DNA from: an uncultured delta proteobacterium
Lineage (GTDB): Bacteria; Desulfobacterota; Desulfobulbia; Desulfobulbales; Desulfurivibrionaceae
Direction of reading: 5' to 3'
DNA length: 64,000 nucleotides
Assembly (NCBI GenBank): GCA_903869265.1
Contig: CAIPYE010000001.1
Coordinates: forward strand, 124,001-188,000
Part shown: positions 1 to 64,000 of the stretch, piece by piece
How positions within the stretch are numbered: the first letter of the stretch is position 1
Layout of the letters: each line of letters begins with the position of its first letter
Made by a program: the position numbers and the translations under genes
Notes under the pieces: model-generated
Seen by the model: the letters and a program-made list of their open reading frames with translations, nothing else
The model's database searches: none
Told to the model about the DNA's origin: nothing

Positions 1-852
1 TCCCTTATCGGAAAGAAGCTTGAAAAACTGGTACCCGGCCGGAGTCTCCTGAATGGCGCTGATCTGCCCCACCTGTAGGCCGAGGATACTTGCCTTCATG
101 TAGGCCGCCATTTCCGACTTTTTGAAAACCCCGATATCTCCACCATCCTTGGCCGATGGCAAATCGGAAGACTGCCGTGCCAGGGTGCGAAAATCCTGCC
201 CGGCAAGGGCCTGCTGCCGAGCCTCTTCAGCCCGCCGCCTGGCATCATCTTTTGCCGCCTGACTGTCGTCCTTCCAGACGAAACCCATCTGCAGAACATG
301 GTAGGCGTCTTCCTTCATTTTCTGGGCATAATTTTTTTCGTAATACTCATGTATTCGCTCCTCATTCACCACGACCCGTGAACGGATTTCGTAATCGATC
401 AGTTTATCTTGTAAAATCTGACTCCTGATAAGCTCCCGGTAGTCCTGCTCATTCGTGCCCATGAGCGCCAACTGCTGCCAAAACTTTTCAGGGGTGGTCT
501 TGTTGCGCTCGATGATATTCTTGATCGCACTGTCCACCTCGGGGTTGCCCACCGAAATCCCCATCTTCTTGGCCCGCTGGGCAACAATGAGTTTATCGAT
601 AAGAGAGGAAAGTATCTCCTCCCTGGCCTTCAGCAGGGTCGGCTCAACCTGTTCCGGCGGAGCTTCCTGGGTGATCCGGCGGAACAGGGCCGCCCCTTCC
701 CGATTGAGATCAGAGAAGGTAATGACATCATCATTGACAATGGCGATGATGCGATCCACCATCTCCGCCCGGGCAACAGGCGGATGGAAAAAAGCGAGGA
801 GGCACAGGGCCGCACATACAAAACGTAAGGGAAATTTCACTGATGCACTCAT
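1..852 (-). CDS. surA: SurA-like periplasmic chaperone / peptidyl-prolyl isomerase, cut by left edge
   Basis: The visible 284 residues begin with a signal peptide (about residues 1-29, ending PPVARA). They continue with the SurA N-terminal chaperone segment (VDRIIAIVNDDVITFSDL, about residues 31-49) and then the start of a parvulin PPIC domain from about residue 185 (HVLQMGF; DGGDIGVFKKSEM). SurA proteins escort outer-membrane proteins through the periplasm to the BAM complex. The gene is the last visible member of the run lolC-lolD-bamA-mfd-surA, so the context fits outer-membrane biogenesis. The start is the ATG at 852, just before the signal peptide; it has no strong Shine-Dalgarno sequence. 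The C-terminus lies outside the window, so the number of PPIC domains is unknown. PrsA or PpiD-like proteins are alternatives, but the N-terminal motif favours SurA. Confidence 0.85.
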   Translation of the reverse strand, partial: MSASVKFPLRFVCAALCLLAFFHPPVARAEMVDRIIAIVNDDVITFSDLNREGAALFRRITQEAPPEQVEPTLLKAREEILSSLIDKLIVAQRAKKMGISVGNPEVDSAIKNIIERNKTTPEKFWQQLALMGTNEQDYRELIRSQILQDKLIDYEIRSRVVVNEERIHEYYEKNYAQKMKEDAYHVLQMGFVWKDDSQAAKDDARRRAEEARQQALAGQDFRTLARQSSDLPSAKDGGDIGVFKKSEMAAYMKASILGLQVGQISAIQETPAGYQFFKLLSDKG

Positions 853-920
853 AACAGTTTGAAAATATTGTTTTTAATCTTATTTAACTTCATAGCCGGT
901 AAATTTTACCACAGTCATTT

Positions 921-3900
921 TCAAATGTCATCTTCCGCGAGCAAGGCGAGAATATTTTGCGCATTCCGGAGTGTTTGCTCCGGCAAAACACCAGGTTCGG
1001 TTGTGACGATCAAACGGGATTCAGGAGTAAAGCGCGCCTTATTTTTATGTTTTTCAAGCAGACGCATAATCTTCTCCGGGGTCACCGGAGTTTTTTCATG
1101 AAAGGAAAAAACAAGATTGGCAGAACCCTGCTCCAGCTTGCTGATCCACAAACGCCTGAGTAATGTTTTCAGGGCCAGCACCTCAAACAGGTTGAGCGCC
1201 TCCTGGGGGAGCTGGCCATAGCGGTCGGTGAATTCATCCTTGAGGTCCATCAGCTCTTCCACCTGCTCCGCGTTGGTCAGACGGCGGTAGGCAATATAGC
1301 GCTGTTCCGTCGAAGGGATATAACGTTCTGGAAGAAATGCCGAAAGCTTGAGATTGATTTCAGGCTCGATCTGCTCAGGGGGCTGCTCCACAGCCACGCC
1401 TTTTCGCTTCAAGTCGAGAACCGTCTGCTGCAACAGTTCAAGATACAAATCATAGCCCACCGCCGCAATGTTGCCGCTTTGCGAGATTCCCAGGATATTG
1501 CCTCCCCCCCGGATTTGCAGATCACTCATTGCCAGCTTGAAACCGCCGCCAAGCTCGTTGTAATCCATGAGCGCCCGCAGACGCTGCTGGGCATCCTTGG
1601 ACAGGCCATCCAGGGATGGGACCAGCAGATAGGCATAGGCCTGCTCCCGAGATCGCCCCACCCTGCCGCGCAACTGATAAATTTCCGCCAGACCAAGCCG
1701 GTCCGCCCTGGTGATGACAATAGTGTTGGCGTTGGGGATATCAAGCCCTGATTCGATAATGGTGGTGCAGACCAGCACATCGATCTCTCCCTTGATGAAA
1801 CGGACCATGATCTCCTCAAGAGCCTTTCCCACCATCTGGCCATGGGCCACGGCCAACCGCGCCTCAGGGACAAGCTTCTGCACCCTGGCCGCCATTGCCT
1901 GGATGGAATGGACCCGATTGTGGACGAGAAAGACCTGACCGCCCCGTTGCAGCTCACGAACCACGGCCTCCCTGATCACCAGTTCGTCATCGCGGGCGAC
2001 AAAGGTTTTCACCGGTCGCCTGAACTCGGGCGGTGAGCTGATCACGGAAAGGTCGCGGATACTGAGCAGGGACAGCTGCAGGGTGCGGGGAATCGGGGTG
2101 GCAGTCAGGGTAAGAACATCGACCTGGCTCTTGAGTTTTTTGAGCTTTTCCTTATGGGACACGCCGAAACGGTGTTCTTCGTCGATAATCAGGAGTCCGA
2201 GACGCTTGAAGACCACATCCTGGGACAACAGCCGATGGGTGCCGACAACGATATCGACCCTCCCCTGACGCAGCTCTTGAACAATCTGCTTCTGCTCCCC
2301 CGGACTGCGGAATCGGGTGAGGCTTTCCACCCGGACCGGGAGACCTTGCAGCCGCTCCCGGAAAGTGGCGGCATGTTGCTCGGCCAACACCGTGGTCGGC
2401 ACCAGAATGGCGACCTGAAAATTGTCGGCCACCACTTTGAAGGCCGCCCGGACAGCGACCTCGGTCTTGCCGTAGCCCACATCCCCGCAGACCAGCCGGT
2501 CCATGGGCCGGGGTGCGGTCAGGTCGTCGAGCACCTCGTTGATCGCCTTGAGCTGCCCGGGTGTCTCATCATAGGGGAAGGACTCCTCCATCTCATGGAA
2601 CAGCTCGTCCGGCGGCGAAAAGGCGTGCCCCTCCACCATGGCCCGCCGGGCATAGAGACCCAACAGATCCTGGGCCACCTTCCACACCTCTTCCTTCACC
2701 TTTTCCCGCCGGGTGTGCCAGACCTTGCCGCCCAGCTTGTCAAGTTTCGGCTCGGTGTCGGTAATCCCCTGATACTTGCTGATCACCTTGAGCTGATCCA
2801 CCGGCACAAAGAGCTTATCCCCGTCGCGGTAGACAAGCTGGAAAAAATCGTTGGCTATGCCGCCCAGCTCGATATTGACCAGCCCTTCGTACCTGCCAAG
2901 GCCATGGGCGGTGTGGACCACAATATCGCCGATCGTAAGCTCCGAAAAGCTCACCGCAGGCCTGTTTCGCTGGACGCCTTGCTTCTTACCCGCTCCCAAA
3001 CGAAGCTCGCCGAAAAGTTCGCTCTCCGACACCCAATGCAGCCGGGACACAGGCAGATCAAAGCCTGCCACGAGCGGTGAATCCACCAGGAAAATCTGGC
3101 GGTCGGCACTAGCGGACTCCACCGCCGGGGCTGGGATGATGGCAACCGGCAGATCGTATTGGTGGAGCAATTCCGCAGTGTGCTCAGCATGCCGCCTGGT
3201 CCGGCAGGCAAAAAATACCGTATCTCCAGCCTCAAGCCAGGCGAGCAGCTGCCTGGCCAGCTCAGGCATCATCCCTTGATTTTTGCGTTGCAGCTCAAGC
3301 TGCTGCCTGAGAAGGACATGGTTGCCGCAGGGGATCTCCAGCGTTTCACCCGCTTCCATGTCCGGATGGGCAAAATCATAGAATCGCCCCTGCTGAAAAC
3401 GGGCCAGCCGTTCACGCCATTCATCTTCCGGCAGAAAAATCTGTTCAGGCGGCAAGACCGGCAGACAGGCCGCAGAAGCCGCAGCAAAATTGGCCGCAAT
3501 CCTTTCCCTGCAGAGGGCGAGACTTTCCGCTATCGCGGTTGGCGAAGAAAAAAAGACGATGGTATCGTCCGCCAGATAGTCAAGCACTGTCGAGGTTTCG
3601 CTGAAGAGCGGCAGCAAAAATTCAATCCCAGGAAAGCGCTGGCGATGCTGGAGACAATCCTCCATGATTCTAACCCGCTCACTGTCCCAGGCAAAATCAT
3701 TGGCAAAGGCCTTAAAACGATCAAGCAGTTGGTGCAGTTCCTGCTCACCGGCGGGATAGAGGATATCACTGACCGGCAGGAGCACGATCTCCTCGATATC
3801 CTCAACCGAACGTTGACTGATGGGATCAAACTTGCGGATGGACTCAACGGTATCGCCGCAGAAATCGAAGCGGACAGGCATTTCGAAGCCCGCGGGAAAA

Positions 3901-4409
3901 ATATCCAGAATGCCGCCGCGCAGACTGAACTCGCCAACCGATTGCACCAAGGCTGCGGCATCGTAGCCACAGGCGGCAAGGGAGGCGATCAGCCCTTCGA
4001 GATCGGTATCTTCGCCCCGCATGACCAGCTCGGCCCGATTGGCAAGGGAGGTGCGGGGAAGAACCCTTCTCAGCAGGGCCTCAATGGACATGACCAGGAT
4101 AAATGGCTTGTCGGCGCTGTGGACCTGAAACAGGGTGGCAATCCGTTCGGCCACGGTCCGGCTATCCGGCGACAACGGGGTATAGGGGGGAATTTCATGG
4201 CCGGGAAAATGGAGGGCCTGGGTGTCGCTGAAAAGAGCAAGATCCTGAACAAGATGCTGGGCTGCTGTCTCACTTGGCGTAATACAGAGGATGGGACGTT
4301 GCCCGAGCCGGGCTGTGCGGCCAAGATGAAAGGCAGGAGCGCTTCCCCGCAGGCCAATGATATTAACGGAACGGCCCTCGGTGAAGAGAGCCGTCAGCCT
4401 ATTATCCAT
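921..4409 (-). CDS. mfd: Transcription-repair coupling factor Mfd
   Basis: 1162 residues, the usual Mfd length. The N-terminal third is UvrB-like without a working ATPase. An RNA-polymerase-interacting CarD/RID-type domain follows at about 485-550 (GDIVVHTAHGLGRYEG). The RecG-like translocase comes next, with Walker A GDVGYGKTEVA, the DEEH box IDEEHRFG and helicase motif VI (QLRGRVGRS). The C-terminal TRCF domain starts near residue 1000 (LPERYIPSTEQRYIAYRRL). Mfd removes RNA polymerase stalled at DNA lesions and recruits UvrA. The gene lies 63 bases downstream of bamA and 68 bases upstream of surA on the same strand, so co-transcription is likely. The frame is intact. Confidence 0.97.
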   Translation of the reverse strand: MDNRLTALFTEGRSVNIIGLRGSAPAFHLGRTARLGQRPILCITPSETAAQHLVQDLALFSDTQALHFPGHEIPPYTPLSPDSRTVAERIATLFQVHSADKPFILVMSIEALLRRVLPRTSLANRAELVMRGEDTDLEGLIASLAACGYDAAALVQSVGEFSLRGGILDIFPAGFEMPVRFDFCGDTVESIRKFDPISQRSVEDIEEIVLLPVSDILYPAGEQELHQLLDRFKAFANDFAWDSERVRIMEDCLQHRQRFPGIEFLLPLFSETSTVLDYLADDTIVFFSSPTAIAESLALCRERIAANFAAASAACLPVLPPEQIFLPEDEWRERLARFQQGRFYDFAHPDMEAGETLEIPCGNHVLLRQQLELQRKNQGMMPELARQLLAWLEAGDTVFFACRTRRHAEHTAELLHQYDLPVAIIPAPAVESASADRQIFLVDSPLVAGFDLPVSRLHWVSESELFGELRLGAGKKQGVQRNRPAVSFSELTIGDIVVHTAHGLGRYEGLVNIELGGIANDFFQLVYRDGDKLFVPVDQLKVISKYQGITDTEPKLDKLGGKVWHTRREKVKEEVWKVAQDLLGLYARRAMVEGHAFSPPDELFHEMEESFPYDETPGQLKAINEVLDDLTAPRPMDRLVCGDVGYGKTEVAVRAAFKVVADNFQVAILVPTTVLAEQHAATFRERLQGLPVRVESLTRFRSPGEQKQIVQELRQGRVDIVVGTHRLLSQDVVFKRLGLLIIDEEHRFGVSHKEKLKKLKSQVDVLTLTATPIPRTLQLSLLSIRDLSVISSPPEFRRPVKTFVARDDELVIREAVVRELQRGGQVFLVHNRVHSIQAMAARVQKLVPEARLAVAHGQMVGKALEEIMVRFIKGEIDVLVCTTIIESGLDIPNANTIVITRADRLGLAEIYQLRGRVGRSREQAYAYLLVPSLDGLSKDAQQRLRALMDYNELGGGFKLAMSDLQIRGGGNILGISQSGNIAAVGYDLYLELLQQTVLDLKRKGVAVEQPPEQIEPEINLKLSAFLPERYIPSTEQRYIAYRRLTNAEQVEELMDLKDEFTDRYGQLPQEALNLFEVLALKTLLRRLWISKLEQGSANLVFSFHEKTPVTPEKIMRLLEKHKNKARFTPESRLIVTTEPGVLPEQTLRNAQNILALLAEDDI

Positions 4410-4472
4410 GTGTTGTCATAAAGATGGCGGAAACGCCGGAAACAGATGACTCTTTCCCGTGACACCCATTTT

Positions 4473-7199
4473 CTAAAAACCACCGCCAATGCTGAAATCC
4501 CAAACCCCCTGCTTCTCACCCTCTTTCGGGGCGAGATTCCAGCCCCACTCAAGACGCAGAGGACCCATGGGCGACATCCAGCGGAAACCTAGGCCGGTGC
4601 TGTAACGCAGATCCGAGACACTCCAACTTTCCGAATCAGTGTAGACATTGCCGGCATCGAAGAAGACCAACCCTTTCAGGCCGATCTCCTTGACAATGGG
4701 AAAGATCCACTCGGCATTGCCGTACCACATCTTTTCCCCGCCCACCCTGGAATAGGTAACGCCATCTTTGTTTACCTCCAGGGGGCTGATCTTGCCGCTG
4801 TCAAAGCCCCGGATGGTGCTGAGTCCGCCCAGATAGAATTTCTCATACACCGGCAGTTTTTTGTCTTCGTTCTCAATAACATAACCTATTGAGCCTTTAA
4901 CATGAAAGGTTGTGTCCCACATCAAGGGATAATACCATCCAGACGTGGCCTCGTACTTGGTAAAGGCGCTGTCCCCGCCCAAGGGTCCGCCCGCATACTT
5001 GATGGAATAGTTGGTGAGCCAGCCCTTTGAGGCATCCGTCAGCTTATTCCGAGTGTCCTTGTTAAGGCCGACCCTGACAAAACTTGTGGTCTCAATGTTC
5101 ATGGAATCAAGCAAACTGTCTGGAACGTTGAGCACAGCCACATTGGTCATCTTGGTGTCGTCAAAGCCATAGCCCCAGCCAAGCTGCCACTTGTTCCAGA
5201 CCGGATAGGCAAAACGCAGGGCAGCGCCGGTGGAATCCTTAGTATAATCGTCGTATTGCCTGGACCAGTTGTAGATATCATAGCCGAACAACAGTTTGGT
5301 GTCGTTGAGATGGGGCTCGGTAAAACTGAAGTTGTAGCGGCTGCTGCGGGAGCTCATGTTGGCTTGCAGGGAGAGGCGTTGGCCTTTGCCGAGGAAGTTG
5401 TTTTCGCTGATCTCGCCCATGAACATGAGGTTGTCCACCGAGCTGTAACCCGCCCCGATACTGAAGGTACCCGTGGCCTTTTCCTTGACATCGACCACGA
5501 CATCCATCAAGTCTGGTTGCACCGTGGCCTCGGGGGTTACGCTCACCTCTTCAAAAAACTCAAGCCGTTGCAACCGCTCACTGCTCTTTCTCACCGCGCT
5601 TGCATCGAGCAGGCCGCCCTCCTTGACCTGCATCTCCCGGCGGATGACCTTGTCCCGAGTGCGGGTGTTGCCCTTGATGTTGATCCGGTTGATGTGCACC
5701 AACTGCCCCTGGGTAATCTTAAGGGACAAATCCATGCGTTTTTCATCGTCATTCTTGTTGAGCTTCGGGTCCACCTCGGCAAAGGCATAGCCGCTTTCCG
5801 CGTAACGGTCCGTGATCCGCAGGACATCCTCCCGCAGAATTTTGCGGCTGAAGAACTTCTCCTTGCTCAACTCGACCAGGCTGAAGAGTTCGTTCTTATC
5901 GCCAACAATATCCCCCTCGATTTCAATGGTGCCGACCCGGTAGCGGTCGCCCTCCTGGATATCAAAGGTGACGTAGAGCCAATCGCCTTCATCGGTTATC
6001 TCCGGCTCGCTGATCCTGGCCTCGATGTAGCCGCTGTTGTGATACATGGCGCCAATCCGGGAGCGATCCTGCTCAAGCAGATCGCGCTTCAACTTGCCAG
6101 ACTCGGTAAACCAGGAAAGCAACCCTTTCTCCGAGGTGGTCATCTCCTTGCGCAATTCCTTCGCGGTAAAGGCATTGTTGCCGACAAAACGGATATCCTT
6201 GATATACATCTTGACGCCTTCTTCTACGTCAAAAGTAACATTTACCTTGTCAGGCGTGGGATAGTTGAGCTTGGCAGCAACCTGAGTCCGGTAAAAACCT
6301 TTATCCTTGTAAAGTTTGCGGATATTTTCAACGGAGGTCTGCACCTCCTTGGTGTTAATGATGGTGTTAGGCGAAACGCTCACCACCTCTTTCACATCTT
6401 TCTCATCAAGCTCTTTCTCCCCGTTGATAAGAACCTGGCCGATTACCGCTTTTTCCGTGAGCTGGAAGGTGATCTCCTTGCCTTTTTCCGTATCGTTGAC
6501 AAGTATCTGCACATCATCAAAGTAGCCCATCTGAAAGATGTTTTTCAGGTCCGCCCGCAAAAGTTCCGGGGCATAACGGTCCCCGACCTGACTTTTCACC
6601 TGACGCATAATGGCCCCGGAATCTGTGCGGGTGTTCCCGGCGACACGAATGGATTGGATGAGGAAATATTGACCGGTGCTGGCGAGAATATCGTTGGCCA
6701 TCTGGTTCAGAGATTTCTGCAGCTCGGTCTCGTTATTGCTGACCTGATAATAAAATTTGGGCGGACTACTACCGAGGATGTCATAAACGACAAAATCCAG
6801 GCTGAGCTGCTCCCCAAGCTTGGTGATACTGCCAACCGCCACATAGTTGACCGCCGGAGAGGTGATCAGTGGCTTCAGGGCCTCACCCTTGGGGGGCCAA
6901 TGCTCATAACCGAGCTTCTGTTTCACCGTTTCCCTGGAGAGCATTGTCAGACCCTTGCTCTGCGCAACCTCCAGCAGGGTCTTGTCGCACAGAGCGGTAA
7001 GTTGCTCAACTCCAGCCTGAGCATTGATCCGGGGAGGAACCATAACGGTATTCGGCTCTGGTCCCGCGCCAAAGGCCTCCCCCGCCAACGGCAGAAAGCT
7101 CTGCGTCACAACAAGAACAAAGGCTGCAACAACAATCTGCATGAACCCCGCGAAACTGCGGGAGCGTACTCTGTGCCGGGCTGAGTTGTCTTGTTTCAT
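4473..7199 (-). CDS. bamA: Outer membrane protein assembly factor BamA with extra N-terminal domain
   Basis: 908 residues, longer than the roughly 800 of enterobacterial BamA. A signal sequence (about residues 15-45) is followed by an extra domain of about 130 residues (about 50-175), whose text (NYVAVGSITKLGEQLSLDFV) recalls TolB-N or FlgO-like folds. POTRA repeats then run from about residue 176 (FLIQSIRVAGNTRTD) to about 530. A 16-strand-type surface-antigen barrel ends in a C-terminal Phe (FSIGGGF). The barrel carries the conserved GLSTIRGFDSG lid-loop motif (VRGF/Y in the family). BamA inserts beta-barrel proteins into the outer membrane. It is immediately downstream of lolD and upstream of mfd and surA. 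The extra domain is seen directly; its fold and role are inference. Confidence 0.96.
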   Translation of the reverse strand: MKQDNSARHRVRSRSFAGFMQIVVAAFVLVVTQSFLPLAGEAFGAGPEPNTVMVPPRINAQAGVEQLTALCDKTLLEVAQSKGLTMLSRETVKQKLGYEHWPPKGEALKPLITSPAVNYVAVGSITKLGEQLSLDFVVYDILGSSPPKFYYQVSNNETELQKSLNQMANDILASTGQYFLIQSIRVAGNTRTDSGAIMRQVKSQVGDRYAPELLRADLKNIFQMGYFDDVQILVNDTEKGKEITFQLTEKAVIGQVLINGEKELDEKDVKEVVSVSPNTIINTKEVQTSVENIRKLYKDKGFYRTQVAAKLNYPTPDKVNVTFDVEEGVKMYIKDIRFVGNNAFTAKELRKEMTTSEKGLLSWFTESGKLKRDLLEQDRSRIGAMYHNSGYIEARISEPEITDEGDWLYVTFDIQEGDRYRVGTIEIEGDIVGDKNELFSLVELSKEKFFSRKILREDVLRITDRYAESGYAFAEVDPKLNKNDDEKRMDLSLKITQGQLVHINRINIKGNTRTRDKVIRREMQVKEGGLLDASAVRKSSERLQRLEFFEEVSVTPEATVQPDLMDVVVDVKEKATGTFSIGAGYSSVDNLMFMGEISENNFLGKGQRLSLQANMSSRSSRYNFSFTEPHLNDTKLLFGYDIYNWSRQYDDYTKDSTGAALRFAYPVWNKWQLGWGYGFDDTKMTNVAVLNVPDSLLDSMNIETTSFVRVGLNKDTRNKLTDASKGWLTNYSIKYAGGPLGGDSAFTKYEATSGWYYPLMWDTTFHVKGSIGYVIENEDKKLPVYEKFYLGGLSTIRGFDSGKISPLEVNKDGVTYSRVGGEKMWYGNAEWIFPIVKEIGLKGLVFFDAGNVYTDSESWSVSDLRYSTGLGFRWMSPMGPLRLEWGWNLAPKEGEKQGVWDFSIGGGF

Positions 7200-7305
7200 A
7201 CTCTCGCTTTCGCTGTGAAGGAACTTAATTGACCGCCCAAAGTATGCGAACGTGCTGGCGACCTGTTAATGAGCGTATCAGAATTATCAGGCATTGGCCC
7301 TACTG

Positions 7306-8022
7306 TCAAGAATCTTTACTGTTGTCCGGGGTTTCGTGCAAGCCCCCGTCCCGCAAGGTCAGACAACGACTCATCCGCCGGGACAGCTCAAGGTTATGCG
7401 TCACCATGACCGTTGCCAGGGAGAGGGTCTCGCTCAATTCCCGGATAAGCTCAAAGACCTTGATTCCGGTCTTCGGGTCAAGATTCCCTGTGGGCTCATC
7501 CGCCAGAAGCACCGCAGGCTTCATGATCAGGGCCCGGGCCAAAGCAACCCGCTGCTGCTCGCCGCCGGAAAGCTCGCCCACCTTATGGGTGGAGCGGTTC
7601 AACACCCCGACCCGCTCCAAGAGATATTCCGCATACCCGATCAGCCCGGTCCGTTTCTGCCCGGCGATAAGTCCCGGCAGCAGGACGTTTTCCAGAGCGT
7701 TGAACTCTGGGAGCAAATGATGGGACTGAAAAACAAAACCAATAACCTGGTTGCGGAACAGGGCCAACTGATCCGCGGTTTTCGAAAAAACATTTTCACC
7801 CCGGTAAAAAACCTGCCCCTGGCTGGGCTGATCAAGGGCGCCAAGAATATGCAGCAGGGTGGTTTTTCCGGTGCCGGAAGCGCCGACCACCGCGACCATT
7901 TCCCCGGCGACCAGCCGCAAATTTACCCCGGCGAGCACCTGTAGGCTCCCGTGGTCGCTGTATTCCTTGTAAATATCCCGCGCTTCGAAAAAGAAGGCTG
8001 GTTCTTCCGCGCCATTCTGCAT
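7306..8022 (-). CDS. lolD: Lipoprotein-releasing system ATP-binding protein LolD
   Basis: 238 residues of a MacB/LolD-type ABC ATPase: Walker A GASGTGKTTLL, Q-loop FVFQSHHLLPEF, signature LSGGEQQRVALARAL, Walker B VLLADEPTGNLD and the switch His in MVTHNLEL. The FQSHHLLPEF segment is typical of LolD. The ATG at 8022 is chosen because AGGAGG lies 7 bases upstream. The open frame extends further upstream, but there it only overlaps the permease gene in another frame. The gene starts 13 bases after the permease stop and is translated with it as one operon. Together they drive release of lipoproteins from the inner membrane to the LolA carrier. Confidence 0.94.
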   Translation of the reverse strand: MQNGAEEPAFFFEARDIYKEYSDHGSLQVLAGVNLRLVAGEMVAVVGASGTGKTTLLHILGALDQPSQGQVFYRGENVFSKTADQLALFRNQVIGFVFQSHHLLPEFNALENVLLPGLIAGQKRTGLIGYAEYLLERVGVLNRSTHKVGELSGGEQQRVALARALIMKPAVLLADEPTGNLDPKTGIKVFELIRELSETLSLATVMVTHNLELSRRMSRCLTLRDGGLHETPDNSKDS

Positions 8023-8035
8023 GAAGCCGCCTCCT

Positions 8036-9271
8036 TTACTCATAACGCAGGGCCACGGCCGGATCGACCTTAGCCGCCTGCCAGGATGGATACAGGGTGG
8101 CGACCAGGGTAATAACCGTTGCCGACAGGGCGATAAGGATGACATCCGAGGGCAGAACCAGCACCGGCAGAGTGGAAATCGGATACACGTCGGGCAGCTT
8201 GATGAACTGGTAGCGGCGTAAGATCGCGCAAAGCCCCAAGCCCCCCAGCACCCCCAGCAACGTGCCGGCAAGACCGATAACCAACCCCTCGTAGATAAAA
8301 ATTCGCATGATACTGGAGGAGGTGGCGCCCATGGATTTCAGAATGGCGATATCCTTGTTCTTTTCCATGACCACCATGATCAGGGTGCTGACGATGTTGA
8401 AGGCGGCGACCATCACCACCAGGGCCATGATCACGGAAAGAGCCGTCTTTTCCAGTTGGAGGGCGGAAAAGATATTCCGATTCATTCGCATCCAGTCCTT
8501 GGCGAAATAATTGGGTCCCAGAGCCTGTTCGATCCGCTTCGCAACCTGGTCCGCCTGATTGAGATCAAAGGTTTTTACCTCCAGGCCATGCACTGCGCCG
8601 GGCAGGTCAAAAAATCGTTGCGCCGTTTCCAGAGAAACATAGGCCAAAGCGGAATCATACTCGTACATGCCGGTTTCAAAAATTCCGACGACCTGACAGG
8701 TGGAGACCTTGGGGATCACGCCCATGGGCGTCAAGGGTCCTGAAGCCGAGATCAACCGCACCCGGTCATGGACCGAGACATGCAATTGGGCGGCAAGTTC
8801 CTTGCCCAGAATGATGCCAGGCAGTCTTCTTGCGCCATCACCCTGCCCCGGCAACAAATCCGCGATCTTGCCCTTGCGCAGATTCTTTTCCAGGTTGAGC
8901 ACACCCTGGGCCGTGGCAGGATCAAGGCCGCGCAGCACGGCCCCGGTTCCGCCCTCGCCGCTGGTAATCATGGCCTGACTGTACAGATAGGGCGTAACCC
9001 CGCGCACCCCCTCAACAGTGCGAACCTTTGCGGCAACCTCCTCGTAACCCCTGATATTGCCGCTATAATCCTGAACCACGACATGGGAGTTGATGCCTAA
9101 AATCTTGTCACGAAACTCGGAGGTAAAGCCGGTCATCACCGCGAGCACCACGATAAGGGCCATGACCCCAACCATGACCCCGGCAATGGAGATCAACGAA
9201 ATAAGCGAAATGAAGCCGTGCTTACGCTTGGCCTTCAGATACCGCAGACAGACAAACCATTCGAAATTCAC
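8036..9271 (-). CDS. lolC: Lipoprotein-releasing system transmembrane protein (LolC/LolE family)
   Basis: 411 residues with the LolC/E layout: a short cytoplasmic N-terminus (FEWFVCLRYLKAKRKHGF), the first membrane helix (SIAGVMVGVMALIVVLAVM), a periplasmic MacB-PCD domain (about 45-255), then three C-terminal FtsX-type helices around residues 265-400. Only one permease gene is present beside lolD, as in many non-enteric Gram-negatives, where one LolC/E-like (LolF) protein forms a homodimer. The start is taken at GTG 9271, which gives the usual family N-terminus and has GAGG 5 bases upstream. A GTG at 9286 in the same frame, adding five residues, is possible. LolC and LolE cannot be separated reliably here, so the symbol is only indicative. 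Confidence 0.88.
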   Translation of the reverse strand: MNFEWFVCLRYLKAKRKHGFISLISLISIAGVMVGVMALIVVLAVMTGFTSEFRDKILGINSHVVVQDYSGNIRGYEEVAAKVRTVEGVRGVTPYLYSQAMITSGEGGTGAVLRGLDPATAQGVLNLEKNLRKGKIADLLPGQGDGARRLPGIILGKELAAQLHVSVHDRVRLISASGPLTPMGVIPKVSTCQVVGIFETGMYEYDSALAYVSLETAQRFFDLPGAVHGLEVKTFDLNQADQVAKRIEQALGPNYFAKDWMRMNRNIFSALQLEKTALSVIMALVVMVAAFNIVSTLIMVVMEKNKDIAILKSMGATSSSIMRIFIYEGLVIGLAGTLLGVLGGLGLCAILRRYQFIKLPDVYPISTLPVLVLPSDVILIALSATVITLVATLYPSWQAAKVDPAVALRYE

Positions 9272-9346
9272 AATTCCCTCTCTCACTCAGCATTGTCCAG
9301 TTAAGAAATTGCATCCGGGCAAAATACGGTATTATCGCCCAACAGA

Positions 9347-9392
9347 AAATCCCCCTCAATCCCCCTTTGTTAAAGGGTGACAGGGGGGATTT
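9347..9392. repeat. REP-like inverted repeat (AAATCCCCC ... GGGGGATTT)
   Basis: A 46-base imperfect palindrome. AAATCCCCC at 9347-9355 pairs with GGGGGATTT at 9384-9392, and an inner CCCCCTTT (9361-9368) pairs with AAAGGG (9372-9377). It lies between lysS and the lol permease gene. From memory, closely similar sequences recur as dispersed intergenic repeats in many deltaproteobacterial and other genomes, which fits a REP or MITE-type element. It could fold in the transcript and act as a partial terminator or a processing signal inside the lysS-lol unit. No transposase is nearby. Confidence 0.6.
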
Positions 9393-9421
9393 GGACGTTT
9401 TGATGAAGGCGGCCTCGCAGA

Positions 9422-10897
9422 TTACTTGCTCTCCGGGCGCAGATGCGGAAAGAGAATAACATCCCGGATCGAGGCAGAGTCGGTCAGCAGCATGACCAGA
9501 CGATCGATGCCGATTCCTTCTCCTGCCGCGGGGGGCATGCCATATTCTAGGGCCCGGACAAAATCCTCATCCATCTCGGGGAAGATCTCCTCGTCGTTGC
9601 CCCGCTCGGCAATCTGCTTGGTAAGCCGCTCTTTCTGATCAATGGGATCATTGAGCTCGCTGAAGGCATTGGCTATTTCCCGCCCGGTCACGAAAAGCTC
9701 GAACCGGTCAGTGACCTCTGGGTTCTTCTCGTTGCGGCGGGCCAACGGCGAGACCTCGGTGGGGTACTGGGTCACAAAGGTGGGATTGATCAGCTTTTCT
9801 TCCACCAGCAGCTCAAACAGTTCGGTCTTGGCCTTGCCGTGCCCGGACAAAGGCTCAAGAGCAATGCCCTTTTCCTTGGCGAGTTGCCGGGTGCGAGCCG
9901 GATCGGCGAGAACAGCCTGGTCAACCCCGCCCACCTCGACAAGCGCCTCGTCCATGGTGTAGCGCTGCCAGGGCGGAGAAAGATCCACCTCCTGCCCTTG
10001 GTAACTCACGACCATGGAGCCGGTGACCTCGGCGGCGATGTAGGAAACCATCTCCTCGGTAAGGTCCATGAGATCTTCGTAGGTGGCAAAGGCCTGGTAG
10101 AATTCGAGCATGGTGAATTCTGGATTATGCCGGGTGGACAGCCCCTCGTTCCTGAAATTGCGGTTGATCTCGAAGACCTTTTCAAACCCGCCCACCAGCA
10201 GCCGCTTAAGATACAGCTCCGGGGCAATGCGCAGGTAGAGATCCATACCCAGGGCATTGTGGTGGGTCTTGAAAGGCTTGGCCGTGGCCCCGCCGGCAAT
10301 GGGTTGCATCATGGGGGTTTCGACCTCCATGAAGCCCCGGTTTACCAAGAAATCACGGATCAGGCGGATAATCTCCACCCGCTTTCTGAAGGTGTCGCGC
10401 ACCTCCGGGTTCATGATCAGATCGACATAGCGCTGGCGGTAGCGGGTTTCCACATCGGTGAGGCCGTGGAATTTTTCCGGCAGGGGCCGCAGGGATTTGG
10501 TAATCGGCTTCAGGGTTGCCGCATCGATGGTGAGCTCGCCGGTCTGGGTGCGGAACAGGGTGCCACCAAAACCAACGATATCGCCGACATCGAGTTTCTT
10601 GAAGATCTGGTAGACTTCCACCCCAACCTCATCGCGCTTGACATACACCTGGATGCGGCCTGTCTCATCCTGAATCTGGACAAAAGCTGCCTTGCCGAAC
10701 TTGCGCAACGCCATGATCCGGCCGGCCACTGATTTGACCCCCTCTTCCAGCGGCACGGCCGGGTTGTCGTTTTTCGCCAGGATATCATTGATCCGGTGGG
10801 CGGGCTTAAAATCATTGGCATAGAGATTAACGCCCAGCTCTGCCAGCTCCTGGGCCTTTTGACGGCGTTGCGTCAATACCTGATTCAGTTCTTCCAT
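9422..10897 (-). CDS. lysS: Lysyl-tRNA synthetase, class II
   Basis: 491 residues. An N-terminal OB-fold anticodon-binding domain (about 50-150, VAGRIMALRKFGKAAFVQIQ) is followed by the class II catalytic core. Motif 2 is FRNEGLSTRHNPEF, and motif 3 is near the C-terminus (GIGIDRLVMLLTDSASIRDV). The enzyme charges tRNA-Lys with lysine using ATP. The start is set at ATG 10897 (MEELNQVL); a TTG at 10912 in the same frame is the only upstream alternative and has no better ribosome site. It heads the run towards lolC, lolD and bamA on the same strand, with a REP-like element in the gap. Confidence 0.96.
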   Translation of the reverse strand: MEELNQVLTQRRQKAQELAELGVNLYANDFKPAHRINDILAKNDNPAVPLEEGVKSVAGRIMALRKFGKAAFVQIQDETGRIQVYVKRDEVGVEVYQIFKKLDVGDIVGFGGTLFRTQTGELTIDAATLKPITKSLRPLPEKFHGLTDVETRYRQRYVDLIMNPEVRDTFRKRVEIIRLIRDFLVNRGFMEVETPMMQPIAGGATAKPFKTHHNALGMDLYLRIAPELYLKRLLVGGFEKVFEINRNFRNEGLSTRHNPEFTMLEFYQAFATYEDLMDLTEEMVSYIAAEVTGSMVVSYQGQEVDLSPPWQRYTMDEALVEVGGVDQAVLADPARTRQLAKEKGIALEPLSGHGKAKTELFELLVEEKLINPTFVTQYPTEVSPLARRNEKNPEVTDRFELFVTGREIANAFSELNDPIDQKERLTKQIAERGNDEEIFPEMDEDFVRALEYGMPPAAGEGIGIDRLVMLLTDSASIRDVILFPHLRPESK

Positions 10898-10960
10898 ATC
10901 ATCAATACTCAAACTTTTTATTAGTGGTTGAATAAAAGATAGCCGGGCAGCGCCTGCACC

Positions 10961-12073
10961 TTAAAGATATTTGTCCCGCAACAACTTGGAAAGATCCCTG
11001 GTCAGAGCCAGCACCTTTTTGGCATGGACCAGAGGCAGGGAGCCGGTACCGCAGCTTGGGGTGATCAGGGTCTGTTGCAGCAGAGACTTATAATCCCAAG
11101 CACCGCCGCCGTTATCACTGCCGACAAGCTGAGCGGCCTGCGCCTCCCAACGCGCCAGAAGAGACTCCGCCGTTTCCTGTTCAATATATTCCTTCTCCGA
11201 GGTGGGCACGATCCCCCAGGCAATAATGCCGCCCCGGTTCAGGAAGGAGAACAATGCCTCCTTGCAGGCGACCAGCTTGTCGAAAAAACCGTAGGCGTCA
11301 AAGCTGACGATATCAAGCGAGGTGGACAAGAGAAATTCCCAGTCCGTGTTGGCGCAGACATGGACACCCACCAGCCCGCCTGCTGCCTGGGCCGCGCCGA
11401 TGACCTCGTTGAGTTCCTGACCAAGCTCCTCCAGGGAAACGCTGAGAAAGGCCGAGGAGCCAAGGCCTGCCAGGGCCGGTTCGTCTATGAAAAGAATGAC
11501 CGGGGCCTGCGACTGAGAAAGGAGTTGCACCTGCCAGGCACCCTTAAGGGAAAGCCCCTTCACCACCATTTCCCGAATGGTCGGCTCATAATAGGCGGCC
11601 CTCCCTTCGCGGTCATGGAGGCCGGTGAGCAGGGTAAACGGCCCGGTCATCTGCCCCTTGACCGCAGCCACGGTTTTTCCGGCAGCAATTTCAACGGCGA
11701 CAGCTTCCTTAAGGGCGAATAGTCCCTGGGCCCTGTCCCGGCTCACAGCAAAGGGCGAGTCCGGCAGAAGGCTCGGGTCTTCGAGGGAGGCAAGATACTG
11801 CTCGAAATAGGCCAGCATCTCGTCGGCAAAGGTCTCGGTCTGGATGTCGAAATAGGTTCGGCCATCATCTTCGACGATGCCTGGCATCCCCTCGCTGAAC
11901 TGACTGAGCATCCCTTCCTTGGGGTTGCTCGGCAATTGGGGCCACAGGGGGATGTCGGGGGTGTGCTCGAAGATGAGGGAAAACGCTTCCCGGTGATCCG
12001 TAACCGGCAGACTGCCAATGAGGGTCGCCAGGCCATTTGCTTGAAAACGGGAGGATGGGTTGTCGTGACTCAT
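10961..12073 (-). CDS. Core-MetE / UroD-like protein, probable methionine synthase
   Basis: 370 residues related to the C-terminal catalytic half of cobalamin-independent methionine synthase (UROD/MetE superfamily). A GS-P start region (LATLIGSLPVTD), the acidic strand ILFIDEPALAG and the segment GVHVCANTDW are seen, with a late Cys in TPSCGTGSLP. The HVC pair and the late Cys match the Zn ligands (His-x-Cys ... Cys) of MetE. The N-terminal folate-binding half of MetE is absent. Folate-independent core-MetE enzymes that take methyl groups from corrinoid proteins are known in anaerobes, so methionine synthesis is the favoured role; methyl donor and substrate are inference. The ATG at 12073 (MSHDNPS) is chosen with GGAAAAAG upstream. 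The open frame runs further, but it would translate through a long hairpin. Confidence 0.7.
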   Translation of the reverse strand: MSHDNPSSRFQANGLATLIGSLPVTDHREAFSLIFEHTPDIPLWPQLPSNPKEGMLSQFSEGMPGIVEDDGRTYFDIQTETFADEMLAYFEQYLASLEDPSLLPDSPFAVSRDRAQGLFALKEAVAVEIAAGKTVAAVKGQMTGPFTLLTGLHDREGRAAYYEPTIREMVVKGLSLKGAWQVQLLSQSQAPVILFIDEPALAGLGSSAFLSVSLEELGQELNEVIGAAQAAGGLVGVHVCANTDWEFLLSTSLDIVSFDAYGFFDKLVACKEALFSFLNRGGIIAWGIVPTSEKEYIEQETAESLLARWEAQAAQLVGSDNGGGAWDYKSLLQQTLITPSCGTGSLPLVHAKKVLALTRDLSKLLRDKYL

Positions 12074-12123
12074 AGCTTTTTCCAGTATCAGGAAAGGTGC
12101 GGTTGTTGCGTGCCCGATTGCAA

Positions 12124-12169
12124 AGCAGGATGTTAAAAAAGCAAAACTCAGCTTTTTTAACATCCTGCT
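12124..12169 (-). terminator. Perfect 19-bp stem hairpin between glgP and the methionine synthase-like gene
   Basis: AGCAGGATGTTAAAAAAGC at 12124-12142 pairs without mismatch with its complement at 12151-12169, around an 8-base loop. In the minus-strand RNA the second arm carries six U residues. It can serve as the glgP terminator. It also overlaps the predicted start of transcription of the downstream gene, so an attenuator or a mRNA-stabilising 5' hairpin is an alternative. Confidence 0.55.
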
Positions 12170-12197
12170 AGCTATCAACAATAGGGCGAAAAGTCAA
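12169..12197 (-). promoter_or_regulatory. Candidate sigma-70 promoter for the methionine synthase-like gene
   Basis: On the minus strand TTGACT (12197-12192) is followed after 17 bases by TAGCTA (12174-12169). The predicted start of transcription falls inside the 19-bp hairpin. The match is moderate, and only spacing and the -35 element support it. Confidence 0.35.
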
Positions 12198-12241
12198 TGC
12201 CTTTTGGGAAAAACACTGTCTTGCCGGGCACGAGAATCCAC

Positions 12242-14716
12242 CTAATCCACCGTGACTCCCCAGATGTCACGGGCATATTCTCGGATGGTCCGATCGCTGG
12301 AAAATTTGCCCATCCTGGCCACGTTGAGAATGGACTTGCGAATCCAGTTCGGCTGATCCCGATACAAATCGCCCACCTCATTCTGGCAGCGGAGATAATC
12401 TTCCAGATCAAGCAGCAGCAGGTAAGGGTCGTTGAGATTGAGCAGACTCTCGACGATGGGGGCAAACAGGCTGGTGTCGCCCCGGCTGAAATAGCCGTTG
12501 CGGATACTGTCCAGGGTACGTTTCACCTCCGGATTGTCGCGATAGACATCAAAGGCGTTGCGGCGCGGATTGCGCTTGACCTCCTCGACCTCCTCCGTGG
12601 TCATGCCGAAGATGAACATATTCTCAGGCCCGACCTCCTCGCGGATCTCGATGTTGGCACCGTCCAGGGTGCCGATGGTAAGGGCGCCATTTAAGGAAAA
12701 TTTCATGTTGCCGGTGCCCGAGGCCTCGGTGCCCGCAGTGGAAATCTGCTCGGAAAGATCGGAGGCCGGAAAGATCTTTTCGGCAACAGACACGCCATAA
12801 TTGGGGATAAACGCCACCTTAAGCCGATCGCCCACCCGCGAATCATGGTTGACCACCTCGGCCACCGAATTGATCAGCTTGATGATCAATTTGGCCTTAA
12901 AATACGACGGCGCGGCCTTACCCGCAAAAACAATGGTCCGCGCTGGAGAATCCGTGTCTTCCCCGTTGGCGATCCGGTGGTACAGGGTGATAACATGTAA
13001 AACATTGAGCAGCTGCCGCTTGTACTCGTGGATCCGTTTCACCTGAACATCGAACATGGTGTTGGGGTTGACCGTCACCCCGCATTCCTCCTTAATAATG
13101 GCGGCAAGGCGTTTTTTGTTCTCCATTTTCACCTTGGCCCATTTTTTCTGAAACTTCGGCTGGTCGGCATACGGTTCGAGATTGCGCAGATAGTCGAGAT
13201 TGGTGACCCATTCCCCGCCGATGGTGTCGGTGATCAGGCCAGCCAGGCCGGGGTTGCATTTGAGCAGCCAGCGCCGCTGGGTGATGCCGTTGGTTTTGCA
13301 ATTAAAGCGGCCCGGATAAAACTCGTGGAAGTCCTTAAAAAGCCTGGTCTTCAGGAGATGGGTGTGGATTTCGGCCACCCCATTGACCGAATGGCTGCCC
13401 ACGATGGCCATATACGCCATGCGCACCCTTTTCACCGGCCCTTCCTCGATGATGGACAGGGAGCGCAACAGATCGTCGCGGCCAGGATACCGGGCTGCAA
13501 CCTCTTCGAGGAACAGACGGTTGATTTCGTAGATGATCTCAAGGTGCCGGGGCAGAACCTTGCCCAGCAGATCCACGGGCCAGCTTTCCAGAGCCTCGGG
13601 CATCAGGGTATGATTGGTGTAGCCAAAGGTGCCGACGCAGATCTGCCAGGCCTTTCCCCAGGGAACAGCCTCCTCGTCCACCAGGAGACGCATGAATTCC
13701 GGAATGGCGATGGAGGGGTGGGTATCATTGAGCTGCACGGCGATTTCATCGGCGAACGAATCGAAATCATCGTGCTTTTTCTTGTGTCGCCGCAGGATGT
13801 CCTGGAAGGTGGCGGCCACGAAAAAATACTGCTGCTTCAGGCGCAGCTCCTGGCCCTGCCGGATATCGTCCGAGGGATAGAGAACCTTGGAAATCGTTTC
13901 CGACAGCACCTTATCATGTACCGCCGAGATGTAATCGCCCCGGTTGAATGAGCCAAGATCCAGATCACGGGAAGCTCTGGCTGTCCAAAGGCGCATATTG
14001 ATGACATTGTCATTGTTAAAACCCGGCACCAGGACATCACAGGCCATGGCCATGATCTCCTCCGTCTCAATCCATTCGGTCCGCAGCTCGCCCTTGTTGT
14101 TCCGGTACCGCTGCACCCGACCGTAATACTTTACCGGATAAAGATTCTGGGGCCTTTCGTACTCCCAGGGGCTGCCGTAACGCAGCCAGTTATCCGGATG
14201 TTCCACCTGAAACCCGTCAACGATGCGCTGATAAAAAAGACCGTATTCATAACGGATACCATACCCGTAAGATGGAACGCCCAGGGTTGCCAGCGAATCA
14301 AGAAAACAAGCAGCCAACCGACCCAGGCCGCCGTTGCCGAGAGCGGCATCGTCCTCTTCTTCCCTGATCTCCTCGAGATCGTAGCCCATTTCCTGCATAA
14401 CCCCGGCCAACTCATCATACAAGCCGAGATTGATGAGGCTGTTGCCCAACGACCGTCCGATCAAAAACTCCAGGGACAGATAGTAGACCCGCTTTTTGCC
14501 CTTTGCGTAATAACCCTTTTGCGTTGAAATCCAACGCTCTACCAAAATATCGCGGATACTGTAGGCCAAGGCTTTGTAGACATCCCTACACCCGGCCCGC
14601 TGGGGGTCACGACCAAGAAAACTCAGGATGTGGTGGTTGATCGTATTCAGGAAATCCTTTTTGGTGAGCGATTTTGAAATAGCACAGTACGGGCCTTGCG
14701 GAATCTTGTCGTTCAT
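12242..14716 (-). CDS. glgP: Glycogen/starch phosphorylase
   Basis: 824 residues, full length for the GT35 family. Seen are the N-terminal LSLEFLIGRSL and NGGLGRLAACFLDSLAT segments, the central VQLNDTHPSIAIPEFMRLL, and the pyridoxal-phosphate site EASGTGNMKFSLNGAL followed by IGTLDGANIEI, with the Schiff-base Lys in NMKF. The enzyme releases glucose-1-phosphate from alpha-1,4-glucan, pointing to a glycogen store in the cytoplasm. No other glycogen gene is adjacent. The ATG at 14716 gives the expected N-terminus. It is separated from the cca-like gene by 174 bases, which suggests its own promoter. Confidence 0.97.
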   Translation of the reverse strand: MNDKIPQGPYCAISKSLTKKDFLNTINHHILSFLGRDPQRAGCRDVYKALAYSIRDILVERWISTQKGYYAKGKKRVYYLSLEFLIGRSLGNSLINLGLYDELAGVMQEMGYDLEEIREEEDDAALGNGGLGRLAACFLDSLATLGVPSYGYGIRYEYGLFYQRIVDGFQVEHPDNWLRYGSPWEYERPQNLYPVKYYGRVQRYRNNKGELRTEWIETEEIMAMACDVLVPGFNNDNVINMRLWTARASRDLDLGSFNRGDYISAVHDKVLSETISKVLYPSDDIRQGQELRLKQQYFFVAATFQDILRRHKKKHDDFDSFADEIAVQLNDTHPSIAIPEFMRLLVDEEAVPWGKAWQICVGTFGYTNHTLMPEALESWPVDLLGKVLPRHLEIIYEINRLFLEEVAARYPGRDDLLRSLSIIEEGPVKRVRMAYMAIVGSHSVNGVAEIHTHLLKTRLFKDFHEFYPGRFNCKTNGITQRRWLLKCNPGLAGLITDTIGGEWVTNLDYLRNLEPYADQPKFQKKWAKVKMENKKRLAAIIKEECGVTVNPNTMFDVQVKRIHEYKRQLLNVLHVITLYHRIANGEDTDSPARTIVFAGKAAPSYFKAKLIIKLINSVAEVVNHDSRVGDRLKVAFIPNYGVSVAEKIFPASDLSEQISTAGTEASGTGNMKFSLNGALTIGTLDGANIEIREEVGPENMFIFGMTTEEVEEVKRNPRRNAFDVYRDNPEVKRTLDSIRNGYFSRGDTSLFAPIVESLLNLNDPYLLLLDLEDYLRCQNEVGDLYRDQPNWIRKSILNVARMGKFSSDRTIREYARDIWGVTVD

Positions 14717-14886
14717 GGTTGCGGCCTGCTTCCTTGAGGTTGATCTGCTTTAAAACGATACCCCCCGGCATCTCCTACGACATCTGCTCCGTTCAGGGTA
14801 CAACGGGGCCTGAAAAACAGTCAAACTTATTTAGGGGCCATTATGAAACAATCTGTATTTTTGCCCCTTGAATTACGGCCCCTTAT

Positions 14887-14900
14887 GCCGTTATAACGGC
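14887..14900. repeat. 14-bp perfect palindrome overlapping the cca-like stop codon
   Basis: GCCGTTATAACGGC reads the same on both strands and spans the stop codon of the nucleotidyltransferase gene. Just beyond it on the minus strand the sequence has two AAGGGGC repeats and an A/T-rich stretch. It may be part of a weak terminator; an operator is the alternative. Confidence 0.35.
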
Positions 14901-16378
14901 GCTGACGATGCCCTGCCTTCAAGAAACATCTTCACCCAGGCCAGGGCCTCTTCCCGGTCCGTCACCAACCCCTCTACCTGCGCCACCACAAGGCCGTCGA
15001 GAATATCCTTGAAAATCGGGCCGGGTTCGAGGGAAAAGACGGCAATCAGATCATGGCCCGTGACCAGCGGCGGGTTGGCGAATACCGGCTGGATATACTC
15101 CGCATACACCCCATGCACCTCACGTAAAAGCACGGCCAAATTTTCCTCCATGCCTTCGGGCTTGCCCACCCCTTGCCCGGCAAGACTGTCCGCCATGGCC
15201 AGCAAAAAAAGGCCAGTCAGATCATCGCCAACCGCCTTGACCAACCGCAGACAGGCCTTGCGGGTGATCCCGGTGCGCAACCGGGCGTTGCTGAGATGAA
15301 AGGGCCACATGTGCAGGGCGATGAGCCGAGCAACCCGATTACGATCGTCCTTGGGCCAGTGCAGCCTTTCGGCAATGACCTCAAAAATCGCGGCTCCGGC
15401 CTGGTCGTGATTGTAAAAGGTTATCTTTTCTGCAACCAGCCGGTGCGTCTCCGGCTTGCCAAGATCATGGAACAGGGCACCCCATTTCAGCAAGGCAGCT
15501 CCTTTTCCCTGAGCCATTTCGCTAAACAGTCCGCCCTGCCCCGGAAAATACCTCTCAGGGTCGAGCAGGATATCTTCCAGACAACGCAAAGCCTCCAAAC
15601 TGTGCTGGAACACATCAAGATGATGGCTGGCTGGCTGATCAAGCCCCCGACCCGGCACAAGTTCCGGAAAGACAACCCACAAAAGACCGCTGTTTGCCAT
15701 GCGGCTGATCGTCTGCCAGGCACGAGACGAGGCCATGATCAGGCCAAGCTCATAGGCCACCCGCTCCATGGCCGGATCTTTCAGCCGTTCGCCATGGACA
15801 CCAATGGCCGTTTCAGTCTGTGGTTCGATGGCAAAATCAAGCGTAGCCGCAAAACGATAAGCCCGCAGCAAACGCAAGGGGTCGGCCAGCAGATTTGCCA
15901 CAGCCGGGGTCCGGATCAATTTTTGCGCCAGGTCGGCCACGCCGCCAAGAGGATCAATAACCGTGCGCTCAACAAGGGTGCCGGTTTCAGGATCAAGGGG
16001 AACGGCCATGGCGTTGATGGTGAAATCCCGCTGGCCGAGATCGTCTTCAATGGTGGTGGTGTGATTTCTGAAACCGGAAAAATCAAGGGTGTACCCCTGC
16101 CAGACGACCCTGGCCACGTCCTCCCCCTCATCGAGCAGAACAAAGGCGCCGCCCAGCAAACCGCTGACCTCGCGGGCGCAAGCCACGGCTCCAACCGGCA
16201 CGGTGAGATCAAGATCCTTGGCCGCCACCCCCAACAGCCAGTCGCGCACCGGCCCGCCCGCCACATACATGGGCTGCCCGCTGCGCTGCGCAACCTGGCT
16301 CAAAGCTTGGCGCAATTTCTCTGGGTACGTTTGCAGCCAATCGTGGGTCAATACCGTCGCCGCTGACACTGCTGCCAT
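14891..16378 (-). CDS. CCA-adding enzyme / poly(A) polymerase family nucleotidyltransferase with HD domain
   Basis: 495 residues. The class II tRNA nucleotidyltransferase head is present: YVAGGPVRDWLLG, the metal-binding KDLDLTV, and the RRD-like region near RDFTINAMAVPL. A tRNA-binding neck (LLADPLRLLRAYRFAATL) follows, and then an HD domain (WGALFHDLGKPETH). The enzyme adds or repairs the CCA 3' end of tRNA; a poly(A) polymerase role cannot be excluded from sequence alone. The ATG at 16378 is chosen because TGAGGGG stands just upstream. It is 8 bases after the folE2 stop, so the two genes are probably co-translated. Confidence 0.88.
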   Translation of the reverse strand: MAAVSAATVLTHDWLQTYPEKLRQALSQVAQRSGQPMYVAGGPVRDWLLGVAAKDLDLTVPVGAVACAREVSGLLGGAFVLLDEGEDVARVVWQGYTLDFSGFRNHTTTIEDDLGQRDFTINAMAVPLDPETGTLVERTVIDPLGGVADLAQKLIRTPAVANLLADPLRLLRAYRFAATLDFAIEPQTETAIGVHGERLKDPAMERVAYELGLIMASSRAWQTISRMANSGLLWVVFPELVPGRGLDQPASHHLDVFQHSLEALRCLEDILLDPERYFPGQGGLFSEMAQGKGAALLKWGALFHDLGKPETHRLVAEKITFYNHDQAGAAIFEVIAERLHWPKDDRNRVARLIALHMWPFHLSNARLRTGITRKACLRLVKAVGDDLTGLFLLAMADSLAGQGVGKPEGMEENLAVLLREVHGVYAEYIQPVFANPPLVTGHDLIAVFSLEPGPIFKDILDGLVVAQVEGLVTDREEALAWVKMFLEGRASSAPL

Positions 16379-16386
16379 GGAACCCC

Positions 16387-17280
16387 TCACAAATGGTTGA
16401 CGATTTCCGACAGGGTGGTTTCCAAGCGACAACAAACATCATGGATATGGATGCTCTCCAGGCTCAACGACTCGATCACTACCAGGGTTTCCGGCGGCAA
16501 TGTCTTGCCGAACTGCTCCCCTGCCTGCCGGGCCACCTCCCGCACCGCGTCCTCGGCAAACTGCGGCAGGCTGTGCGAGGTGTAGACCAGTTGGGCTTCG
16601 TCGGTTCTTTTCAAGAGATCCTGGGTCACATGCAGGGCCGATTCCAGGCAGGCCAGCAACTCGGCGATACTTGGAGAAAACCCTCTCGACTGCAGGGAAA
16701 GGGTGGTCTGGGAGCGCTGGGAATGGGTGGGCAGGGGGCACTCCTCACCCTCTTTGCGAAACAGGGTCTGATTGTAGGCCTGGGTGCAGGGGCAGGCAGT
16801 GATGTGGGCCACCCCAACCCCGAGTGCAGCCACGCTTTGCAGCTCCTGACCCTGCCCGGCGAGCTTGAGATCAAGGCTGACAACAATGGAATCCACCGAT
16901 TGTCTGCCGCTGACCTTGGCCGTTCTGATGAGCGGCAACTGCCCGGTAAGCCGCACCCTGCCACTGCACGCTCCTTGGCGCGCCATCATCTCCTGGCCAA
17001 GGTGCAACCCGTACTCGCGGAGATCGGCAAACTCACGGTCATACAGGGCGGCGACCACCTCTTCCATACGGGACATATGGATGCCCCGAACCTCTGCGGC
17101 AAGATTCACCTCCAGCCGGGCCGAAAAAGGAATCAACCCCTCTGGCAATCGAACCCAAACGGTTTTGCCGCAGATGCCGACCTCCGGCAGGGGTAGAGCA
17201 AACGAGGGCTGCTGCTGTGGGATATCAAGGCCCTCCGCCAGCACCCGGGCATGGTCTTGGGGGGATATGGATGGTTTCAA
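16387..17280 (-). CDS. folE2: GTP cyclohydrolase FolE2 (type IB)
   Basis: 297 residues of the FolE2/MptA family. The N-terminal DI-PQQQPSFALPLPEVGICG segment, the metal-site region SARLEVNLAAEVRGIHMSRM and the catalytic Cys in ITACPCTQAYN are all visible. FolE2 converts GTP to dihydroneopterin triphosphate for folate or deazapurine synthesis and, unlike FolE, works with metals other than zinc. A TTG start at 17280 is preferred. It overlaps the glycosyltransferase stop (TTGA) and has AGGAGGAG 5 bases upstream, and it gives the family N-terminus. The ATG at 17331 would overlap the upstream gene by 55 bases. cca follows 8 bases downstream. Confidence 0.9.
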   Translation of the reverse strand: MKPSISPQDHARVLAEGLDIPQQQPSFALPLPEVGICGKTVWVRLPEGLIPFSARLEVNLAAEVRGIHMSRMEEVVAALYDREFADLREYGLHLGQEMMARQGACSGRVRLTGQLPLIRTAKVSGRQSVDSIVVSLDLKLAGQGQELQSVAALGVGVAHITACPCTQAYNQTLFRKEGEECPLPTHSQRSQTTLSLQSRGFSPSIAELLACLESALHVTQDLLKRTDEAQLVYTSHSLPQFAEDAVREVARQAGEQFGKTLPPETLVVIESLSLESIHIHDVCCRLETTLSEIVNHL

Positions 17281-18077
17281 ATAAGCTCCTCCTGTTTCAA
17301 GGAAATATACCACTGTTGGATGGTCTGCCAATCTCCCTGGCTCCTAGTCCAGTCGGCCAGGGCCTGAAAACGAGTTAGATTCTCGGGCGAAGCATCGGTT
17401 TCCGCCAGGGCAAGGGACACCGAGCCAAGTAAGGTCTCAATCCGGTCGTTATTCGCGCAATTGCACAGGCTTCCCCCATGGAGATACCGCAGGGTGATGG
17501 GCTCCTCCCCGCAAAAGCCAAAGGGGAAACGTTGGGCAAGGCGGATAAAAAAAGACCAGTCCTCGCCCAACTCCCCGCTCCCGAAACCGCCCACTGCGGC
17601 AAAGGCACCCGTCTCCACGGCCATTGCCGAAGGGACCAGAAAACACCAGCGGGCCAAGGCGGCCAGGCATTGCCCTTCCATGACCATCCCTGGTTCGGGG
17701 ATACAAAACTCCCCGTCCCCTACCTGGTCGCAATTCTTTGTCACCCCATAGGCCACCGGATAACCTCGGGCCAAGGTCCGCACCAGGCTTGAGACATGGC
17801 CAGCCAGCCAGACATCGTCGGAATCAAGAAACATGACCACCTCGCCGCTGGCCGCATCAACCCCGGCATTTCTGGCCAGACCCGGCCCAAGGTCGGAGCG
17901 CTGCACCATCTGCACCTCTGGAAAACGGGCGGCCACCAAGGCAACGGTATGGTCCGTCGAGCCATCATCCACCACGATGATCTCGCTCACCGGGGTATCC
18001 TGAGCAAACACACTGGCAATAGCCCGGCAAGTCATCTCCGGTCGATTTTTCGTGGGGATTACGCAACTGATTTGCAT
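17277..18077 (-). CDS. Glycosyltransferase family 2
   Basis: 266 residues of a GT-A fold transferase. It starts with ISCVIPTKNRPEMTCRAIAS, has IIVVDDGSTDHTVAL and the metal-binding DxD equivalent VVMFLDSDDVW, and shows the acceptor-side signature LGEDWSFFIRLA. It probably moves a sugar from a nucleotide donor onto a surface glycan; the donor and acceptor cannot be read. The start at ATG 18077 gives the family N-terminus. The longer open frame upstream lacks similarity to the fold. It overlaps the TTG start of folE2 by 4 bases. No other glycan genes are adjacent, so its pathway is open. Confidence 0.85.
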   Translation of the reverse strand: MQISCVIPTKNRPEMTCRAIASVFAQDTPVSEIIVVDDGSTDHTVALVAARFPEVQMVQRSDLGPGLARNAGVDAASGEVVMFLDSDDVWLAGHVSSLVRTLARGYPVAYGVTKNCDQVGDGEFCIPEPGMVMEGQCLAALARWCFLVPSAMAVETGAFAAVGGFGSGELGEDWSFFIRLAQRFPFGFCGEEPITLRYLHGGSLCNCANNDRIETLLGSVSLALAETDASPENLTRFQALADWTRSQGDWQTIQQWYISLKQEELI

Positions 18078-18298
18078 GACCCGTGGTGGCTCCTCATGAC
18101 CTGGATAGTGATTGCGCTCTGTGCCAGGCAGAAAGGTTCCCTGCCCAGCTTTTAGCATAGCACAAAAAAACTGGCCGCACATGAAGAATACCCCCTGCCA
18201 TGGAACAAGAGGCGGGCAGGGTCGCGGCCTATTTTCTCCTTGCCTTTCCATGCCCTGCCACATAGAATCATTACGTATTGAAACCAATGAAAAAATGC

Positions 18299-18320
18299 GG
18301 GGATTAAGTGTGGTGTCCCC
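18299..18320. repeat. REP-like hairpin (GGGGA ... TCCCC) at the left edge of the plus-strand island
   Basis: A 22-base element with GGGG/CCCC arms enclosing ATTAAGTGTGGTGT. From memory it resembles short repeats found beside Y1/RAYT (IS200-like) transposases in many bacteria. No transposase gene is present here, so it would be a scar or a dispersed copy. It lies 26 bases before the first plus-strand gene of the window. Confidence 0.4.
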
Positions 18321-18345
18321 ATAATTCTTTGGGAACTAAACATTC

Positions 18346-18945
18346 ATGCTAGAGTTAAAAGATGTTGTTGGAATCGTCACTGGCGTAATTCTCTCCATTG
18401 GTGGAGGAGGCGCGATAGTCCTTGGATTGTCCGCTTGGTTGGGAAAAATTTGGGCAAATCGCCTGATGACAGCGGATCGTGCGAAACACGAATCTGAATT
18501 AGAACAAACTCGTTCACAGTTTAAGCATTCTAATGACTTGCGCCTTAACGAAATCAAGAATGAACTAGATATTTACAAAGAAAAGCATCTAAAAGGACAT
18601 GCTGACAAGATAGCGATTTACCGACTAGTAGCCGATGTAATCGTCGACATTTTAGGAGACTTAGACCTTGTGACAATTACTGGCGCAACGCCAGAAGATG
18701 CAAAAGCAAGATGGGATCGGTTCAACCGTGGTCGCATGAAAGCATATGGCTATTTGGCAATGCTTGCTCCCCAATCAGTCATGGATGCAATTGATGAATT
18801 AATGGATCATCTTATTGAAATTACACACGGAAAGACTCCCTATGTTTGGCCTGATGTGAGGAAACGTGTGCTCGGGCTATTGAACGAGATCCGAAAGGAT
18901 CTAGGTATTGATGAGAGTCCAATCGAATATCGAGGAAGATTATAA
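18346..18945 (+). CDS. Membrane-anchored coiled-coil protein of unknown function
   Basis: 199 residues. A single N-terminal membrane helix (about 8-31, VGIVTGVILSIGGGGAIVLG) is followed by a charged coiled-coil stretch (about 42-82, ESELEQTRSQFKHSNDLRL) and a helical C-terminal domain. No family was recognised. It is the first plus-strand gene after 18 kb of minus-strand genes. Its codon choice is visibly more AT-rich than its neighbours (GAA, AAT, TTA, ATT are common), which suggests acquisition. There is no clear Shine-Dalgarno sequence. Topology suggests a short periplasmic tip and a cytoplasmic body. It could belong to a defence or phage-related gene set, but nothing in the sequence shows this. 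Confidence 0.7.
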   Translation: MLELKDVVGIVTGVILSIGGGGAIVLGLSAWLGKIWANRLMTADRAKHESELEQTRSQFKHSNDLRLNEIKNELDIYKEKHLKGHADKIAIYRLVADVIVDILGDLDLVTITGATPEDAKARWDRFNRGRMKAYGYLAMLAPQSVMDAIDELMDHLIEITHGKTPYVWPDVRKRVLGLLNEIRKDLGIDESPIEYRGRL

Positions 18946-18959
18946 CATCGAACCACCGC

Positions 18960-19024
18960 GTTGAGCTGGCCGCGTGAACTGCTGCGGCCTTAGCGGGCAA
19001 AGTTTTCGGCGTGGGCAGCTCAAC
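18960..19024. repeat. Long-range inverted repeat GTTGAGCTG ... CAGCTCAAC with nested hairpin
   Basis: GTTGAGCTG (18960-18968) and CAGCTCAAC (19016-19024) are perfect 9-base complements 47 bases apart. Inside, GGCCGC and GCGGCC form a second stem. It fills the gap between the first two island genes, and a GTTGGG lies just before the second gene. The layout recalls integron attC sites, but the order of the GTTRRRY and RYYYAAC boxes is reversed from the consensus. Confidence 0.4.
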
Positions 19025-19058
19025 CCAAAATGTTGGGATGCAAGATGATGGAGGCATA

Positions 19059-19472
19059 ATGATACCTCAATGGGTTCCTGGAGCCGCAGCAAGGGATGCC
19101 GCTATAAAAGGTGGCGGACGAGGCCCATCATCGGGTGACTCCGGCTGTTTGCCTGGGGTCCTCTCCGCTTTCGGCCTCTTCCTGATCTTTGGCGGAGCCG
19201 TCATCGCCCTCATGGAGCATTACTGGGATACTGCGGGCATCGGATACTACTCGCTTGCCGCGGCGACTGTTGTCGCCCTTGTGGCATTCGGGATCGGCTA
19301 TCGTGTCCGCGGCCGACTCCGGTTCGTGGCGGGAGTCCTCTTTGCCTTTCTTTCGACGGCTGGTCTCTATGCCTGCACAGTGGGAAGCGGCGGTGCCAAC
19401 CTTTTTTGGGATGCCGTCGTGTTCTTGGTGGTAGGCCTGGATCAGATTGCCCTTAAGTCGACCAAGCACTGA
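19059..19472 (+). CDS. Small multi-pass membrane protein of unknown function
   Basis: 137 residues from ATG 19059, which has GGAGG 5 bases upstream. A short Gly-rich N-terminus (about 1-35) precedes three or four predicted membrane helices: PGVLSAFGLFLIFGGAVIAL, YYSLAAATVVALVAFGIGY, FVAGVLFAFLSTAGLYACTV and LFWDAVVFLVVGLDQIAL. No family was recognised. The open frame continues upstream to a GTG at 19011 without a ribosome site. It is the middle gene of the island and differs in base composition from the AT-richer first gene, which argues that the three island genes have separate origins. Confidence 0.65.
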   Translation: MIPQWVPGAAARDAAIKGGGRGPSSGDSGCLPGVLSAFGLFLIFGGAVIALMEHYWDTAGIGYYSLAAATVVALVAFGIGYRVRGRLRFVAGVLFAFLSTAGLYACTVGSGGANLFWDAVVFLVVGLDQIALKSTKH

Positions 19473-19556
19473 TTGGAGGTATGCAGGGGGAGGCTGTCAT
19501 GAGCGGTTGCGTCGGCTGTCTGAGCGGGAGCAGGCAACCGGACAGACGATACCCGT

Positions 19557-19641
19557 CTGGTTGAGCCCTTGGCCCCAATACTTCACATTGGTGATAGCCA
19601 AGAACGGCTGCCGCAAGAAATGAGAGAACGCTCTCAACCAG
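19557..19641. repeat. Inverted repeat CTGGTTGAG ... CTCAACCAG between the second and third island genes
   Basis: Perfect 9-base arms at 19557-19565 and 19633-19641, 67 bases apart. They share the GTTGAG/CTCAAC core with the repeat at 18960-19024. The rest of the 258-base gap (19473-19730) contains a GCGCC/GGCGC mini-hairpin near 19674-19691 and no convincing gene. Confidence 0.35.
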
Positions 19642-19730
19642 CGCCTGCGCGCCTGCATTCTACGTCGTTACGCGCCGAAAATGAGGCGCAGCTTTAACAT
19701 CACTTGTAATCAATAAAAGCCCCGCGAACT

Positions 19731-20102
19731 ATGATCTACCGCATAGCCGCAGACAGCATCCTCCTGCTGCATCTCGCCTTCACTCTTTTTACCGTCCTGG
19801 GTGGCTTGCTGATCCTACGCCGCCCCTCCCTTCTCTGGTCGCATCTTGCTGTCGTACTCTGGGGGGTAGTGATCGAGTGGGCGGACTGGGTCTGTCCGCT
19901 GACGCCGCTGGAGAACTTTCTCCGTGAACGGGGCGGCGAGGCGGGCTATGCGAGAGGATTCGTCGAGCATTACGTTGCCCTGCTGCTCTATCCCGAAAAC
20001 CTCACCATTGAGCTGCGCTATCTGCTTGGTCTGGGGCTGGTCGTGGCGAACCTGATCATCTACGGGTATGTTTTTCTAGCGCGTCGCCAGCCACGATCAT
20101 AA
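19731..20102 (+). CDS. DUF2784 family membrane protein
   Basis: 123 residues, the usual length for DUF2784. It shows the family's features: an N-terminal helix with LLLHLAFTLFTVLGG, a second helix (WSHLAVVLWGVVIEWADWVC), the CPLTPLENFLRERGG segment, and a final C-terminal helix (LLGLGLVVANLIIYGYVFLA). The function of the family is unknown; it is an inner-membrane protein by topology. No Shine-Dalgarno sequence is visible before ATG 19731. It is the last gene of the plus-strand island and converges on the octaheme cytochrome gene, with a terminator hairpin between them. Confidence 0.82.
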   Translation: MIYRIAADSILLLHLAFTLFTVLGGLLILRRPSLLWSHLAVVLWGVVIEWADWVCPLTPLENFLRERGGEAGYARGFVEHYVALLLYPENLTIELRYLLGLGLVVANLIIYGYVFLARRQPRS

Positions 20103-20103
20103 T

Positions 20104-20134
20104 AAAATCCCCCTTCCTGGGAGGAGGAAGGGGG
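20104..20134 (-). terminator. Rho-independent terminator of the octaheme cytochrome gene (possibly bidirectional)
   Basis: CCCCCTTCCT (20109-20118) pairs with AGGAAGGGGG (20125-20134). In the minus-strand RNA the stem is followed by AUUUUAUU. It sits between two convergent genes and could also slow transcription from the DUF2784 gene. Confidence 0.7.
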
Positions 20135-20165
20135 CTCAGGGATGGTGCAAAAACCAGGGAGATTA

Positions 20166-21608
20166 CTATTTCATCCTGGCAGCGCCTTTTACGTCCATGG
20201 GATCTCCCTTGTAGCCAAGGGCCTTCCAGTCAAACCTGCCGTTCTTGTCGTGGCAGTCGGTGCAACCCAAAGCATCCTTGGCCGGGGCAACCATGTGGTT
20301 GATCCGCCAATACATGACCGTGGGGGCAAAACCGTAGCTGCCACTGTACTTCAGACCGCTGGCCTCAACGCCTGCCTTGATCGCCCTGTCCCAATCAAAG
20401 TTCTTCCAGTAGGCGTCCTTGTCTTCCTTGCCGGTCGGCCAGACCTTGAAGTTCAGGAAGTAATTGTACTGCTTGTCGTACACCTGCTTGCCGGCATGCA
20501 CCTTGAACGGATAGATCTTGGCGTTCTTGTCCTTGATGCTGCCCGCAGGCGCGTTCAACTCGGTAACCTTGGCGGGATTCATCTTGTCGCCGAGCATATA
20601 GGCGGAGGCATTGCCGTTGTACCATTTGTAAACGGGCTGCACATCCTTGCCCCACTTGAAATGGCCCTTCTTCTTGTCATAGCCGTGGCGTTTCTCCGCG
20701 CCAAAAACCTGATCCTCCACCTTGATATCTTGACCGGCGGTGGACCAGTCCCACTCCAGCTTGGTGGGCATTGCCTTGGCAAAGGTGGGGATATGACAGG
20801 TCTGGCAGGCCACGGCGGCGGTGTGCTTGTTCAGCCGCTCGCTCTTGTGGGGTTTGGCGTCATGGCACTGGGTGCATTCCACATGGTTCTTGCCGCCAGG
20901 CGTAACGATCATGGCATTGCCCTTGATGTTATGCTTCTGGGTGGTATGACATTCGGAACACTGGAAGTTCAGGCTGTCGGTGCCCATGTGGAAATCGATG
21001 GCCTTGGTGGGGTTAACCACCGAAGAGTCGATATCGCCGTGCTTGACGTTGTTGTCGCCACCGCCATAGCCGTGGCAAACCACGCAATTCTGGCGGGTGG
21101 TCTTGCCAACGCTCTGGGCCGAGGCCACCAGATCAACCGGTTTTTCATCCAGTTCCGGCTTGCCGGTAAAGCCGAGGGGCATCCCGGCTCCCCCCAGGTG
21201 GGCCTTCTTGTACTTGCCGGTGGTTTCGTGACAGATCAGGCAATCCACCCTGGTCTTGTCGTTGAAATCAAAGTTGGCGTCCTTCCAGCCGTAACCGACA
21301 TGGCAGCCGGTACAACGGGTCCAGTTGCTGTCGACGGCAATGCAGAAGTTGTTGATGGCATTCTTCTTGCCCAGTTTGACCTTTCCCTTCTTGCCTACGA
21401 TCTCCTGCTCGCTGGACCACGTCCAGTGAGAAGTTTTCATCACCTCCATTGCCGCATCGGCATGGCACTCCAGACATTTCTTGGTCACATCCATGGGCGT
21501 GGCAAACGGCCCGGTGATCACCTTGTGAGCGTCCCCGGCAAACGCCGACCCGCCAGCCACAAGGGCTGAAACCGCCAGTAGCGCGGAAAACATATGGTAT
21601 CTCTTCAT
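20166..21608 (-). CDS. Octaheme c-type cytochrome, tetrathionate reductase (OTR) family
   Basis: 480 residues with a signal peptide (about 1-24, ending AFAG). Eight CxxCH motifs have Cys at about residues 45, 99, 123, 175, 217, 245, 268 and 449. The uneven spacing and the long gap before the last heme are the OTR pattern. In the Shewanella enzyme the active heme carries a lysine ligand, and OTR reduces tetrathionate, nitrite and hydroxylamine in vitro. The physiological role is unsettled; here a periplasmic reductase of sulfur or nitrogen compounds is inferred. The start has AGGAGGAG 12 bases upstream. A sigma-54 promoter lies about 115 bases upstream and a terminator follows, so the gene is probably a single-gene transcript. 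Confidence 0.9.
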   Translation of the reverse strand: MKRYHMFSALLAVSALVAGGSAFAGDAHKVITGPFATPMDVTKKCLECHADAAMEVMKTSHWTWSSEQEIVGKKGKVKLGKKNAINNFCIAVDSNWTRCTGCHVGYGWKDANFDFNDKTRVDCLICHETTGKYKKAHLGGAGMPLGFTGKPELDEKPVDLVASAQSVGKTTRQNCVVCHGYGGGDNNVKHGDIDSSVVNPTKAIDFHMGTDSLNFQCSECHTTQKHNIKGNAMIVTPGGKNHVECTQCHDAKPHKSERLNKHTAAVACQTCHIPTFAKAMPTKLEWDWSTAGQDIKVEDQVFGAEKRHGYDKKKGHFKWGKDVQPVYKWYNGNASAYMLGDKMNPAKVTELNAPAGSIKDKNAKIYPFKVHAGKQVYDKQYNYFLNFKVWPTGKEDKDAYWKNFDWDRAIKAGVEASGLKYSGSYGFAPTVMYWRINHMVAPAKDALGCTDCHDKNGRFDWKALGYKGDPMDVKGAARMK

Positions 21609-21931
21609 AGCGTCTCTCTTCTCCTCCTTAAAAAAATTAGCAGTTACCCTTCACCCTTTCTTAGCCCCAGAGCGAAGGCAGAAAAATCAAGCCCTGCAAC
21701 AACAGATATGGGGGGTTGTGTAGCAACTTAAGTGCCAGCGCAGAAAGAAACGGGCAAGGGGATGATTTATCGAAATAAACCCTGCATGCGGGGAGATTAC
21801 GCAAAAACAAAGGGGAGCAATTTTTATTGACGACACGGGAGGAACACAGATTAACTCATGAAAAAAACGTCGGAAATCCAAGAAACACAGCGCAAACACG
21901 CAAAATATCTTGCACCCCTAGAGGCTGAACC
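21609..21931. other. Intergenic leader region of the octaheme cytochrome gene
   Basis: 323 bases without a convincing gene. It holds the sigma-54 promoter at 21722-21737 and a strong ribosome binding site (AAGGAGGAG) near 21620. The stretch further upstream, towards the PP-loop gene, is AT-rich and would be the place for an enhancer-binding activator; no clear dyad was picked out by eye. Confidence 0.6.
21722..21737 (-). promoter_or_regulatory. Sigma-54 (RpoN) -24/-12 promoter upstream of the octaheme cytochrome
   Basis: On the minus strand the sequence is TGGCAC, five bases, then TTGCT. This is a full match to the -24/-12 consensus with correct GG-GC spacing. Transcription should start near 21710, about 100 bases before the cytochrome ATG. 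RpoN promoters need an AAA+ enhancer-binding activator, so the cytochrome is probably switched on by a specific signal. Confidence 0.75.
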
Positions 21932-22681
21932 CTACATGCTCCGATTGCCGGGAGGAAAACACAAGGCTGCCTCCCGAACCCGACCGGCCAAGCGGTGTTC
22001 GATATACTCGCCAACCCGAGGCAGCATGTCATCGAGGTATAGACCGATCTCCTTTTCCGTTGCCGTGGTCAGGGTCTGACAGAACAGACATTTCCTCTCC
22101 CCTCCGCCGGTGGAGGGCAGACCGAAGTCCTCCAGCACATGCCGGGTGATCATCTGGTCATCAAAATCCTCGTACACAGGAAAGGTGGTGCTGATCCCGA
22201 ACCGGGCCGACAACTCCCCGATCTTTTCCATAAAAACCGGGGTCTGCTCGGGGTAATAGCCTTGCTTCTTGGTGTAGCCGGCCACAAAATGGGGGACAAA
22301 ATGCTCGTGGCAATAGATGATGGCCCGCGCATGCATACCAAGCTTGCAGGCCACGCAGACAAGATTCTTGCCGTTGTACAGCGGCATGTATTCCTCATAC
22401 CGGTCAAGCCACAACCCCTGGAACAGCCTGCCCATGTCAAGCTCCACCATCTCCGCCTCCGGTATTTTGTTAGGATCGGAACCATTGGCCAATAAAATTT
22501 TTTGCGCGGCCAGGAAACGGTTTTTGGGGAAATCGGCAAAACGTCCCATGCCGTTGAGCATATGGAGCAGATGGATACGCACCGGCCGGACCAGGCCAGG
22601 ATGATGACCGACGCTGGCCAGGGCATAGAGCGCGAGGGAATCGGTCCCCCCGGAATACAAGATCGCCAGTTCCTGCTGCAT
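21932..22681 (-). CDS. PP-loop ATP pyrophosphatase family protein with two CxxC pairs
   Basis: 249 residues of the adenine nucleotide alpha-hydrolase (N-type ATP pyrophosphatase) superfamily: the PP-loop SGGTDS is at residues 10-15. Two cysteine pairs are visible, CVAC at 109-112 and CLFC at 198-201. QueC, TtcA/TtuA and related tRNA or base-modifying enzymes use the same ATP-activating loop and bind zinc or a [4Fe-4S] cluster through similar Cys sets. Which of these it resembles most cannot be settled by eye, and it is not a clear QueC. ATG 22681 is chosen because GGGGG lies 7 bases upstream; ATG 22687 is too close to it. It begins 2 bases after the RibD-like gene's stop, so the pair is almost certainly one operon. 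Confidence 0.75.
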   Translation of the reverse strand: MQQELAILYSGGTDSLALYALASVGHHPGLVRPVRIHLLHMLNGMGRFADFPKNRFLAAQKILLANGSDPNKIPEAEMVELDMGRLFQGLWLDRYEEYMPLYNGKNLVCVACKLGMHARAIIYCHEHFVPHFVAGYTKKQGYYPEQTPVFMEKIGELSARFGISTTFPVYEDFDDQMITRHVLEDFGLPSTGGGERKCLFCQTLTTATEKEIGLYLDDMLPRVGEYIEHRLAGRVREAALCFPPGNRSM

Positions 22682-22683
22682 GG

Positions 22684-23328
22684 TCATTCCCCCTTATTCA
22701 TCCGGTATTTCAAGAACACCTCCCCGGTCTCCGCAGCCTCGCACGAAAGCAGGGTCAACGACAGAAAAGGATCTCCCAGCGGACCAGGTCCGCCGCACAT
22801 AGAGGCTGCCCCCTGGTCTCCGGAAATTTTCGGCGTCAAGGTGAGAAGAATCTCATCAACAACCCCTTGTTGCAGGCAGGCGTAATTCAATCGCCCCCCG
22901 CCTTCAACCAGCACCGAGACTGCGCCAAGTTTTTCCAAGTGAGCAAGGGCCGCAACCAGGGAAAGTCTCCCGACAGAGTCGGCTGGCAGGGCCACGACCT
23001 GAGCCAGCCCGCCCAGCCTGTGCCGCAATGCCGCTGCCGCTGCTTCGCCGGTAAAAATAAGCGGGGGCGGGCCTTGCTCAAATATCTTTCTCCCAGCCAC
23101 CGGGATATCACCGGACTGGGTAATAAAGGCCCTGATCCGCTTGGAAAAAAGACGCCCCTCCGGCCCCCGCATTTCCGGATCACCCTGGCGCAGGGTTTCC
23201 GCACCAAGCAGACTGGCATCGGTTGTGGCCCGCATTTTTTCAAGAAACCCACGGTCAACCGGACTGCCAGTGAGGTCGGGGCCGATGCGGCCGCAGATAG
23301 TGCTGGCTGCGATGATGGTTACTTTCAC
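22684..23328 (-). CDS. RibD C-terminal/dihydrofolate reductase-like reductase (stand-alone)
   Basis: 214 residues matching the RibD reductase domain. The N-terminus KVTIIAASTICGRIGPD, the DASLLGAETLRQGDPE segment and the nucleotide-binding SVLVEGGGRLNYACLQQG with VVDEILLTLTPKISG are the family landmarks. RibD reductases use NADPH to reduce a ribosylamino-pyrimidine in riboflavin synthesis. Here the deaminase domain is missing and no rib gene is nearby, so another pyrimidine- or pterin-like substrate is possible. The start is GTG 23328 with GAGAGG about 6 bases upstream; the open frame extends to 23457 without family similarity. It is transcribed divergently from the ParB-like gene and leads directly into the PP-loop gene. 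Confidence 0.75.
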   Translation of the reverse strand: MKVTIIAASTICGRIGPDLTGSPVDRGFLEKMRATTDASLLGAETLRQGDPEMRGPEGRLFSKRIRAFITQSGDIPVAGRKIFEQGPPPLIFTGEAAAAALRHRLGGLAQVVALPADSVGRLSLVAALAHLEKLGAVSVLVEGGGRLNYACLQQGVVDEILLTLTPKISGDQGAASMCGGPGPLGDPFLSLTLLSCEAAETGEVFLKYRMNKGE

Positions 23329-23555
23329 GTCGCCTCTCTCAAAAAATCCCACAGGTTTTGTTGACCTCGCAGATAAGCGCAGACTTCGCCAAGCCGCGAT
23401 TACAACAGTTATTCCTTTGTACCCCTTTGAGTTTATGCTACGGACCTGTGCGGTCATTCCCTTTTGGCAAGCCCGTCAGGTTTTCATTGACAAGATGGGC
23501 GTTTTTTCCCATAGAGTCAAGCAGCCACGACACTGAAAAAACATCCGCCATCGCA

Positions 23556-24521
23556 ATGAGAATGCCAATGCCGCCGACCTTTCGTTCAAGCCTTATCAAC
23601 CTGCAACACATCAATTTTCAGGACTTCAGCAACAGCCTGACCCCGGAAGAAGCCAGGGAGCCAAGCACTGCATTGCTGGCATCCATTGCCCGCACCGGAA
23701 TTCTCCACCCTCCCATCCTCAGGGAACAGGGGAGGACCAGGATGGAGATCGTTACGGGCCGCAGACGGCTGCTGGCAGCCCAACAGACCCAACACAGCAT
23801 CTCCACCATCTGCCTGGTTCTGCCTGCGGATACCCTGCCTGCGGAGGCGCTGGCCCTCAATCTGGAAGACACCCTGCTCCGAGGCGACATCACCGTGGTC
23901 GAACAGGCGATATTTTTCCAGAAAATCCTCGACCATCTGAATGAGGATGAGGCAGCCCGGAGATTTCTCCCCGCCCTGGGTCTGGAACCGCACCGCCATC
24001 ATCTGCACAACCTGTTGCAGCTTCTCGGGCTTGAAGAACACCTGCTGGGCGCGGTCCACGAAGGACGGCTGCACGATGGGGTGGCCAGGGAATTGCTGGC
24101 CCTAAATTTCACCGATCGCCTTTCCCTCTACGAGGTCATGGAGATGCTGAGCCTCAGCGTCAGCAACCAGAAGAAAATCACCACTGCCTGCCGAGAGCTG
24201 GCAGCCAGACACAACACCTCGATCATGGGTCTGCTCTGCCAGCCACAAGTCCGGGAAATTCTTAACCCGCGGGAAACAAACATCCCGCAGAAGACAGCCC
24301 GGCTCATGCAGTGGCTCACCGAACAGCGCTTCCCCAGGCTTGCCGCGGCGGAACAGGAGTTTCGCTCCTTCGCCGCCGCACTCAAGCTGCCCAGCGCAGT
24401 GGCCCTGACCCACTCGCCGTCCTTTGAGCAGGATCAGGTGCAGCTCTCCATCCCCTTTGCCGACCGGAAAGAGCTGCGCCGGGTCTGGCCGCTAATCGCT
24501 GACATCCTCAAGACGCAGTAG
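23556..24521 (+). CDS. Orphan ParB/Spo0J-like N-domain protein
   Basis: 321 residues. The N-terminal half has the ParB fold signature: LLASIARTGILHPPILREQG, then MEIVTGRRRLLAAQ (the GxRR box), followed by LNLEDTLLRGDITVVEQAIF. A helix-turn-helix-like region and a C-terminal part without recognised similarity complete it. ParB proteins bind specific DNA sites and use CTP to slide. No ParA partner is nearby, and the GxRR box lacks the usual second Arg-Glu context, so chromosome partition is unlikely to be its role; it may regulate genes or belong to a mobile element. The ATG at 23556 is the first after a run without similarity, but no clear ribosome site marks it, and ATGs at 23562 and 23568 are equally possible. 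Confidence 0.7.
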   Translation: MRMPMPPTFRSSLINLQHINFQDFSNSLTPEEAREPSTALLASIARTGILHPPILREQGRTRMEIVTGRRRLLAAQQTQHSISTICLVLPADTLPAEALALNLEDTLLRGDITVVEQAIFFQKILDHLNEDEAARRFLPALGLEPHRHHLHNLLQLLGLEEHLLGAVHEGRLHDGVARELLALNFTDRLSLYEVMEMLSLSVSNQKKITTACRELAARHNTSIMGLLCQPQVREILNPRETNIPQKTARLMQWLTEQRFPRLAAAEQEFRSFAAALKLPSAVALTHSPSFEQDQVQLSIPFADRKELRRVWPLIADILKTQ

Positions 24522-24528
24522 GTCGGCG

Positions 24529-26085
24529 CTACCCAGCCAGCCTGTTTCTGATGGCCAGGATCGTGTCGATGTTTTCAAAAAAGAGATCCACCAGAACCGG
24601 GTCGAAATGTGCGCCCCGTTCTTTGCGGATAAGCTCAAGGATGGCGTCCATCTCCCAGGCCTCACGGTAGGAACGGTCATTGCCCAGGGCGTCAAACACA
24701 TCAGCTAGGGCCGTGATTCGCGCGCTGATCTGGATATCCTCCCCCTGCAAGCCTTTGGGATAGCCGGTGCCGTCAAATTTTTCATGATGCTGCAGGGCGA
24801 TGATAATAGCGGTCTTGATGACCTCCCGATCGGAAAGGCCCATTATCTCCTGGGCTCGGATGGTGTGGGTCTTCATGATCTCAAACTCTTCGACGGAGAG
24901 TGACCCGGTCTTATTGAGAATGGCATCTGGGATGGCGACCTTGCCCACGTCATGCATGGAGGAAGCAAGGTGGATCACCTCCACCTCCCGCTGGCTCAAG
25001 CCATGTTTTTCGGCGAGCAACCGACTGTATTCCGCCACCCGCCGGACATGGTTGCCCGTCTCCTGGGAACGCATTTCGGCAAGCTCGCCCAAGGTGTATA
25101 TGATCTCTTTCTGGGTTCCTTCGATCTCCTGATTCAGGAGCACGTTTTCGTAGGCCACCTGCACGTTGCCGCAAAAAACCTCGATCATCCGGCGATCATT
25201 TTCGCTGAGATCCCGCCAGCCCTCAAGATAGATAACTGTTTCTTCCCCGCGCTCACTGCAGAAATACCCAGTATAGCAGTTGTCTTCGCAGATGGATTGC
25301 TTGAGCGTTGTCACCCGCTGGACATAATCAAGAATCTTGACCGGCAAATCTCCGCTGACCTCGGCATCGATATACGGCTCATAGGACCCGGTGGCGGCAA
25401 GCATCTTAAAACTGCCCTGCACATTGGACACCGCAATACCCGAGGTCTGGCAGTAAAGAGCGTTTTCACTGAGATGCAGGATGGAAACCAGCTGGGTCAA
25501 GACCCCGCTGGCCAGATTCTTGATCGAGCGAAGACGACAGATATAAGTGGCCGCCTCGATGATTTTTTCCAGCCCCCTGCGGTTGGCCTCGATGGTGAGG
25601 ATGTCCCGATAGGAACGCAGAGAGGCCACCATGGTGGTGAAAAGTTTCTGGGCGGTGAGTTCGGTCTTTTCCTTGTAATCATTGATGTCATACTCGATGA
25701 TGACCTTCTCGGCCGGCGCTTGGCCGGGCTGCCCAGTGCGCAGTATGATCCGGACAAATGAGTTTCTCAGCTCCTCCCGGATGTAGCGGACCAAGTCGAG
25801 TCCGGTATCGGTTTTCTCCATGACCACGTCAAGAAAAATGATGGCGGTGTCGGGGTGCTCGGCAATAAGATCTCTGGCCTCCCGGCCGGAATAGGCATGC
25901 AGAAAAAGCAGTCCTTTATTCTCGTAAGAAAAATCAGCGAGTACCAGTTTGGTGACGGCATGCACCTCTTCCTCGTCATCAACCACCAGCACCTTCCAGG
26001 CGCCTTTGCCCCCGGCCCGTTGCTGAGAGGGTGCAGCCCCGTCCGGTTCATCCGCAAAAAAAACTGCCTCGTATGATTCAACCAT
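24529..26085 (-). CDS. Response regulator with DUF3369 and HD-GYP phosphodiesterase domain
   Basis: 518 residues in three parts. A receiver domain (about 30-150) has WKVLVVDDEEEVH and the phosphoacceptor Asp in IIFLDVVMEKTD. A DUF3369 region (about 170-330) follows. The HD-GYP domain shows HLASSMHDVGKVAIPD, the HH pair in ALQHHEKFDGTGYPKG and DVFDAL. HD-GYP domains hydrolyse cyclic di-GMP to GMP or pGpG, and the metal and GYP residues are intact. ATG 26085 has GGGGGAG 8 bases upstream and overlaps the end of the sensor kinase gene by 8 bases, so the two very likely form a two-component pair. It converges with the ParB-like gene 7 bases away. Confidence 0.92.
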   Translation of the reverse strand: MVESYEAVFFADEPDGAAPSQQRAGGKGAWKVLVVDDEEEVHAVTKLVLADFSYENKGLLFLHAYSGREARDLIAEHPDTAIIFLDVVMEKTDTGLDLVRYIREELRNSFVRIILRTGQPGQAPAEKVIIEYDINDYKEKTELTAQKLFTTMVASLRSYRDILTIEANRRGLEKIIEAATYICRLRSIKNLASGVLTQLVSILHLSENALYCQTSGIAVSNVQGSFKMLAATGSYEPYIDAEVSGDLPVKILDYVQRVTTLKQSICEDNCYTGYFCSERGEETVIYLEGWRDLSENDRRMIEVFCGNVQVAYENVLLNQEIEGTQKEIIYTLGELAEMRSQETGNHVRRVAEYSRLLAEKHGLSQREVEVIHLASSMHDVGKVAIPDAILNKTGSLSVEEFEIMKTHTIRAQEIMGLSDREVIKTAIIIALQHHEKFDGTGYPKGLQGEDIQISARITALADVFDALGNDRSYREAWEMDAILELIRKERGAHFDPVLVDLFFENIDTILAIRNRLAG

Positions 26086-28027
26086 GCGATACTCCCCCAG
26101 GGATGACGGCCGGAAACAGGAGAACAAAGGTTGTTCCCTTCCCTGGCTTGCTTTCACAAGTGATTAGCCCCAGTAATTTCTGGGTTACAAGATTATATAC
26201 GATATGCAGCCCTAAACCGCTCCCACCTTTTTCCCGGTTTGTCGTAAAAAAAGGATCAAAGGCATGGCTGACCTGATCCTCGGTCATCCCTTTGCCATCG
26301 TCGCTGTACCGAAACAGAACATTGCCGCCCTGCAGCCCGATATCAAAAAGCAGAGAGCCGACCTCTCCCTCATCGTAGGCATGATTCAGCGAGTTGGTGA
26401 TGAAATTGGTGACGATCTGGGAAAAAGCCCCTGGATAGCTGTTCAAGGCCAGATCCTCGGGGCAGGAGATCTCCAGACGATGGCCGGTATTCTTCAAAAC
26501 CGGCCTGAGACTCAGACAGACCTCGGCCAGATACTCCTTGACCCGAAAGGTCCTGCGCCCCTCTCCGGACTGATCCACCGCCACCTGCTTGAAGCTGCGG
26601 ATGAGCTCCGCCGCCCGATGGAGATTGGAAAAGATCAGGTTCGCAGCTTCCTGACAGAGAGCAAGATACCCTTCAAGATCGCTGCGTTTCATGCGCCCTT
26701 CCCCATGAAGCGCCACAATCTCCCTGGTTTTGTTTTCCAGATGCGAAGCCGCGGTTACGCCCACGCCCACCGGGGTGTTGATCTCATGGGCAACCCCGGC
26801 CACCAGATCTCCCAGGGCCGCCATTTTTCCCGACTGCACCAGCTGGGCCTGGGTCTGCTCCAGCTGGCCCAGGGTTTCCCGCAACTCCAGGTTAGCGGCG
26901 TCCAGACGAGCGGTGCGCTCCATGACCCGCCGTTCCAGGGTGTCGGTCAGGGCCAACAGATCATGTTCAGCCTGTTTGCGCACGGTGATATCTTCAAAAA
27001 CCACCACCGTGCCCACAACCGTATCGCCTTCCACAAGGGGAGTGCCGACAAACTCCACCGGAAAAACAGCGCCGTCCTTTCTGCCGAAGTAGCGTTCTTC
27101 CCCTTGTTTTTTTTGACCCTCACCATAGGCTGCGCACACCGGACAATCCTCCCGGTCATACGGTTCGCCATCCCAGCGCACATGATGCTGAAAATCATGC
27201 AGATGGTTGCCGATTAACTCTGCCTCATCATAGCCAAGGATCTGCAATCCCGCCGAATTGACAAAGGTTATGCGACCCTCGGTATCCAGGCCATATATCC
27301 CTTCCCCGGCGGAATTCAAAATCAGCTCGTACTCCCGATGCAACCGGGCAAACTGCTCTTCTGCGGCATGACGCTCGGCGACTTCCTTCTGCAACAGGAG
27401 ATTGGCGTCTTCCAAATCGACGGTCCGCTCACGGACCCTTTCCTCAAGCTGATGGTGGGCCGAGGCCAATTTATGCTCCGTTTCCAGACGCAGGCTGATT
27501 TCCCTTTCCAGGGGAGCGAGGGCGATACGCCTCAGGGTGAACCACAGGGCAATTCCCGCGATGGCCGTGAGAAGAAACGAGGCAAGCCCCAGCTGCCAGT
27601 GGAGCTTGCGCAGGAGACTATCCACCTCGCCGGAAGAAGACTCCATCTGCAAGGTCAACAGCTTTCCCTGGAAGAGTACCTTCTCCTCGACCAGAAAGAC
27701 TTTTACCCCTTCCCGGAGGCGGCTGAAGGCAACCAAATCCCGGCCTTCGGAGCCAACGGCAGCCAGACGCACCACCTCGGGATGTTCCTCTCCCCACCGC
27801 TGAATAAATCCGTTTATCCAGTCGTAATCATATTGGAGACGCGGCTCAAGGAAATTGGCCGCCATCAGTTGCAGATCACGGCGGGCTTGATCTTCCGCCC
27901 GGGAAAACAAAAAATTCCGTTGATGCCGGGCAATGATGGTGTCGCCCAGTGCCATGAAAAAAAACAAGACGGCCATGAACGCCATGACCGCCTTGTTATA
28001 TCTACGTTGCTGCGGGCCTGCTTGCAT
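26078..28027 (-). CDS. Membrane PAS-domain sensor histidine kinase
   Basis: 649 residues. Two membrane helices (about 14-32 and about 150-172) bracket a periplasmic sensor of about 115 residues. A coiled coil follows, then a PAS domain (about 245-370, LNSAGEGIYGLDTEGRITFV) holding a DCPVCAAYG insert. The kinase H-box is LVAGVAHEINTPVG, and the ATPase has DDGKGMTEDQ and GGSGLGLHIVYNLV. The Pro-containing HEINTPVG type is common in kinases paired with DUF3369 HD-GYP regulators. The gene starts 19 bases after nrdJ and overlaps the regulator gene, giving the order nrdJ-kinase-regulator. The stimulus is unknown; the CPVC pair could bind a metal or sense redox state. Confidence 0.92.
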   Translation of the reverse strand: MQAGPQQRRYNKAVMAFMAVLFFFMALGDTIIARHQRNFLFSRAEDQARRDLQLMAANFLEPRLQYDYDWINGFIQRWGEEHPEVVRLAAVGSEGRDLVAFSRLREGVKVFLVEEKVLFQGKLLTLQMESSSGEVDSLLRKLHWQLGLASFLLTAIAGIALWFTLRRIALAPLEREISLRLETEHKLASAHHQLEERVRERTVDLEDANLLLQKEVAERHAAEEQFARLHREYELILNSAGEGIYGLDTEGRITFVNSAGLQILGYDEAELIGNHLHDFQHHVRWDGEPYDREDCPVCAAYGEGQKKQGEERYFGRKDGAVFPVEFVGTPLVEGDTVVGTVVVFEDITVRKQAEHDLLALTDTLERRVMERTARLDAANLELRETLGQLEQTQAQLVQSGKMAALGDLVAGVAHEINTPVGVGVTAASHLENKTREIVALHGEGRMKRSDLEGYLALCQEAANLIFSNLHRAAELIRSFKQVAVDQSGEGRRTFRVKEYLAEVCLSLRPVLKNTGHRLEISCPEDLALNSYPGAFSQIVTNFITNSLNHAYDEGEVGSLLFDIGLQGGNVLFRYSDDGKGMTEDQVSHAFDPFFTTNREKGGSGLGLHIVYNLVTQKLLGLITCESKPGKGTTFVLLFPAVIPGGVSHG

Positions 28028-28046
28028 AAAATGCCCTTCTATCCGC

Positions 28047-30230
28047 TCAACAGGAAGAGTAGCCGCAACTGACGCACTGGTTGCAGCCGCCGCTTCGCCG
28101 CAGGCTCAACTTGCCGCAGGCCGGGCAGGAGGCATAGGAGGAAGGCTCGGCGTAAGGCTCCGGATCCTGCTCCACCTCGCCTTCTCCGCTCTTGTCAAGA
28201 ACCTTGGCCAAGGCCGCAGGAATAGAGTAACACCGGCCCAGCGAGGCACTGATCCAGGCCCCGTCGGAGGAGATATCCTCCAGGGTCCTGGCGATTTTTC
28301 CCACCAGCCGGTAATCGTGCTGGAGCGCCACGGAAATGACCCGGCCCAGGGCCTCGCTCATCCCGTGCAGAGTCGAGCCGGACTTGGTGGTGTTGAGAAA
28401 AACTTCACGCACATGCCCCTGACCGCCCTTGTTGGCTGTGATGTACAGAGGAGCCGGCCCCCTAAACTTGTAGGTGCTGCCGCTGCGCACGTCCATATCG
28501 CAGAATTCGCAAGTCGCCTCCAGTTTACCGCCATGATCGCTCAACACCCCTTCCATGGAGGAATCGCGGAACATGGTGATGCCCTTGAGATTACTTTTCC
28601 GGGCATACTGGAGGATCTTCTTGATCTCGGCCACCGTGGTTTCGGCGGGCAGATTGATGGTCTTGGAAACCGCAGTATGATTGAAGGCCTGGCACGCCTC
28701 AAGAATCCGAATCTGCTGATACGGCTCGATCTTGTGCGCGGTCTGCTCGGTAATCCATTCCAGCTTCTCCTCTTCGTACTGGTAAAACTCCAGAGGCACA
28801 AGAATGAACTCCTTCCAGGAATCATCCACATCCTTGACCTTGCGGCGCTGGATCATGGAGAAATAGGGCTCCACCCCGGTACAGGCCACCCGCATCAACT
28901 GGGAGATGGAGCCGGTGGGGGCCTGGGAGGTGGTCACCGAGTTGTACAGACCGCCGAGCTTGCGCAGAGTGCCAAAAATATCCCCGACACGCTTGCGCCA
29001 CTGGGGTTTGTTGGGCATATCGGTCTCGATAAAAGCCAGGGCCTCGCTGTCGATCTTGTCGACATAGGTCATGTTCCATTCCTGGGGGGTGAGCTTTTTC
29101 TGCTTGCCCTCCTTCTTGATGAACTCGGCATAATCGAGACTGCCCTGCATGGAACCCAGCATCAGAACAAGCTGGGTCGCCTTGGCAAAAAGCGGGGCCT
29201 CGTGCTCATCGGCGTAGGAAACACCAAAATGGTTCATGGCATGGTGCAGGCCGGTAAAGCCGATGCCGATGGGCCTGAACTTGAGGGTGTTGGCTTTGAT
29301 CCGCTCAATGGGCGGGAACCCGCCTAAATCGAGAATCTCGTTGCCCGCGATTGCCGCAAGCCTGGCCGCCTCGAAAACCCCGTCAAAAAACTTGCTCTTG
29401 TCCTCCGCGAGGCACTTTGGCAGGCAGACCGTGAGCAGGTTGCAGGCCGTATCCTTGGTGGAAAGGTATTCCCCGCAAGGGTTGGAGTACACTGGATTAT
29501 GCTTGGCAAGCACCGGGGTGTTGGCCATGCTCTTCTGAGTAAAAAGCAGGCCGGGGTCGCCGGATTTCCAAATGTATTCGGCCACCAGGGTGGTCAGCTC
29601 CTCATTGTCCCAGAACTTCTCGTCGGTTACGTTGAGCGAGACGTTGCAACCGCTGTACAGGCCGGGATTATCCCCCTTGAAGGTGACGAACTCCTTGATA
29701 TCTTTGATGTCCCAGTCCGCCTGGATCATCAAGGCGCCCCGCCGCTTGCCGCCTTGACTGATGCGCTCCGAGAGATGGGAAAAGCCCTTGGCAAAAGAAA
29801 CCGGACCGGAGGCGAGTCCCTGCCCGTTGTCAACGATGGTGCCCTTGGGCCTGATCTTGGTCACATCGATTCCGCCGCCGCCGGCATGCTGGAAGATGCT
29901 GACCAGATCCCGCTCCATGTCAAAGATCGCATCGGTGGAATCTTCCACGTCACCCAAGGGATAACAGGAATAATAGCCGGCCCGGCGGGTATAGGGGTTG
30001 CCGCCGTTCATCAGAAAGGGCGTAGCCGTAATGATGGTGCCGTGGATCAGGGCCTTGGCCACCGCAGGGTGTTTGAACTGCTTGCTGATGCGCAACAGCA
30101 CCTGACCCATGTCTTTTTCCATGGGCACCCCGGTTTTATTGTTGCGGATGGCGTACCTGGCCTGCACCAGATACTCTTCAAAACGCTCCCATTCCTCCAG
30201 CGCTTCATCAAAACTGATCGGTAACTCCAT
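28047..30230 (-). CDS. nrdJ: Adenosylcobalamin-dependent (class II) ribonucleotide reductase
   Basis: 727 residues. The redox-active Cys pair region is seen at YYSCYPLGD (C89), the barrel loop HAGGGGIDVTKIRPKG follows, and NPCGE at 250-254 holds the thiyl-radical Cys. The later SQAPTGSISQL and the short C-terminal tail are also present. The tail forms a zinc ribbon (CPACGKLSLR ... CVSCGYSSC), as usual in NrdJ, where it supplies the reducing thiols. The enzyme makes deoxyribonucleotides without oxygen using B12, which suits an anaerobe. The protein is shorter than many NrdJ, without an ATP-cone seen at the N-terminus. A kinase/HD-GYP pair follows closely on the same strand. Confidence 0.95.
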   Translation of the reverse strand: MELPISFDEALEEWERFEEYLVQARYAIRNNKTGVPMEKDMGQVLLRISKQFKHPAVAKALIHGTIITATPFLMNGGNPYTRRAGYYSCYPLGDVEDSTDAIFDMERDLVSIFQHAGGGGIDVTKIRPKGTIVDNGQGLASGPVSFAKGFSHLSERISQGGKRRGALMIQADWDIKDIKEFVTFKGDNPGLYSGCNVSLNVTDEKFWDNEELTTLVAEYIWKSGDPGLLFTQKSMANTPVLAKHNPVYSNPCGEYLSTKDTACNLLTVCLPKCLAEDKSKFFDGVFEAARLAAIAGNEILDLGGFPPIERIKANTLKFRPIGIGFTGLHHAMNHFGVSYADEHEAPLFAKATQLVLMLGSMQGSLDYAEFIKKEGKQKKLTPQEWNMTYVDKIDSEALAFIETDMPNKPQWRKRVGDIFGTLRKLGGLYNSVTTSQAPTGSISQLMRVACTGVEPYFSMIQRRKVKDVDDSWKEFILVPLEFYQYEEEKLEWITEQTAHKIEPYQQIRILEACQAFNHTAVSKTINLPAETTVAEIKKILQYARKSNLKGITMFRDSSMEGVLSDHGGKLEATCEFCDMDVRSGSTYKFRGPAPLYITANKGGQGHVREVFLNTTKSGSTLHGMSEALGRVISVALQHDYRLVGKIARTLEDISSDGAWISASLGRCYSIPAALAKVLDKSGEGEVEQDPEPYAEPSSYASCPACGKLSLRRSGGCNQCVSCGYSSC

Positions 30231-30311
30231 CGGGCACCCCTCGGGTAAATGTCTTGGTTCTCACGGAAATAAAACACGATATGGCGCATCAACCACAGAT
30301 GCCACCACAAG

Positions 30312-30325
30312 ATGTTGTACAACAT
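30312..30325. promoter_or_regulatory. 14-bp perfect palindrome upstream of nrdJ
   Basis: ATGTTGTACAACAT lies 82 bases before the nrdJ start. It is a good candidate for a repressor site. It does not match the NrdR box well, and no cobalamin riboswitch was seen in the 207-base gap. Confidence 0.4.
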
Positions 30326-30437
30326 ACCCAAAGCGGGGCGTGGAAGAAAGAACTTTTTCAGATAAAAAAACAGAAGAAAAAAAGGACTGACTGCCTCTTT
30401 TGGTTGGGGGCAAGACCACAGGCGAAAAACACTCGAC

Positions 30438-32490
30438 CTACTTCCGCTTGCGCTGGACCAAAGGCAATTGAATGATAAAAATAGAGCCCTCGCCAGGGCT
30501 GCTTTTAGCGGTGATCCTCCCGCCGTGCCGGATGACTATTTTTTCGCAGGTTGCCAGACCGATGCCGGTTCCTTCATATTCATGCCGACCATGCAGACGA
30601 ACAAAGGGCTGAAAAATCCGCTCCGCGTGCTTTTCCTCAAAGCCGATGCCGTTGTCCTGCACCGTTATTTCATAGATTTTTCCCGGCAGCTTTCTGCCCT
30701 TCACCTCAATCACAGGATACATATCTGCCTGTCGGTACTTCAGGGCGTTGGCAATAAGATTCTGGAAAAGCTGACGGAGTTGGGTTCTGTCACCTTCAAT
30801 AGCCGCAAGGGTGCCCACCCTGACATTTCCCTGCACCTGCTTGAGCCTCTCTTCGAAATCTCCCATCACCTCCCGCAGAAGGTCATCCAGCGCAACGGTC
30901 CCGAAAGGGCGCTCGCAGCTGCGCACCTTGGAAAGCTGCAAAATATCGTCCACCAACTCCTGCAATTGCCGGGCGGCTTTAAGAATCCGCCCGAAATATT
31001 CGCCAGCCTTACCGTCGAACTTCTCCGGCCATCTGGCCAGCAACCGTTCGGCAAAGGCGACGATCAGCAGGAGCGGCTCTTTCATGTCGTGGGAGGCCAC
31101 ATGGGCGAACTGTTCCAACTCGGCATTGGAACGCCGGAGGCTTGCCGCCAGCCGCTCCAGATCCTGCTGCGCCTGCTGGCGCTCGGCCACCTCCAGCAGC
31201 AGCTGGGCATTGACCGCCTTTACCTCCTGCGCCCGTTCATCCACCAGATCCTCGAGCCAGTCCCGATATTGCTGCAGCTCCTCTTCCATTTTGTGAAGCC
31301 TGGTGATATCGGCAAAGACCCCGTTGGCATACTCCCCGATTGCCCTGGCCCGATCATGGACCCACAACCATTTCCCGTTTTTATGACGCAGGCGATAACG
31401 GAGGGCAAATTCCTTCCCCTTGGCAAAAAAGCAGCCCGTATCGCTTCCGGACCTCCTCAACATCTTCGGGATGAACATGGTCGAACCTGCTCTGCCCAAG
31501 AATCTCACTTGGCTCATGGCCACAGATTCTTCGGACATTGGGGCTGACATAAACCAGGTTTCCCTTCGCATCCGCCCGCCAGGTGACATCCGGCACATTT
31601 TCCACCAGACTGCGGAACTGATCTTCGCTTTCCCTTAAGGCCTGCGCTGTCTGCCTTTGCGCGCTGACATCCTGCAAGATGACAATACCGCCGGGGACGC
31701 CGCGCACCCGGCCCAGCGAAGCGCCGCTGATCAAGACCATCCGGCTCTCCCCCGCAACCGGGAGGGCAACCTCGATATTGGCAAATGATCCATGTTCGGA
31801 CAGGGTTTTTTCAAGCAAACAGGCATTGCACGCTTGAGGACCGAACAACAGCGCACACGGCTTGCCCAACAGCATCTCCCCTGGCGTCTTGAAAAAATCC
31901 GCAAAGGCGGTGTTGACATCGAGCAGACATCCCCGCTGATCAACAATGCAGGCAGGTTCGGCCATCCGGTGAAAGATGGTCGCATAACGCTTTTTTTCAT
32001 TGAGGATAAAAAGCTTGGCCTCGCGGAGCCGGTGCTGGGCAAAACTGGCCTCCTCCTTGAGCCACTGGCTGGCAGCCGCAGTTTCCAGACAGTCAAAAAA
32101 CGAGGCGCAGCCCGGCTGTAGTCGAGCAGGCAGGGACGGATCGTTGAGCACGGTCCGGCGGAGGCATTTTAAAAGGGAGAAAAAATCGGCAAAGGACAAA
32201 CCATCCTGCCGGAAGAGCCGGACAGCTTCGCGGCCAAGTGCGGCAGGGACATCCTCGGAAAGAGAGGTGGAGGCGGCAGGGCTGTCCGGGCCTTGGTCGT
32301 AACGATTATCGGGCGCTTCAAGAAAATCAGCCAGGGTTTCCGCTAGACGAAAGACAAAAAGGCGCCAGGCTTCGGCATGCAAGGCAAGGTGCTGGGTATA
32401 TCCGGCCTGTTCGACCGCCGCAGCATTAGCGGCGAGGGTAACAGCGGCAATCAACTCAGGATTCTTGCCCGGCAGCTTGCCTTTAGCCAT
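30438..32490 (-). pseudogene. PAS-domain sensor histidine kinase split by one frameshift
   Basis: Two overlapping open frames make one kinase. The upstream part (32490 to about 31430) has a helical N-terminus, a PAS domain with a CNACLLEK insert, and the first half of a second PAS domain (SEDQFRSLVENVPDVTW). The downstream part continues this PAS with LRYRLRHKNGKWLWVHDRA. It then has a coiled coil, the H-box FAHVASHDMKEPLL and the ATPase motifs NALKYRQ, DNGIGFEEK and GTGIGLATCEKI. The join is a run of six A at 31425-31430 (six T on the coding strand). Five would restore one frame of about 680 codons. Sequencing error or a recent mutation are both possible. The ATG at 32490 overlaps the der stop by 8 bases, so it is the last gene of the lpxD-der unit. 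No transmembrane helix is seen. Confidence 0.8.
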
Positions 32491-33823
32491 ATTCCTTGCG
32501 TTGCCGTTCCTTGAGGATAATCTTGATGGGGATGGAATCCAGCTTGAGTCCGGCCCTAAACTGGTTCAGCAGATAGCGGAGGTAGGAGAAATGCACCCCT
32601 TTGGGATAATTGGTGAAGACGATAAAGGTGGGCGGCTTGGAAGAAATCTGGGTCGTGTAGTAGAACTTGAGGCGGCGGCCCTGGTGCATGGTCGGATTAT
32701 GGCCCTCCAGCGCTGCCTGCAAGATCCGGTTGAGCTTGCCGGTTGAAAAGGTGCCACAATACTGCTTGTACATCTTCGCAATCGTGGGCAGCAACTGCTT
32801 GACCCCGGCGCCGGTAAGGGCGGAAATCTTAAGCACCGGAGCATATTCGACAAAACTCGTGGCCCGGGCAATCTCCTCCATCAGCTGTTTCTGCCGCTTC
32901 GCATCCCCATGGAGCAGATCCCATTTGTTCACCAGGATCAGACAGGCACGACCCCGCTCAAAGGCATAGCCCAACACCTTGGTGTCCTGCTCGGTGATCC
33001 CCTCACCGGCGTCAATCAAAATCAGCACGATATCGCAGCGCTCCAAAGCACCCAGAGCCTGGAGCACGCTGAACTTCTCCAGTTTTTCCTGCACCTTGCC
33101 CTTGCGCCTGATCCCCGCGGTATCAATGAGCAGATAGGGCTGCTTGCCCACCGTGAGCAGGGTGTCCACCGAATCCCTGGTGGTGCCCGGGATATCCGAG
33201 ACCACCATGCGCTCTTCGCCCAGCAACCGGTTGATCAGGGAGGACTTGCCCACATTGGGCCGGCCCAGACAGGCAAGGCTGATGGTATCCGGCGGGATGT
33301 CTTCGGATTCTGGAAAAACCGGCAGGGTTTCCAGCAGGGTCTCAAAAAACGGCTTGACCCCATAGCCGTGCGCTGCGGAAACCGGCCAGAGCCTGTCCAC
33401 CCCCAGTTCGTAAAATTGGGGGAGCAGTTTTTGCTCCAGCTCCGGGCTGTCCACCTTGTTGACCAGGAAATGCACCGGTTTTTCCGTACGCCGCAGATAA
33501 TCTGCCACCTCAAAATCTTCCGGCAGCACCCCTTCCTTGCCGTCCAGCAGGAAAAGGATCACGTCCGCCTCACGCATGGCCTGCATGGTCTGCTCGCGGA
33601 TCAAGCCTGCCATCATTTCCCTGCCGTCGCCCTCAATGCCCCCGGTGTCAACCAGGATAAAGGTCCGCTCCTCCATGGTCACCTGTTCATAATGGCGGTC
33701 ACGGGTTACGCCTGGAGTGGGGTCGACAATAGCCTTGCGGCTCTTGGCAAATCTGTTGAAAAGGCTTGATTTGCCGACATTGGGTCGGCCAACCAGGGCA
33801 ACTATGGGATATCGGGTCTGCAT
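32483..33823 (-). CDS. der: Ribosome-assembly GTPase Der (EngA)
   Basis: 446 residues with two tandem GTPase domains and a KH-like C-terminal domain. Domain 1: GRPNVGKSSLFNRF, DTGGI and NKVD. Domain 2: GRPNVGKSSLINRL, DIPGTTRDS, DTAGIRRKG and NKWD. The C-terminus has NYPKGVHFSYLRYLLNQFR. Der is an essential factor for 50S ribosomal subunit maturation. It starts 5 bases after the AmgK-like gene and overlaps the start of the kinase downstream, so it is embedded in the envelope gene run. Confidence 0.97.
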   Translation of the reverse strand: MQTRYPIVALVGRPNVGKSSLFNRFAKSRKAIVDPTPGVTRDRHYEQVTMEERTFILVDTGGIEGDGREMMAGLIREQTMQAMREADVILFLLDGKEGVLPEDFEVADYLRRTEKPVHFLVNKVDSPELEQKLLPQFYELGVDRLWPVSAAHGYGVKPFFETLLETLPVFPESEDIPPDTISLACLGRPNVGKSSLINRLLGEERMVVSDIPGTTRDSVDTLLTVGKQPYLLIDTAGIRRKGKVQEKLEKFSVLQALGALERCDIVLILIDAGEGITEQDTKVLGYAFERGRACLILVNKWDLLHGDAKRQKQLMEEIARATSFVEYAPVLKISALTGAGVKQLLPTIAKMYKQYCGTFSTGKLNRILQAALEGHNPTMHQGRRLKFYYTTQISSKPPTFIVFTNYPKGVHFSYLRYLLNQFRAGLKLDSIPIKIILKERQRKEYG

Positions 33824-33828
33824 AAAAG

Positions 33829-34875
33829 TTATGGGGTTCCGTGTTGGTTATTGAGGCAATTTCTCGCCTGCTCCACCACAGCGTGCAGGCAAGGGAAATC
33901 TCGCCCCTGCGGTGCAGCCAGGTGTGCGTCAAGGGTGCTGGCAGCGGGTGTGATGAACTGCCGAAAAAATTGTTTTCCCCGGTTTTTCGAGAGAAAGGCA
34001 AAAGCTCCGAGAATCTGCAGGTTACGCTGCAGGGCCATGTAGTAATATCCCTCAATGAATCGTCCCCGGTCAAGGGGAATGTGAGAGGCAAGGGCATCGA
34101 GATAACAGCCAAGGAGGTCCAGCTGCCGGGCTTGTGACAAACCGGCATAGGGATCGATGAGCAGGGAGGCGGGATCATACCCCAACGGCCCCAGTCTGGC
34201 ACCCTGAAAATCAATAATTCTGACTTTCCCTTCGCATATCATGAGGTTGCGCGACTGAAAATCCCGGTGCAGGATGAAATCAGTCGGTTCCTGCATGGCC
34301 CGCTCGGCCAAGAAAATAAATTCCTGGCCGAGTCCTGAGGGCAACCCGCTCATCCCCAAAAAATCCTCGCACAGGGCCTTCTGGAAATAGCCTGATTCCC
34401 TGGCCAGTATGAGTTCGCGGTCATACCGGGGGGTATCCCAGCACCAGTCTGGCTGAAAACCATCGCGTGTCTCGGTCTGCAAATGGGCCAGGGTAGCGAG
34501 GGCCTGCCGGTAGTAGGCAACCACCTCCGGTGCATCCGCACCGTGCTGGAGGACCAGATCTTGGAGCTTGGTGTCTCCCAGATCCTCAAAAAGGATAAGG
34601 CCGCACTCCTCGGCAAAGCCGTAAATCTTAGGGACCGCCGCCCCATGCGCGAAAAAATGGTGCCCCAGGGCATTGGCGGCCCGGGCCTCGGCCATGCCCT
34701 GGGGCTGGCTGACGCTTGGCAAAACAGCCAGCAAGGAAAGATCGCCAACGGCAAACCGGTAAAACTGCCGGTCGGAACCATCCCCTACCATTTTTTGAGC
34801 CGCCTCAATTTCCGGGGGCAGGCCTTGCGCGACCAGCAATCTGCGGAGGGCCTGCCGGTGCTCTTCGGTAAACAC
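33829..34875 (-). CDS. AmgK-like sugar kinase (aminoglycoside phosphotransferase family)
   Basis: 348 residues of the APH/choline-kinase fold. Seen are a nucleotide-loop region (VGDGSDRQFYRFAVGD), the hinge LILFEDLGDTKLQDL, the catalytic HRDFQSRNLM and the metal-binding IIDFQGARLGPLGYDPASLL. This is the pattern of AmgK, which phosphorylates MurNAc or GlcNAc at the anomeric carbon in peptidoglycan recycling. The paired upstream gene is MurU-like, as in Pseudomonas, which supports the role; the substrate is inferred. GTG 34875 is preferred (GAGG 9 bases upstream), one base after the upstream stop; GTG 34884 in the same frame has no usable spacing. Der follows 5 bases downstream. Confidence 0.75.
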   Translation of the reverse strand: MFTEEHRQALRRLLVAQGLPPEIEAAQKMVGDGSDRQFYRFAVGDLSLLAVLPSVSQPQGMAEARAANALGHHFFAHGAAVPKIYGFAEECGLILFEDLGDTKLQDLVLQHGADAPEVVAYYRQALATLAHLQTETRDGFQPDWCWDTPRYDRELILARESGYFQKALCEDFLGMSGLPSGLGQEFIFLAERAMQEPTDFILHRDFQSRNLMICEGKVRIIDFQGARLGPLGYDPASLLIDPYAGLSQARQLDLLGCYLDALASHIPLDRGRFIEGYYYMALQRNLQILGAFAFLSKNRGKQFFRQFITPAASTLDAHLAAPQGRDFPCLHAVVEQARNCLNNQHGTP

Positions 34876-34876
34876 C

Positions 34877-35776
34877 TTAATCACCCTCGCTGATGATGCA
34901 GTCCGCCAAAATGCTGCCGGGGTCAACCCTGGCCCCATTCCAGACCACAACCCGAGTAAGGCTGGCCCCTTCACCGATGGCTGCCCCATGCCCGATAGCA
35001 ACCCAATCCTGAAACGAGACCCCGGCTCCGATGGCGGCATCTTTACCGAGATAAAAAGGCTTATCGCCATTCTCCCCAGAAAATCCGGGCAGCCGCCCTT
35101 TTAGCAAAATATCCTCGTGGAGCTTCAGATAATCCGCCGGGGTGCCCATATCGGTCCAGAAATGAGCCGAAACGACCAACGCCTGGATAACACCGCCGCT
35201 TTTAAGCAACTCAGTATAGCAATCAATAATGTTATAAAAAACACCCTCTGGCATAAGGGAGAGAACAGCCGGATTGATGACCTGCACCCCGGTAAAAGCG
35301 AGAAGCCGCTCGCCCTCCTCCACTGCCCCGGAAAACCCCACGATCCGACCTTTGCCATCCACCCGCACGTTGTTGAAACGCGGGCAGTCGTGCAGCACCA
35401 TGGTCACAGCCGCGCCGGAGGCGCAATGGGTCCGATAGGCGAAGGCTAGATCAAGATCATGGGCAATATCGCCATTGACCGCAAGAAAATGGGCCTCGCC
35501 AAAATATCTTTGCGCCAGACGCAGACCGCCTCCGGTTCCCAACTCCAGATCTTCCATCTGGACATGGACATCCTCCTGCCCCTGAAGCATGGTTTGAATC
35601 TGTTCCCGGAGATGATGGGCATTGACCACGATCCCCTCGGCCCCGTTCTGGCGAAGCTGGACCAGGGTATGGGTCAGAAGGGGGGTGTCAAGCACCGGGA
35701 ACAGTGGTTTGGGGCGCTTGAGGGTATAAGGGCGCAGACGTGTCCCGAGACCTGCAGCCAGAACCATGGCTTTCAT
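34877..35776 (-). CDS. MurU-like sugar-1-phosphate nucleotidyltransferase
   Basis: 299 residues. The nucleotidyltransferase core has MVLAAGLGTRLRPYT with RPKPLFPVLDTPLL, LELGTGGGLRLA and the metal-site FLAVNGDI. A left-handed helix tail near the C-terminus (AAIGAGVSFQDWVAIG) follows. MurU makes UDP-MurNAc from the 1-phosphate, and relatives make GDP-mannose or dTDP-glucose. The pairing with the AmgK-like kinase makes the recycling role the best guess. The start at ATG 35776 (MKAMVLAAG) gives the family N-terminus; an in-frame ATG 12 bases upstream is possible. It follows lpxI by 49 bases on the same strand. Confidence 0.75.
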   Translation of the reverse strand: MKAMVLAAGLGTRLRPYTLKRPKPLFPVLDTPLLTHTLVQLRQNGAEGIVVNAHHLREQIQTMLQGQEDVHVQMEDLELGTGGGLRLAQRYFGEAHFLAVNGDIAHDLDLAFAYRTHCASGAAVTMVLHDCPRFNNVRVDGKGRIVGFSGAVEEGERLLAFTGVQVINPAVLSLMPEGVFYNIIDCYTELLKSGGVIQALVVSAHFWTDMGTPADYLKLHEDILLKGRLPGFSGENGDKPFYLGKDAAIGAGVSFQDWVAIGHGAAIGEGASLTRVVVWNGARVDPGSILADCIISEGD

Positions 35777-35825
35777 GACATGTATCATCCTGATAGCAGA
35801 GGATTGGCAAAACAAAACAGAAGAA

Positions 35826-36662
35826 TTACAATAAGAGGGTGCCGTCCGGCAGCTCCTCCACCCCGACCACGACGATACCGGCCCGGTTCGCCGCCTCAAT
35901 CACGGCCTCCCGGTCGAAGAGCAGGGACTGCCCGGTTTCCACCGCCAGAACAGCACCCTTGACCGTGGAGATGCTCTCGATGGTTTTTACGCCGATGGCA
36001 GGCAGGTCGAAACGAAAATCCTGCTTGGGCTTTTTCACCTTGACGACCACGACCTTCTCTTTGCCCAGGGCGCCGCCTCGGGTGATGGCGGCATCCGTCC
36101 CTTCGATGGCTTCCACCGCCAGCACGGTGCGATCCCTAACCACAACGCACTGCCCGATATCAAGGGAGCCAATGGCCCTGGCGGTCTGCCAGCCGAAACG
36201 GATATCCTCCATCTGTTCGGCAGTGGGTTTTTTCTTGGTAAGAACCCCTTTGGGAAAGAGCAAATCCTTGAGATAGAGGGTGGACTCGAGAACGTGGATG
36301 CCTTCTTTTTCCAGAACCTCAGCCACCGCCCGCAGGATCGCGTCGTCCTGTCGGGCGTCTATCTTGTTCCAGAGGGTCAGCCCCTTGAGGTCCGGCCACA
36401 CATCCTTGAAAATTTTGGTTTTGGTGATAGCGCCCAGAAAAACGGCTTCGGTAACGCCATGTTCCCGGAAAAAACTTATGATCCTGCCAAGCTGGCCGAG
36501 CTTTACCCAACAGAACCGGTCGGCGATGGTTTCAAGCTCAGGCCAGGACTCCCCCTGGTGCGCGACGATCACCACCTCACGCCCTGCTTTCTTGGCTGCC
36601 TCGGCAAAGAGTTTCGGGAACTGACCGCCGCCGGCGATGATGCCGATGCTATTCTTCGTCAT
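35826..36662 (-). CDS. lpxI: UDP-2,3-diacylglucosamine pyrophosphatase LpxI
   Basis: 278 residues of the LpxI family. The N-terminal IGIIAGGGQFPKLFAEAAKK, the middle EHGVTEAVFLGAITKTKIFK, and the C-terminal catalytic part with GTDAAITRGG, DLPAIGVKTIES and VEAANRAGIVVVGVEELPDG are seen. LpxI splits UDP-2,3-diacylglucosamine to lipid X, the fourth step of lipid A synthesis, and replaces LpxH in many lineages. The start at ATG 36662 overlaps the end of lpxA by 14 bases, so the two are translationally coupled. Confidence 0.93.
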   Translation of the reverse strand: MTKNSIGIIAGGGQFPKLFAEAAKKAGREVVIVAHQGESWPELETIADRFCWVKLGQLGRIISFFREHGVTEAVFLGAITKTKIFKDVWPDLKGLTLWNKIDARQDDAILRAVAEVLEKEGIHVLESTLYLKDLLFPKGVLTKKKPTAEQMEDIRFGWQTARAIGSLDIGQCVVVRDRTVLAVEAIEGTDAAITRGGALGKEKVVVVKVKKPKQDFRFDLPAIGVKTIESISTVKGAVLAVETGQSLLFDREAVIEAANRAGIVVVGVEELPDGTLLL

Positions 36663-37452
36663 CACCGGCCATGCGCACCACCCCACGTTTCGAAGTGGCA
36701 AAGAAATTCACCAGCTTGGCAACCGGTGAGCAATCGGGAATCTCCTCCAGGGTCTTGGCAAGCGCTTCCTGAAGCAGCAAATCCGGGCTGCGAAAAATGA
36801 TCTTGTAGGCCTGCCCCAGTTTCTTGATCTCATCCGTGGTAAAGCCCGACCGTCGCAGACCGATCCGGTTGATGCCCGTTACCCGCATCTGGTTGCGGAT
36901 ACCGGCCATGATCACATAGGGCGGCACATCCTTACTGAGGCCGGACATGCCGCCAATATAGGCATACTCGCCGATCCGGACAAACTGGTGCACGGCGGTG
37001 AGACCGCCAATAATCACCCGGTCGGCGACCTCGACATGCCCACCCAGGGTCGCGGCGTTGGCCATGATGACATGGTCCCCGACCACGCAGTCATGGGCGA
37101 TATGGGTGTAGGCCATCAACAGGTTGCCGCTGCCAACCGTGGTCACCCCATGACCGCCCGGGGTGCCGCGGTGGATGGAAACATACTCCCGGATCTGATT
37201 ATCATCGCCGATCACCAGCCGGGTGGGCTCATTATTGTATTTCAAGTCCTGGGGCGGGCCACCAATATTGGCGAAGGAACCGATGGTATTGCGGGCGCCG
37301 ATGGTGGTCAGGCCGGTGACCACGGCATGGGGGCAAACCACGCAATCAGGGCCGATCACCACCCCTTTTTCGATAACGGCGTAGGGGCCAACCTTGGTGG
37401 AGGCATGCACCTGCGCCTCGGGATCAATAACTGCAGTAGGATGTATGTTCAT
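36649..37452 (-). CDS. lpxA: UDP-N-acetylglucosamine O-acyltransferase LpxA
   Basis: 267 residues. A left-handed parallel beta-helix of hexapeptide repeats starts at IHPTAVIDPEAQVHAS and includes NIGGPPQDLKYNNEPTRL and the catalytic His region LMAYTHIAHDCVVGDH. A helical C-terminal domain (GFTTDEIKKLGQAYKIIF) follows. LpxA adds the first 3-hydroxyacyl chain to UDP-GlcNAc, starting lipid A synthesis. It lies between fabZ and lpxI, the common fabZ-lpxA order. Confidence 0.96.
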   Translation of the reverse strand: MNIHPTAVIDPEAQVHASTKVGPYAVIEKGVVIGPDCVVCPHAVVTGLTTIGARNTIGSFANIGGPPQDLKYNNEPTRLVIGDDNQIREYVSIHRGTPGGHGVTTVGSGNLLMAYTHIAHDCVVGDHVIMANAATLGGHVEVADRVIIGGLTAVHQFVRIGEYAYIGGMSGLSKDVPPYVIMAGIRNQMRVTGINRIGLRRSGFTTDEIKKLGQAYKIIFRSPDLLLQEALAKTLEEIPDCSPVAKLVNFFATSKRGVVRMAGDDEE

Positions 37453-37518
37453 TGCGCCTTCGCTTGGATTTGGTTAGGTGGGTATCAAAAAAGAGAATGA
37501 AGGATTTTAGCAACCGGC

Positions 37519-37965
37519 TCAGGCAAAGGTGGCCATGAGCTCCGCTTCGGCCACGAGCTTGCCATCGACAAAGGCCTTGCCGTCCATCTTCCAGAATCTG
37601 GTTTTGCGTTTGTTCACCGAAAGTTCGTAATAAAGCTGGTCTCCGGGCACAACCTTTTGCCGGAATTTCACTCCGTCAAGCCCGGCAAAATAAACAAGCT
37701 TGCTGGCAACCGCCTCGGGATCGGTGATATAGGCGAGGATCGCTCCGACCTGCGCCATGCCTTCCAGGATCAAGACCCCCGGCATGACGGGCTGCCCAGG
37801 GAAATGCCCCTGAAAGAAATTTTCATTCATGGTCACGTTCTTGTACCCCCGGATGGACTCGCCATGGTGCACCTCAACAATACGATCCACCATGAGAAAG
37901 GGATACCGATGCGGCAAAATCTTCAGGATTTCTAGGATATCAAGCTGTTGCAGATCAGAATTCAT
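37519..37965 (-). CDS. fabZ: 3-hydroxyacyl-ACP dehydratase FabZ
   Basis: 148 residues of a hot-dog fold dehydratase: ILPHRYPFLMVDRIVE with the catalytic His, NFFQGHFPGQPVMPGVLILEGMAQ with the catalytic Glu, and the C-terminal MDGKAFVDGKLVAEAELMAT. It removes water from 3-hydroxyacyl-ACP in fatty acid elongation and competes with LpxA and LpxD for the same substrates, which explains the clustering. The start at ATG 37965 has GAGGAG 8 bases upstream. The open frame extends five codons further upstream. Confidence 0.95.
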   Translation of the reverse strand: MNSDLQQLDILEILKILPHRYPFLMVDRIVEVHHGESIRGYKNVTMNENFFQGHFPGQPVMPGVLILEGMAQVGAILAYITDPEAVASKLVYFAGLDGVKFRQKVVPGDQLYYELSVNKRKTRFWKMDGKAFVDGKLVAEAELMATFA

Positions 37966-38038
37966 ACTACGTCTCCTCACTTTTTACTGAACCAAAATCG
38001 CTGCCGGACCATTTTTCCCCGGCAAGCAGACCTGCCGT

Positions 38039-39112
38039 TTACCCATTGTTGCCAAGGCTATCATCTTCACCCGGGGTTATTGCCCGGGACAGCTCAGCAA
38101 CCTGCCGTCGCAGTTCCCGCAGCTCCCGCACCATTTCCGGGAGTTTCGCATAGGCGGCACTGGAGCGCAGCCAGGTTTTATGGGGGATCGCCGGAATACC
38201 GGCCACGATGGAGCCAGGGTCCAGGTTGTTATGCACCCCAGATTTGGCCGCAATCATTACCCGATCTCCGAGGTGGATATGCCCGCCGAGACCGACCTGG
38301 CCGCCAATAACCACATTGTTTCCGGTGGTAGTACTGCCTGCCATGCCCACTTGGGCGACAAGCAAAGCATCCTCTCCGATAACCACATTATGGCCAAGCT
38401 GCACGAGGTTATCAATCTTTGTTCCCCGCTTGATCCAGGTCTTGCCGAAGGTGGCCCGATCAATGCAGGTATTGGCGCCGATTTCCACCTCATCATCAAC
38501 CTGGACTACACCAACCTGCGGCCGTTTGACGTGGTGCCCTTTTTCATCGGTGGCGTAGCCAAAGCCGTCACTGCCGATCACCGCGCCGCTGTGGATGATA
38601 ACCCGGTTCCCGATCTGGCAATCGTGCCCGATTGTTACGTTGGCATACAGCACCACATCGTCGCCAATCACGGCGTCATCGTACACGACCACCCCTGGAT
38701 GCAACCTTACCCGCCGCCCGAGCCGGACCCGGTTGCCAAGATAGACCAACGGGCTAATGGATACATCGGCGGGAATATGACAATCATGGCCGACCACAGC
38801 CCGCGCATCAACGCCGGTGGCGACAAACGGCTCCGCAACAAAGAGAGCATGGATATGGGCCACGGCCAGATAGGGGTTCCTTACCCGAATCGCAGGTCCG
38901 CTGATCTCGGTGACAGCAAGGGGAACAATGATCGCCGAAGCCTTGCATTCGTCAAGCCGAGCCCCGCGTTTGAGATCGGCAACAAAGGTTATCTCGCCCG
39001 CAACAGCGCTATCAAAGTCGGCAACCCCGCCGATGAGCACCTCGGGATCGCCAACCAACTCGCCCTGAACCAGGGCAGCCAGCTCCGCAAGACGTTTCTT
39101 CTCTCCAGCCAT
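38039..39112 (-). CDS. lpxD: UDP-3-O-acylglucosamine N-acyltransferase LpxD
   Basis: 357 residues. An N-terminal uridine-binding domain (about 1-100, LAALVQGELVGDPEVLIGGV) precedes a hexapeptide beta-helix (about 105-310) with IHSGAVIGSDGFGYA and IDNLVQLGHNVVIGED, the latter with the catalytic His. A C-terminal helix ends it. LpxD adds the N-linked hydroxyacyl chain, the third step of lipid A synthesis. The start is ATG 39112, behind GAGAGGGAGAGG. It is the first gene of the lpxD-fabZ-lpxA-lpxI-nucleotidyltransferase-kinase-der run. Confidence 0.95.
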   Translation of the reverse strand: MAGEKKRLAELAALVQGELVGDPEVLIGGVADFDSAVAGEITFVADLKRGARLDECKASAIIVPLAVTEISGPAIRVRNPYLAVAHIHALFVAEPFVATGVDARAVVGHDCHIPADVSISPLVYLGNRVRLGRRVRLHPGVVVYDDAVIGDDVVLYANVTIGHDCQIGNRVIIHSGAVIGSDGFGYATDEKGHHVKRPQVGVVQVDDEVEIGANTCIDRATFGKTWIKRGTKIDNLVQLGHNVVIGEDALLVAQVGMAGSTTTGNNVVIGGQVGLGGHIHLGDRVMIAAKSGVHNNLDPGSIVAGIPAIPHKTWLRSSAAYAKLPEMVRELRELRRQVAELSRAITPGEDDSLGNNG

Positions 39113-39201
39113 ATCCTCTCCCTCTCTCTGCCTGCGGCACGGCAACATCCCCAGGCATAAGAAAATGATCACACGGCAATAATTGCATCACAACGGTTCC
39201 T

Positions 39202-39253
39202 AAAAAAAAAGACGGGCTGCCTCCTTGCTGCCAAGGGAAACACAACCCGTCTT
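39202..39253 (-). terminator. Rho-independent terminator of ihfA
   Basis: On the minus strand AAGACGGG pairs with CCCGTCTT across a 27-base interior, and nine U follow the stem. It separates the eno-ihfA unit from the lpxD unit. Confidence 0.85.
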
Positions 39254-39298
39254 GATAAAGACGTCAGCGTCGAAAATACGCCCCCTCGGAGAAGGGTG

Positions 39299-39583
39299 CT
39301 ATTCTCCGTTGATCCTGGAACGCAGAAGCCCAGACGGCTTGAAGGTAACCACCTTGCGCGCATCCAGAATCAGTTCATCACCGGTTTGGGGATTTCTCCC
39401 CCGCCGGGCATTTTTCTTTTTCACGTTGAACTTGCCAAAACCACTGATCAACAGATCCTCACCGGTATTCAGGCATTTCTTGGCAATACGCAGAAAAGCC
39501 TCAACGGCCTCGGCAGCCTGAGCCTTGGTGAAGTTGTGATTTTGGTATACCTTTTGAACAAGATCCGCTTTTGTCAGGGTCAT
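39299..39583 (-). CDS. ihfA: Integration host factor alpha subunit (HU/IHF family)
   Basis: 94 residues, the usual length. LTKADLVQKVY opens the dimerisation half. The DNA-binding arm reads ISGFGKFNVKKKNARRGRNP with the Pro that intercalates into DNA, followed by VVTFKPSGLLRSRING. IHF bends DNA at specific sites and often assists sigma-54 promoters, one of which is present at 21722-21737. The alpha type is favoured over HU by the RRGRNPQTG and LRSRING motifs. The start has AAGGAGG upstream. It is 50 bases after eno and ends in a strong terminator. Confidence 0.85.
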   Translation of the reverse strand: MTLTKADLVQKVYQNHNFTKAQAAEAVEAFLRIAKKCLNTGEDLLISGFGKFNVKKKNARRGRNPQTGDELILDARKVVTFKPSGLLRSRINGE

Positions 39584-39606
39584 GGAGCCCCCTCCTTTAT
39601 AGACTC

Positions 39607-40941
<1,335 letters not shown>

Positions 40942-40952
40942 TTATTAAAGAA

Positions 40953-40980
40953 CCTATACAGGATATCCCATGAAAATCAA
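40953..40980 (-). promoter_or_regulatory. Candidate promoter for eno
   Basis: TTGATT (40980-40975), 16 bases, then TATAGG (40958-40953) on the minus strand, 27 bases before the eno ATG. It overlaps the end of pilC. Confidence 0.35.
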
Positions 40981-42188
40981 TTGCCTATTGCCCCGGCCAT
41001 ACTGAATATGGGCAGGTACATGGCAATAACCAACCCCCCGATCATGCCGCCCAGAAAGACCATCATCAACGGTTCAATCGCCGCAGTCAAATTGTCCACG
41101 GCCTGGTCAACCTCTTCATCATAAAAATCAGCAATTTTGGTCAACATAACATCAAGGGCGCCAGTGGCTTCACCGACATTGATCATCTGCACCACCATGC
41201 CGGGAAATACCCCGGTCTCTTCCAGGGGTTCGGCAATGGCCCGTCCTTCGCTGATGCTGTCCGTCACCCTGAACACCGCCATCTCAATGACCTTGTTCCC
41301 TGCAGTTCTTGCCACAACATTTAAGGCCTCAAGGATTGGCACCCCGCTTTGCAACATGGTACCCAATGTCCGGGTGAACTTGGCCACCGCCACTCTCCGC
41401 AAGAGAGTGCCGACAATGGGCATGTTCAGCATCATTTTGTCCATCTGAATTCGACCCTTCTCTGTTTTGTATATCTTTTTCACCAAAAAAATTGCGGCAA
41501 AGATCGCCCCGATGATGAAATGAAAATTCCCCTTGGCAAACTCACTCATGTCTACAACCATCTGGGTCGGGGCTGGCAGGACACCGCCAAAATCCGCGAA
41601 CATCCTCTGGAAAACCGGCACCACAAAAACAAGCATCACCGCCATGACCACAAAGGATATGCAAATACAGATAATAGGATAGGTCATGGCGCCTTTCACC
41701 TTCTTCTTGAGCGCCATGTTTTTTTCCATAAACGATGCCAGCCGATTCAAGATGGTATCGAGAATACCGCCGATTTCGCCAGCTTCCACCATGTTGCAGT
41801 ACAGATTGTCGAAACAGGTGGGGTGTTTTTTCATGGCATCGGCAAAGGTGGTACCGGTCTCGACATCCGTTCTGATTGCCCGCAACACCTTCTTGAAGGT
41901 CGGATTTTCCACCTGTTCCCCTAAAATCTCCAGACTTTGCACCAGTGGTAGGCCTGCGTCGATCATGGTGGACAACTGACGGGTAAAAATAACCACATCC
42001 TTGCCGGTTACTTTTGGCTTAAAAAAATCAATATTTTCAAACATATCCTTGGGGGCTTCTTTCAGCATGGACACCGTTATCCGCATCTTTTTCAGATGCG
42101 CTTGCGCCATGGCTTCGTTGGGCACCTCTATCTTGCCCTTACGTTTTTCCCCATAGGAGTTGACGCCCTTCCAGATATAAAACGGCAT
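40977..42188 (-). CDS. pilC: Type IV pilus/type II secretion inner-membrane protein PilC (GspF family)
   Basis: 403 residues with the family's paired T2SSF domains. Domain 1 (about 68-191) has FTRQLSTMIDAGLPLVQSLEIL, and domain 2 (about 270-395) has FTRTLGTMLQSGVPILEAL. Three membrane helices sit at about 172-190, 220-240 and 375-397, and the N-terminal KGVNSYGEKRKGKIE segment is typical. PilC forms the cytoplasmic-membrane platform that couples the PilB/PilT motors to the pilus. No pilB, pilT or pilin gene lies beside it here, which is unusual because these are often clustered. Confidence 0.93.
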   Translation of the reverse strand: MPFYIWKGVNSYGEKRKGKIEVPNEAMAQAHLKKMRITVSMLKEAPKDMFENIDFFKPKVTGKDVVIFTRQLSTMIDAGLPLVQSLEILGEQVENPTFKKVLRAIRTDVETGTTFADAMKKHPTCFDNLYCNMVEAGEIGGILDTILNRLASFMEKNMALKKKVKGAMTYPIICICISFVVMAVMLVFVVPVFQRMFADFGGVLPAPTQMVVDMSEFAKGNFHFIIGAIFAAIFLVKKIYKTEKGRIQMDKMMLNMPIVGTLLRRVAVAKFTRTLGTMLQSGVPILEALNVVARTAGNKVIEMAVFRVTDSISEGRAIAEPLEETGVFPGMVVQMINVGEATGALDVMLTKIADFYDEEVDQAVDNLTAAIEPLMMVFLGGMIGGLVIAMYLPIFSMAGAIGN

Positions 42189-42506
42189 ATCCCTTTCCCT
42201 CTCTTGCTGAAATTAAACCGACACTTATATCTTATATCTTAAGATTTTCCCAAAAACAATAAATAGATAGCGTTTATTTATGCCTGAAAATTTCGCGACG
42301 TCTAATTTTTTGCCAAGGGGAAACCTCCTTAGGTCGCACACCTTTTTTCTTTTTTTGTTGACACACCAGGCGGGATAATTTAAATAAGCTGATTCTTTAC
42401 TGAGATGTTGCGTCGTTTTGCGGCGCCTTCCTGACTACCCCAACAAACAGTTCCCAATCCGGGGATGAACACGACTCCCGACATGGGTTTCATTCGGAGG
42501 ATGACA
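42189..42506. other. AT-rich intergenic region between divergent pilC and PxxKW genes
   Basis: 318 bases. It contains the promoter candidate for the PxxKW gene at 42358-42385, long T runs near 42343-42356, and a minus-strand AAGGAGG near 42324-42330 that is followed by no usable reading frame. The promoter of pilC must lie here but could not be assigned. Confidence 0.5.
42358..42385 (+). promoter_or_regulatory. Candidate sigma-70 promoter for the PxxKW gene
   Basis: Perfect -35 TTGACA (42358-42363), 16 bases, then TTAAAT (42380-42385), in an AT-rich stretch. This leaves a leader of over 100 bases before the gene. Confidence 0.45.
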
Positions 42507-42773
42507 ATGGCAAAAGCGGCCCCCAAGGATATGGCTAGCAAATATACAACCGGCCAGTTTCAGCAGATCATCGACAAATGTGAAGGTTGCGAGCGCACAA
42601 TTGAGGTTGAAACCGTGAAATATTGCTCAACCTACACCATGCCCGAGGCCAAATGGCGTCTGGGTCTTTGCAATTTTGCAACCCACGTGAAACCCGAAAT
42701 CAGCGTTTCCACCCTCAAGATCAACCCCTTGAAGGCATCCAAACGCGCAGCCACGCAAGGCAAGAAAAAATAG
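42507..42773 (+). CDS. PxxKW family cysteine-rich protein
   Basis: 88 residues. Four cysteines are arranged as CEGCERT, VKYCSTYTMPEAKWRLGLCN, and NFATH follows. The PEAKW segment is the PxxKW signature of a small family seen mainly in Desulfobacterota, whose function is unknown. Four Cys suggest a zinc or iron-sulfur site. The start at ATG 42507 has GGAGG 6 bases upstream; the open frame begins 42 bases earlier. The tail is rich in Lys and Arg (ASKRAATQGKKK), which may bind nucleic acid. A strong terminator follows. Confidence 0.85.
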   Translation: MAKAAPKDMASKYTTGQFQQIIDKCEGCERTIEVETVKYCSTYTMPEAKWRLGLCNFATHVKPEISVSTLKINPLKASKRAATQGKKK

Positions 42774-42797
42774 CCTTTCCTCTCTCCTTCAAAACCC

Positions 42798-42832
42798 AAA
42801 AAGCCTATCCGAATCCGGATGGGCTTTTTTTT
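42798..42832 (+). terminator. Rho-independent terminator, bidirectional
   Basis: AAAGCC-ATCCG arms around AATC, followed by eight T on the plus strand. The A run on the other side gives five U in the opposite direction, so it can also end the convergent minus-strand gene at 42855. Confidence 0.85.
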
Positions 42833-42854
42833 GCATCTTAAAAAGACGGTGCAA

Positions 42855-43412
42855 TTACAAGATCGCTTTGGGATATAGGGCACTCAACAACTTCTCGTCC
42901 TCCTTGATCTCCTTGAATCGCTCGTAGGCCGCCTCAAAATGAGCGGGCATCTCCGCGCTCCCAGCCACCCTCGCGGCCGCGTGATCCAGAAGCTCTTCCG
43001 AACAATCATACACCGCCTGAAAAACCTTATCGACCACCAGCTGCGGCGTCTTCTCATAGGGAGGCGGCGCCTTGGCGATGGCAATGATCGCCTGCGACAC
43101 CGTGGGTTCGGCAACACACCTGAAAAGGTCGGGAACATCATAGATATCAGCGGCACCCAACATTTTCTCAATGACTCCGCCACTCAAGGAGTAGAGCAGC
43201 CCGCGAACCCGCGCCAAATTTCCTTCCCCGTCCGGCGCCATGAACAGTTTGATATATGGCATGATTTCCTCGGGGGACAGTGTCCCTTTCCGAAAGGCGG
43301 ACTCAAGCCAACGTAGCTGCATTTCCGGACTTCTCGCCACAAATGGCAGGTATTTTTCATACCATTTCCGTTTTTTCACCACTGCGCTTCCCCTGCTTCT
43401 ATGGTCGTGCAT
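42855..43412 (-). CDS. Helical protein of unknown function
   Basis: 185 residues, soluble and mostly helical by composition, with no signal peptide or membrane helix. Segments such as PEMQLRWLESAFRKGTLSPE and DVPDLFRCVAEPTVSQAI look like short helical repeats, but no family was recognised. ATG 43412 is retained. A GTG at 43382 with AGGGG upstream would give a protein starting at VVKKRKWYEKYLPF and is a fair alternative. It converges on the PxxKW gene across a shared terminator. Confidence 0.7.
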   Translation of the reverse strand: MHDHRSRGSAVVKKRKWYEKYLPFVARSPEMQLRWLESAFRKGTLSPEEIMPYIKLFMAPDGEGNLARVRGLLYSLSGGVIEKMLGAADIYDVPDLFRCVAEPTVSQAIIAIAKAPPPYEKTPQLVVDKVFQAVYDCSEELLDHAAARVAGSAEMPAHFEAAYERFKEIKEDEKLLSALYPKAIL

Positions 43413-43722
43413 CCCCCCCCTTCGCCCACTCAGGAGAATCAGGCCCCTTGTTTAATTGCCCATGAACCGCCATGACCGTATTTCCCATTCCTACCCTCAC
43501 CGGCTGCCACCGGCAAGTTATTTTGTCTTGGCCCTCACATTTTCATTTGCCAGTAGCATGACCACTCTTACTCTTCTTCTCTGTCAATAACAGACAAAAA
43601 TTCCAGCAGATAATCATCCGACTGAAAGCCTGCCCGTTTTTATTTGACCTCGTAATCGGTCCGCGATACAGTAATTTTTTTGGCAATGATCCCTTCCGCA
43701 ACACATCCTGGATGCGAGGCTC
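43413..43722. other. Intergenic region upstream of the broken membrane-anchored gene
   Basis: 310 bases between divergent genes. Apart from the promoter candidate at 43644-43672 no gene, repeat array or RNA was recognised. Confidence 0.5.
43644..43672 (+). promoter_or_regulatory. Candidate sigma-70 promoter for the broken gene at 43723
   Basis: TTGACC (43644-43649), exactly 17 bases, TACAGT (43667-43672), about 50 bases before the ATG. An intact promoter fits a recent loss of the gene or a sequencing artefact. Confidence 0.45.
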
Positions 43723-44653
43723 ATGACCCAACCAAACAAACCTACCGCCAAAAAAACCCATTTCCCCGGTCGCCACGGGCATTATCCTGCTTACCGCTCT
43801 TGGTCTTTCCGCAGGCTGGTATTTCTCCAGAGACGCGTCCCAGCCCCCTGCCCCCGAGCCCCCAGGTCAATTCTCGGAGTTGCCTGCCACAACCTCAACC
43901 GCACCGCCCAGCGCGGACACCCAGACAACCCAGGTCTCACCTTCACTCCCGGGCCAAGCAAAGGATGATCCCCGGATGGCCACGGCGACCACCTGCGAAC
44001 AGACAGGAGAAGAAATCGCCTCTTTTTTCAGCTCCCTGGACGGAAAGGATTATATTGGCGCAAGACAGCTCAAGGGCGGCAGCCAGAAACATTTCCGCCT
44101 ACTCATAGACAAACTCCTGGCCAAACCGCCATTGTCGCGGGAGAAAGGGATAGCCTTACTTCCATTTTACACAACACCGCCCACCTGTACCGCACACTTG
44201 GGAAAAATGATGTCGCGCTCATCAAAGAAATTCTCGCACAAGAAAGCGATTCACTTGAATCCACCATGGCTCTATTCTATCGCTGGTCGGAACTTGCCCC
44301 GAAATGCAGCACGACCAAAACCGCAATCCGACTGCCCCTCCCTGGTCTTTATGAATACGCAGGTTTTTTTCCTCAACACCCTTGGCGGGCAGTCTTACCT
44401 CTTCCGCCGGGAATCACGGGTGCGGATGTTGGGCAAATATTATTCGATTCTGGTGCTTGACCGTGCCAATGATGCCTCCCTGAACCGGCACGGCATCGAC
44501 ATCAGACCCTCGGTGGACTCTTTGCTGGAAGAGATGAAGACCACCACCAGCCTTGCCGGACGGGACACCTATCTGGTCCGGCTCATCCTGCTCCGGGACA
44601 AATACCTTGCCCGATACGGGGCGAAAAACGCCACCCCTGCGACCCAAAACTAA
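43723..44653 (+). pseudogene. Membrane-anchored protein of unknown function with three frameshifts
   Basis: One protein of about 310 residues can be read only by moving between frames three times. The ATG at 43723 opens MTQPNKPTAKK. After a seven-A run (43750-43756) the frame must shift to continue into a membrane helix (GIILLTALGLSAGWYF) and a Pro/Thr-rich linker. At AAA 44123-44125 one base seems missing, after which IVAGERDSLTSILHNTAHLY is read. At a seven-T run (44364-44370) one base seems extra, after which FLNTLGGQSYLFRRE continues to the stop at 44653. All three sites are A or T runs, as expected of homopolymer sequencing errors or slippage. No family was recognised. The protein would be anchored in the inner membrane with a periplasmic helical domain. 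Confidence 0.7.
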
Positions 44654-44684
44654 CGTGGTCCTGTTTTCCGAGATTCGCACAAAA

Positions 44685-44717
44685 AAATCCGGCTCGGAAA
44701 TATCCGGCCGGATTTCA
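44685..44717 (+). terminator. Hairpin after the broken gene
   Basis: AAATCCGGC and GCCGGATTT form a 9-bp stem about 35 bases after the stop, with only three T following on either strand. A weak terminator is likely, shared with the convergent lipoprotein gene. Confidence 0.45.
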
Positions 44718-44744
44718 TCTCTTCCTGATTCCAGGAAAATATAA

Positions 44745-44906
44745 CTATGAAAACAACTGCAAAAAGCTGAGACAGCCGCCTCCGGTTTTTTCAGGGCTGT
44801 CCCCGGTCTGACTCGCACACCCCCCGGCTCCCGTCAATACTGCCACACACACCAGCACAGCGGCGATTTTCGCCCCGCGCAACCATCGATTTCTCACCTT
44901 TTGCAT
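44745..44906 (-). CDS. Small lipoprotein of unknown function
   Basis: 53 residues. Positively charged start (MQKVRNRWLRG), a membrane helix (AKIAAVLVCVAVLTG) and a lipobox (LTGAGGC, with the Cys at about residue 32) are followed by a mature part of about 22 residues (CASQTGDSPEKTGGG). The ATG at 44906 has GAGAGGAG 7 bases upstream. The reading frame extends 66 bases upstream without a ribosome site. Secreted and lipid-anchored, its location depends on the Lol system, for which genes lie at 7306-9271. No function can be proposed. Confidence 0.7.
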   Translation of the reverse strand: MQKVRNRWLRGAKIAAVLVCVAVLTGAGGCASQTGDSPEKTGGGCLSFLQLFS

Positions 44907-45018
44907 AAATCTTCTCCTCTCGCGTAAAAAGTGCCTTCCTTTTCTATTACCTTGTGCAAGCCGCTGCCACACGCAAGCGGCCTCTCAAGGTACCGCAGAC
45001 CCAGGTCAGATTCAAATC

Positions 45019-45057
45019 AAAAAAAAAGCGATTGCCGCCTCGGACAATCGCTTTTTC
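45019..45057 (-). terminator. Rho-independent terminator of the YccA-like gene
   Basis: AAAAAGCGATTG and CAATCGCTTTTT form a 12-bp stem around a 10-base loop. On the minus strand the stem runs into about ten U. Confidence 0.85.
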
Positions 45058-45082
45058 CTATCCAAACAACACAAAAAAAAAC

Positions 45083-45799
45083 TTAACGGCGGTCACCCAA
45101 AAACCGGAGCAGCATAAGGAACAAATTGACAAAATCGAGATACAGAGCCAAGGCTCCCATGATCGCGCCTTTCTGGATCGCGGCCTGGCCGTTTTCCATG
45201 ATCCCGCCTGAACCGATCCGAGTGATTTTCTGCACGTCATAGGCGGTAAGCCCGGTGAAAACAATCACTCCGATTGCGGAAACAACCCAAGAAATCATGG
45301 AGCTGCCCAAAAAGATATTCACCACCGAGGCGATGATTATGCCCACCAGACCCATGAACAAAAAGGAGCCCATACTGGTAAGATCTTTTTTGGTCACCGT
45401 GCCGTAGATCGCCATGGAAACGAACATCCCACCTGCAACAAAAAAGGTGGTGGCGACGGAGGTGCCTGTATAAAGCAAGAGGATGGCGGAAATGGTCGCC
45501 CCGTTCAAAACGGAATAGCCCAGGAAAAGATTGGTCGCCATGCGGGCGGACATCTGCTCGATCCTGGCGGAGAGATAAATCACCATGCCCAGTTCGCCAA
45601 AAATCAGGCCATAGAACACTATCTTGTTGCCGAAGATGGCCTGCTGCAAGGCCGGAGAGCTGGCGACCAGCAAGGCGGTAAGACCTGTGAGACCAAGCCC
45701 GATTGCCATCCAGTTGAAGACCTTGGCCAGGAAAAGGGTTGCCACCTGGGAGCGGGACCGGTCAATAACCATTGTTCTGCCATTGTCACTGCTGTACAT
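45083..45799 (-). CDS. Bax inhibitor-1/YccA family membrane protein
   Basis: 238 residues with seven predicted membrane helices, starting at KVFNWMAIGLGLTGLTALLV. It has the YccA/YbhL landmarks: NGATISAILLLYTG, MFVSMAIYGTVTKKDLTSMG, the FTGLTAYDVQKI motif and the C-terminal ALYLDFVNLFLMLLRFLGDR. Bacterial members include pH-sensitive calcium leak channels and FtsH-modulating proteins; which role applies here is unknown. The start has AAGGAG 4 bases upstream. It is followed by its own terminator, so it is probably a monocistronic or last gene. Confidence 0.92.
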   Translation of the reverse strand: MYSSDNGRTMVIDRSRSQVATLFLAKVFNWMAIGLGLTGLTALLVASSPALQQAIFGNKIVFYGLIFGELGMVIYLSARIEQMSARMATNLFLGYSVLNGATISAILLLYTGTSVATTFFVAGGMFVSMAIYGTVTKKDLTSMGSFLFMGLVGIIIASVVNIFLGSSMISWVVSAIGVIVFTGLTAYDVQKITRIGSGGIMENGQAAIQKGAIMGALALYLDFVNLFLMLLRFLGDRR

Positions 45800-45877
45800 A
45801 CATTTCTCCTTGCACTAAAAAATTTGAAGTTGCTAAACAGATGCCCTACACAATAATCATTCCGTAAAAAGACGCCA

Positions 45878-46936
45878 CTATTCAGCGCTGGTCATCTTCA
45901 CCAGGGGCATGGCCGGATCATACTCTTCCAGCGCGATATTGACCGCTGCGGTTATGGGCACTGCCAGCAGCATGCCGACCCCGCCCCACATCCAGCCCCA
46001 GAAAATGAGGGCGAACAGAACCACCAGCGGACTGAGATTAAGACCGCGTCCCATGATCTTTGGTTCCAGATAATTTCCCACAACCAGATGAATGGTGACA
46101 AGGACGCTGCCAGCCAGCAGGGCAAACCCCGGCGAACCGGACTGAAACAGGGCCATGAATATCGGCGGCACTGTGGCAATGAGCGCCCCGATGTTCGGAA
46201 TAAAATTCAACAGGAAGGCAAGGACACCCCACAACAACGCAAACTGGACGCCAAACAACAAAAGAGCGATGGTGGTGAGTATTCCGGCAAGCAGGCTGAT
46301 CAAGGTTTTCAGACCAAGATACTCCTCTATGGACTGACTGATCCTCCCCCCAACCCTTATTATCCTTCCAGCACGCCGGTTGCCAAAGGCGTTTTTCAGC
46401 CGATTTTCCATGCCGTCCCGTTCGGCCAGCATGAAAATCAAAAACAACACCACCCAGACGAGATTCCCTATAAAATTAACGAAAGAACCGCCGGCAGCCT
46501 GAAGAAATGAGCCCAGCGGCTCCAGCTTCTTTCCTTCCATGCGGCCAAGGAAGGCATCCAGAATCTCCTTCCCCTGATCCACCGATACGCCGTAAGGTTG
46601 CAGTTCAATGGCAGCATACTCGGAGAGCTTCTGCTTAAAAACCGGAAGCTGCCCGACAAATTCCATGATGTTTGCCTGCAACAACCCGCCAATCCAGTAC
46701 AATCCATCAAGCATAAAAGAAACAACCAGCAGAATGCGGAGCCAGGGAGGCACCCCGAACCGCTTGAGAAACTCCATGGGAATTCCCACCGCGAAAAAAA
46801 TGAGAACCGCCACACTCAGGGGAATAAAAATAAAGGAAAGAGTTTTCACGATGAGCGTGACAAGCACCACGATCACCAACCAGGCAGCAATGTCCTGGGG
46901 GCGGCCGTAACTTCCTCCTGCTGTCTCCTGCTCCAT
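45878..46936 (-). CDS. AI-2E family transporter (TqsA/PerM-like)
   Basis: 352 residues with about eight membrane helices. Typical family parts are the N-terminal paired helices (LVTLIVKTLSFIFIPLSVAV), the central VVLFLIFMLAERDGMENRL, the NFIPNIGALIATVPPI loop and the C-terminal PKIMGRGLNLSPLVVLFAL with WGWMWGGVGMLLAVPI. Family members export autoinducer-2 or act as sodium/proton antiporters. The substrate here cannot be read. It sits between the MBL hydrolase gene and the YccA-like gene on the same strand, with 29 and 78 base gaps. Confidence 0.9.
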   Translation of the reverse strand: MEQETAGGSYGRPQDIAAWLVIVVLVTLIVKTLSFIFIPLSVAVLIFFAVGIPMEFLKRFGVPPWLRILLVVSFMLDGLYWIGGLLQANIMEFVGQLPVFKQKLSEYAAIELQPYGVSVDQGKEILDAFLGRMEGKKLEPLGSFLQAAGGSFVNFIGNLVWVVLFLIFMLAERDGMENRLKNAFGNRRAGRIIRVGGRISQSIEEYLGLKTLISLLAGILTTIALLLFGVQFALLWGVLAFLLNFIPNIGALIATVPPIFMALFQSGSPGFALLAGSVLVTIHLVVGNYLEPKIMGRGLNLSPLVVLFALIFWGWMWGGVGMLLAVPITAAVNIALEEYDPAMPLVKMTSAE

Positions 46937-46965
46937 ATATGCACTCCTTTTTGACCGTCAGAATA

Positions 46966-47724
46966 TTACAGAATCAGGGTCTCTCCAGCTTCCGGCAGGA
47001 ACACCTCCGGCACATCTCCCGGTGGACTCAGCTTCCGGAGTTCACTCACCGCCCGTTCGCGCTCAAGCCGGTTGACATGCACCAAGGCCAGCTTGGCGCA
47101 CCCGGACTGCCGGGCAAGAGCAAGGCATTCGGGCAGACTTCCATGCCCGGGAGTCTGCCCGGACACGTTGTATGCCTCATGCACCACCAAATCGCATCCC
47201 CGGGCCAGATCGGCCATCGGTTCGGTAGGGTGCCCATCTCCGCTGTACAGCAATGACTTGCCTTCGCTCGTCACCCTGACGGCGAGACAGGGCTGGGAGT
47301 GGTCCATTGGTGCAGTCTGCCAGACAAAACCCGCCGCCTCGAACGAGGCTGCCTCGGCAACCGGGAGATATTGCAGGGCATAACACAATTTCCTGCCAAA
47401 AGCAGGATATGCCAAGTCAATGGCCATTTCAACCTTCTCCTGCAAACCATCTGGCCCGATTAGCAGCAACGGCTTGGTGCGCCCCATTTCCCAAAAACGC
47501 AGAAGCAACAAGGGAATCCCAAAAAAATGATCCCCATGGAAATGCGAAATCCAGAGAGCATCCAGCTGGTCCGGATCGGAACAATCAGCAAAATATCGAT
47601 GGGGGGTGGTAAATCCGCAGTCAAGTAGGATATAATGATTTTTGCTCCCGCTCCGAACAAGAAGCGAGGTGTTGAAGCGCTCCGGATCGCAGGCTTCACC
47701 AACTCCCAAAAAATGGACTTTCAT
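46966..47724 (-). CDS. MBL-fold metallo-hydrolase, RNase Z-like
   Basis: 252 residues. The metal motif SHFHGDHFFGIPLLLLRF and the downstream Asp in LLYSGDGHPTEP and His in LALVHVNRLERER mark a two-zinc beta-lactamase fold close to RNase Z/ElaC. RNase Z trims tRNA 3' ends, but the exosite arm and PxKxRN-like loop of true RNase Z are not evident, so another phosphoester substrate is possible. The gene is divergent from the thioredoxin gene 47 bases away and upstream of the AI-2E transporter. Confidence 0.85.
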   Translation of the reverse strand: MKVHFLGVGEACDPERFNTSLLVRSGSKNHYILLDCGFTTPHRYFADCSDPDQLDALWISHFHGDHFFGIPLLLLRFWEMGRTKPLLLIGPDGLQEKVEMAIDLAYPAFGRKLCYALQYLPVAEAASFEAAGFVWQTAPMDHSQPCLAVRVTSEGKSLLYSGDGHPTEPMADLARGCDLVVHEAYNVSGQTPGHGSLPECLALARQSGCAKLALVHVNRLERERAVSELRKLSPPGDVPEVFLPEAGETLIL

Positions 47725-47771
47725 GCGTAGCGACCTTATTACCCCTTATCTCCCGTGACCGAGATCATACC

Positions 47772-48218
47772 ATGAATACCCTGATTGTTGCATGTCCAAG
47801 CTGTAAGACCAAGAATAAAATGCCAGCCAGCAAACAATACCGTGGCCCGCGCTGCGGCAAATGCCAGACCCCTCTGCCCATGGCCGGGTACGCCACGCCG
47901 GTTGAGCTTACCGACCAGGAGGCAGCGCAGGTGATCCGCGAGGCCGACCTGCCGCTGATGCTCGACTTCTATTCGCCAAACTGCGGCCCCTGCCGGACGC
48001 TGGCTCCGGTTATCGACAGGCTGGCGCGACAATTTTTCGGTCGGGCGATCATCGCCAAGATCGACACCAGCATAAACCATTTCAGTGCCGGGCACTACGG
48101 AATCCGGGGCGTTCCAACTCTAATTTTCTTTAAAAACGGCCAGGTTGTCGATCAGGTTGTCGGGGGTTTGCCCGAGGATGCCCTTGTCGCCAAGCTCAAC
48201 AGCTTCATCAGGATTTAG
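47772..48218 (+). CDS. trxC: Thioredoxin 2 (TrxC type)
   Basis: 148 residues. An N-terminal zinc ribbon has Cys at 8, 11, 28 and 31 (CPSC ... CGKC), and the thioredoxin fold has the active site CGPC at 71-74 in FYSPNCGPCRTLAP and the cis-Pro in GVPTLIFF. The zinc ribbon is what separates TrxC from TrxA. TrxC reduces protein disulfides in the cytoplasm and responds to oxidative stress in E. coli. It is followed 16 bases later by the SNF2 helicase gene and then mutY, in one direction. Confidence 0.93.
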   Translation: MNTLIVACPSCKTKNKMPASKQYRGPRCGKCQTPLPMAGYATPVELTDQEAAQVIREADLPLMLDFYSPNCGPCRTLAPVIDRLARQFFGRAIIAKIDTSINHFSAGHYGIRGVPTLIFFKNGQVVDQVVGGLPEDALVAKLNSFIRI

Positions 48219-48234
48219 GATCGCCGCCTTGCCA

Positions 48235-51200
48235 ATGAGCACCCCACATAAAAACCACGGTTACTGGACCGCATACCAGTCCCTGCCGCCCAAACTCCGC
48301 TTCACCTTGCAAGCCTGTGCCCTGACGGGAGAACCGGTCCAGGAAACCGCACTGATTGGCTGTCTGTTTCCACCGCCTCTCAACCGGACTTGGCCCACAG
48401 CCACCCAAAAAAACCTCCTGGCCGCCCTGACCGAGCTTACCGAGAAAAATCTTCTAAAAAATGACTGCGCCTGCCGCAAGGAAATTCTTGAAATCGTGGC
48501 CCACGATGCCCGAAGACAGCCGTATTTCCCAGCCCTGGCCGCCGCCATCAAACAGGCCTGGCCAAACCCGGCTCCGGAAGACACCGACCCCGACTCCCTG
48601 TGGCGCCGCACCCTGCGCGATCTTCGCCTTAGCCTTTTGGCCGCGGATGAAACCGGATACAATCACAATCTCCTTCGCCTCCTTGATCTCCAGGAGAAAT
48701 TCCCCGACCGTTTCCCGGAAAACCCCCTGCTCACTCTCTGCAACAAGCCTTTTGACCCGCCATGGTTTGCCGGACTTCCCCTGCACGTCCAGCTCTACGC
48801 CCTGCACCAGATATTTTTGGACGGCCTGCTCCATCTTACGGAGATAAGCCTGCCCCTGGAATACCTGCAAGACAAGCGTTTTCTCAAAGGGTTGCCCGCG
48901 AAAAACCGCGAGCCTTTCTCCTATCTGCTCACCTCCCACCTGCTCATCCGCGGACAAACCCGGGGTGCCTCCGCCTGGCTCAGAACCAACCAGCAACAGG
49001 GGGTGCCGCTGGGGGTGCAGGGCTGGCAGCGGTTTCTTGCCGGGGAAACAACCTCCGCCATTCTCTGCTACGAAGAAGATCTCGCCAAGATCAGAAAGGC
49101 CAACCAGAACCAACAGGCATATTTCACGGGTATTGAAGGGCTGTTCTTCCTCATGGCCCTGCTCAAAAACGGAGATTACACCACCCATCAGCAGGTCAGG
49201 GACATTGTCCAGGATATCGAGGAGATTCAACCCCACAACCTCTTTCTCCCTGCCTACATGCTGCTCCTTGCCCTGGTGGAAGCAAGGGAAAACCGGCTTG
49301 ATCTGGCCCGCGAACGGCTCACGGCGGTCAGTCTTCTGCCCAGGCCGCACAGTATCACCACGCTTTTCCTGGCCCTTGTCACCTACTGGATCGAAGGAAG
49401 ACCCAGCCCCGTCTGCCTGCCGCGCCTGCATGCCTTCCAGAAAAAAGCCGCAGCCCACGGCTACCTGTGGCTTGCCCGAGAATACAGTTCCCTGCTGCGT
49501 CTGGCCGGGGAAAAGTCGGTTTCTACGGCCATCACTGACGAGCTAACGGATGCCTGTTCCCTGGTAACCGCAATTACCCCGGAGGAACAATGGCAACGCG
49601 CCCTGCGCGCCCTCAGCTTCAACTCGGCACCAGCCGCCCTGAACCCGCCCACCAAACCGGAGACCACCTCCCGGCTGGCCTGGATGATCGATTACCGCAG
49701 CCAAGATGGCGCCATCTCCCTGGCGCCGAAGATCCAAAATCTCACCGCCCGTGGTCAATGGACCAAGGGCAGGTCCGTGGCCCTAAGAAAACTGTTCCGC
49801 AAAAACAAGCCCCCTTTTTTAAGCCCACAGGATCTTCTGGCCTGCGAAACCATCGTGGAAAAAAAAGACGGCCGGGGCGTTTATTTCCGCTTTTCCATGC
49901 CCAAGGCCCTGCTGGTGCTCATCGGGCACCCCTATGCCTTTCTTGCCGACTCGCCGAGAACCCCGGTTGAAATCCTGCAAGGCGAACCGGAGTTACGGGT
50001 TGACCAGCAGGGGGACTCGTTGCTGATCCAGTTCTCCCCATGGCCCGACAGCACGGAAGCAATAGTGGTTCGGGAAACCCCGGCCCGTTTCAGGATTTTC
50101 CCCATCACCGGAGACCATCGGCGGGTGGCCGAGGTTATTGGCCCCAATGGGCTGAGCGTCCCCCTTGACGGCAAGGACGAACTTTTTGCCACCCTGGGCA
50201 ACATCTCCTCCTTCATGACCGTGCACTCGACCATCGAAGGAAAATCCGTGGGCATTGCCGAGACGCCCACGGATTCACGCATTCACATGCAGCTGTTGCC
50301 TTACGGGGCAGGATTCAGGTTGGCCATGCTCGTCAGGCCCCTCCAGCCCGACGGGCCCTACCAGCGACCGGGTGAAGGCCCCAAAACCATCATCGCCCAC
50401 AGCAGCGGAATACGCATCCAGACAAAGCGCGACCTGGAACTGGAAGAAAAAAACGCCCGGTTTGTCGAAGAATCATGCCCCATGCTGGCAAAGGGCACTG
50501 ACCTTGAACGGGAATGGCTGCTGCAAGACCCGGAGGAATGCCTGCAACTCCTCCTTGAACTACAAGGGTTGCCGGAAGATGTCATCATTGAATGGCCCGA
50601 AGGAGAGCGGCTTACGGTAAGCCCGCCCGCCGAGCTCAACCAGTTCCTGCTCACGGTCAAAGAACGCAACAACTGGTTTGAGATGAACGGAACCCTGAAG
50701 CTCAACGACTCACTGGTGCTCGACATGCGCACCCTTCTCGAGCTGGCCCAGACAAACACCAGCCGCTTCATTCCCTTGGGGCATGGACATTTCCTCGCCC
50801 TGTCCCGGGAGCTGCGCAAGCGTTTGGACGAGATCACCGCCTTTGCCGAACTCAGAAAAACCACGATCCGCCTCCACCCCCTTGCCGCCCTGGCCCTGGA
50901 GGATTTCACCAGCGGGGTGGGAGACCTGCGCACGGACGAACGCTGGCGAGAACAACAACAGCGGCTCAAGGAGGCCCAGGAATACGAGCCCAAATTGCCG
51001 TCCACCTTCAAAGCCGTGCTTCGGGATTATCAGCTGACCGGCTTCAACTGGCTGGCCCGCCTTGCCAACTGGGGGGTGGGAGCCTGCCTGGCGGACGATA
51101 TGGGCCTCGGCAAAACCATCCAGGCTCTGGCTCTGGCCCTTGACCGCGCCGACCAGGGCCCGACCCTGGTGGTGGCCCCGACCTCGGTCTGCCCCAACTG

Positions 51201-52389
51201 GCAGGAGGAGGCCAACCGCTTTGCCCCGACCTTCAAGGTCGTTCTCTTCGGCGGCCGCCAGCGGAAAAAAATGCTCGCCGAGCTTGGCCCCTTTGACCTG
51301 ATGATCTGCAGCTACGGCCTGCTCCAGCAAGAATCAGCGCTCCTTGCCACCCGGAACTGGGAGACCATCATCCTGGACGAAGCCCAGGCCATCAAAAACT
51401 TCATCACCAAACGCTCGCGGGCAGCCATGCTCTTGCAGGGCCGATTCAAGATGGTCACCACCGGCACCCCCATTGAAAACCACCTCACCGAACTCTGGAA
51501 CCTGTTCCAGTTCATCAATCCTGGGCTCCTCGGCTCCTTAAACCAATTCAACCAGCGGTTCGCCGTCCCCATTGAGCGGGGCAACGACCCGGAGGCCCGG
51601 AAAAAACTCAAAAAACTGATCCGCCCCTTCATCCTGCGCCGCCTCAAATCACAGGTTCTGGAGGAGTTGCCCGAGCGCACCGAGATTCTGCTTCAAGTCG
51701 AGATGGAAGAAAAGGAAGCCGCCCTCTACGCCGCCCTTCGGCAGCGGGCGTTGGAAAACCTGCGCCAAACTGGCGGCCCGCCGGGGAAACGCTCGCTCCA
51801 GATTCTGGCAGAGATCATGAAACTGCGCAGGGCCTGCTGCAATCCCCGCCTGGTCCTTCCCGAGACGGATATTCCCAGCTCCAAGCTCACCCTCTTTGCC
51901 AAGCTTGTCGATGAATTGCGGGAAAACGGACACAAGGCCCTGGTGTTCAGCCAGTTTGTCGATCACCTCAGCCTGGTCCGGGAACATCTCGACCAAGAGG
52001 GCATTGCCTACAGATACCTGGACGGCAGCACCCCATCCAAAGAACGCCAGCGCCAGGTCCAGGAATTCCAGGCGGGCCATGGCGATCTGTTTCTCATCAG
52101 CCTCAAGGCCGGCGGGGTGGGCCTCAACCTCACCGCTGCAGACTATGTAATCCACATGGACCCTTGGTGGAATCCCGCAGTGGAAGACCAGGCCTCCGAC
52201 CGGGCCCACCGTATCGGACAACAGCGCCCGGTAACCATTTATCGTCTGGTGGCAAAAAACACCATCGAGGAGAAAATCGTCCACCTCCACCATGAAAAAA
52301 GAGCCCTGGCCGACAGCCTGCTGGAAGGCACCGATATCAGCCACGCCATGAATCCCGCCGATCTGTTACGCCTGTTAAAAGAAGCCTAA
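48235..52389 (+). CDS. SNF2/SWI2 family DNA-dependent ATPase
   Basis: 1384 residues. The SNF2 ATPase occupies about 910-1384: Walker A DDMGLGKTIQALALAL near residue 957, the DEAQ box ILDEAQAIKN near 1047, TGTPIENHLTELWNLFQF, and the C-terminal lobe with ISLKAGGVGLNLTAADYVIH and DRAHRIGQQRPVTIYRL. The first 900 residues carry helical repeat-like text and a beta-rich middle (about 560-760), and match nothing recognised with certainty. Such proteins remodel protein-DNA or RNA polymerase complexes. ATG 48235 is used; the open frame starts 90 bases earlier inside trxC, and no strong ribosome site marks either. Its position between trxC and mutY suggests a stress or repair role, which is inference. 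Confidence 0.9.
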   Translation: MSTPHKNHGYWTAYQSLPPKLRFTLQACALTGEPVQETALIGCLFPPPLNRTWPTATQKNLLAALTELTEKNLLKNDCACRKEILEIVAHDARRQPYFPALAAAIKQAWPNPAPEDTDPDSLWRRTLRDLRLSLLAADETGYNHNLLRLLDLQEKFPDRFPENPLLTLCNKPFDPPWFAGLPLHVQLYALHQIFLDGLLHLTEISLPLEYLQDKRFLKGLPAKNREPFSYLLTSHLLIRGQTRGASAWLRTNQQQGVPLGVQGWQRFLAGETTSAILCYEEDLAKIRKANQNQQAYFTGIEGLFFLMALLKNGDYTTHQQVRDIVQDIEEIQPHNLFLPAYMLLLALVEARENRLDLARERLTAVSLLPRPHSITTLFLALVTYWIEGRPSPVCLPRLHAFQKKAAAHGYLWLAREYSSLLRLAGEKSVSTAITDELTDACSLVTAITPEEQWQRALRALSFNSAPAALNPPTKPETTSRLAWMIDYRSQDGAISLAPKIQNLTARGQWTKGRSVALRKLFRKNKPPFLSPQDLLACETIVEKKDGRGVYFRFSMPKALLVLIGHPYAFLADSPRTPVEILQGEPELRVDQQGDSLLIQFSPWPDSTEAIVVRETPARFRIFPITGDHRRVAEVIGPNGLSVPLDGKDELFATLGNISSFMTVHSTIEGKSVGIAETPTDSRIHMQLLPYGAGFRLAMLVRPLQPDGPYQRPGEGPKTIIAHSSGIRIQTKRDLELEEKNARFVEESCPMLAKGTDLEREWLLQDPEECLQLLLELQGLPEDVIIEWPEGERLTVSPPAELNQFLLTVKERNNWFEMNGTLKLNDSLVLDMRTLLELAQTNTSRFIPLGHGHFLALSRELRKRLDEITAFAELRKTTIRLHPLAALALEDFTSGVGDLRTDERWREQQQRLKEAQEYEPKLPSTFKAVLRDYQLTGFNWLARLANWGVGACLADDMGLGKTIQALALALDRADQGPTLVVAPTSVCPNWQEEANRFAPTFKVVLFGGRQRKKMLAELGPFDLMICSYGLLQQESALLATRNWETIILDEAQAIKNFITKRSRAAMLLQGRFKMVTTGTPIENHLTELWNLFQFINPGLLGSLNQFNQRFAVPIERGNDPEARKKLKKLIRPFILRRLKSQVLEELPERTEILLQVEMEEKEAALYAALRQRALENLRQTGGPPGKRSLQILAEIMKLRRACCNPRLVLPETDIPSSKLTLFAKLVDELRENGHKALVFSQFVDHLSLVREHLDQEGIAYRYLDGSTPSKERQRQVQEFQAGHGDLFLISLKAGGVGLNLTAADYVIHMDPWWNPAVEDQASDRAHRIGQQRPVTIYRLVAKNTIEEKIVHLHHEKRALADSLLEGTDISHAMNPADLLRLLKEA

Positions 52390-52400
52390 GCAATCCTCCC

Positions 52401-53474
52401 ATGCCGCCACCCGCCCTGCAGGATGCCCTGCTCCACTGGTTTGCCCAACATGGTCGCGACCTTCCCTGGCGCCGCACCTATCTCCCATACCACATCTGGG
52501 TTTCAGAGATCATGCTGCAGCAGACCCAGATGGATCGGGTGGTTGTCTACTTCAATCGTTGGCTCGACCGTTTCCCCGACATTGCCAACCTGGCGGAGGC
52601 ACGGGAACAGGAGGTTCTGCTTCTGTGGGAAGGCTTGGGCTATTACTCCCGAGCCAGAAACCTCCTCAAAACCGCCAACCTGCTCTGTCGCAGGCATGGC
52701 GGCGTCTTGCCGGAAGACCATGGTGCCCTGCTCAAGCTGCCGGGCATTGGCCGATACACCGCCGGGGCGATCATGAGTCTGGCCTTCAACCTCCCCCACC
52801 CCATCGTGGACGCCAATGTGGAGCGGTTGTTTGCCCGGCTTTTCAACCTGACCGCGCCGGTCAAGGAAAAACAGACCCACGCTTTCATCTGGCACAAAGC
52901 CGCCGAACTTATTCCCGAGGGTAAGGCGCGGTTTTTCAATCAGGCGCTCATGGAACTGGGCGCCCTGGTTTGCCTGCCCCGTTCTCCCCGCTGCGATGAT
53001 TGTCCAGTCCGCGGCCACTGCGAGGCCTTTGCCCAAGGGTTGGTGGGCGAGAGACCGGTTGCGGGCAAGGCAAAAGAAACCATTTCCATCACCATGGCAA
53101 GCGGGGTGCTCCTGCACCAGGGGAAGATATACATCCAGCAACGTCTGGCCGATGATGTCTGGCCCAACCTCTGGGAATTTCCCGGCGGACGGATAAAAAA
53201 AGGCGAGACGCCGGAGCAGGCCCTCGTTCGGGAATATGGGGAAGAAACGGGCTTTGCCGTCCACGATCTAGAAAAAATCGCCATCATAAAACACAGTTTC
53301 ACCAAATACCGGGTCACACTGCACTGTTACCACTGCCGCCTGCGGGGCAGCACAACTGTGCCGATCCTCAACGCCGCCCAGGAATATAGATGGGCTCGCC
53401 CGGATGAACTTGAAAATTTTGCATTTCCCGCGCCCCATCGCCGCTTGATCAACCGCCTCGCCGAAAAATTATAA
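52401..53474 (+). CDS. mutY: Adenine DNA glycosylase MutY
   Basis: 357 residues. The catalytic Glu36 is in SEIMLQQTQ, the HhH motif is LPGIGRYTAGAI and Asp137 is in PIVDANVERL. The [4Fe-4S] cluster Cys are at 191, 198, 201 and 207, and a C-terminal Nudix-like domain of about 125 residues recognises 8-oxoG (LWEFPGGRIKKGETPEQAL). MutY removes adenine mispaired with 8-oxoguanine. It begins 11 bases after the SNF2 stop, so it is in the same transcript. A CTCGCCG/CGGCGAG hairpin (53457-53484) straddles the stop codon without a T run. The MutT-like Nudix gene at 58394 may act in the same 8-oxoG defence. Confidence 0.97.
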   Translation: MPPPALQDALLHWFAQHGRDLPWRRTYLPYHIWVSEIMLQQTQMDRVVVYFNRWLDRFPDIANLAEAREQEVLLLWEGLGYYSRARNLLKTANLLCRRHGGVLPEDHGALLKLPGIGRYTAGAIMSLAFNLPHPIVDANVERLFARLFNLTAPVKEKQTHAFIWHKAAELIPEGKARFFNQALMELGALVCLPRSPRCDDCPVRGHCEAFAQGLVGERPVAGKAKETISITMASGVLLHQGKIYIQQRLADDVWPNLWEFPGGRIKKGETPEQALVREYGEETGFAVHDLEKIAIIKHSFTKYRVTLHCYHCRLRGSTTVPILNAAQEYRWARPDELENFAFPAPHRRLINRLAEKL

Positions 53475-53579
53475 AAACGGCGAGACTGTACTTTCCGTCC
53501 TTTCTTGTTTACAGTAAGAAAGAGAGAGAACCCAACCAGAACGCAGGGCTTGAGTCTTTTAATAACCGGGAGGGGAACC

Positions 53580-54344
53580 ATGCGCCAACAGATGATCCGC
53601 CTGCTGATCTATCTGGCCATTGTGCTGCTCATGGCCAATATCAGTCCGGTCATCGATTCCTTCCTGCACCCGGACATCCCCTATCTTGATCCGGAACATC
53701 TGTTGATTGGCGGGATAACCGCAGGCATCACCGCTCTGTTGTTCAGCCTGCTCATCTCCCATGCCAACCGCATGACCTCGGTCGCCCATGAGTTAAGCCG
53801 CCTCAACAAGATGCTCCGCGAGCAGAGCAGCCGCGACAGCCTGACCGGTCTGTACAATCACCGATACTTCCAGGAAATGCTCCGCCATGAATTTCTCCTG
53901 GCCCAACGTCACCAGAGCGAATTGTCCTGCATGATGCTCGACCTGGATCTTTTCAAGGAGGTCAACGATACCTGCGGCCACCCCTTTGGCGATCTGGTGC
54001 TGAAAGGAACGGCGAAACAGATTCTCCACGAGGCCCGCGCCACAGACACCGTGGCCCGCTACGGCGGAGAGGAATTTGCAGTCCTCCTGCCCAACACCGA
54101 TCTGGAGGGCGCCACGAGCATTGCCGAACGTATCCGCATCCGGGCCCAAGATTACACCCACCAGGACAAGGACGTTGCCATGCGGGTCACCATCAGCATC
54201 GGGCTGGCCTCAACCCGGGCACATTCCCCGCAAAGGCCGGAAGATCTGCTGGCCTTTGCCGACCGCGCCCTCTACCGGGCCAAGAGGGCGGGCCGCAACA
54301 AGGTCATTGCCTACTCTGATCTGACCACGGCACAATACCCTTGA
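53580..54344 (+). CDS. Membrane-bound diguanylate cyclase
   Basis: 254 residues. Two membrane helices (about 5-21 and about 42-62) are joined by a short periplasmic loop of about 20 residues. A linker helix and a GGDEF domain (about 80-250) follow. The domain has the active site RYGGEEFAVLLPN and an RxxD inhibitory site (RATD, five residues before GGEEF). It makes cyclic di-GMP from two GTP and should be feedback-inhibited. The start at ATG 53580 follows GGGAGGGG; a longer open frame begins at 53505. The small periplasmic loop leaves little room for a ligand sensor, so the stimulus is unclear. Confidence 0.92.
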   Translation: MRQQMIRLLIYLAIVLLMANISPVIDSFLHPDIPYLDPEHLLIGGITAGITALLFSLLISHANRMTSVAHELSRLNKMLREQSSRDSLTGLYNHRYFQEMLRHEFLLAQRHQSELSCMMLDLDLFKEVNDTCGHPFGDLVLKGTAKQILHEARATDTVARYGGEEFAVLLPNTDLEGATSIAERIRIRAQDYTHQDKDVAMRVTISIGLASTRAHSPQRPEDLLAFADRALYRAKRAGRNKVIAYSDLTTAQYP

Positions 54345-54412
54345 GCCCTTCGTCTTCGCTCGAAAGAACCCTTCGGTAGAAATCACCCCAAATTTCAGAT
54401 ACAGGCAAGACC

Positions 54413-55669
54413 ATGCTGCCCCAGAAATCACGTTACAAGTCTCCCTGGAAACGGTTTGCCGTCAATATCAGTCTGGTCATCCTGCTCTTCATTTCCGCGC
54501 TCTTCACCGGCATTTACTTCAACCATCAGAACACCATCGAACAAGGGCTGAGAAACCGGGGCCAAGCGCTTTTCAGCAGCCTGGTCATCACCCGAAAATG
54601 GAATGCCCTGCACGGCGGCGTCTTTGTCGAAAAAACACCGGGCATGAAGTCCAACCCCTACCTCCAGAATCCGGACATCACTGCCCGCAACGGCAAGACC
54701 TACACCAAGAAAAACCCGGCGCTGATGACCAGGGAAATCTCGGAAATCGCCGACCGTGAAGGCGCTTTCCAGTTCCACATCACCAGCCTCAAGCCGCTCA
54801 ACCCCAATAATACCCCAGACCCCTTTGAACGGCAGGCGCTCTTGAGCTTTGCCCAAGGAAAAAGTGAAGCAATCGGCAAGGAAAAGCGCGAAGGCGCCAC
54901 CTATTACCGCTACATGGCGCCGCTTTTTGTCGAAGAGGCCTGCCTCTCCTGCCATGGTGCGCAGGGATACAAACTTGGCGATGTGCGCGGCGGCATCAGC
55001 GTCCGCTTCAATATTGAGGGAATGGAACGCGCCCTGATGCTGAACAGGCTGCTCCTTGGCCTGCTGTTCGCGGTGACGCTGGCCTCTTTCCTGGGAATCG
55101 TCCTCCGCCTGGTTGTTGCGCTCCAGAAAAAACTGCTGGCAGCGGAAGAACTCATCCGGGAGATGGCGACAACCGATTACCTGACCAAGTTGAAGAACCG
55201 CCGTTTTCTGCTCACCCGCCTCCGGGAGGAACTCGGCCGCGCCAGCCGCTACCGTCATCCCATTTCCTGCATCTTTTTTGATGCGGATCATTTCAAACGG
55301 GTTAATGACACCTACGGTCATGAAGCTGGCGATACAGTGCTGAAAACGATCAGCGCCACGGCCCAGGAGCAGTGCCGCCAGACCGACATCCTCGGTCGTT
55401 ACGGCGGGGAGGAATTTCTTATGATCTTGCCGGAAACCGATTTGGAGCAGGCTGGTGCTCTGGCGGAACGTCTGCGGCAAGCCATCGAGAATCAGACCAG
55501 CATCGCCGACCAGCACCATCTCCGGGTCACCGCCACCTTCGGCGTGGCGTGCTATTCCCCCGAAACTACAGCCGTCCAGCCTAATTTGTCCGATTTTATC
55601 AAGCAGGCAGACACTGCCATGCTCGAAGCCAAAAAAGCCGGGCGCAACCGCGTCGGCATCGCGGCCTGA
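54413..55669 (+). CDS. Diguanylate cyclase with heme-binding DUF3365 (Tll0287-like) sensor domain
   Basis: 418 residues. The first membrane helix (about 18-38, LVILLFISALFTGIYF) leads into a periplasmic domain of about 165 residues. It contains a single CLSCHG motif near residue 181, the c-type heme site of DUF3365/Tll0287-like proteins, followed by GDVRGGISVRF. A second helix (about 210-232) precedes the GGDEF domain (about 255-415) with RYGGEEFLMILPE and an RQTD inhibitory site. The design suggests that cyclic di-GMP synthesis responds to heme redox state or a gas ligand in the periplasm. It follows the simpler cyclase by 68 bases on the same strand. Confidence 0.9.
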   Translation: MLPQKSRYKSPWKRFAVNISLVILLFISALFTGIYFNHQNTIEQGLRNRGQALFSSLVITRKWNALHGGVFVEKTPGMKSNPYLQNPDITARNGKTYTKKNPALMTREISEIADREGAFQFHITSLKPLNPNNTPDPFERQALLSFAQGKSEAIGKEKREGATYYRYMAPLFVEEACLSCHGAQGYKLGDVRGGISVRFNIEGMERALMLNRLLLGLLFAVTLASFLGIVLRLVVALQKKLLAAEELIREMATTDYLTKLKNRRFLLTRLREELGRASRYRHPISCIFFDADHFKRVNDTYGHEAGDTVLKTISATAQEQCRQTDILGRYGGEEFLMILPETDLEQAGALAERLRQAIENQTSIADQHHLRVTATFGVACYSPETTAVQPNLSDFIKQADTAMLEAKKAGRNRVGIAA

Positions 55670-55848
55670 AAGTAAGAGCATCAGCGCCGTGAAAGAGAGG
55701 TTGTCCGAACCTTCCATGACCGGCAGACGGGTATTGTCTATTATGGAATGGCCTTCCGGAGTAAACGGAAGGAAGAGGATGAATTGACCCGCATCCGCCA
55801 ACGCGAGCGGAATTGCTGCGCAAAGAACTGCCAGCTTAAAAAATACGT

Positions 55849-56928
55849 TTACGCCTTGCCGCGCCGGAAGCCGATGGTGGCGACAGTGCCCTTGCCTTCT
55901 TCGCTGTCCAGCTGAAACGAGCAGCCGGGGTGATCCTCGATAATCCTTTTGGAGATACAGAGGCCTAGGCCGGTTCCCTGTTCCTTCGTGGTGAAGAAAG
56001 GCAGGAATATTCTTTTTTTAATCTCCTCGGGAATCCCCTCCCCGGTGTCCGTCACGTCGACCTCCACCAGCTTTTCCTGCACCCTGGTGGTGACCACGAC
56101 CTTCCCCCCCGGCGAAGTCGCTTCAATCGCGTTCTTCACCAGGTTCAACAACACCTGCTTTATCTTCTCCCGGTCCACCTCAACCACGACATCGGTGGTG
56201 GGCGCAAAAAGGATGTCGATCCCCTTGCCGCCGGAATAGGAATGCGCCAGATCAACGACCTCTTCAAGGAGTTCATTCAGGGAAATTCCGGCAAGATTAA
56301 GCTGGGGTGGCTTATACAACTCTTTGAGGCCGGCAAGCAGATGTTCCAGGCGTGTGACTTCATCGACGATAATGGTCAGCTTGGCCCTGTCTTTCTCCAC
56401 GGTTGCCTTCTTCAAAAGCTGCCGGGCAAAGCCGCCAATCATGATGAGCGGATTTTTTATCTCATGGTTGATCTCAGCCACGGTCTGGCCAAGCGCGGCC
56501 AAACGCTCGTTTTGGGCAAGACGGTCTTCCAGGTTCCTGGTGTCGGAAAGATCCCTGACCAGCCCGGTAAAATAGAGCTGCCCATCAATATCCGCCACGG
56601 AAAACGAGATGGAGGATGGGAAGGTCTCCCCGTTTTTACGGGCCACCGTCAGTTCCGTTTCATGCCCTATCAAGGTTGCCTCGCCGGTTCGGACGTAGCG
56701 TGCCACTGCCAGCTCATGTCCGGCCCGGCACATGGGGGTCAGAATTTTCATGAGATTCTGGCCGAGAACCTCCGCCCGGTCATATCCGAACATCCTCTCC
56801 GCCGCCTTGTTGAAAAAAATCACCGTGGAGTTTTCATCAATGGTGACAAAAGCCTCGTTGGTGTTTTCAACCGCGTTCTTGAGAATGACAAACTGCTTCT
56901 GCATCTCTGCCGCCGTTTCTTCAGCCAT
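55849..56928 (-). CDS. Soluble PAS-domain sensor histidine kinase
   Basis: 359 residues. A PAS domain (about 10-125, LKNAVENTNEAFVTIDENST) and a HisKA with INHEIKNPLIMIGGF precede an ATPase with NLVKNAIEATSP, DTGEGIPEEI and GTGLGLCISKRI. There is no membrane helix, so it senses a cytoplasmic signal. ATG 56928 is chosen with a G run just upstream; ATG 56940 would add MGGG. The gene is downstream of the small 71-residue gene and the response-regulator diguanylate cyclase on the same strand, so the cyclase is the likely partner, although a 58-base gap separates the kinase from the small gene. Confidence 0.9.
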   Translation of the reverse strand: MAEETAAEMQKQFVILKNAVENTNEAFVTIDENSTVIFFNKAAERMFGYDRAEVLGQNLMKILTPMCRAGHELAVARYVRTGEATLIGHETELTVARKNGETFPSSISFSVADIDGQLYFTGLVRDLSDTRNLEDRLAQNERLAALGQTVAEINHEIKNPLIMIGGFARQLLKKATVEKDRAKLTIIVDEVTRLEHLLAGLKELYKPPQLNLAGISLNELLEEVVDLAHSYSGGKGIDILFAPTTDVVVEVDREKIKQVLLNLVKNAIEATSPGGKVVVTTRVQEKLVEVDVTDTGEGIPEEIKKRIFLPFFTTKEQGTGLGLCISKRIIEDHPGCSFQLDSEEGKGTVATIGFRRGKA

Positions 56929-56998
56929 TCCCCCCCCCATCAGAGCACAGATTACAAAAAGCTCGTCCGATGCTGCTTCTCCTGCCGTATTCCGAAAA

Positions 56999-57214
56999 TT
57001 ATTCCTTTACCGCTATCCCTTTTTTTCTCAGATCGCTGACAACTGCCCGGATCTGTTTTTCATTACAATCATCAATCTGATAAACATTCTTCATCCCATC
57101 CAGAAAATAGAGGGTCAACCGATCCCCGCCGCCCAATTCGGCGCTTCGAATATGATTCGCGTCGAGCCAGGGTTTCAGCTCTTCCATAAAATCATGCAGG
57201 CTGCATTGTTTCAT
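56999..57214 (-). CDS. Small protein of unknown function
   Basis: 71 residues. ATG 57214 has GAGGAGGAAG 6 bases upstream, which strongly supports translation. The text (LHDFMEELKPWLDANHIRSA, LTLYFLDGMKNVYQIDDC) suggests a small alpha/beta protein without a signal peptide. No family was recognised. It lies between the response-regulator cyclase (33 bases upstream) and the PAS kinase, so a role as a connector in that signalling unit is possible, but this is inference only. Confidence 0.7.
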   Translation of the reverse strand: MKQCSLHDFMEELKPWLDANHIRSAELGGGDRLTLYFLDGMKNVYQIDDCNEKQIRAVVSDLRKKGIAVKE

Positions 57215-57247
57215 TCTCTTCCTCCTCGCACCAATGGTTGTTACGAA

Positions 57248-58240
57248 TCACCGACAATCAAGAGCCACCTTGATCCGGTTGCCCCCTTCACCCTTGGCCA
57301 GATAAAGCGCCCCCTCCGCAGCAACTATCAGCCCCTGCATATCCGAACCACGGCAGGGTTCTGCGGTTGCCAGGCCGATGCTCACCGCCAGGCTCACCCC
57401 CATTGACGCCCCCCCACAGCCGATAGCCAGCGCGGCCATCTGCTCCATGAATTCATGGGCCACGACCAGGGCTCCGCCATTGGGGGTATTGGGCAAAATG
57501 GCGGCAAATTCCTCACCGCCATAACGGACCACGGTATCCCCGGCCCGTTTGAGAACACAGCGCAGGACGTCGGCCACTTTCCGCAGGCATTCGTCGCCCT
57601 TGTCCCGTCCATGGGTTTCGTTAAATTTCTTGAAATCGTCCAGATCCACCATGAGCAGGGAAAGAGGAACCGCATCCCGCCTGGCCCGATTCCATTCCCT
57701 GACCAAAATTTCATCGAAATAACGACGATTGCCCACCTCGGTGAGGTTGTCGCGCGGCACCATGTGCATCAGGCGGCGGTTCATGATATCCAGTTGGCGG
57801 GTAAGCTCGACCAGCTCCTGCTCCCGAGCCTTGCGCCGATCGGTTTCCCGCTTCAGTTTCAGGGCGGCGCGAACCCTGGCCAGCAGTTCAATCTCCTTGA
57901 CCGGCTTGATGATATAGTCTGTCGCACCCATGGCGAAGGCCTGGGCCAGCGCCTCTTCATCATCACGGATCGTGACCATGATCACCGGAATATCCCGCAG
58001 CCCATCCTGCGCCTTTATCCGTTGACAAGCCTCTATGCCGTCCATGCCCGGCATCATGACATCCATGAGGATGAGATCAATCCTTTTCTCCTCTGCCTCG
58101 GCCGCCTCGGTTGAGGCCAGCATTTCCAGAGCCTCCTGGCCGCTTCTGACGCAATAAATGTCCGAATATCCTTCCTGCTGGAGCATTTCCTCAAGCAGCA
58201 TCAGGTTTACAGGAATATCATCAACAATAAGAATTGCCAT
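57248..58240 (-). CDS. Response regulator diguanylate cyclase (PleD-like: REC-GGDEF)
   Basis: 330 residues. The receiver domain (about 1-135) has ILIVDDIPVNLMLL, the phosphoacceptor Asp in LILMDVMMPGMDG and the switch Lys in DYIIKPVKEIELL. A helical linker leads to the GGDEF domain (about 170-330) with RYGGEEFAAILPN and an RAGD inhibitory site. Phosphorylation should dimerise it and turn on cyclic di-GMP synthesis. ATG 58240 is chosen with GGGGTGA upstream; a GTG at 58246 is in the same frame. It is divergent from the Nudix gene. Confidence 0.93.
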   Translation of the reverse strand: MAILIVDDIPVNLMLLEEMLQQEGYSDIYCVRSGQEALEMLASTEAAEAEEKRIDLILMDVMMPGMDGIEACQRIKAQDGLRDIPVIMVTIRDDEEALAQAFAMGATDYIIKPVKEIELLARVRAALKLKRETDRRKAREQELVELTRQLDIMNRRLMHMVPRDNLTEVGNRRYFDEILVREWNRARRDAVPLSLLMVDLDDFKKFNETHGRDKGDECLRKVADVLRCVLKRAGDTVVRYGGEEFAAILPNTPNGGALVVAHEFMEQMAALAIGCGGASMGVSLAVSIGLATAEPCRGSDMQGLIVAAEGALYLAKGEGGNRIKVALDCR

Positions 58241-58393
58241 TTTCACCCCGATATCTTAAGGCAAGAGCTGTGAACAGGCGCCGCTTGGACGCACCTCTTT
58301 GCCCTGCATGGAATCATGGTATAGAATCATGTAGGATTTTAAAAGAGACAAAAATCTTTTCAACCTTTTGCTTTTCCCGACAACAGGACGGAC

Positions 58394-58882
58394 ATGACCT
58401 ACACGCCCATCATCGGAACCCTTGGCTACATTCTTTCTCCAGACCGGACCCAGACCCTTCTTGTCCATCGCAATGCCCGGCCGGACGACGCCCACCTGGG
58501 CAAATACAACGGACTTGGCGGCAAAATGCGGCCAGACGAGGATGTTCTTGCCTGCCTCACCAGGGAAATCAAGGAAGAAGCCGGGATCGACTGCAAGGAT
58601 ATCCTGTTGCGCGGGACCATCAACTGGCCCGGCTTCGGCCCGCACGGGGAAGACTGGTTGGGATTTATCTTCCGGATCGACCGCTTCCACGGCACGCCCT
58701 TCCCCGAAAATGAAGAAGGGGCGCTCGCCTGGCACCCCATTGATCAACTGCATCTCCTGCCGATGTGGGAAGGAGACCGCTATTTTCTACCTCTGGTTTT
58801 TGACTCCGATCCCAGAATCTTCCATGGCCATCTTCCGTACAAAGACGGCCAGCCGCTGAGCTGGAACTTCACCAGAATCTGA
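58394..58882 (+). CDS. Nudix hydrolase, MutT / 8-oxo-dGTP diphosphatase-like
   Basis: 162 residues. A complete Nudix box runs at about 43-65, with GKMRPDE and REIKEEAGI matching Gx5Ex7REUxEExGU. The YNGLGGKMRPDED context and the C-terminal ALAWHPIDQLHLLPMW resemble the MTH1/YtkD subgroup that hydrolyses oxidised purine nucleotides. Substrate choice is inferred. MutY is encoded 5 kb away and could act on the same damage. It converges on the cytochrome gene with a GCTCCCGG/CCGGGAGC hairpin between. Confidence 0.88.
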   Translation: MTYTPIIGTLGYILSPDRTQTLLVHRNARPDDAHLGKYNGLGGKMRPDEDVLACLTREIKEEAGIDCKDILLRGTINWPGFGPHGEDWLGFIFRIDRFHGTPFPENEEGALAWHPIDQLHLLPMWEGDRYFLPLVFDSDPRIFHGHLPYKDGQPLSWNFTRI

Positions 58883-58890
58883 TTGTTCTC

Positions 58891-58907
58891 GCTCCCGGAC
58901 CGGGAGC
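58891..58907. terminator. Palindromic hairpin between convergent Nudix and cytochrome genes
   Basis: GCTCCCGG, one base, CCGGGAGC. No T run follows on either strand, so it is at best a weak bidirectional terminator or an RNA 3'-end stabiliser. Confidence 0.4.
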
Positions 58908-58919
58908 AGCCAGGGCTTA

Positions 58920-59333
58920 TCAGCCACAGCTCTTTGCAGACCTTGGATCCCAGGTATCATAGGCTTTGCTGTACAGGTAATCGTTCACATACATCAATTC
59001 TTCGGATGAAAGCTTTGCCCAGGCACCATCCTTGGCGCAACGTACGTCTTTCTTGTAAAATACTGTATTCCAGCCCCGCATGGTCCGCGAATCCTCATTC
59101 AGGTACCGGGCACCCCGTTCGTTCCCCCTAAAATGACAGCTTTTGCAATTGCTTTTGTACAGATTATACCCCTCCCAGGTGTTTTTGTACTCCAGGGCCC
59201 GGCTGGTTTGGGTTGCCGGATCGAAACGGTAGGCCGTCTCGCCGCCTTCATCATCGGCAAGCACCCCGGTCAAAGGCAGCAATGCCAAAAATGCCACCAT
59301 TACGGTAAGAACGACAGCAATCTTTTTTATCAT
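58920..59333 (-). CDS. Periplasmic monoheme c-type cytochrome
   Basis: 137 residues. A signal peptide (about 1-26, MIKKIAVVLTVMVAFLALLP) is followed by one heme motif, CKSCH, at 63-67 in NLYKSNCKSCHFRG. The rest is aromatic-rich (MRGWNTVFYKKDV, SEELMYVNDYLYSK), as in small class I-type cytochromes, and two further Cys (RCAKDG, KSCG) could form a disulfide. It would carry electrons in the periplasm, perhaps for the octaheme cytochrome or a membrane complex. The start has AGGAGG upstream. A weak sigma-54-like element is seen at 59449-59463 and a GGGCAGG hairpin near 59368-59402 in the leader. Neither is strong. Confidence 0.85.
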   Translation of the reverse strand: MIKKIAVVLTVMVAFLALLPLTGVLADDEGGETAYRFDPATQTSRALEYKNTWEGYNLYKSNCKSCHFRGNERGARYLNEDSRTMRGWNTVFYKKDVRCAKDGAWAKLSSEELMYVNDYLYSKAYDTWDPRSAKSCG

Positions 59334-59620
59334 TTTTCAACCTCCTGTCTTGTGTTTGGAACAACCCGGGCAGGCAAGACATATGATCTCCAACCTGCCC
59401 CTTAAACCCACCGGTATCTCGTTCGGCTTTCGCTTTCCACGTTTTTACGCACAATTCATACCACGATGTGGCATAAGTCGCTAAGAATTATTCCCCGCAC
59501 CACATCTTCCCCACGCCCCCCCTTATTCCCCGCCGCCTAGGGGAACAACCGCCCTTATTAACCATCTGATAAAACTCGATAAAGATATTGTTTTTGCCTT
59601 ATTTTTCATGTTTATACTGA

Positions 59621-62600
59621 ATGCATTCTTTATTGTCTCTCTTGGACCACGGAAAAACAAGGCCAATAATCATGCTGTCATGCACACGCTGGGTTCTCTT
59701 GCTCGCCAGATTAATGAAGGGGCGTTGCCTCCATGGCTTTGCGCTTTTTTGCCTTCTGATGGCCCCAACGGCTGTCCGGGCCATGCCAACGTCGGTGATT
59801 ATTGCCCCGGGACAAGGCTCTTATTCCCTGGGAAGACATCTCGAACTGCTTGAAGATCCGAGCAAAAATTTGACGATCACCGACATCGTTTCAGGGCAGG
59901 CAAAGTCCCGATTTATCCCCTCCACCGCCGACACTCCCAGCTTCGGCTTTACCTCTTCGGCTGTCTGGGCTCGTTTTACCGTAAAAAACAGCCTCCCCCA
60001 TTCCGTGGAATACTTTCTCGAAGCAAAATACCCTCTTCTTGACCACATAGATTTGTATACCCCCACCGACACCGACGGTTTCACCGTTCTCAAGGCTGGC
60101 GACACCCTTCCTTTCACCCAAAGGATCATCCAGCACAAGAATAATATTTTCCCAATCAGACTCGCACCCGGGGAAGAGAAAACCCTGTACCTACGCTGTG
60201 AGACGACAAGCTCCCTGAACCTGCCGCTCATCCTGCAATCCCCTGCCTGCCTGGCCGAAGAAATCAGCCTGGAGCAGACCCTGCTGGGCATCTATTACGG
60301 CATCCTGCTGGTCATGATGATCTATAATTTCTTCATCTATCTCGGCCTCAAGGACAGCACCTATCTATATTATGTCCTTTTTGTCTTCACCTACATGCTG
60401 TTCCAATTGAGCCTTAATGGCATGGCTTTCCAGTATTTCTGGCCTCACCAGATCTGGTGGGCCAATAACTGCACGCCCTTGTTCATTTTCCTCGCCTACA
60501 TCTTCGCCACCCAGTTCACGCGGAACATTCTCGACACCGCAAGAAACATCCCCCGCATTGACACCATTCTCCAGGCAGGTCTCATCCTTTCCGTAATTGG
60601 CGCAACCCTGGCCCTTTTTGTCGGCTACAATCTGAGCATCCGTTTGGCGACCCTGATGAGCCTGACCGTGATTGCCCTGATCGTTGCCGGCTTTATCTGC
60701 ATGCTCAAGGGCTACCGCCCGGCCCGTTATTATTTCCTGGCCTGGTCTGTCTCCATGCTGGGGGTGACGGTGTATGCCCTGAAAACCTTCGGCGTCCTGC
60801 CCCACACCTTCATCACCCACTGGGGCATCCAGATCGGTTCTGCCTGGGAGGTCATTCTGCTGTCCATGGGGCTCGCCGATCGTTTCCAGCTCATGAAACA
60901 AGAAAAGGAACAGATGCAGACCGTCTATGCCCAAAAACTCGAAGAAGCCCACGGCGAGCTGGAAAAATCCTTCCATGATCTGGAACAGTTTAAAAACTCC
61001 CTGGAGGCCTTGGTCAAAGATCGCACGGCAGACCTGAGCCGGGTCAATGAAAGCCTTGCCAGGGAAGTCAGGGACCGGCAAAAGGCGGAAGCACGGGCAG
61101 AAGCGGCCAGCAAGGCGAAATCCCAGTTTCTCGCCTCCATGAGTCACGAGATCCGCACCCCGATGAACGCCATCCTCGGCATGGCGAACATGGCGGCAAA
61201 GATGGCGGAAACAACAAAACTGCAACAGTATCTCGCCATTATCCAGGACTCCGGCAAGGCGTTGCTTGCACTGATCAACGACATCCTCGATTTCTCAAAG
61301 ATCGAAGCGGGTCGCCTTGATCTCGAATGCGCCAATTTTGATCTGCGGGAAACTGTGGAGAGCCTTGCGGACCTGTTCGGCAAACAGGCTGCCGACAAAG
61401 GCCTTGAATTGCTGATCAGCGTGGACGGCAACACACCCTGCGCCATGGTGGGAGACCCCCTCCGGTTGCGGCAGATCCTGATCAATCTTGTCAACAACGC
61501 CATCAAATTTACGAAAAAAGGCGAAGTCGCCATCACGGCACGCTGTGAAAAACAGAACAATGACCAGGCAGTGCTGCATTTTTCCGTGCGGGATACCGGC
61601 AGCGGCATCAACCATGCCCAGATCAGGCAGATCTTCAGCGAATACATTCAGGCGGACAGCTCTACCTCCAGGCAGTACGGGGGAACCGGTCTTGGTCTTG
61701 CCATCAGCAGGCAACTGGTCTCTCTCATGGGCGGAGAAATAAGCGCCGAGAGCGAACCGGGCAAGGGCAGCGCCTTCCATTTCACCATCAACGTACAGCT
61801 GCAACCCCCGGAAAAACAACACCCCCTGATTCTTCCGTCCTCGAGTTCCGGGGCCAGGGTTCTGGTGGCGACAGACCATCCTGCCCTGCGGGAAACCTTG
61901 CTTTGCATGCTCTCCGATTTCGGTTGCAGGGCCGAACCCATCCCGCGCTCGCAAACAGATGGTTCGCCCAGGCCCATCATTGCCCAACTAACCCGGAACC
62001 ATGCGCTCCTTGTTCTCGACAGCTCCCTGGCCGGGCTTGAATTGCCTTTTTTCCTGAAAGAACGCCACGCCACCCCGCCGGACGGTCTTGCAAATCCGGT
62101 CATAATCCTCACTCAGCTCGACACGGAAACAGCCCTTGAAGGCTTCAAGAACTGCCCTGGGATCATCCTTCTGAGCAAGCCGATCAAGCAATCGTACCTG
62201 TACGAAACAATTGCCTCCTGCCTCGGAAAAAACCCACCCGCCAGCCCCATTTTTTCTCCGGCGAAAAGCGACAAAAAACAGTTCAAACCCCTGATCGGCA
62301 AAAAGGTGCTGGTGGTCGAGGACGAACCGATAAACCAGATGGTGACAAGTCAACTCTTGACAAGAGTCGGCATTCTGGTTGATATAGCGGGCAACGGTCA
62401 GGAGGCGCTCAACGCACTGCAAGGCAAAACCTATGATGCAGTGCTGATGGATGTCATGATGCCGGAGATGGACGGGCTGGCCGCGACCCGGGCTATCCGC
62501 CAGACCTTGCGGCTTGACCTGCCCATCATCGCCCTCACCGCCAACGCCATTAAAGGCGACCGGGAAAAATGCCTTGAAGCCGGCATGGACGAATATTTGA

Positions 62601-62659
62601 CCAAACCCACGGAAATAGAGCTCCTGTACCAGACCCTGGAAAGACTGATGGTATCGTAA
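59621..62659 (+). CDS. Hybrid sensor histidine kinase with 7TMR-DISM sensor
   Basis: 1012 residues. After a signal-like segment (about 32-54), a periplasmic 7TMR-DISMED2 domain (about 60-205) and seven membrane helices (about 222-425, LLGIYYGILLVMMIYNFFIY) follow. A coiled coil (about 427-500) leads to the HisKA H-box FLASMSHEIRTPMNAILGM, the ATPase with NAIKFTKKGE and GTGLGLAISRQL, and a degenerate receiver (about 745-870, ALLVLDSSLAG). A full receiver (about 890-1010) has VVEDEPINQ and LMDVMMPEMDG. DISM sensors are thought to detect carbohydrates or other small molecules. ATG 59621 lacks a ribosome site; ATG 59672 has AAGG 10 bases upstream. A terminator follows. Confidence 0.93.
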   Translation: MHSLLSLLDHGKTRPIIMLSCTRWVLLLARLMKGRCLHGFALFCLLMAPTAVRAMPTSVIIAPGQGSYSLGRHLELLEDPSKNLTITDIVSGQAKSRFIPSTADTPSFGFTSSAVWARFTVKNSLPHSVEYFLEAKYPLLDHIDLYTPTDTDGFTVLKAGDTLPFTQRIIQHKNNIFPIRLAPGEEKTLYLRCETTSSLNLPLILQSPACLAEEISLEQTLLGIYYGILLVMMIYNFFIYLGLKDSTYLYYVLFVFTYMLFQLSLNGMAFQYFWPHQIWWANNCTPLFIFLAYIFATQFTRNILDTARNIPRIDTILQAGLILSVIGATLALFVGYNLSIRLATLMSLTVIALIVAGFICMLKGYRPARYYFLAWSVSMLGVTVYALKTFGVLPHTFITHWGIQIGSAWEVILLSMGLADRFQLMKQEKEQMQTVYAQKLEEAHGELEKSFHDLEQFKNSLEALVKDRTADLSRVNESLAREVRDRQKAEARAEAASKAKSQFLASMSHEIRTPMNAILGMANMAAKMAETTKLQQYLAIIQDSGKALLALINDILDFSKIEAGRLDLECANFDLRETVESLADLFGKQAADKGLELLISVDGNTPCAMVGDPLRLRQILINLVNNAIKFTKKGEVAITARCEKQNNDQAVLHFSVRDTGSGINHAQIRQIFSEYIQADSSTSRQYGGTGLGLAISRQLVSLMGGEISAESEPGKGSAFHFTINVQLQPPEKQHPLILPSSSSGARVLVATDHPALRETLLCMLSDFGCRAEPIPRSQTDGSPRPIIAQLTRNHALLVLDSSLAGLELPFFLKERHATPPDGLANPVIILTQLDTETALEGFKNCPGIILLSKPIKQSYLYETIASCLGKNPPASPIFSPAKSDKKQFKPLIGKKVLVVEDEPINQMVTSQLLTRVGILVDIAGNGQEALNALQGKTYDAVLMDVMMPEMDGLAATRAIRQTLRLDLPIIALTANAIKGDREKCLEAGMDEYLTKPTEIELLYQTLERLMVS

Positions 62660-62724
62660 AAATGAAAAGCAGCCACAGGTCCGCGACACGAAATTGAAAA
62701 CTTACAGTACACCAACCGTCTCCG

Positions 62725-62760
62725 GTCGCGATGCTTCCTGCTGCAATCGCGACTCTTTTT
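62725..62760 (+). terminator. Rho-independent terminator of the hybrid kinase gene
   Basis: GTCGCGAT (62725-62732) and ATCGCGAC (62746-62753) form an 8-bp stem followed by TCTTTTT. Confidence 0.8.
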
Positions 62761-62795
62761 GAGCAATTCAAACAAAAATTAACCGCCATGCGACC

Positions 62796-64000
62796 ATGAT
62801 CTCCACCGTCATAACAACCTTGAACCTGCTCCTGGAGGAAAGCGCCCGATCTTTCGGAGGTCGGCCCGCCGCGGGCTTTGCCTTCCAGCCGCCCATGCGT
62901 TATGGGGAGTTCCACAAAAAAGCACTGGATGTCGCGGCCCTGCTCAAGGAACGCGGCATCAAAAAAGGCGACCGGGTGGCAATCCTCGCCGACAACTCCC
63001 CCCAGTGGGGCATGGCCTATTTCGGCATTGTCCGCCTGGGAGCGATCGCCGTCCCGATCCTGCCCGATTTTCCAGAGGCCGATGTCAAACACATCCTGAA
63101 CGAGACCGGGGCAAAGATTCTTTTCACCGCCCAACGCCAGTTGGAAAAACTCTATGAGCTTCCCGGCAGCAGACTGAAAACCGTCATCACCCTGGATGAC
63201 GCCGTCGATCAAAACAACCTCGTGGCCACCCTCCCATTCAGCCAATTTCTTGCCTCAGCCGAGGATTTGCCGGAAAAGAAAAAAGCCCTGGCCACAGATC
63301 TGGCCGATCCGGACGACCTCGCCTCGATCATCTATACCTCCGGCACCTCGGGCCACGCCAAGGCGGTGATGCTGAGCCATAAAAACTTTCTCAGCAACGT
63401 CCGCGCCACCCTGGGGATCTTTCCCGATGAGCCGATACAGGGCTGGACCTTCCTCTCCATTCTGCCCATGTCCCACGCCTATGAATTCACCACCAGTTTC
63501 CTGGTGCCCCTGGCCACGGGCTCCCGCATCGTCTATGCGGGCAAGACCCCGACCCCGACCGTCCTTGAACGGATCTGCAAACAGGAACAGCCCACCATCA
63601 TGTGCATGGTGCCCATGGTCATGGAAAAGATTTACAAAAAGAAGGTCCTGCCGGTCATCACCGCCAATGTTTTTATGCGGGCGGCCATGAAGCTGCCCCT
63701 GGTCCGCCGGAAGATTCTGCAAAAAATCGGCCAAAAATTGCAGTTGTTTTTCGGGGGCAAGCTAAAATTTATCGCCATTGGCGGTGCCGCCCTCAATATC
63801 GAGGTGGAACGATTCCTGGCCGAAGCCGGATTCCCCTACCTGGTGGGCTACGGCCTGACCGAGGCCTCGCCCCTGGTCAGCGCCGGGCCATGCGGCGACC
63901 CGAATATCGCCCTAGGCTCGGCGGGCAAGCCGGTGAAGGATGTGGAGGTCCAGATCAGCAAGCCCAACCCTGAAACGGGCTTGGGCGAAATCCTGGTCAA
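62796..64000 (+). CDS. AMP-forming acyl-CoA synthetase, cut by right edge
   Basis: The visible 401 residues belong to the acyl-adenylate-forming (ANL) family, long-chain FadD type: core motif A3 IIYTSGTSGHAKAVMLSH, FLSILPMSHAYEFT, FFGGKLKFIAIGGAAL and YGLTEASPLVS with the motif that closes on AMP. It activates a fatty acid to acyl-CoA by way of an acyl-AMP. The substrate chain length is not readable. ATG 62796 starts the frame; the ATG at 62788 stops after three codons. No acyltransferase or PlsC-like domain can be checked because the C-terminus lies outside the window. Confidence 0.92.
   Translation, partial: MISTVITTLNLLLEESARSFGGRPAAGFAFQPPMRYGEFHKKALDVAALLKERGIKKGDRVAILADNSPQWGMAYFGIVRLGAIAVPILPDFPEADVKHILNETGAKILFTAQRQLEKLYELPGSRLKTVITLDDAVDQNNLVATLPFSQFLASAEDLPEKKKALATDLADPDDLASIIYTSGTSGHAKAVMLSHKNFLSNVRATLGIFPDEPIQGWTFLSILPMSHAYEFTTSFLVPLATGSRIVYAGKTPTPTVLERICKQEQPTIMCMVPMVMEKIYKKKVLPVITANVFMRAAMKLPLVRRKILQKIGQKLQLFFGGKLKFIAIGGAALNIEVERFLAEAGFPYLVGYGLTEASPLVSAGPCGDPNIALGSAGKPVKDVEVQISKPNPETGLGEILV

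Follow-up and report, generated by a model that had tools for sequence, protein, structure and literature searches.

Predicted sigma-54-dependent control of an octaheme tetrathionate reductase-family cytochrome and its candidate link to a seleno-rhodanese operon in a Desulfurivibrionaceae genome

The OTR Gene and Its Predicted Promoter

The window, a stretch of 64,000 nucleotides from the genome of an uncultured member of the Desulfurivibrionaceae (assembly GCA_903869265.1, contig CAIPYE010000001.1), encodes on its minus strand (20166-21608) an octaheme cytochrome of the tetrathionate reductase family (OTR; TIGR04315, 586.9 bits with a cut-off of 375). The product, of 480 amino acids, contains eight CxxCH motifs and matches the OTR of Shewanella oneidensis (1sp3) over its full length with 553 bits. 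The Lys and Cys found at 1sp3 positions 153 and 64 (alignment count) are both conserved. Downstream of the gene, a terminator-like hairpin (20109-20134, minus strand) called by a consensus scan alone, which found four such elements between 20000 and 22000 where 2.4 are expected, suggests that OTR forms a single-gene unit.

Upstream of OTR, the minus strand from 21737 to 21722 reads TGGCACTTAAGTTGCT, i.e., TGGCAC-TTAAG-TTGCT (TGGCAC-N5-TTGCT), which agrees with the sigma-54 -24/-12 consensus at all 11 positions and has the exact spacing. Counted from the ATG at 21608, the T of the TGG is 129 bp upstream and the GC of the -12 box about 115 bp upstream, which puts the predicted transcription start near 21711 and gives a leader of about 103 nt. 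The initial annotation, which had described a full -24/-12 match with exact spacing some 115 bases ahead of the cytochrome ATG, is borne out in both respects. A ribosome-binding site (AAGGAGGAGA, 21620-21629, minus strand) precedes the ATG, and the promoter together with the two upstream dyads described below fits within the 323 bp that separate the OTR start codon from the stop of the upstream gene (21932). A scan for sigma-70-type promoters between 20000 and 22000 returned none, with 1.0 expected by chance. The genome encodes RpoN (Sigma54_DBD, 206 bits) and has 28 matches to PF00158, the final four of which are weak. Between the dyads and the promoter there is a tentative IHF-like site (AATCATCCCCTTG, 21755-21767, minus strand), called with the IHF consensus. 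The match covers eight of the nine consensus positions in five of eight OTR promoters and five to seven in the remaining three, and 13 rhodanese promoters match at six or seven positions, mostly no better than shuffled sequences.

The exact pattern TGGCAY-N5-TTGCW occurs once in the 64-kb window. Shuffled windows contain it 0.24 times on average, with at least one match in 22 of 100 shuffles, and when one mismatch is allowed the window has two matches against 2.93 expected. A single exact match per 64 kb is unremarkable by chance; conservation is the deciding evidence. Over the whole genome (2,816,752 bases in 17 contigs) the exact pattern is found 17 times and the reversed pattern not once.

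Conservation of the Site Across OTR Loci

Of 58 genomes searched for homologues, 29 had matches. From the 30 loci fetched, 26 were used (L011, L021, L028 and L029 were left out) and scanned over 500 bp upstream of OTR, where a site matching at least 10 of the 11 consensus positions is present in 12. All seven loci examined in the window's genus, window included, have the site, at -113 to -134. When these seven genomes are aligned, 10 of the 11 consensus columns are invariant, compared with 116 of 360 columns overall, and three of the five spacer columns vary. In a second set of 80 named loci, 78 of which were used (L035 and L096 were left out; 350 bp upstream, shorter in three), a site of at least 10/11 was found in eight (L031-L034, L036, L037, L090 and L108), six of them from genomes already present in the 26-locus set, while L061, L069, L078 and L095 have 9/11 sites at scattered places. 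The window's gene differs in this respect from that of Shewanella, despite the resemblance of the products: no sigma-54 site of at least 10/11 occurs upstream of OTR in the Shewanella loci examined.

In a tree of 88 OTR proteins (L002, L003, L005, L007, L018 and L023-L027 were left out, as were the repeats L031-L034, L090 and L108), the nine rows with a strong site and L013, whose site is weak (8/11), fall in a single clade of 12 rows with support 100/99. Two clade members, L009 and L039, are without the site, and no strong site is seen in the remaining 76 rows. The site recurs in other genera of the same OTR clade. A merely fortuitous -24/-12 match without promoter function, as the frequency of exact matches in shuffled windows would by itself allow, is hardly credible in view of the invariant elements flanking a varying spacer in seven genomes, the constant spacing of the upstream dyads and the zero matches to reversed controls. 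RpoN control, put forward in the initial annotation, gains support from the conservation of the TGGCAC/TTGCT pair in the genus orthologues, and the prediction of a sigma-54 promoter for the OTR gene is strongly supported at the level of sequence.

Upstream Dyads and the Seleno-Rhodanese Operon

Conserved dyads 80-200 bases upstream had been suggested as something to look for in orthologous loci, and two are found. The seven genus loci and G020 each have [GT]CAA-N6-TTGC twice ahead of the promoter. In the window, the predicted proximal activator dyad (TCAATAAAAATTGC, 21817-21830, minus strand) has a core that ends 79 bp before the TGG and the predicted distal dyad (GCAAGATATTTTGC, 21900-21913, minus strand) one that ends 162 bp before it, their centers lying near -112 and -195 relative to the predicted start. 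The distance from the proximal core end to the TGG is 78-81 bp in all eight loci and that from the distal core end 153-165 bp. In G017, in which the promoter departs once from the consensus, the dyads are at 104 and 199 bp.

A strong dyad at this distance (80 bp) accompanies just one further sigma-54 site among the 17 in the genome. This promoter (C1:248988-249003) lies 130 bp past the end of a gene for a REC-AAA-Fis regulator (C1:247436-248857, outside the window), which contains PF00158 and is preceded by the gene for its partner kinase (C1:245034-247376, also outside the window). It stands before an operon that encodes a REC-only protein and then a triple-rhodanese protein (L195:6552-7871, equal to genome C1:249551-250870, outside the window). 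The rhodanese gene is interrupted by an in-frame TGA within the motif CGGxT-U-GMS, and ordinary ORF calling breaks it into two. In the 18 genomes with this motif the codon is TGA in 14 and TGC (Cys) in four. The codon is followed by GCCGGTCTGGC in 13 of the 14 TGA versions and in none of the four Cys versions; this element forms a small SECIS-like hairpin with the loop GGUCU, which resembles that of the Escherichia coli fdhF element. SelB and tRNA-Sec score above cut-off in the genome, so that a TGA aligned with Cys, a SECIS-like element and the Sec machinery are found together, as expected of a selenocysteine rhodanese. The N-terminus of the protein is signal-like, as judged by eye. Selenoproteins with a rhodanese domain are already a known kind (PMC9312934); the present protein shares with those the predicted presence of Sec in a rhodanese-domain protein, and differs from them in its three rhodanese domains and its predicted sigma-54/two-component promoter.

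The likeness of the two promoters was evaluated with an independent matrix built on 22 sites in rhodanese promoters, to which neither OTR nor the window's genome contributed. Over the 17 sigma-54 sites of the genome, this matrix ranks the rhodanese operon first (21.4, at -80) and OTR second (18.1, at -162), the third score being 10.2. That third candidate, at C14:294931, has nothing at the proximal distance and was set aside. In each of the eight OTR promoters the two best matches to the matrix are the two dyads. However, the proximal dyad of the window scores just 5.5 on this rhodanese-only matrix, where 0.8% of shuffled upstream regions reach a score of 6 in the 9-bp proximal window, and this counts against a model in which the regulator encoded at C1 would control OTR.

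A scan of 27 genomes from the family for a dyad followed after 70-100 bp by the promoter gave 23 matches, nine at OTR, 13 at rhodanese genes and one inside a gene, and none with reversed controls. All nine TCAA-type matches stand before OTR. Twelve of the 14 GCAA-type matches come directly after the regulator, all 12 with a rhodanese gene in the same locus; a further one, in G014, lies 3.5 kb from the regulator and before a triple-rhodanese gene, and the last (G006:C169), within a kinase ORF, was taken as chance. The layout with two dyads is also seen ahead of rhodanese genes in G018 and G033; G054 has it too, with its rhodanese gene beginning 2.0 kb downstream. The promoter, the dyads, their spacing and conservation and the motif common to OTR and the rhodanese operon are read directly from the sequence.

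These data bear on the function of OTR, the role of which is unsettled, the literature dividing the family among nitrite, hydroxylamine and tetrathionate (e.g., PMC4484225; PMC5276818). The promoter could be RpoN-dependent and OTR nevertheless serve in the reduction or detoxification of nitrite and hydroxylamine, with the two-component system answering a nitrogen-oxide signal. The OTR of Shewanella reduces both compounds in vitro (PMC4484225), nitrite reduction by OTR has been proposed for Thermosulfurimonas dismutans and Dissulfuribacter thermophilus, neither of which has NrfA (PMC5276818), and a sigma-54-dependent nitrite-stress operon is described in Desulfovibrio vulgaris (PMC4641369). However, in the 27-genome scan the dyad ties OTR to rhodanese genes and to no nitrogen gene, and the genome contains a separate NrfA-type gene, at least 13 kb from any of the 17 sigma-54 sites, the presence of which weakens the nitrite alternative. 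We consider this alternative unlikely. A rhodanese as putatively co-regulated gene points instead to sulfur, although "rhodanese" is the name of a fold and says nothing definite on the substrate. The initial annotation had anticipated that a specific activator would help to identify the natural substrate of OTR; this holds in part, insofar as the putatively co-regulated rhodanese indicates sulfur.

A Candidate Two-Component Activator

A candidate for the specific activator expected from RpoN control is the C1 regulator, whose neighboring operon is preceded by the dyad seen at OTR, with the spacing found there. In 30 loci encoding relatives of this regulator, a site of at least 9/11 is found within 600 bp after the regulator gene in 15, to which L212 adds a sixteenth, with a dyad 81 bp away; L214, L216, L219, L222 and L223 have no site with a dyad after the regulator. 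When only orthologues at least 83% identical are considered, 13 of 14 have a following promoter with a dyad 79-81 bp away, and the fourteenth (L205) runs off its contig. The regulator, at 83% identity or more, is encoded in every one of the ten genomes whose OTR is at least 70% identical. On the other hand, five congeners (G001, G006, G011, G014 and G016), four of which have genomes just 81-88% complete, carry the regulator without a close OTR, and this, together with the site-less L009 and L039, is a point against the regulon model.

A different activator, such as a paralogue of the C1 regulator encoded at C3:79638-81020, might instead act on genuine promoter and dyad elements to control OTR. 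The paralogue is 52% identical, has the same domains, and its relatives have a similar C-terminal helix-turn-helix region. Nevertheless, the 13 kb around its gene contain no sigma-54 site of at least 10/11, while the C1 regulator is followed in 13 of the 14 close orthologues by an operon of its own with the dyad and the spacing, which makes the involvement of another activator quite unlikely. The assignment of the C1 activator to the OTR promoter is well supported by these comparisons as a prediction. Its partner kinase models as carrying a periplasmic dCache-like sensor. The sensor model built from ten orthologues has a pLDDT of 83 (one from a single sequence, with a pLDDT of 45, was discarded) and matches tandem-PAS/dCache-type ligand-binding domains with varied ligands in the PDB, two of the top 50 matches (9hvj and 7k5n) being so titled.

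A PAS-Type Activator in Sister Families

In sister families the OTR gene is found with another activator. A gene for a PAS-AAA-Fis activator is divergent to OTR in L036, L037, L108, L113, L114 and L012 (incomplete in the last), each of the six has more GTTAAC half-sites before OTR than shuffling would lead one to expect (shuffle fraction at most 0.04), and a sigma-54 site of at least 9/11 is present in five, L113 having just 8/11. Three of these PAS activators were aligned and have cysteines of the PAS region in common. In the activator of L036 (4339-5727) and its relatives the residues conserved in this region are C53, C58, C61, C73 and C86, which could form a redox or metal sensor. A PAS-type activator was also considered as regulator of the window's OTR and rejected: the best match in the genome is 43% identical and has 810 amino acids, and the promoters of the genus carry other dyads. 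The window's genus thus appears to pair a core promoter of this kind with another activator.

Relatives of the PAS activator adjoin genes resembling those of sulfur transporters (in G017, G044 and G032) or a PhsA-like operon (in G047), with NCBIfam scores below the curated cut-offs (PhsA, 456 of 694; TsuA, 194 of 400 as the best score of the G017 transporter). In G044 and G032 a region with GTTAAC and a promoter separates the activator from the gene ahead of the transporter (a DUF3373 gene in G044), and in G027 the same layout occurs before other genes. Of 15 intergenic regions near PAS activators, four (in G017, G045 and two in G047) have no significant excess of GTTAAC. In the G027 locus (L228), the PAS-type activator is accompanied by GTTAAC dyads and a full sigma-54 site between 6052 and 6394, with genes for Fer4_5 and Nitro_FeMo-Co proteins among those on the far side; the 58-genome search found no OTR in this genome.

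The transporters of G044 and G032 score best on the selenium family YedE/FdhT (134 and 122 bits, respectively). This, and the in-frame TGA with a SECIS-like element in the rhodanese gene of most genomes, would fit a regulon that answers selenium rather than sulfur, OTR acting on a selenium oxyanion. However, Cys replaces Sec in four genomes, an active-site selenium does not imply a selenium substrate, the YedE/FdhT scores are below the cut-off of 350 and TsuA is the best-scoring family for the G017 transporter. A selenium regulon is therefore very unlikely.

Proposed Model and Comparison With Known Systems

Returning to the sulfur reading, we regard it as probable, from the sequence comparisons, that OTR belongs to a small sulfur regulon under RpoN and the C1 two-component activator and that the substrate is likely a periplasmic sulfur compound. 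In this model, RNA polymerase with RpoN would occupy the -24/-12 elements of OTR, and the phosphorylated C1 REC-AAA-Fis activator, bound at both [GT]CAA-N6-TTGC dyads some 80 and 160 bp upstream, would open the promoter. The partner kinase would sense its signal through the periplasmic dCache-like domain. The same activator would drive the neighboring operon for the REC protein and the triple-rhodanese selenoprotein, giving a small sulfur regulon in which OTR would come second. Binding by the activator, transcription and the nature of inducer and substrate are what we infer here. A sulfur role may be assigned to OTR: most likely it acts on tetrathionate, thiosulfate or polysulfide in the periplasm, and a role as main nitrite reductase is disfavored. 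A more speculative extension, which we put forward tentatively and hold to be somewhat doubtful, is a dedicated two-operon sigma-54 pathway for polythionate or persulfide in which OTR would cleave the S-S bond reductively and the periplasmic seleno-rhodanese would take the sulfane sulfur, combined with an exchange of activators in which two activators each took over OTR in different families while the core promoter was kept. Two distinct lines of regulatory evidence, the motif shared with the rhodanese operon and, in other families, the PAS activator with relatives next to sulfur genes, speak for a sulfur role. Named genes, dyads and inducers would thereby become available for a test of the role of OTR, and the case would illustrate activator exchange on a conserved sigma-54 promoter.

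A kinase-regulator pair, TtrS-TtrR, has been proposed to control the molybdenum tetrathionate reductase; TtrR is not known as a sigma-54 activator, and the enzyme TtrA contains molybdenum. The system proposed here is similar in that a kinase-regulator pair would serve a putative tetrathionate-reducing enzyme, and differs in that the regulator has PF00158 and the target is a cytochrome. Closer in layout are the sigma-54 regulons of D. vulgaris Hildenborough, which are small, mostly of one to four operons, with activator dyads upstream of a tGGcacg/tTGCt promoter, and one of which includes the electron-transport operon ohcBAC, with an octaheme cytochrome, regulated by the divergent activator DVU3142 (PMC4641369). 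The small regulon, the dyads before a -24/-12 promoter and the octaheme cytochrome as target are common to both; in contrast, the available text of that report concerns Ohc and contains no OTR or rhodanese regulon. A full-text literature search found, provisionally, no published sigma-54 control of OTR; two related reports concern Ohc (PMC4641369) and OmcZ (PMC12325454).

Several further observations were made at OTR and PAS-activator loci. Downstream of OTR in Desulfurivibrionaceae SF_100_bin22 (L037:7724-9912), the genes encode a DUF302 protein, an SBF-family transporter and a Fer4_5 protein, and may belong to one unit. At G041:C59:25002-25124, near and divergent from a PAS-type activator gene, a frame of 63 amino acids matches OTR residues 437-477 and is perhaps an OTR remnant. 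In the window itself (24529-28027, minus strand), a gene for a PAS histidine kinase (26078-28027) adjoins one for a REC-DUF3369-HD response regulator (24529-26157), and the same pair is found near OTR in L033 and L111.
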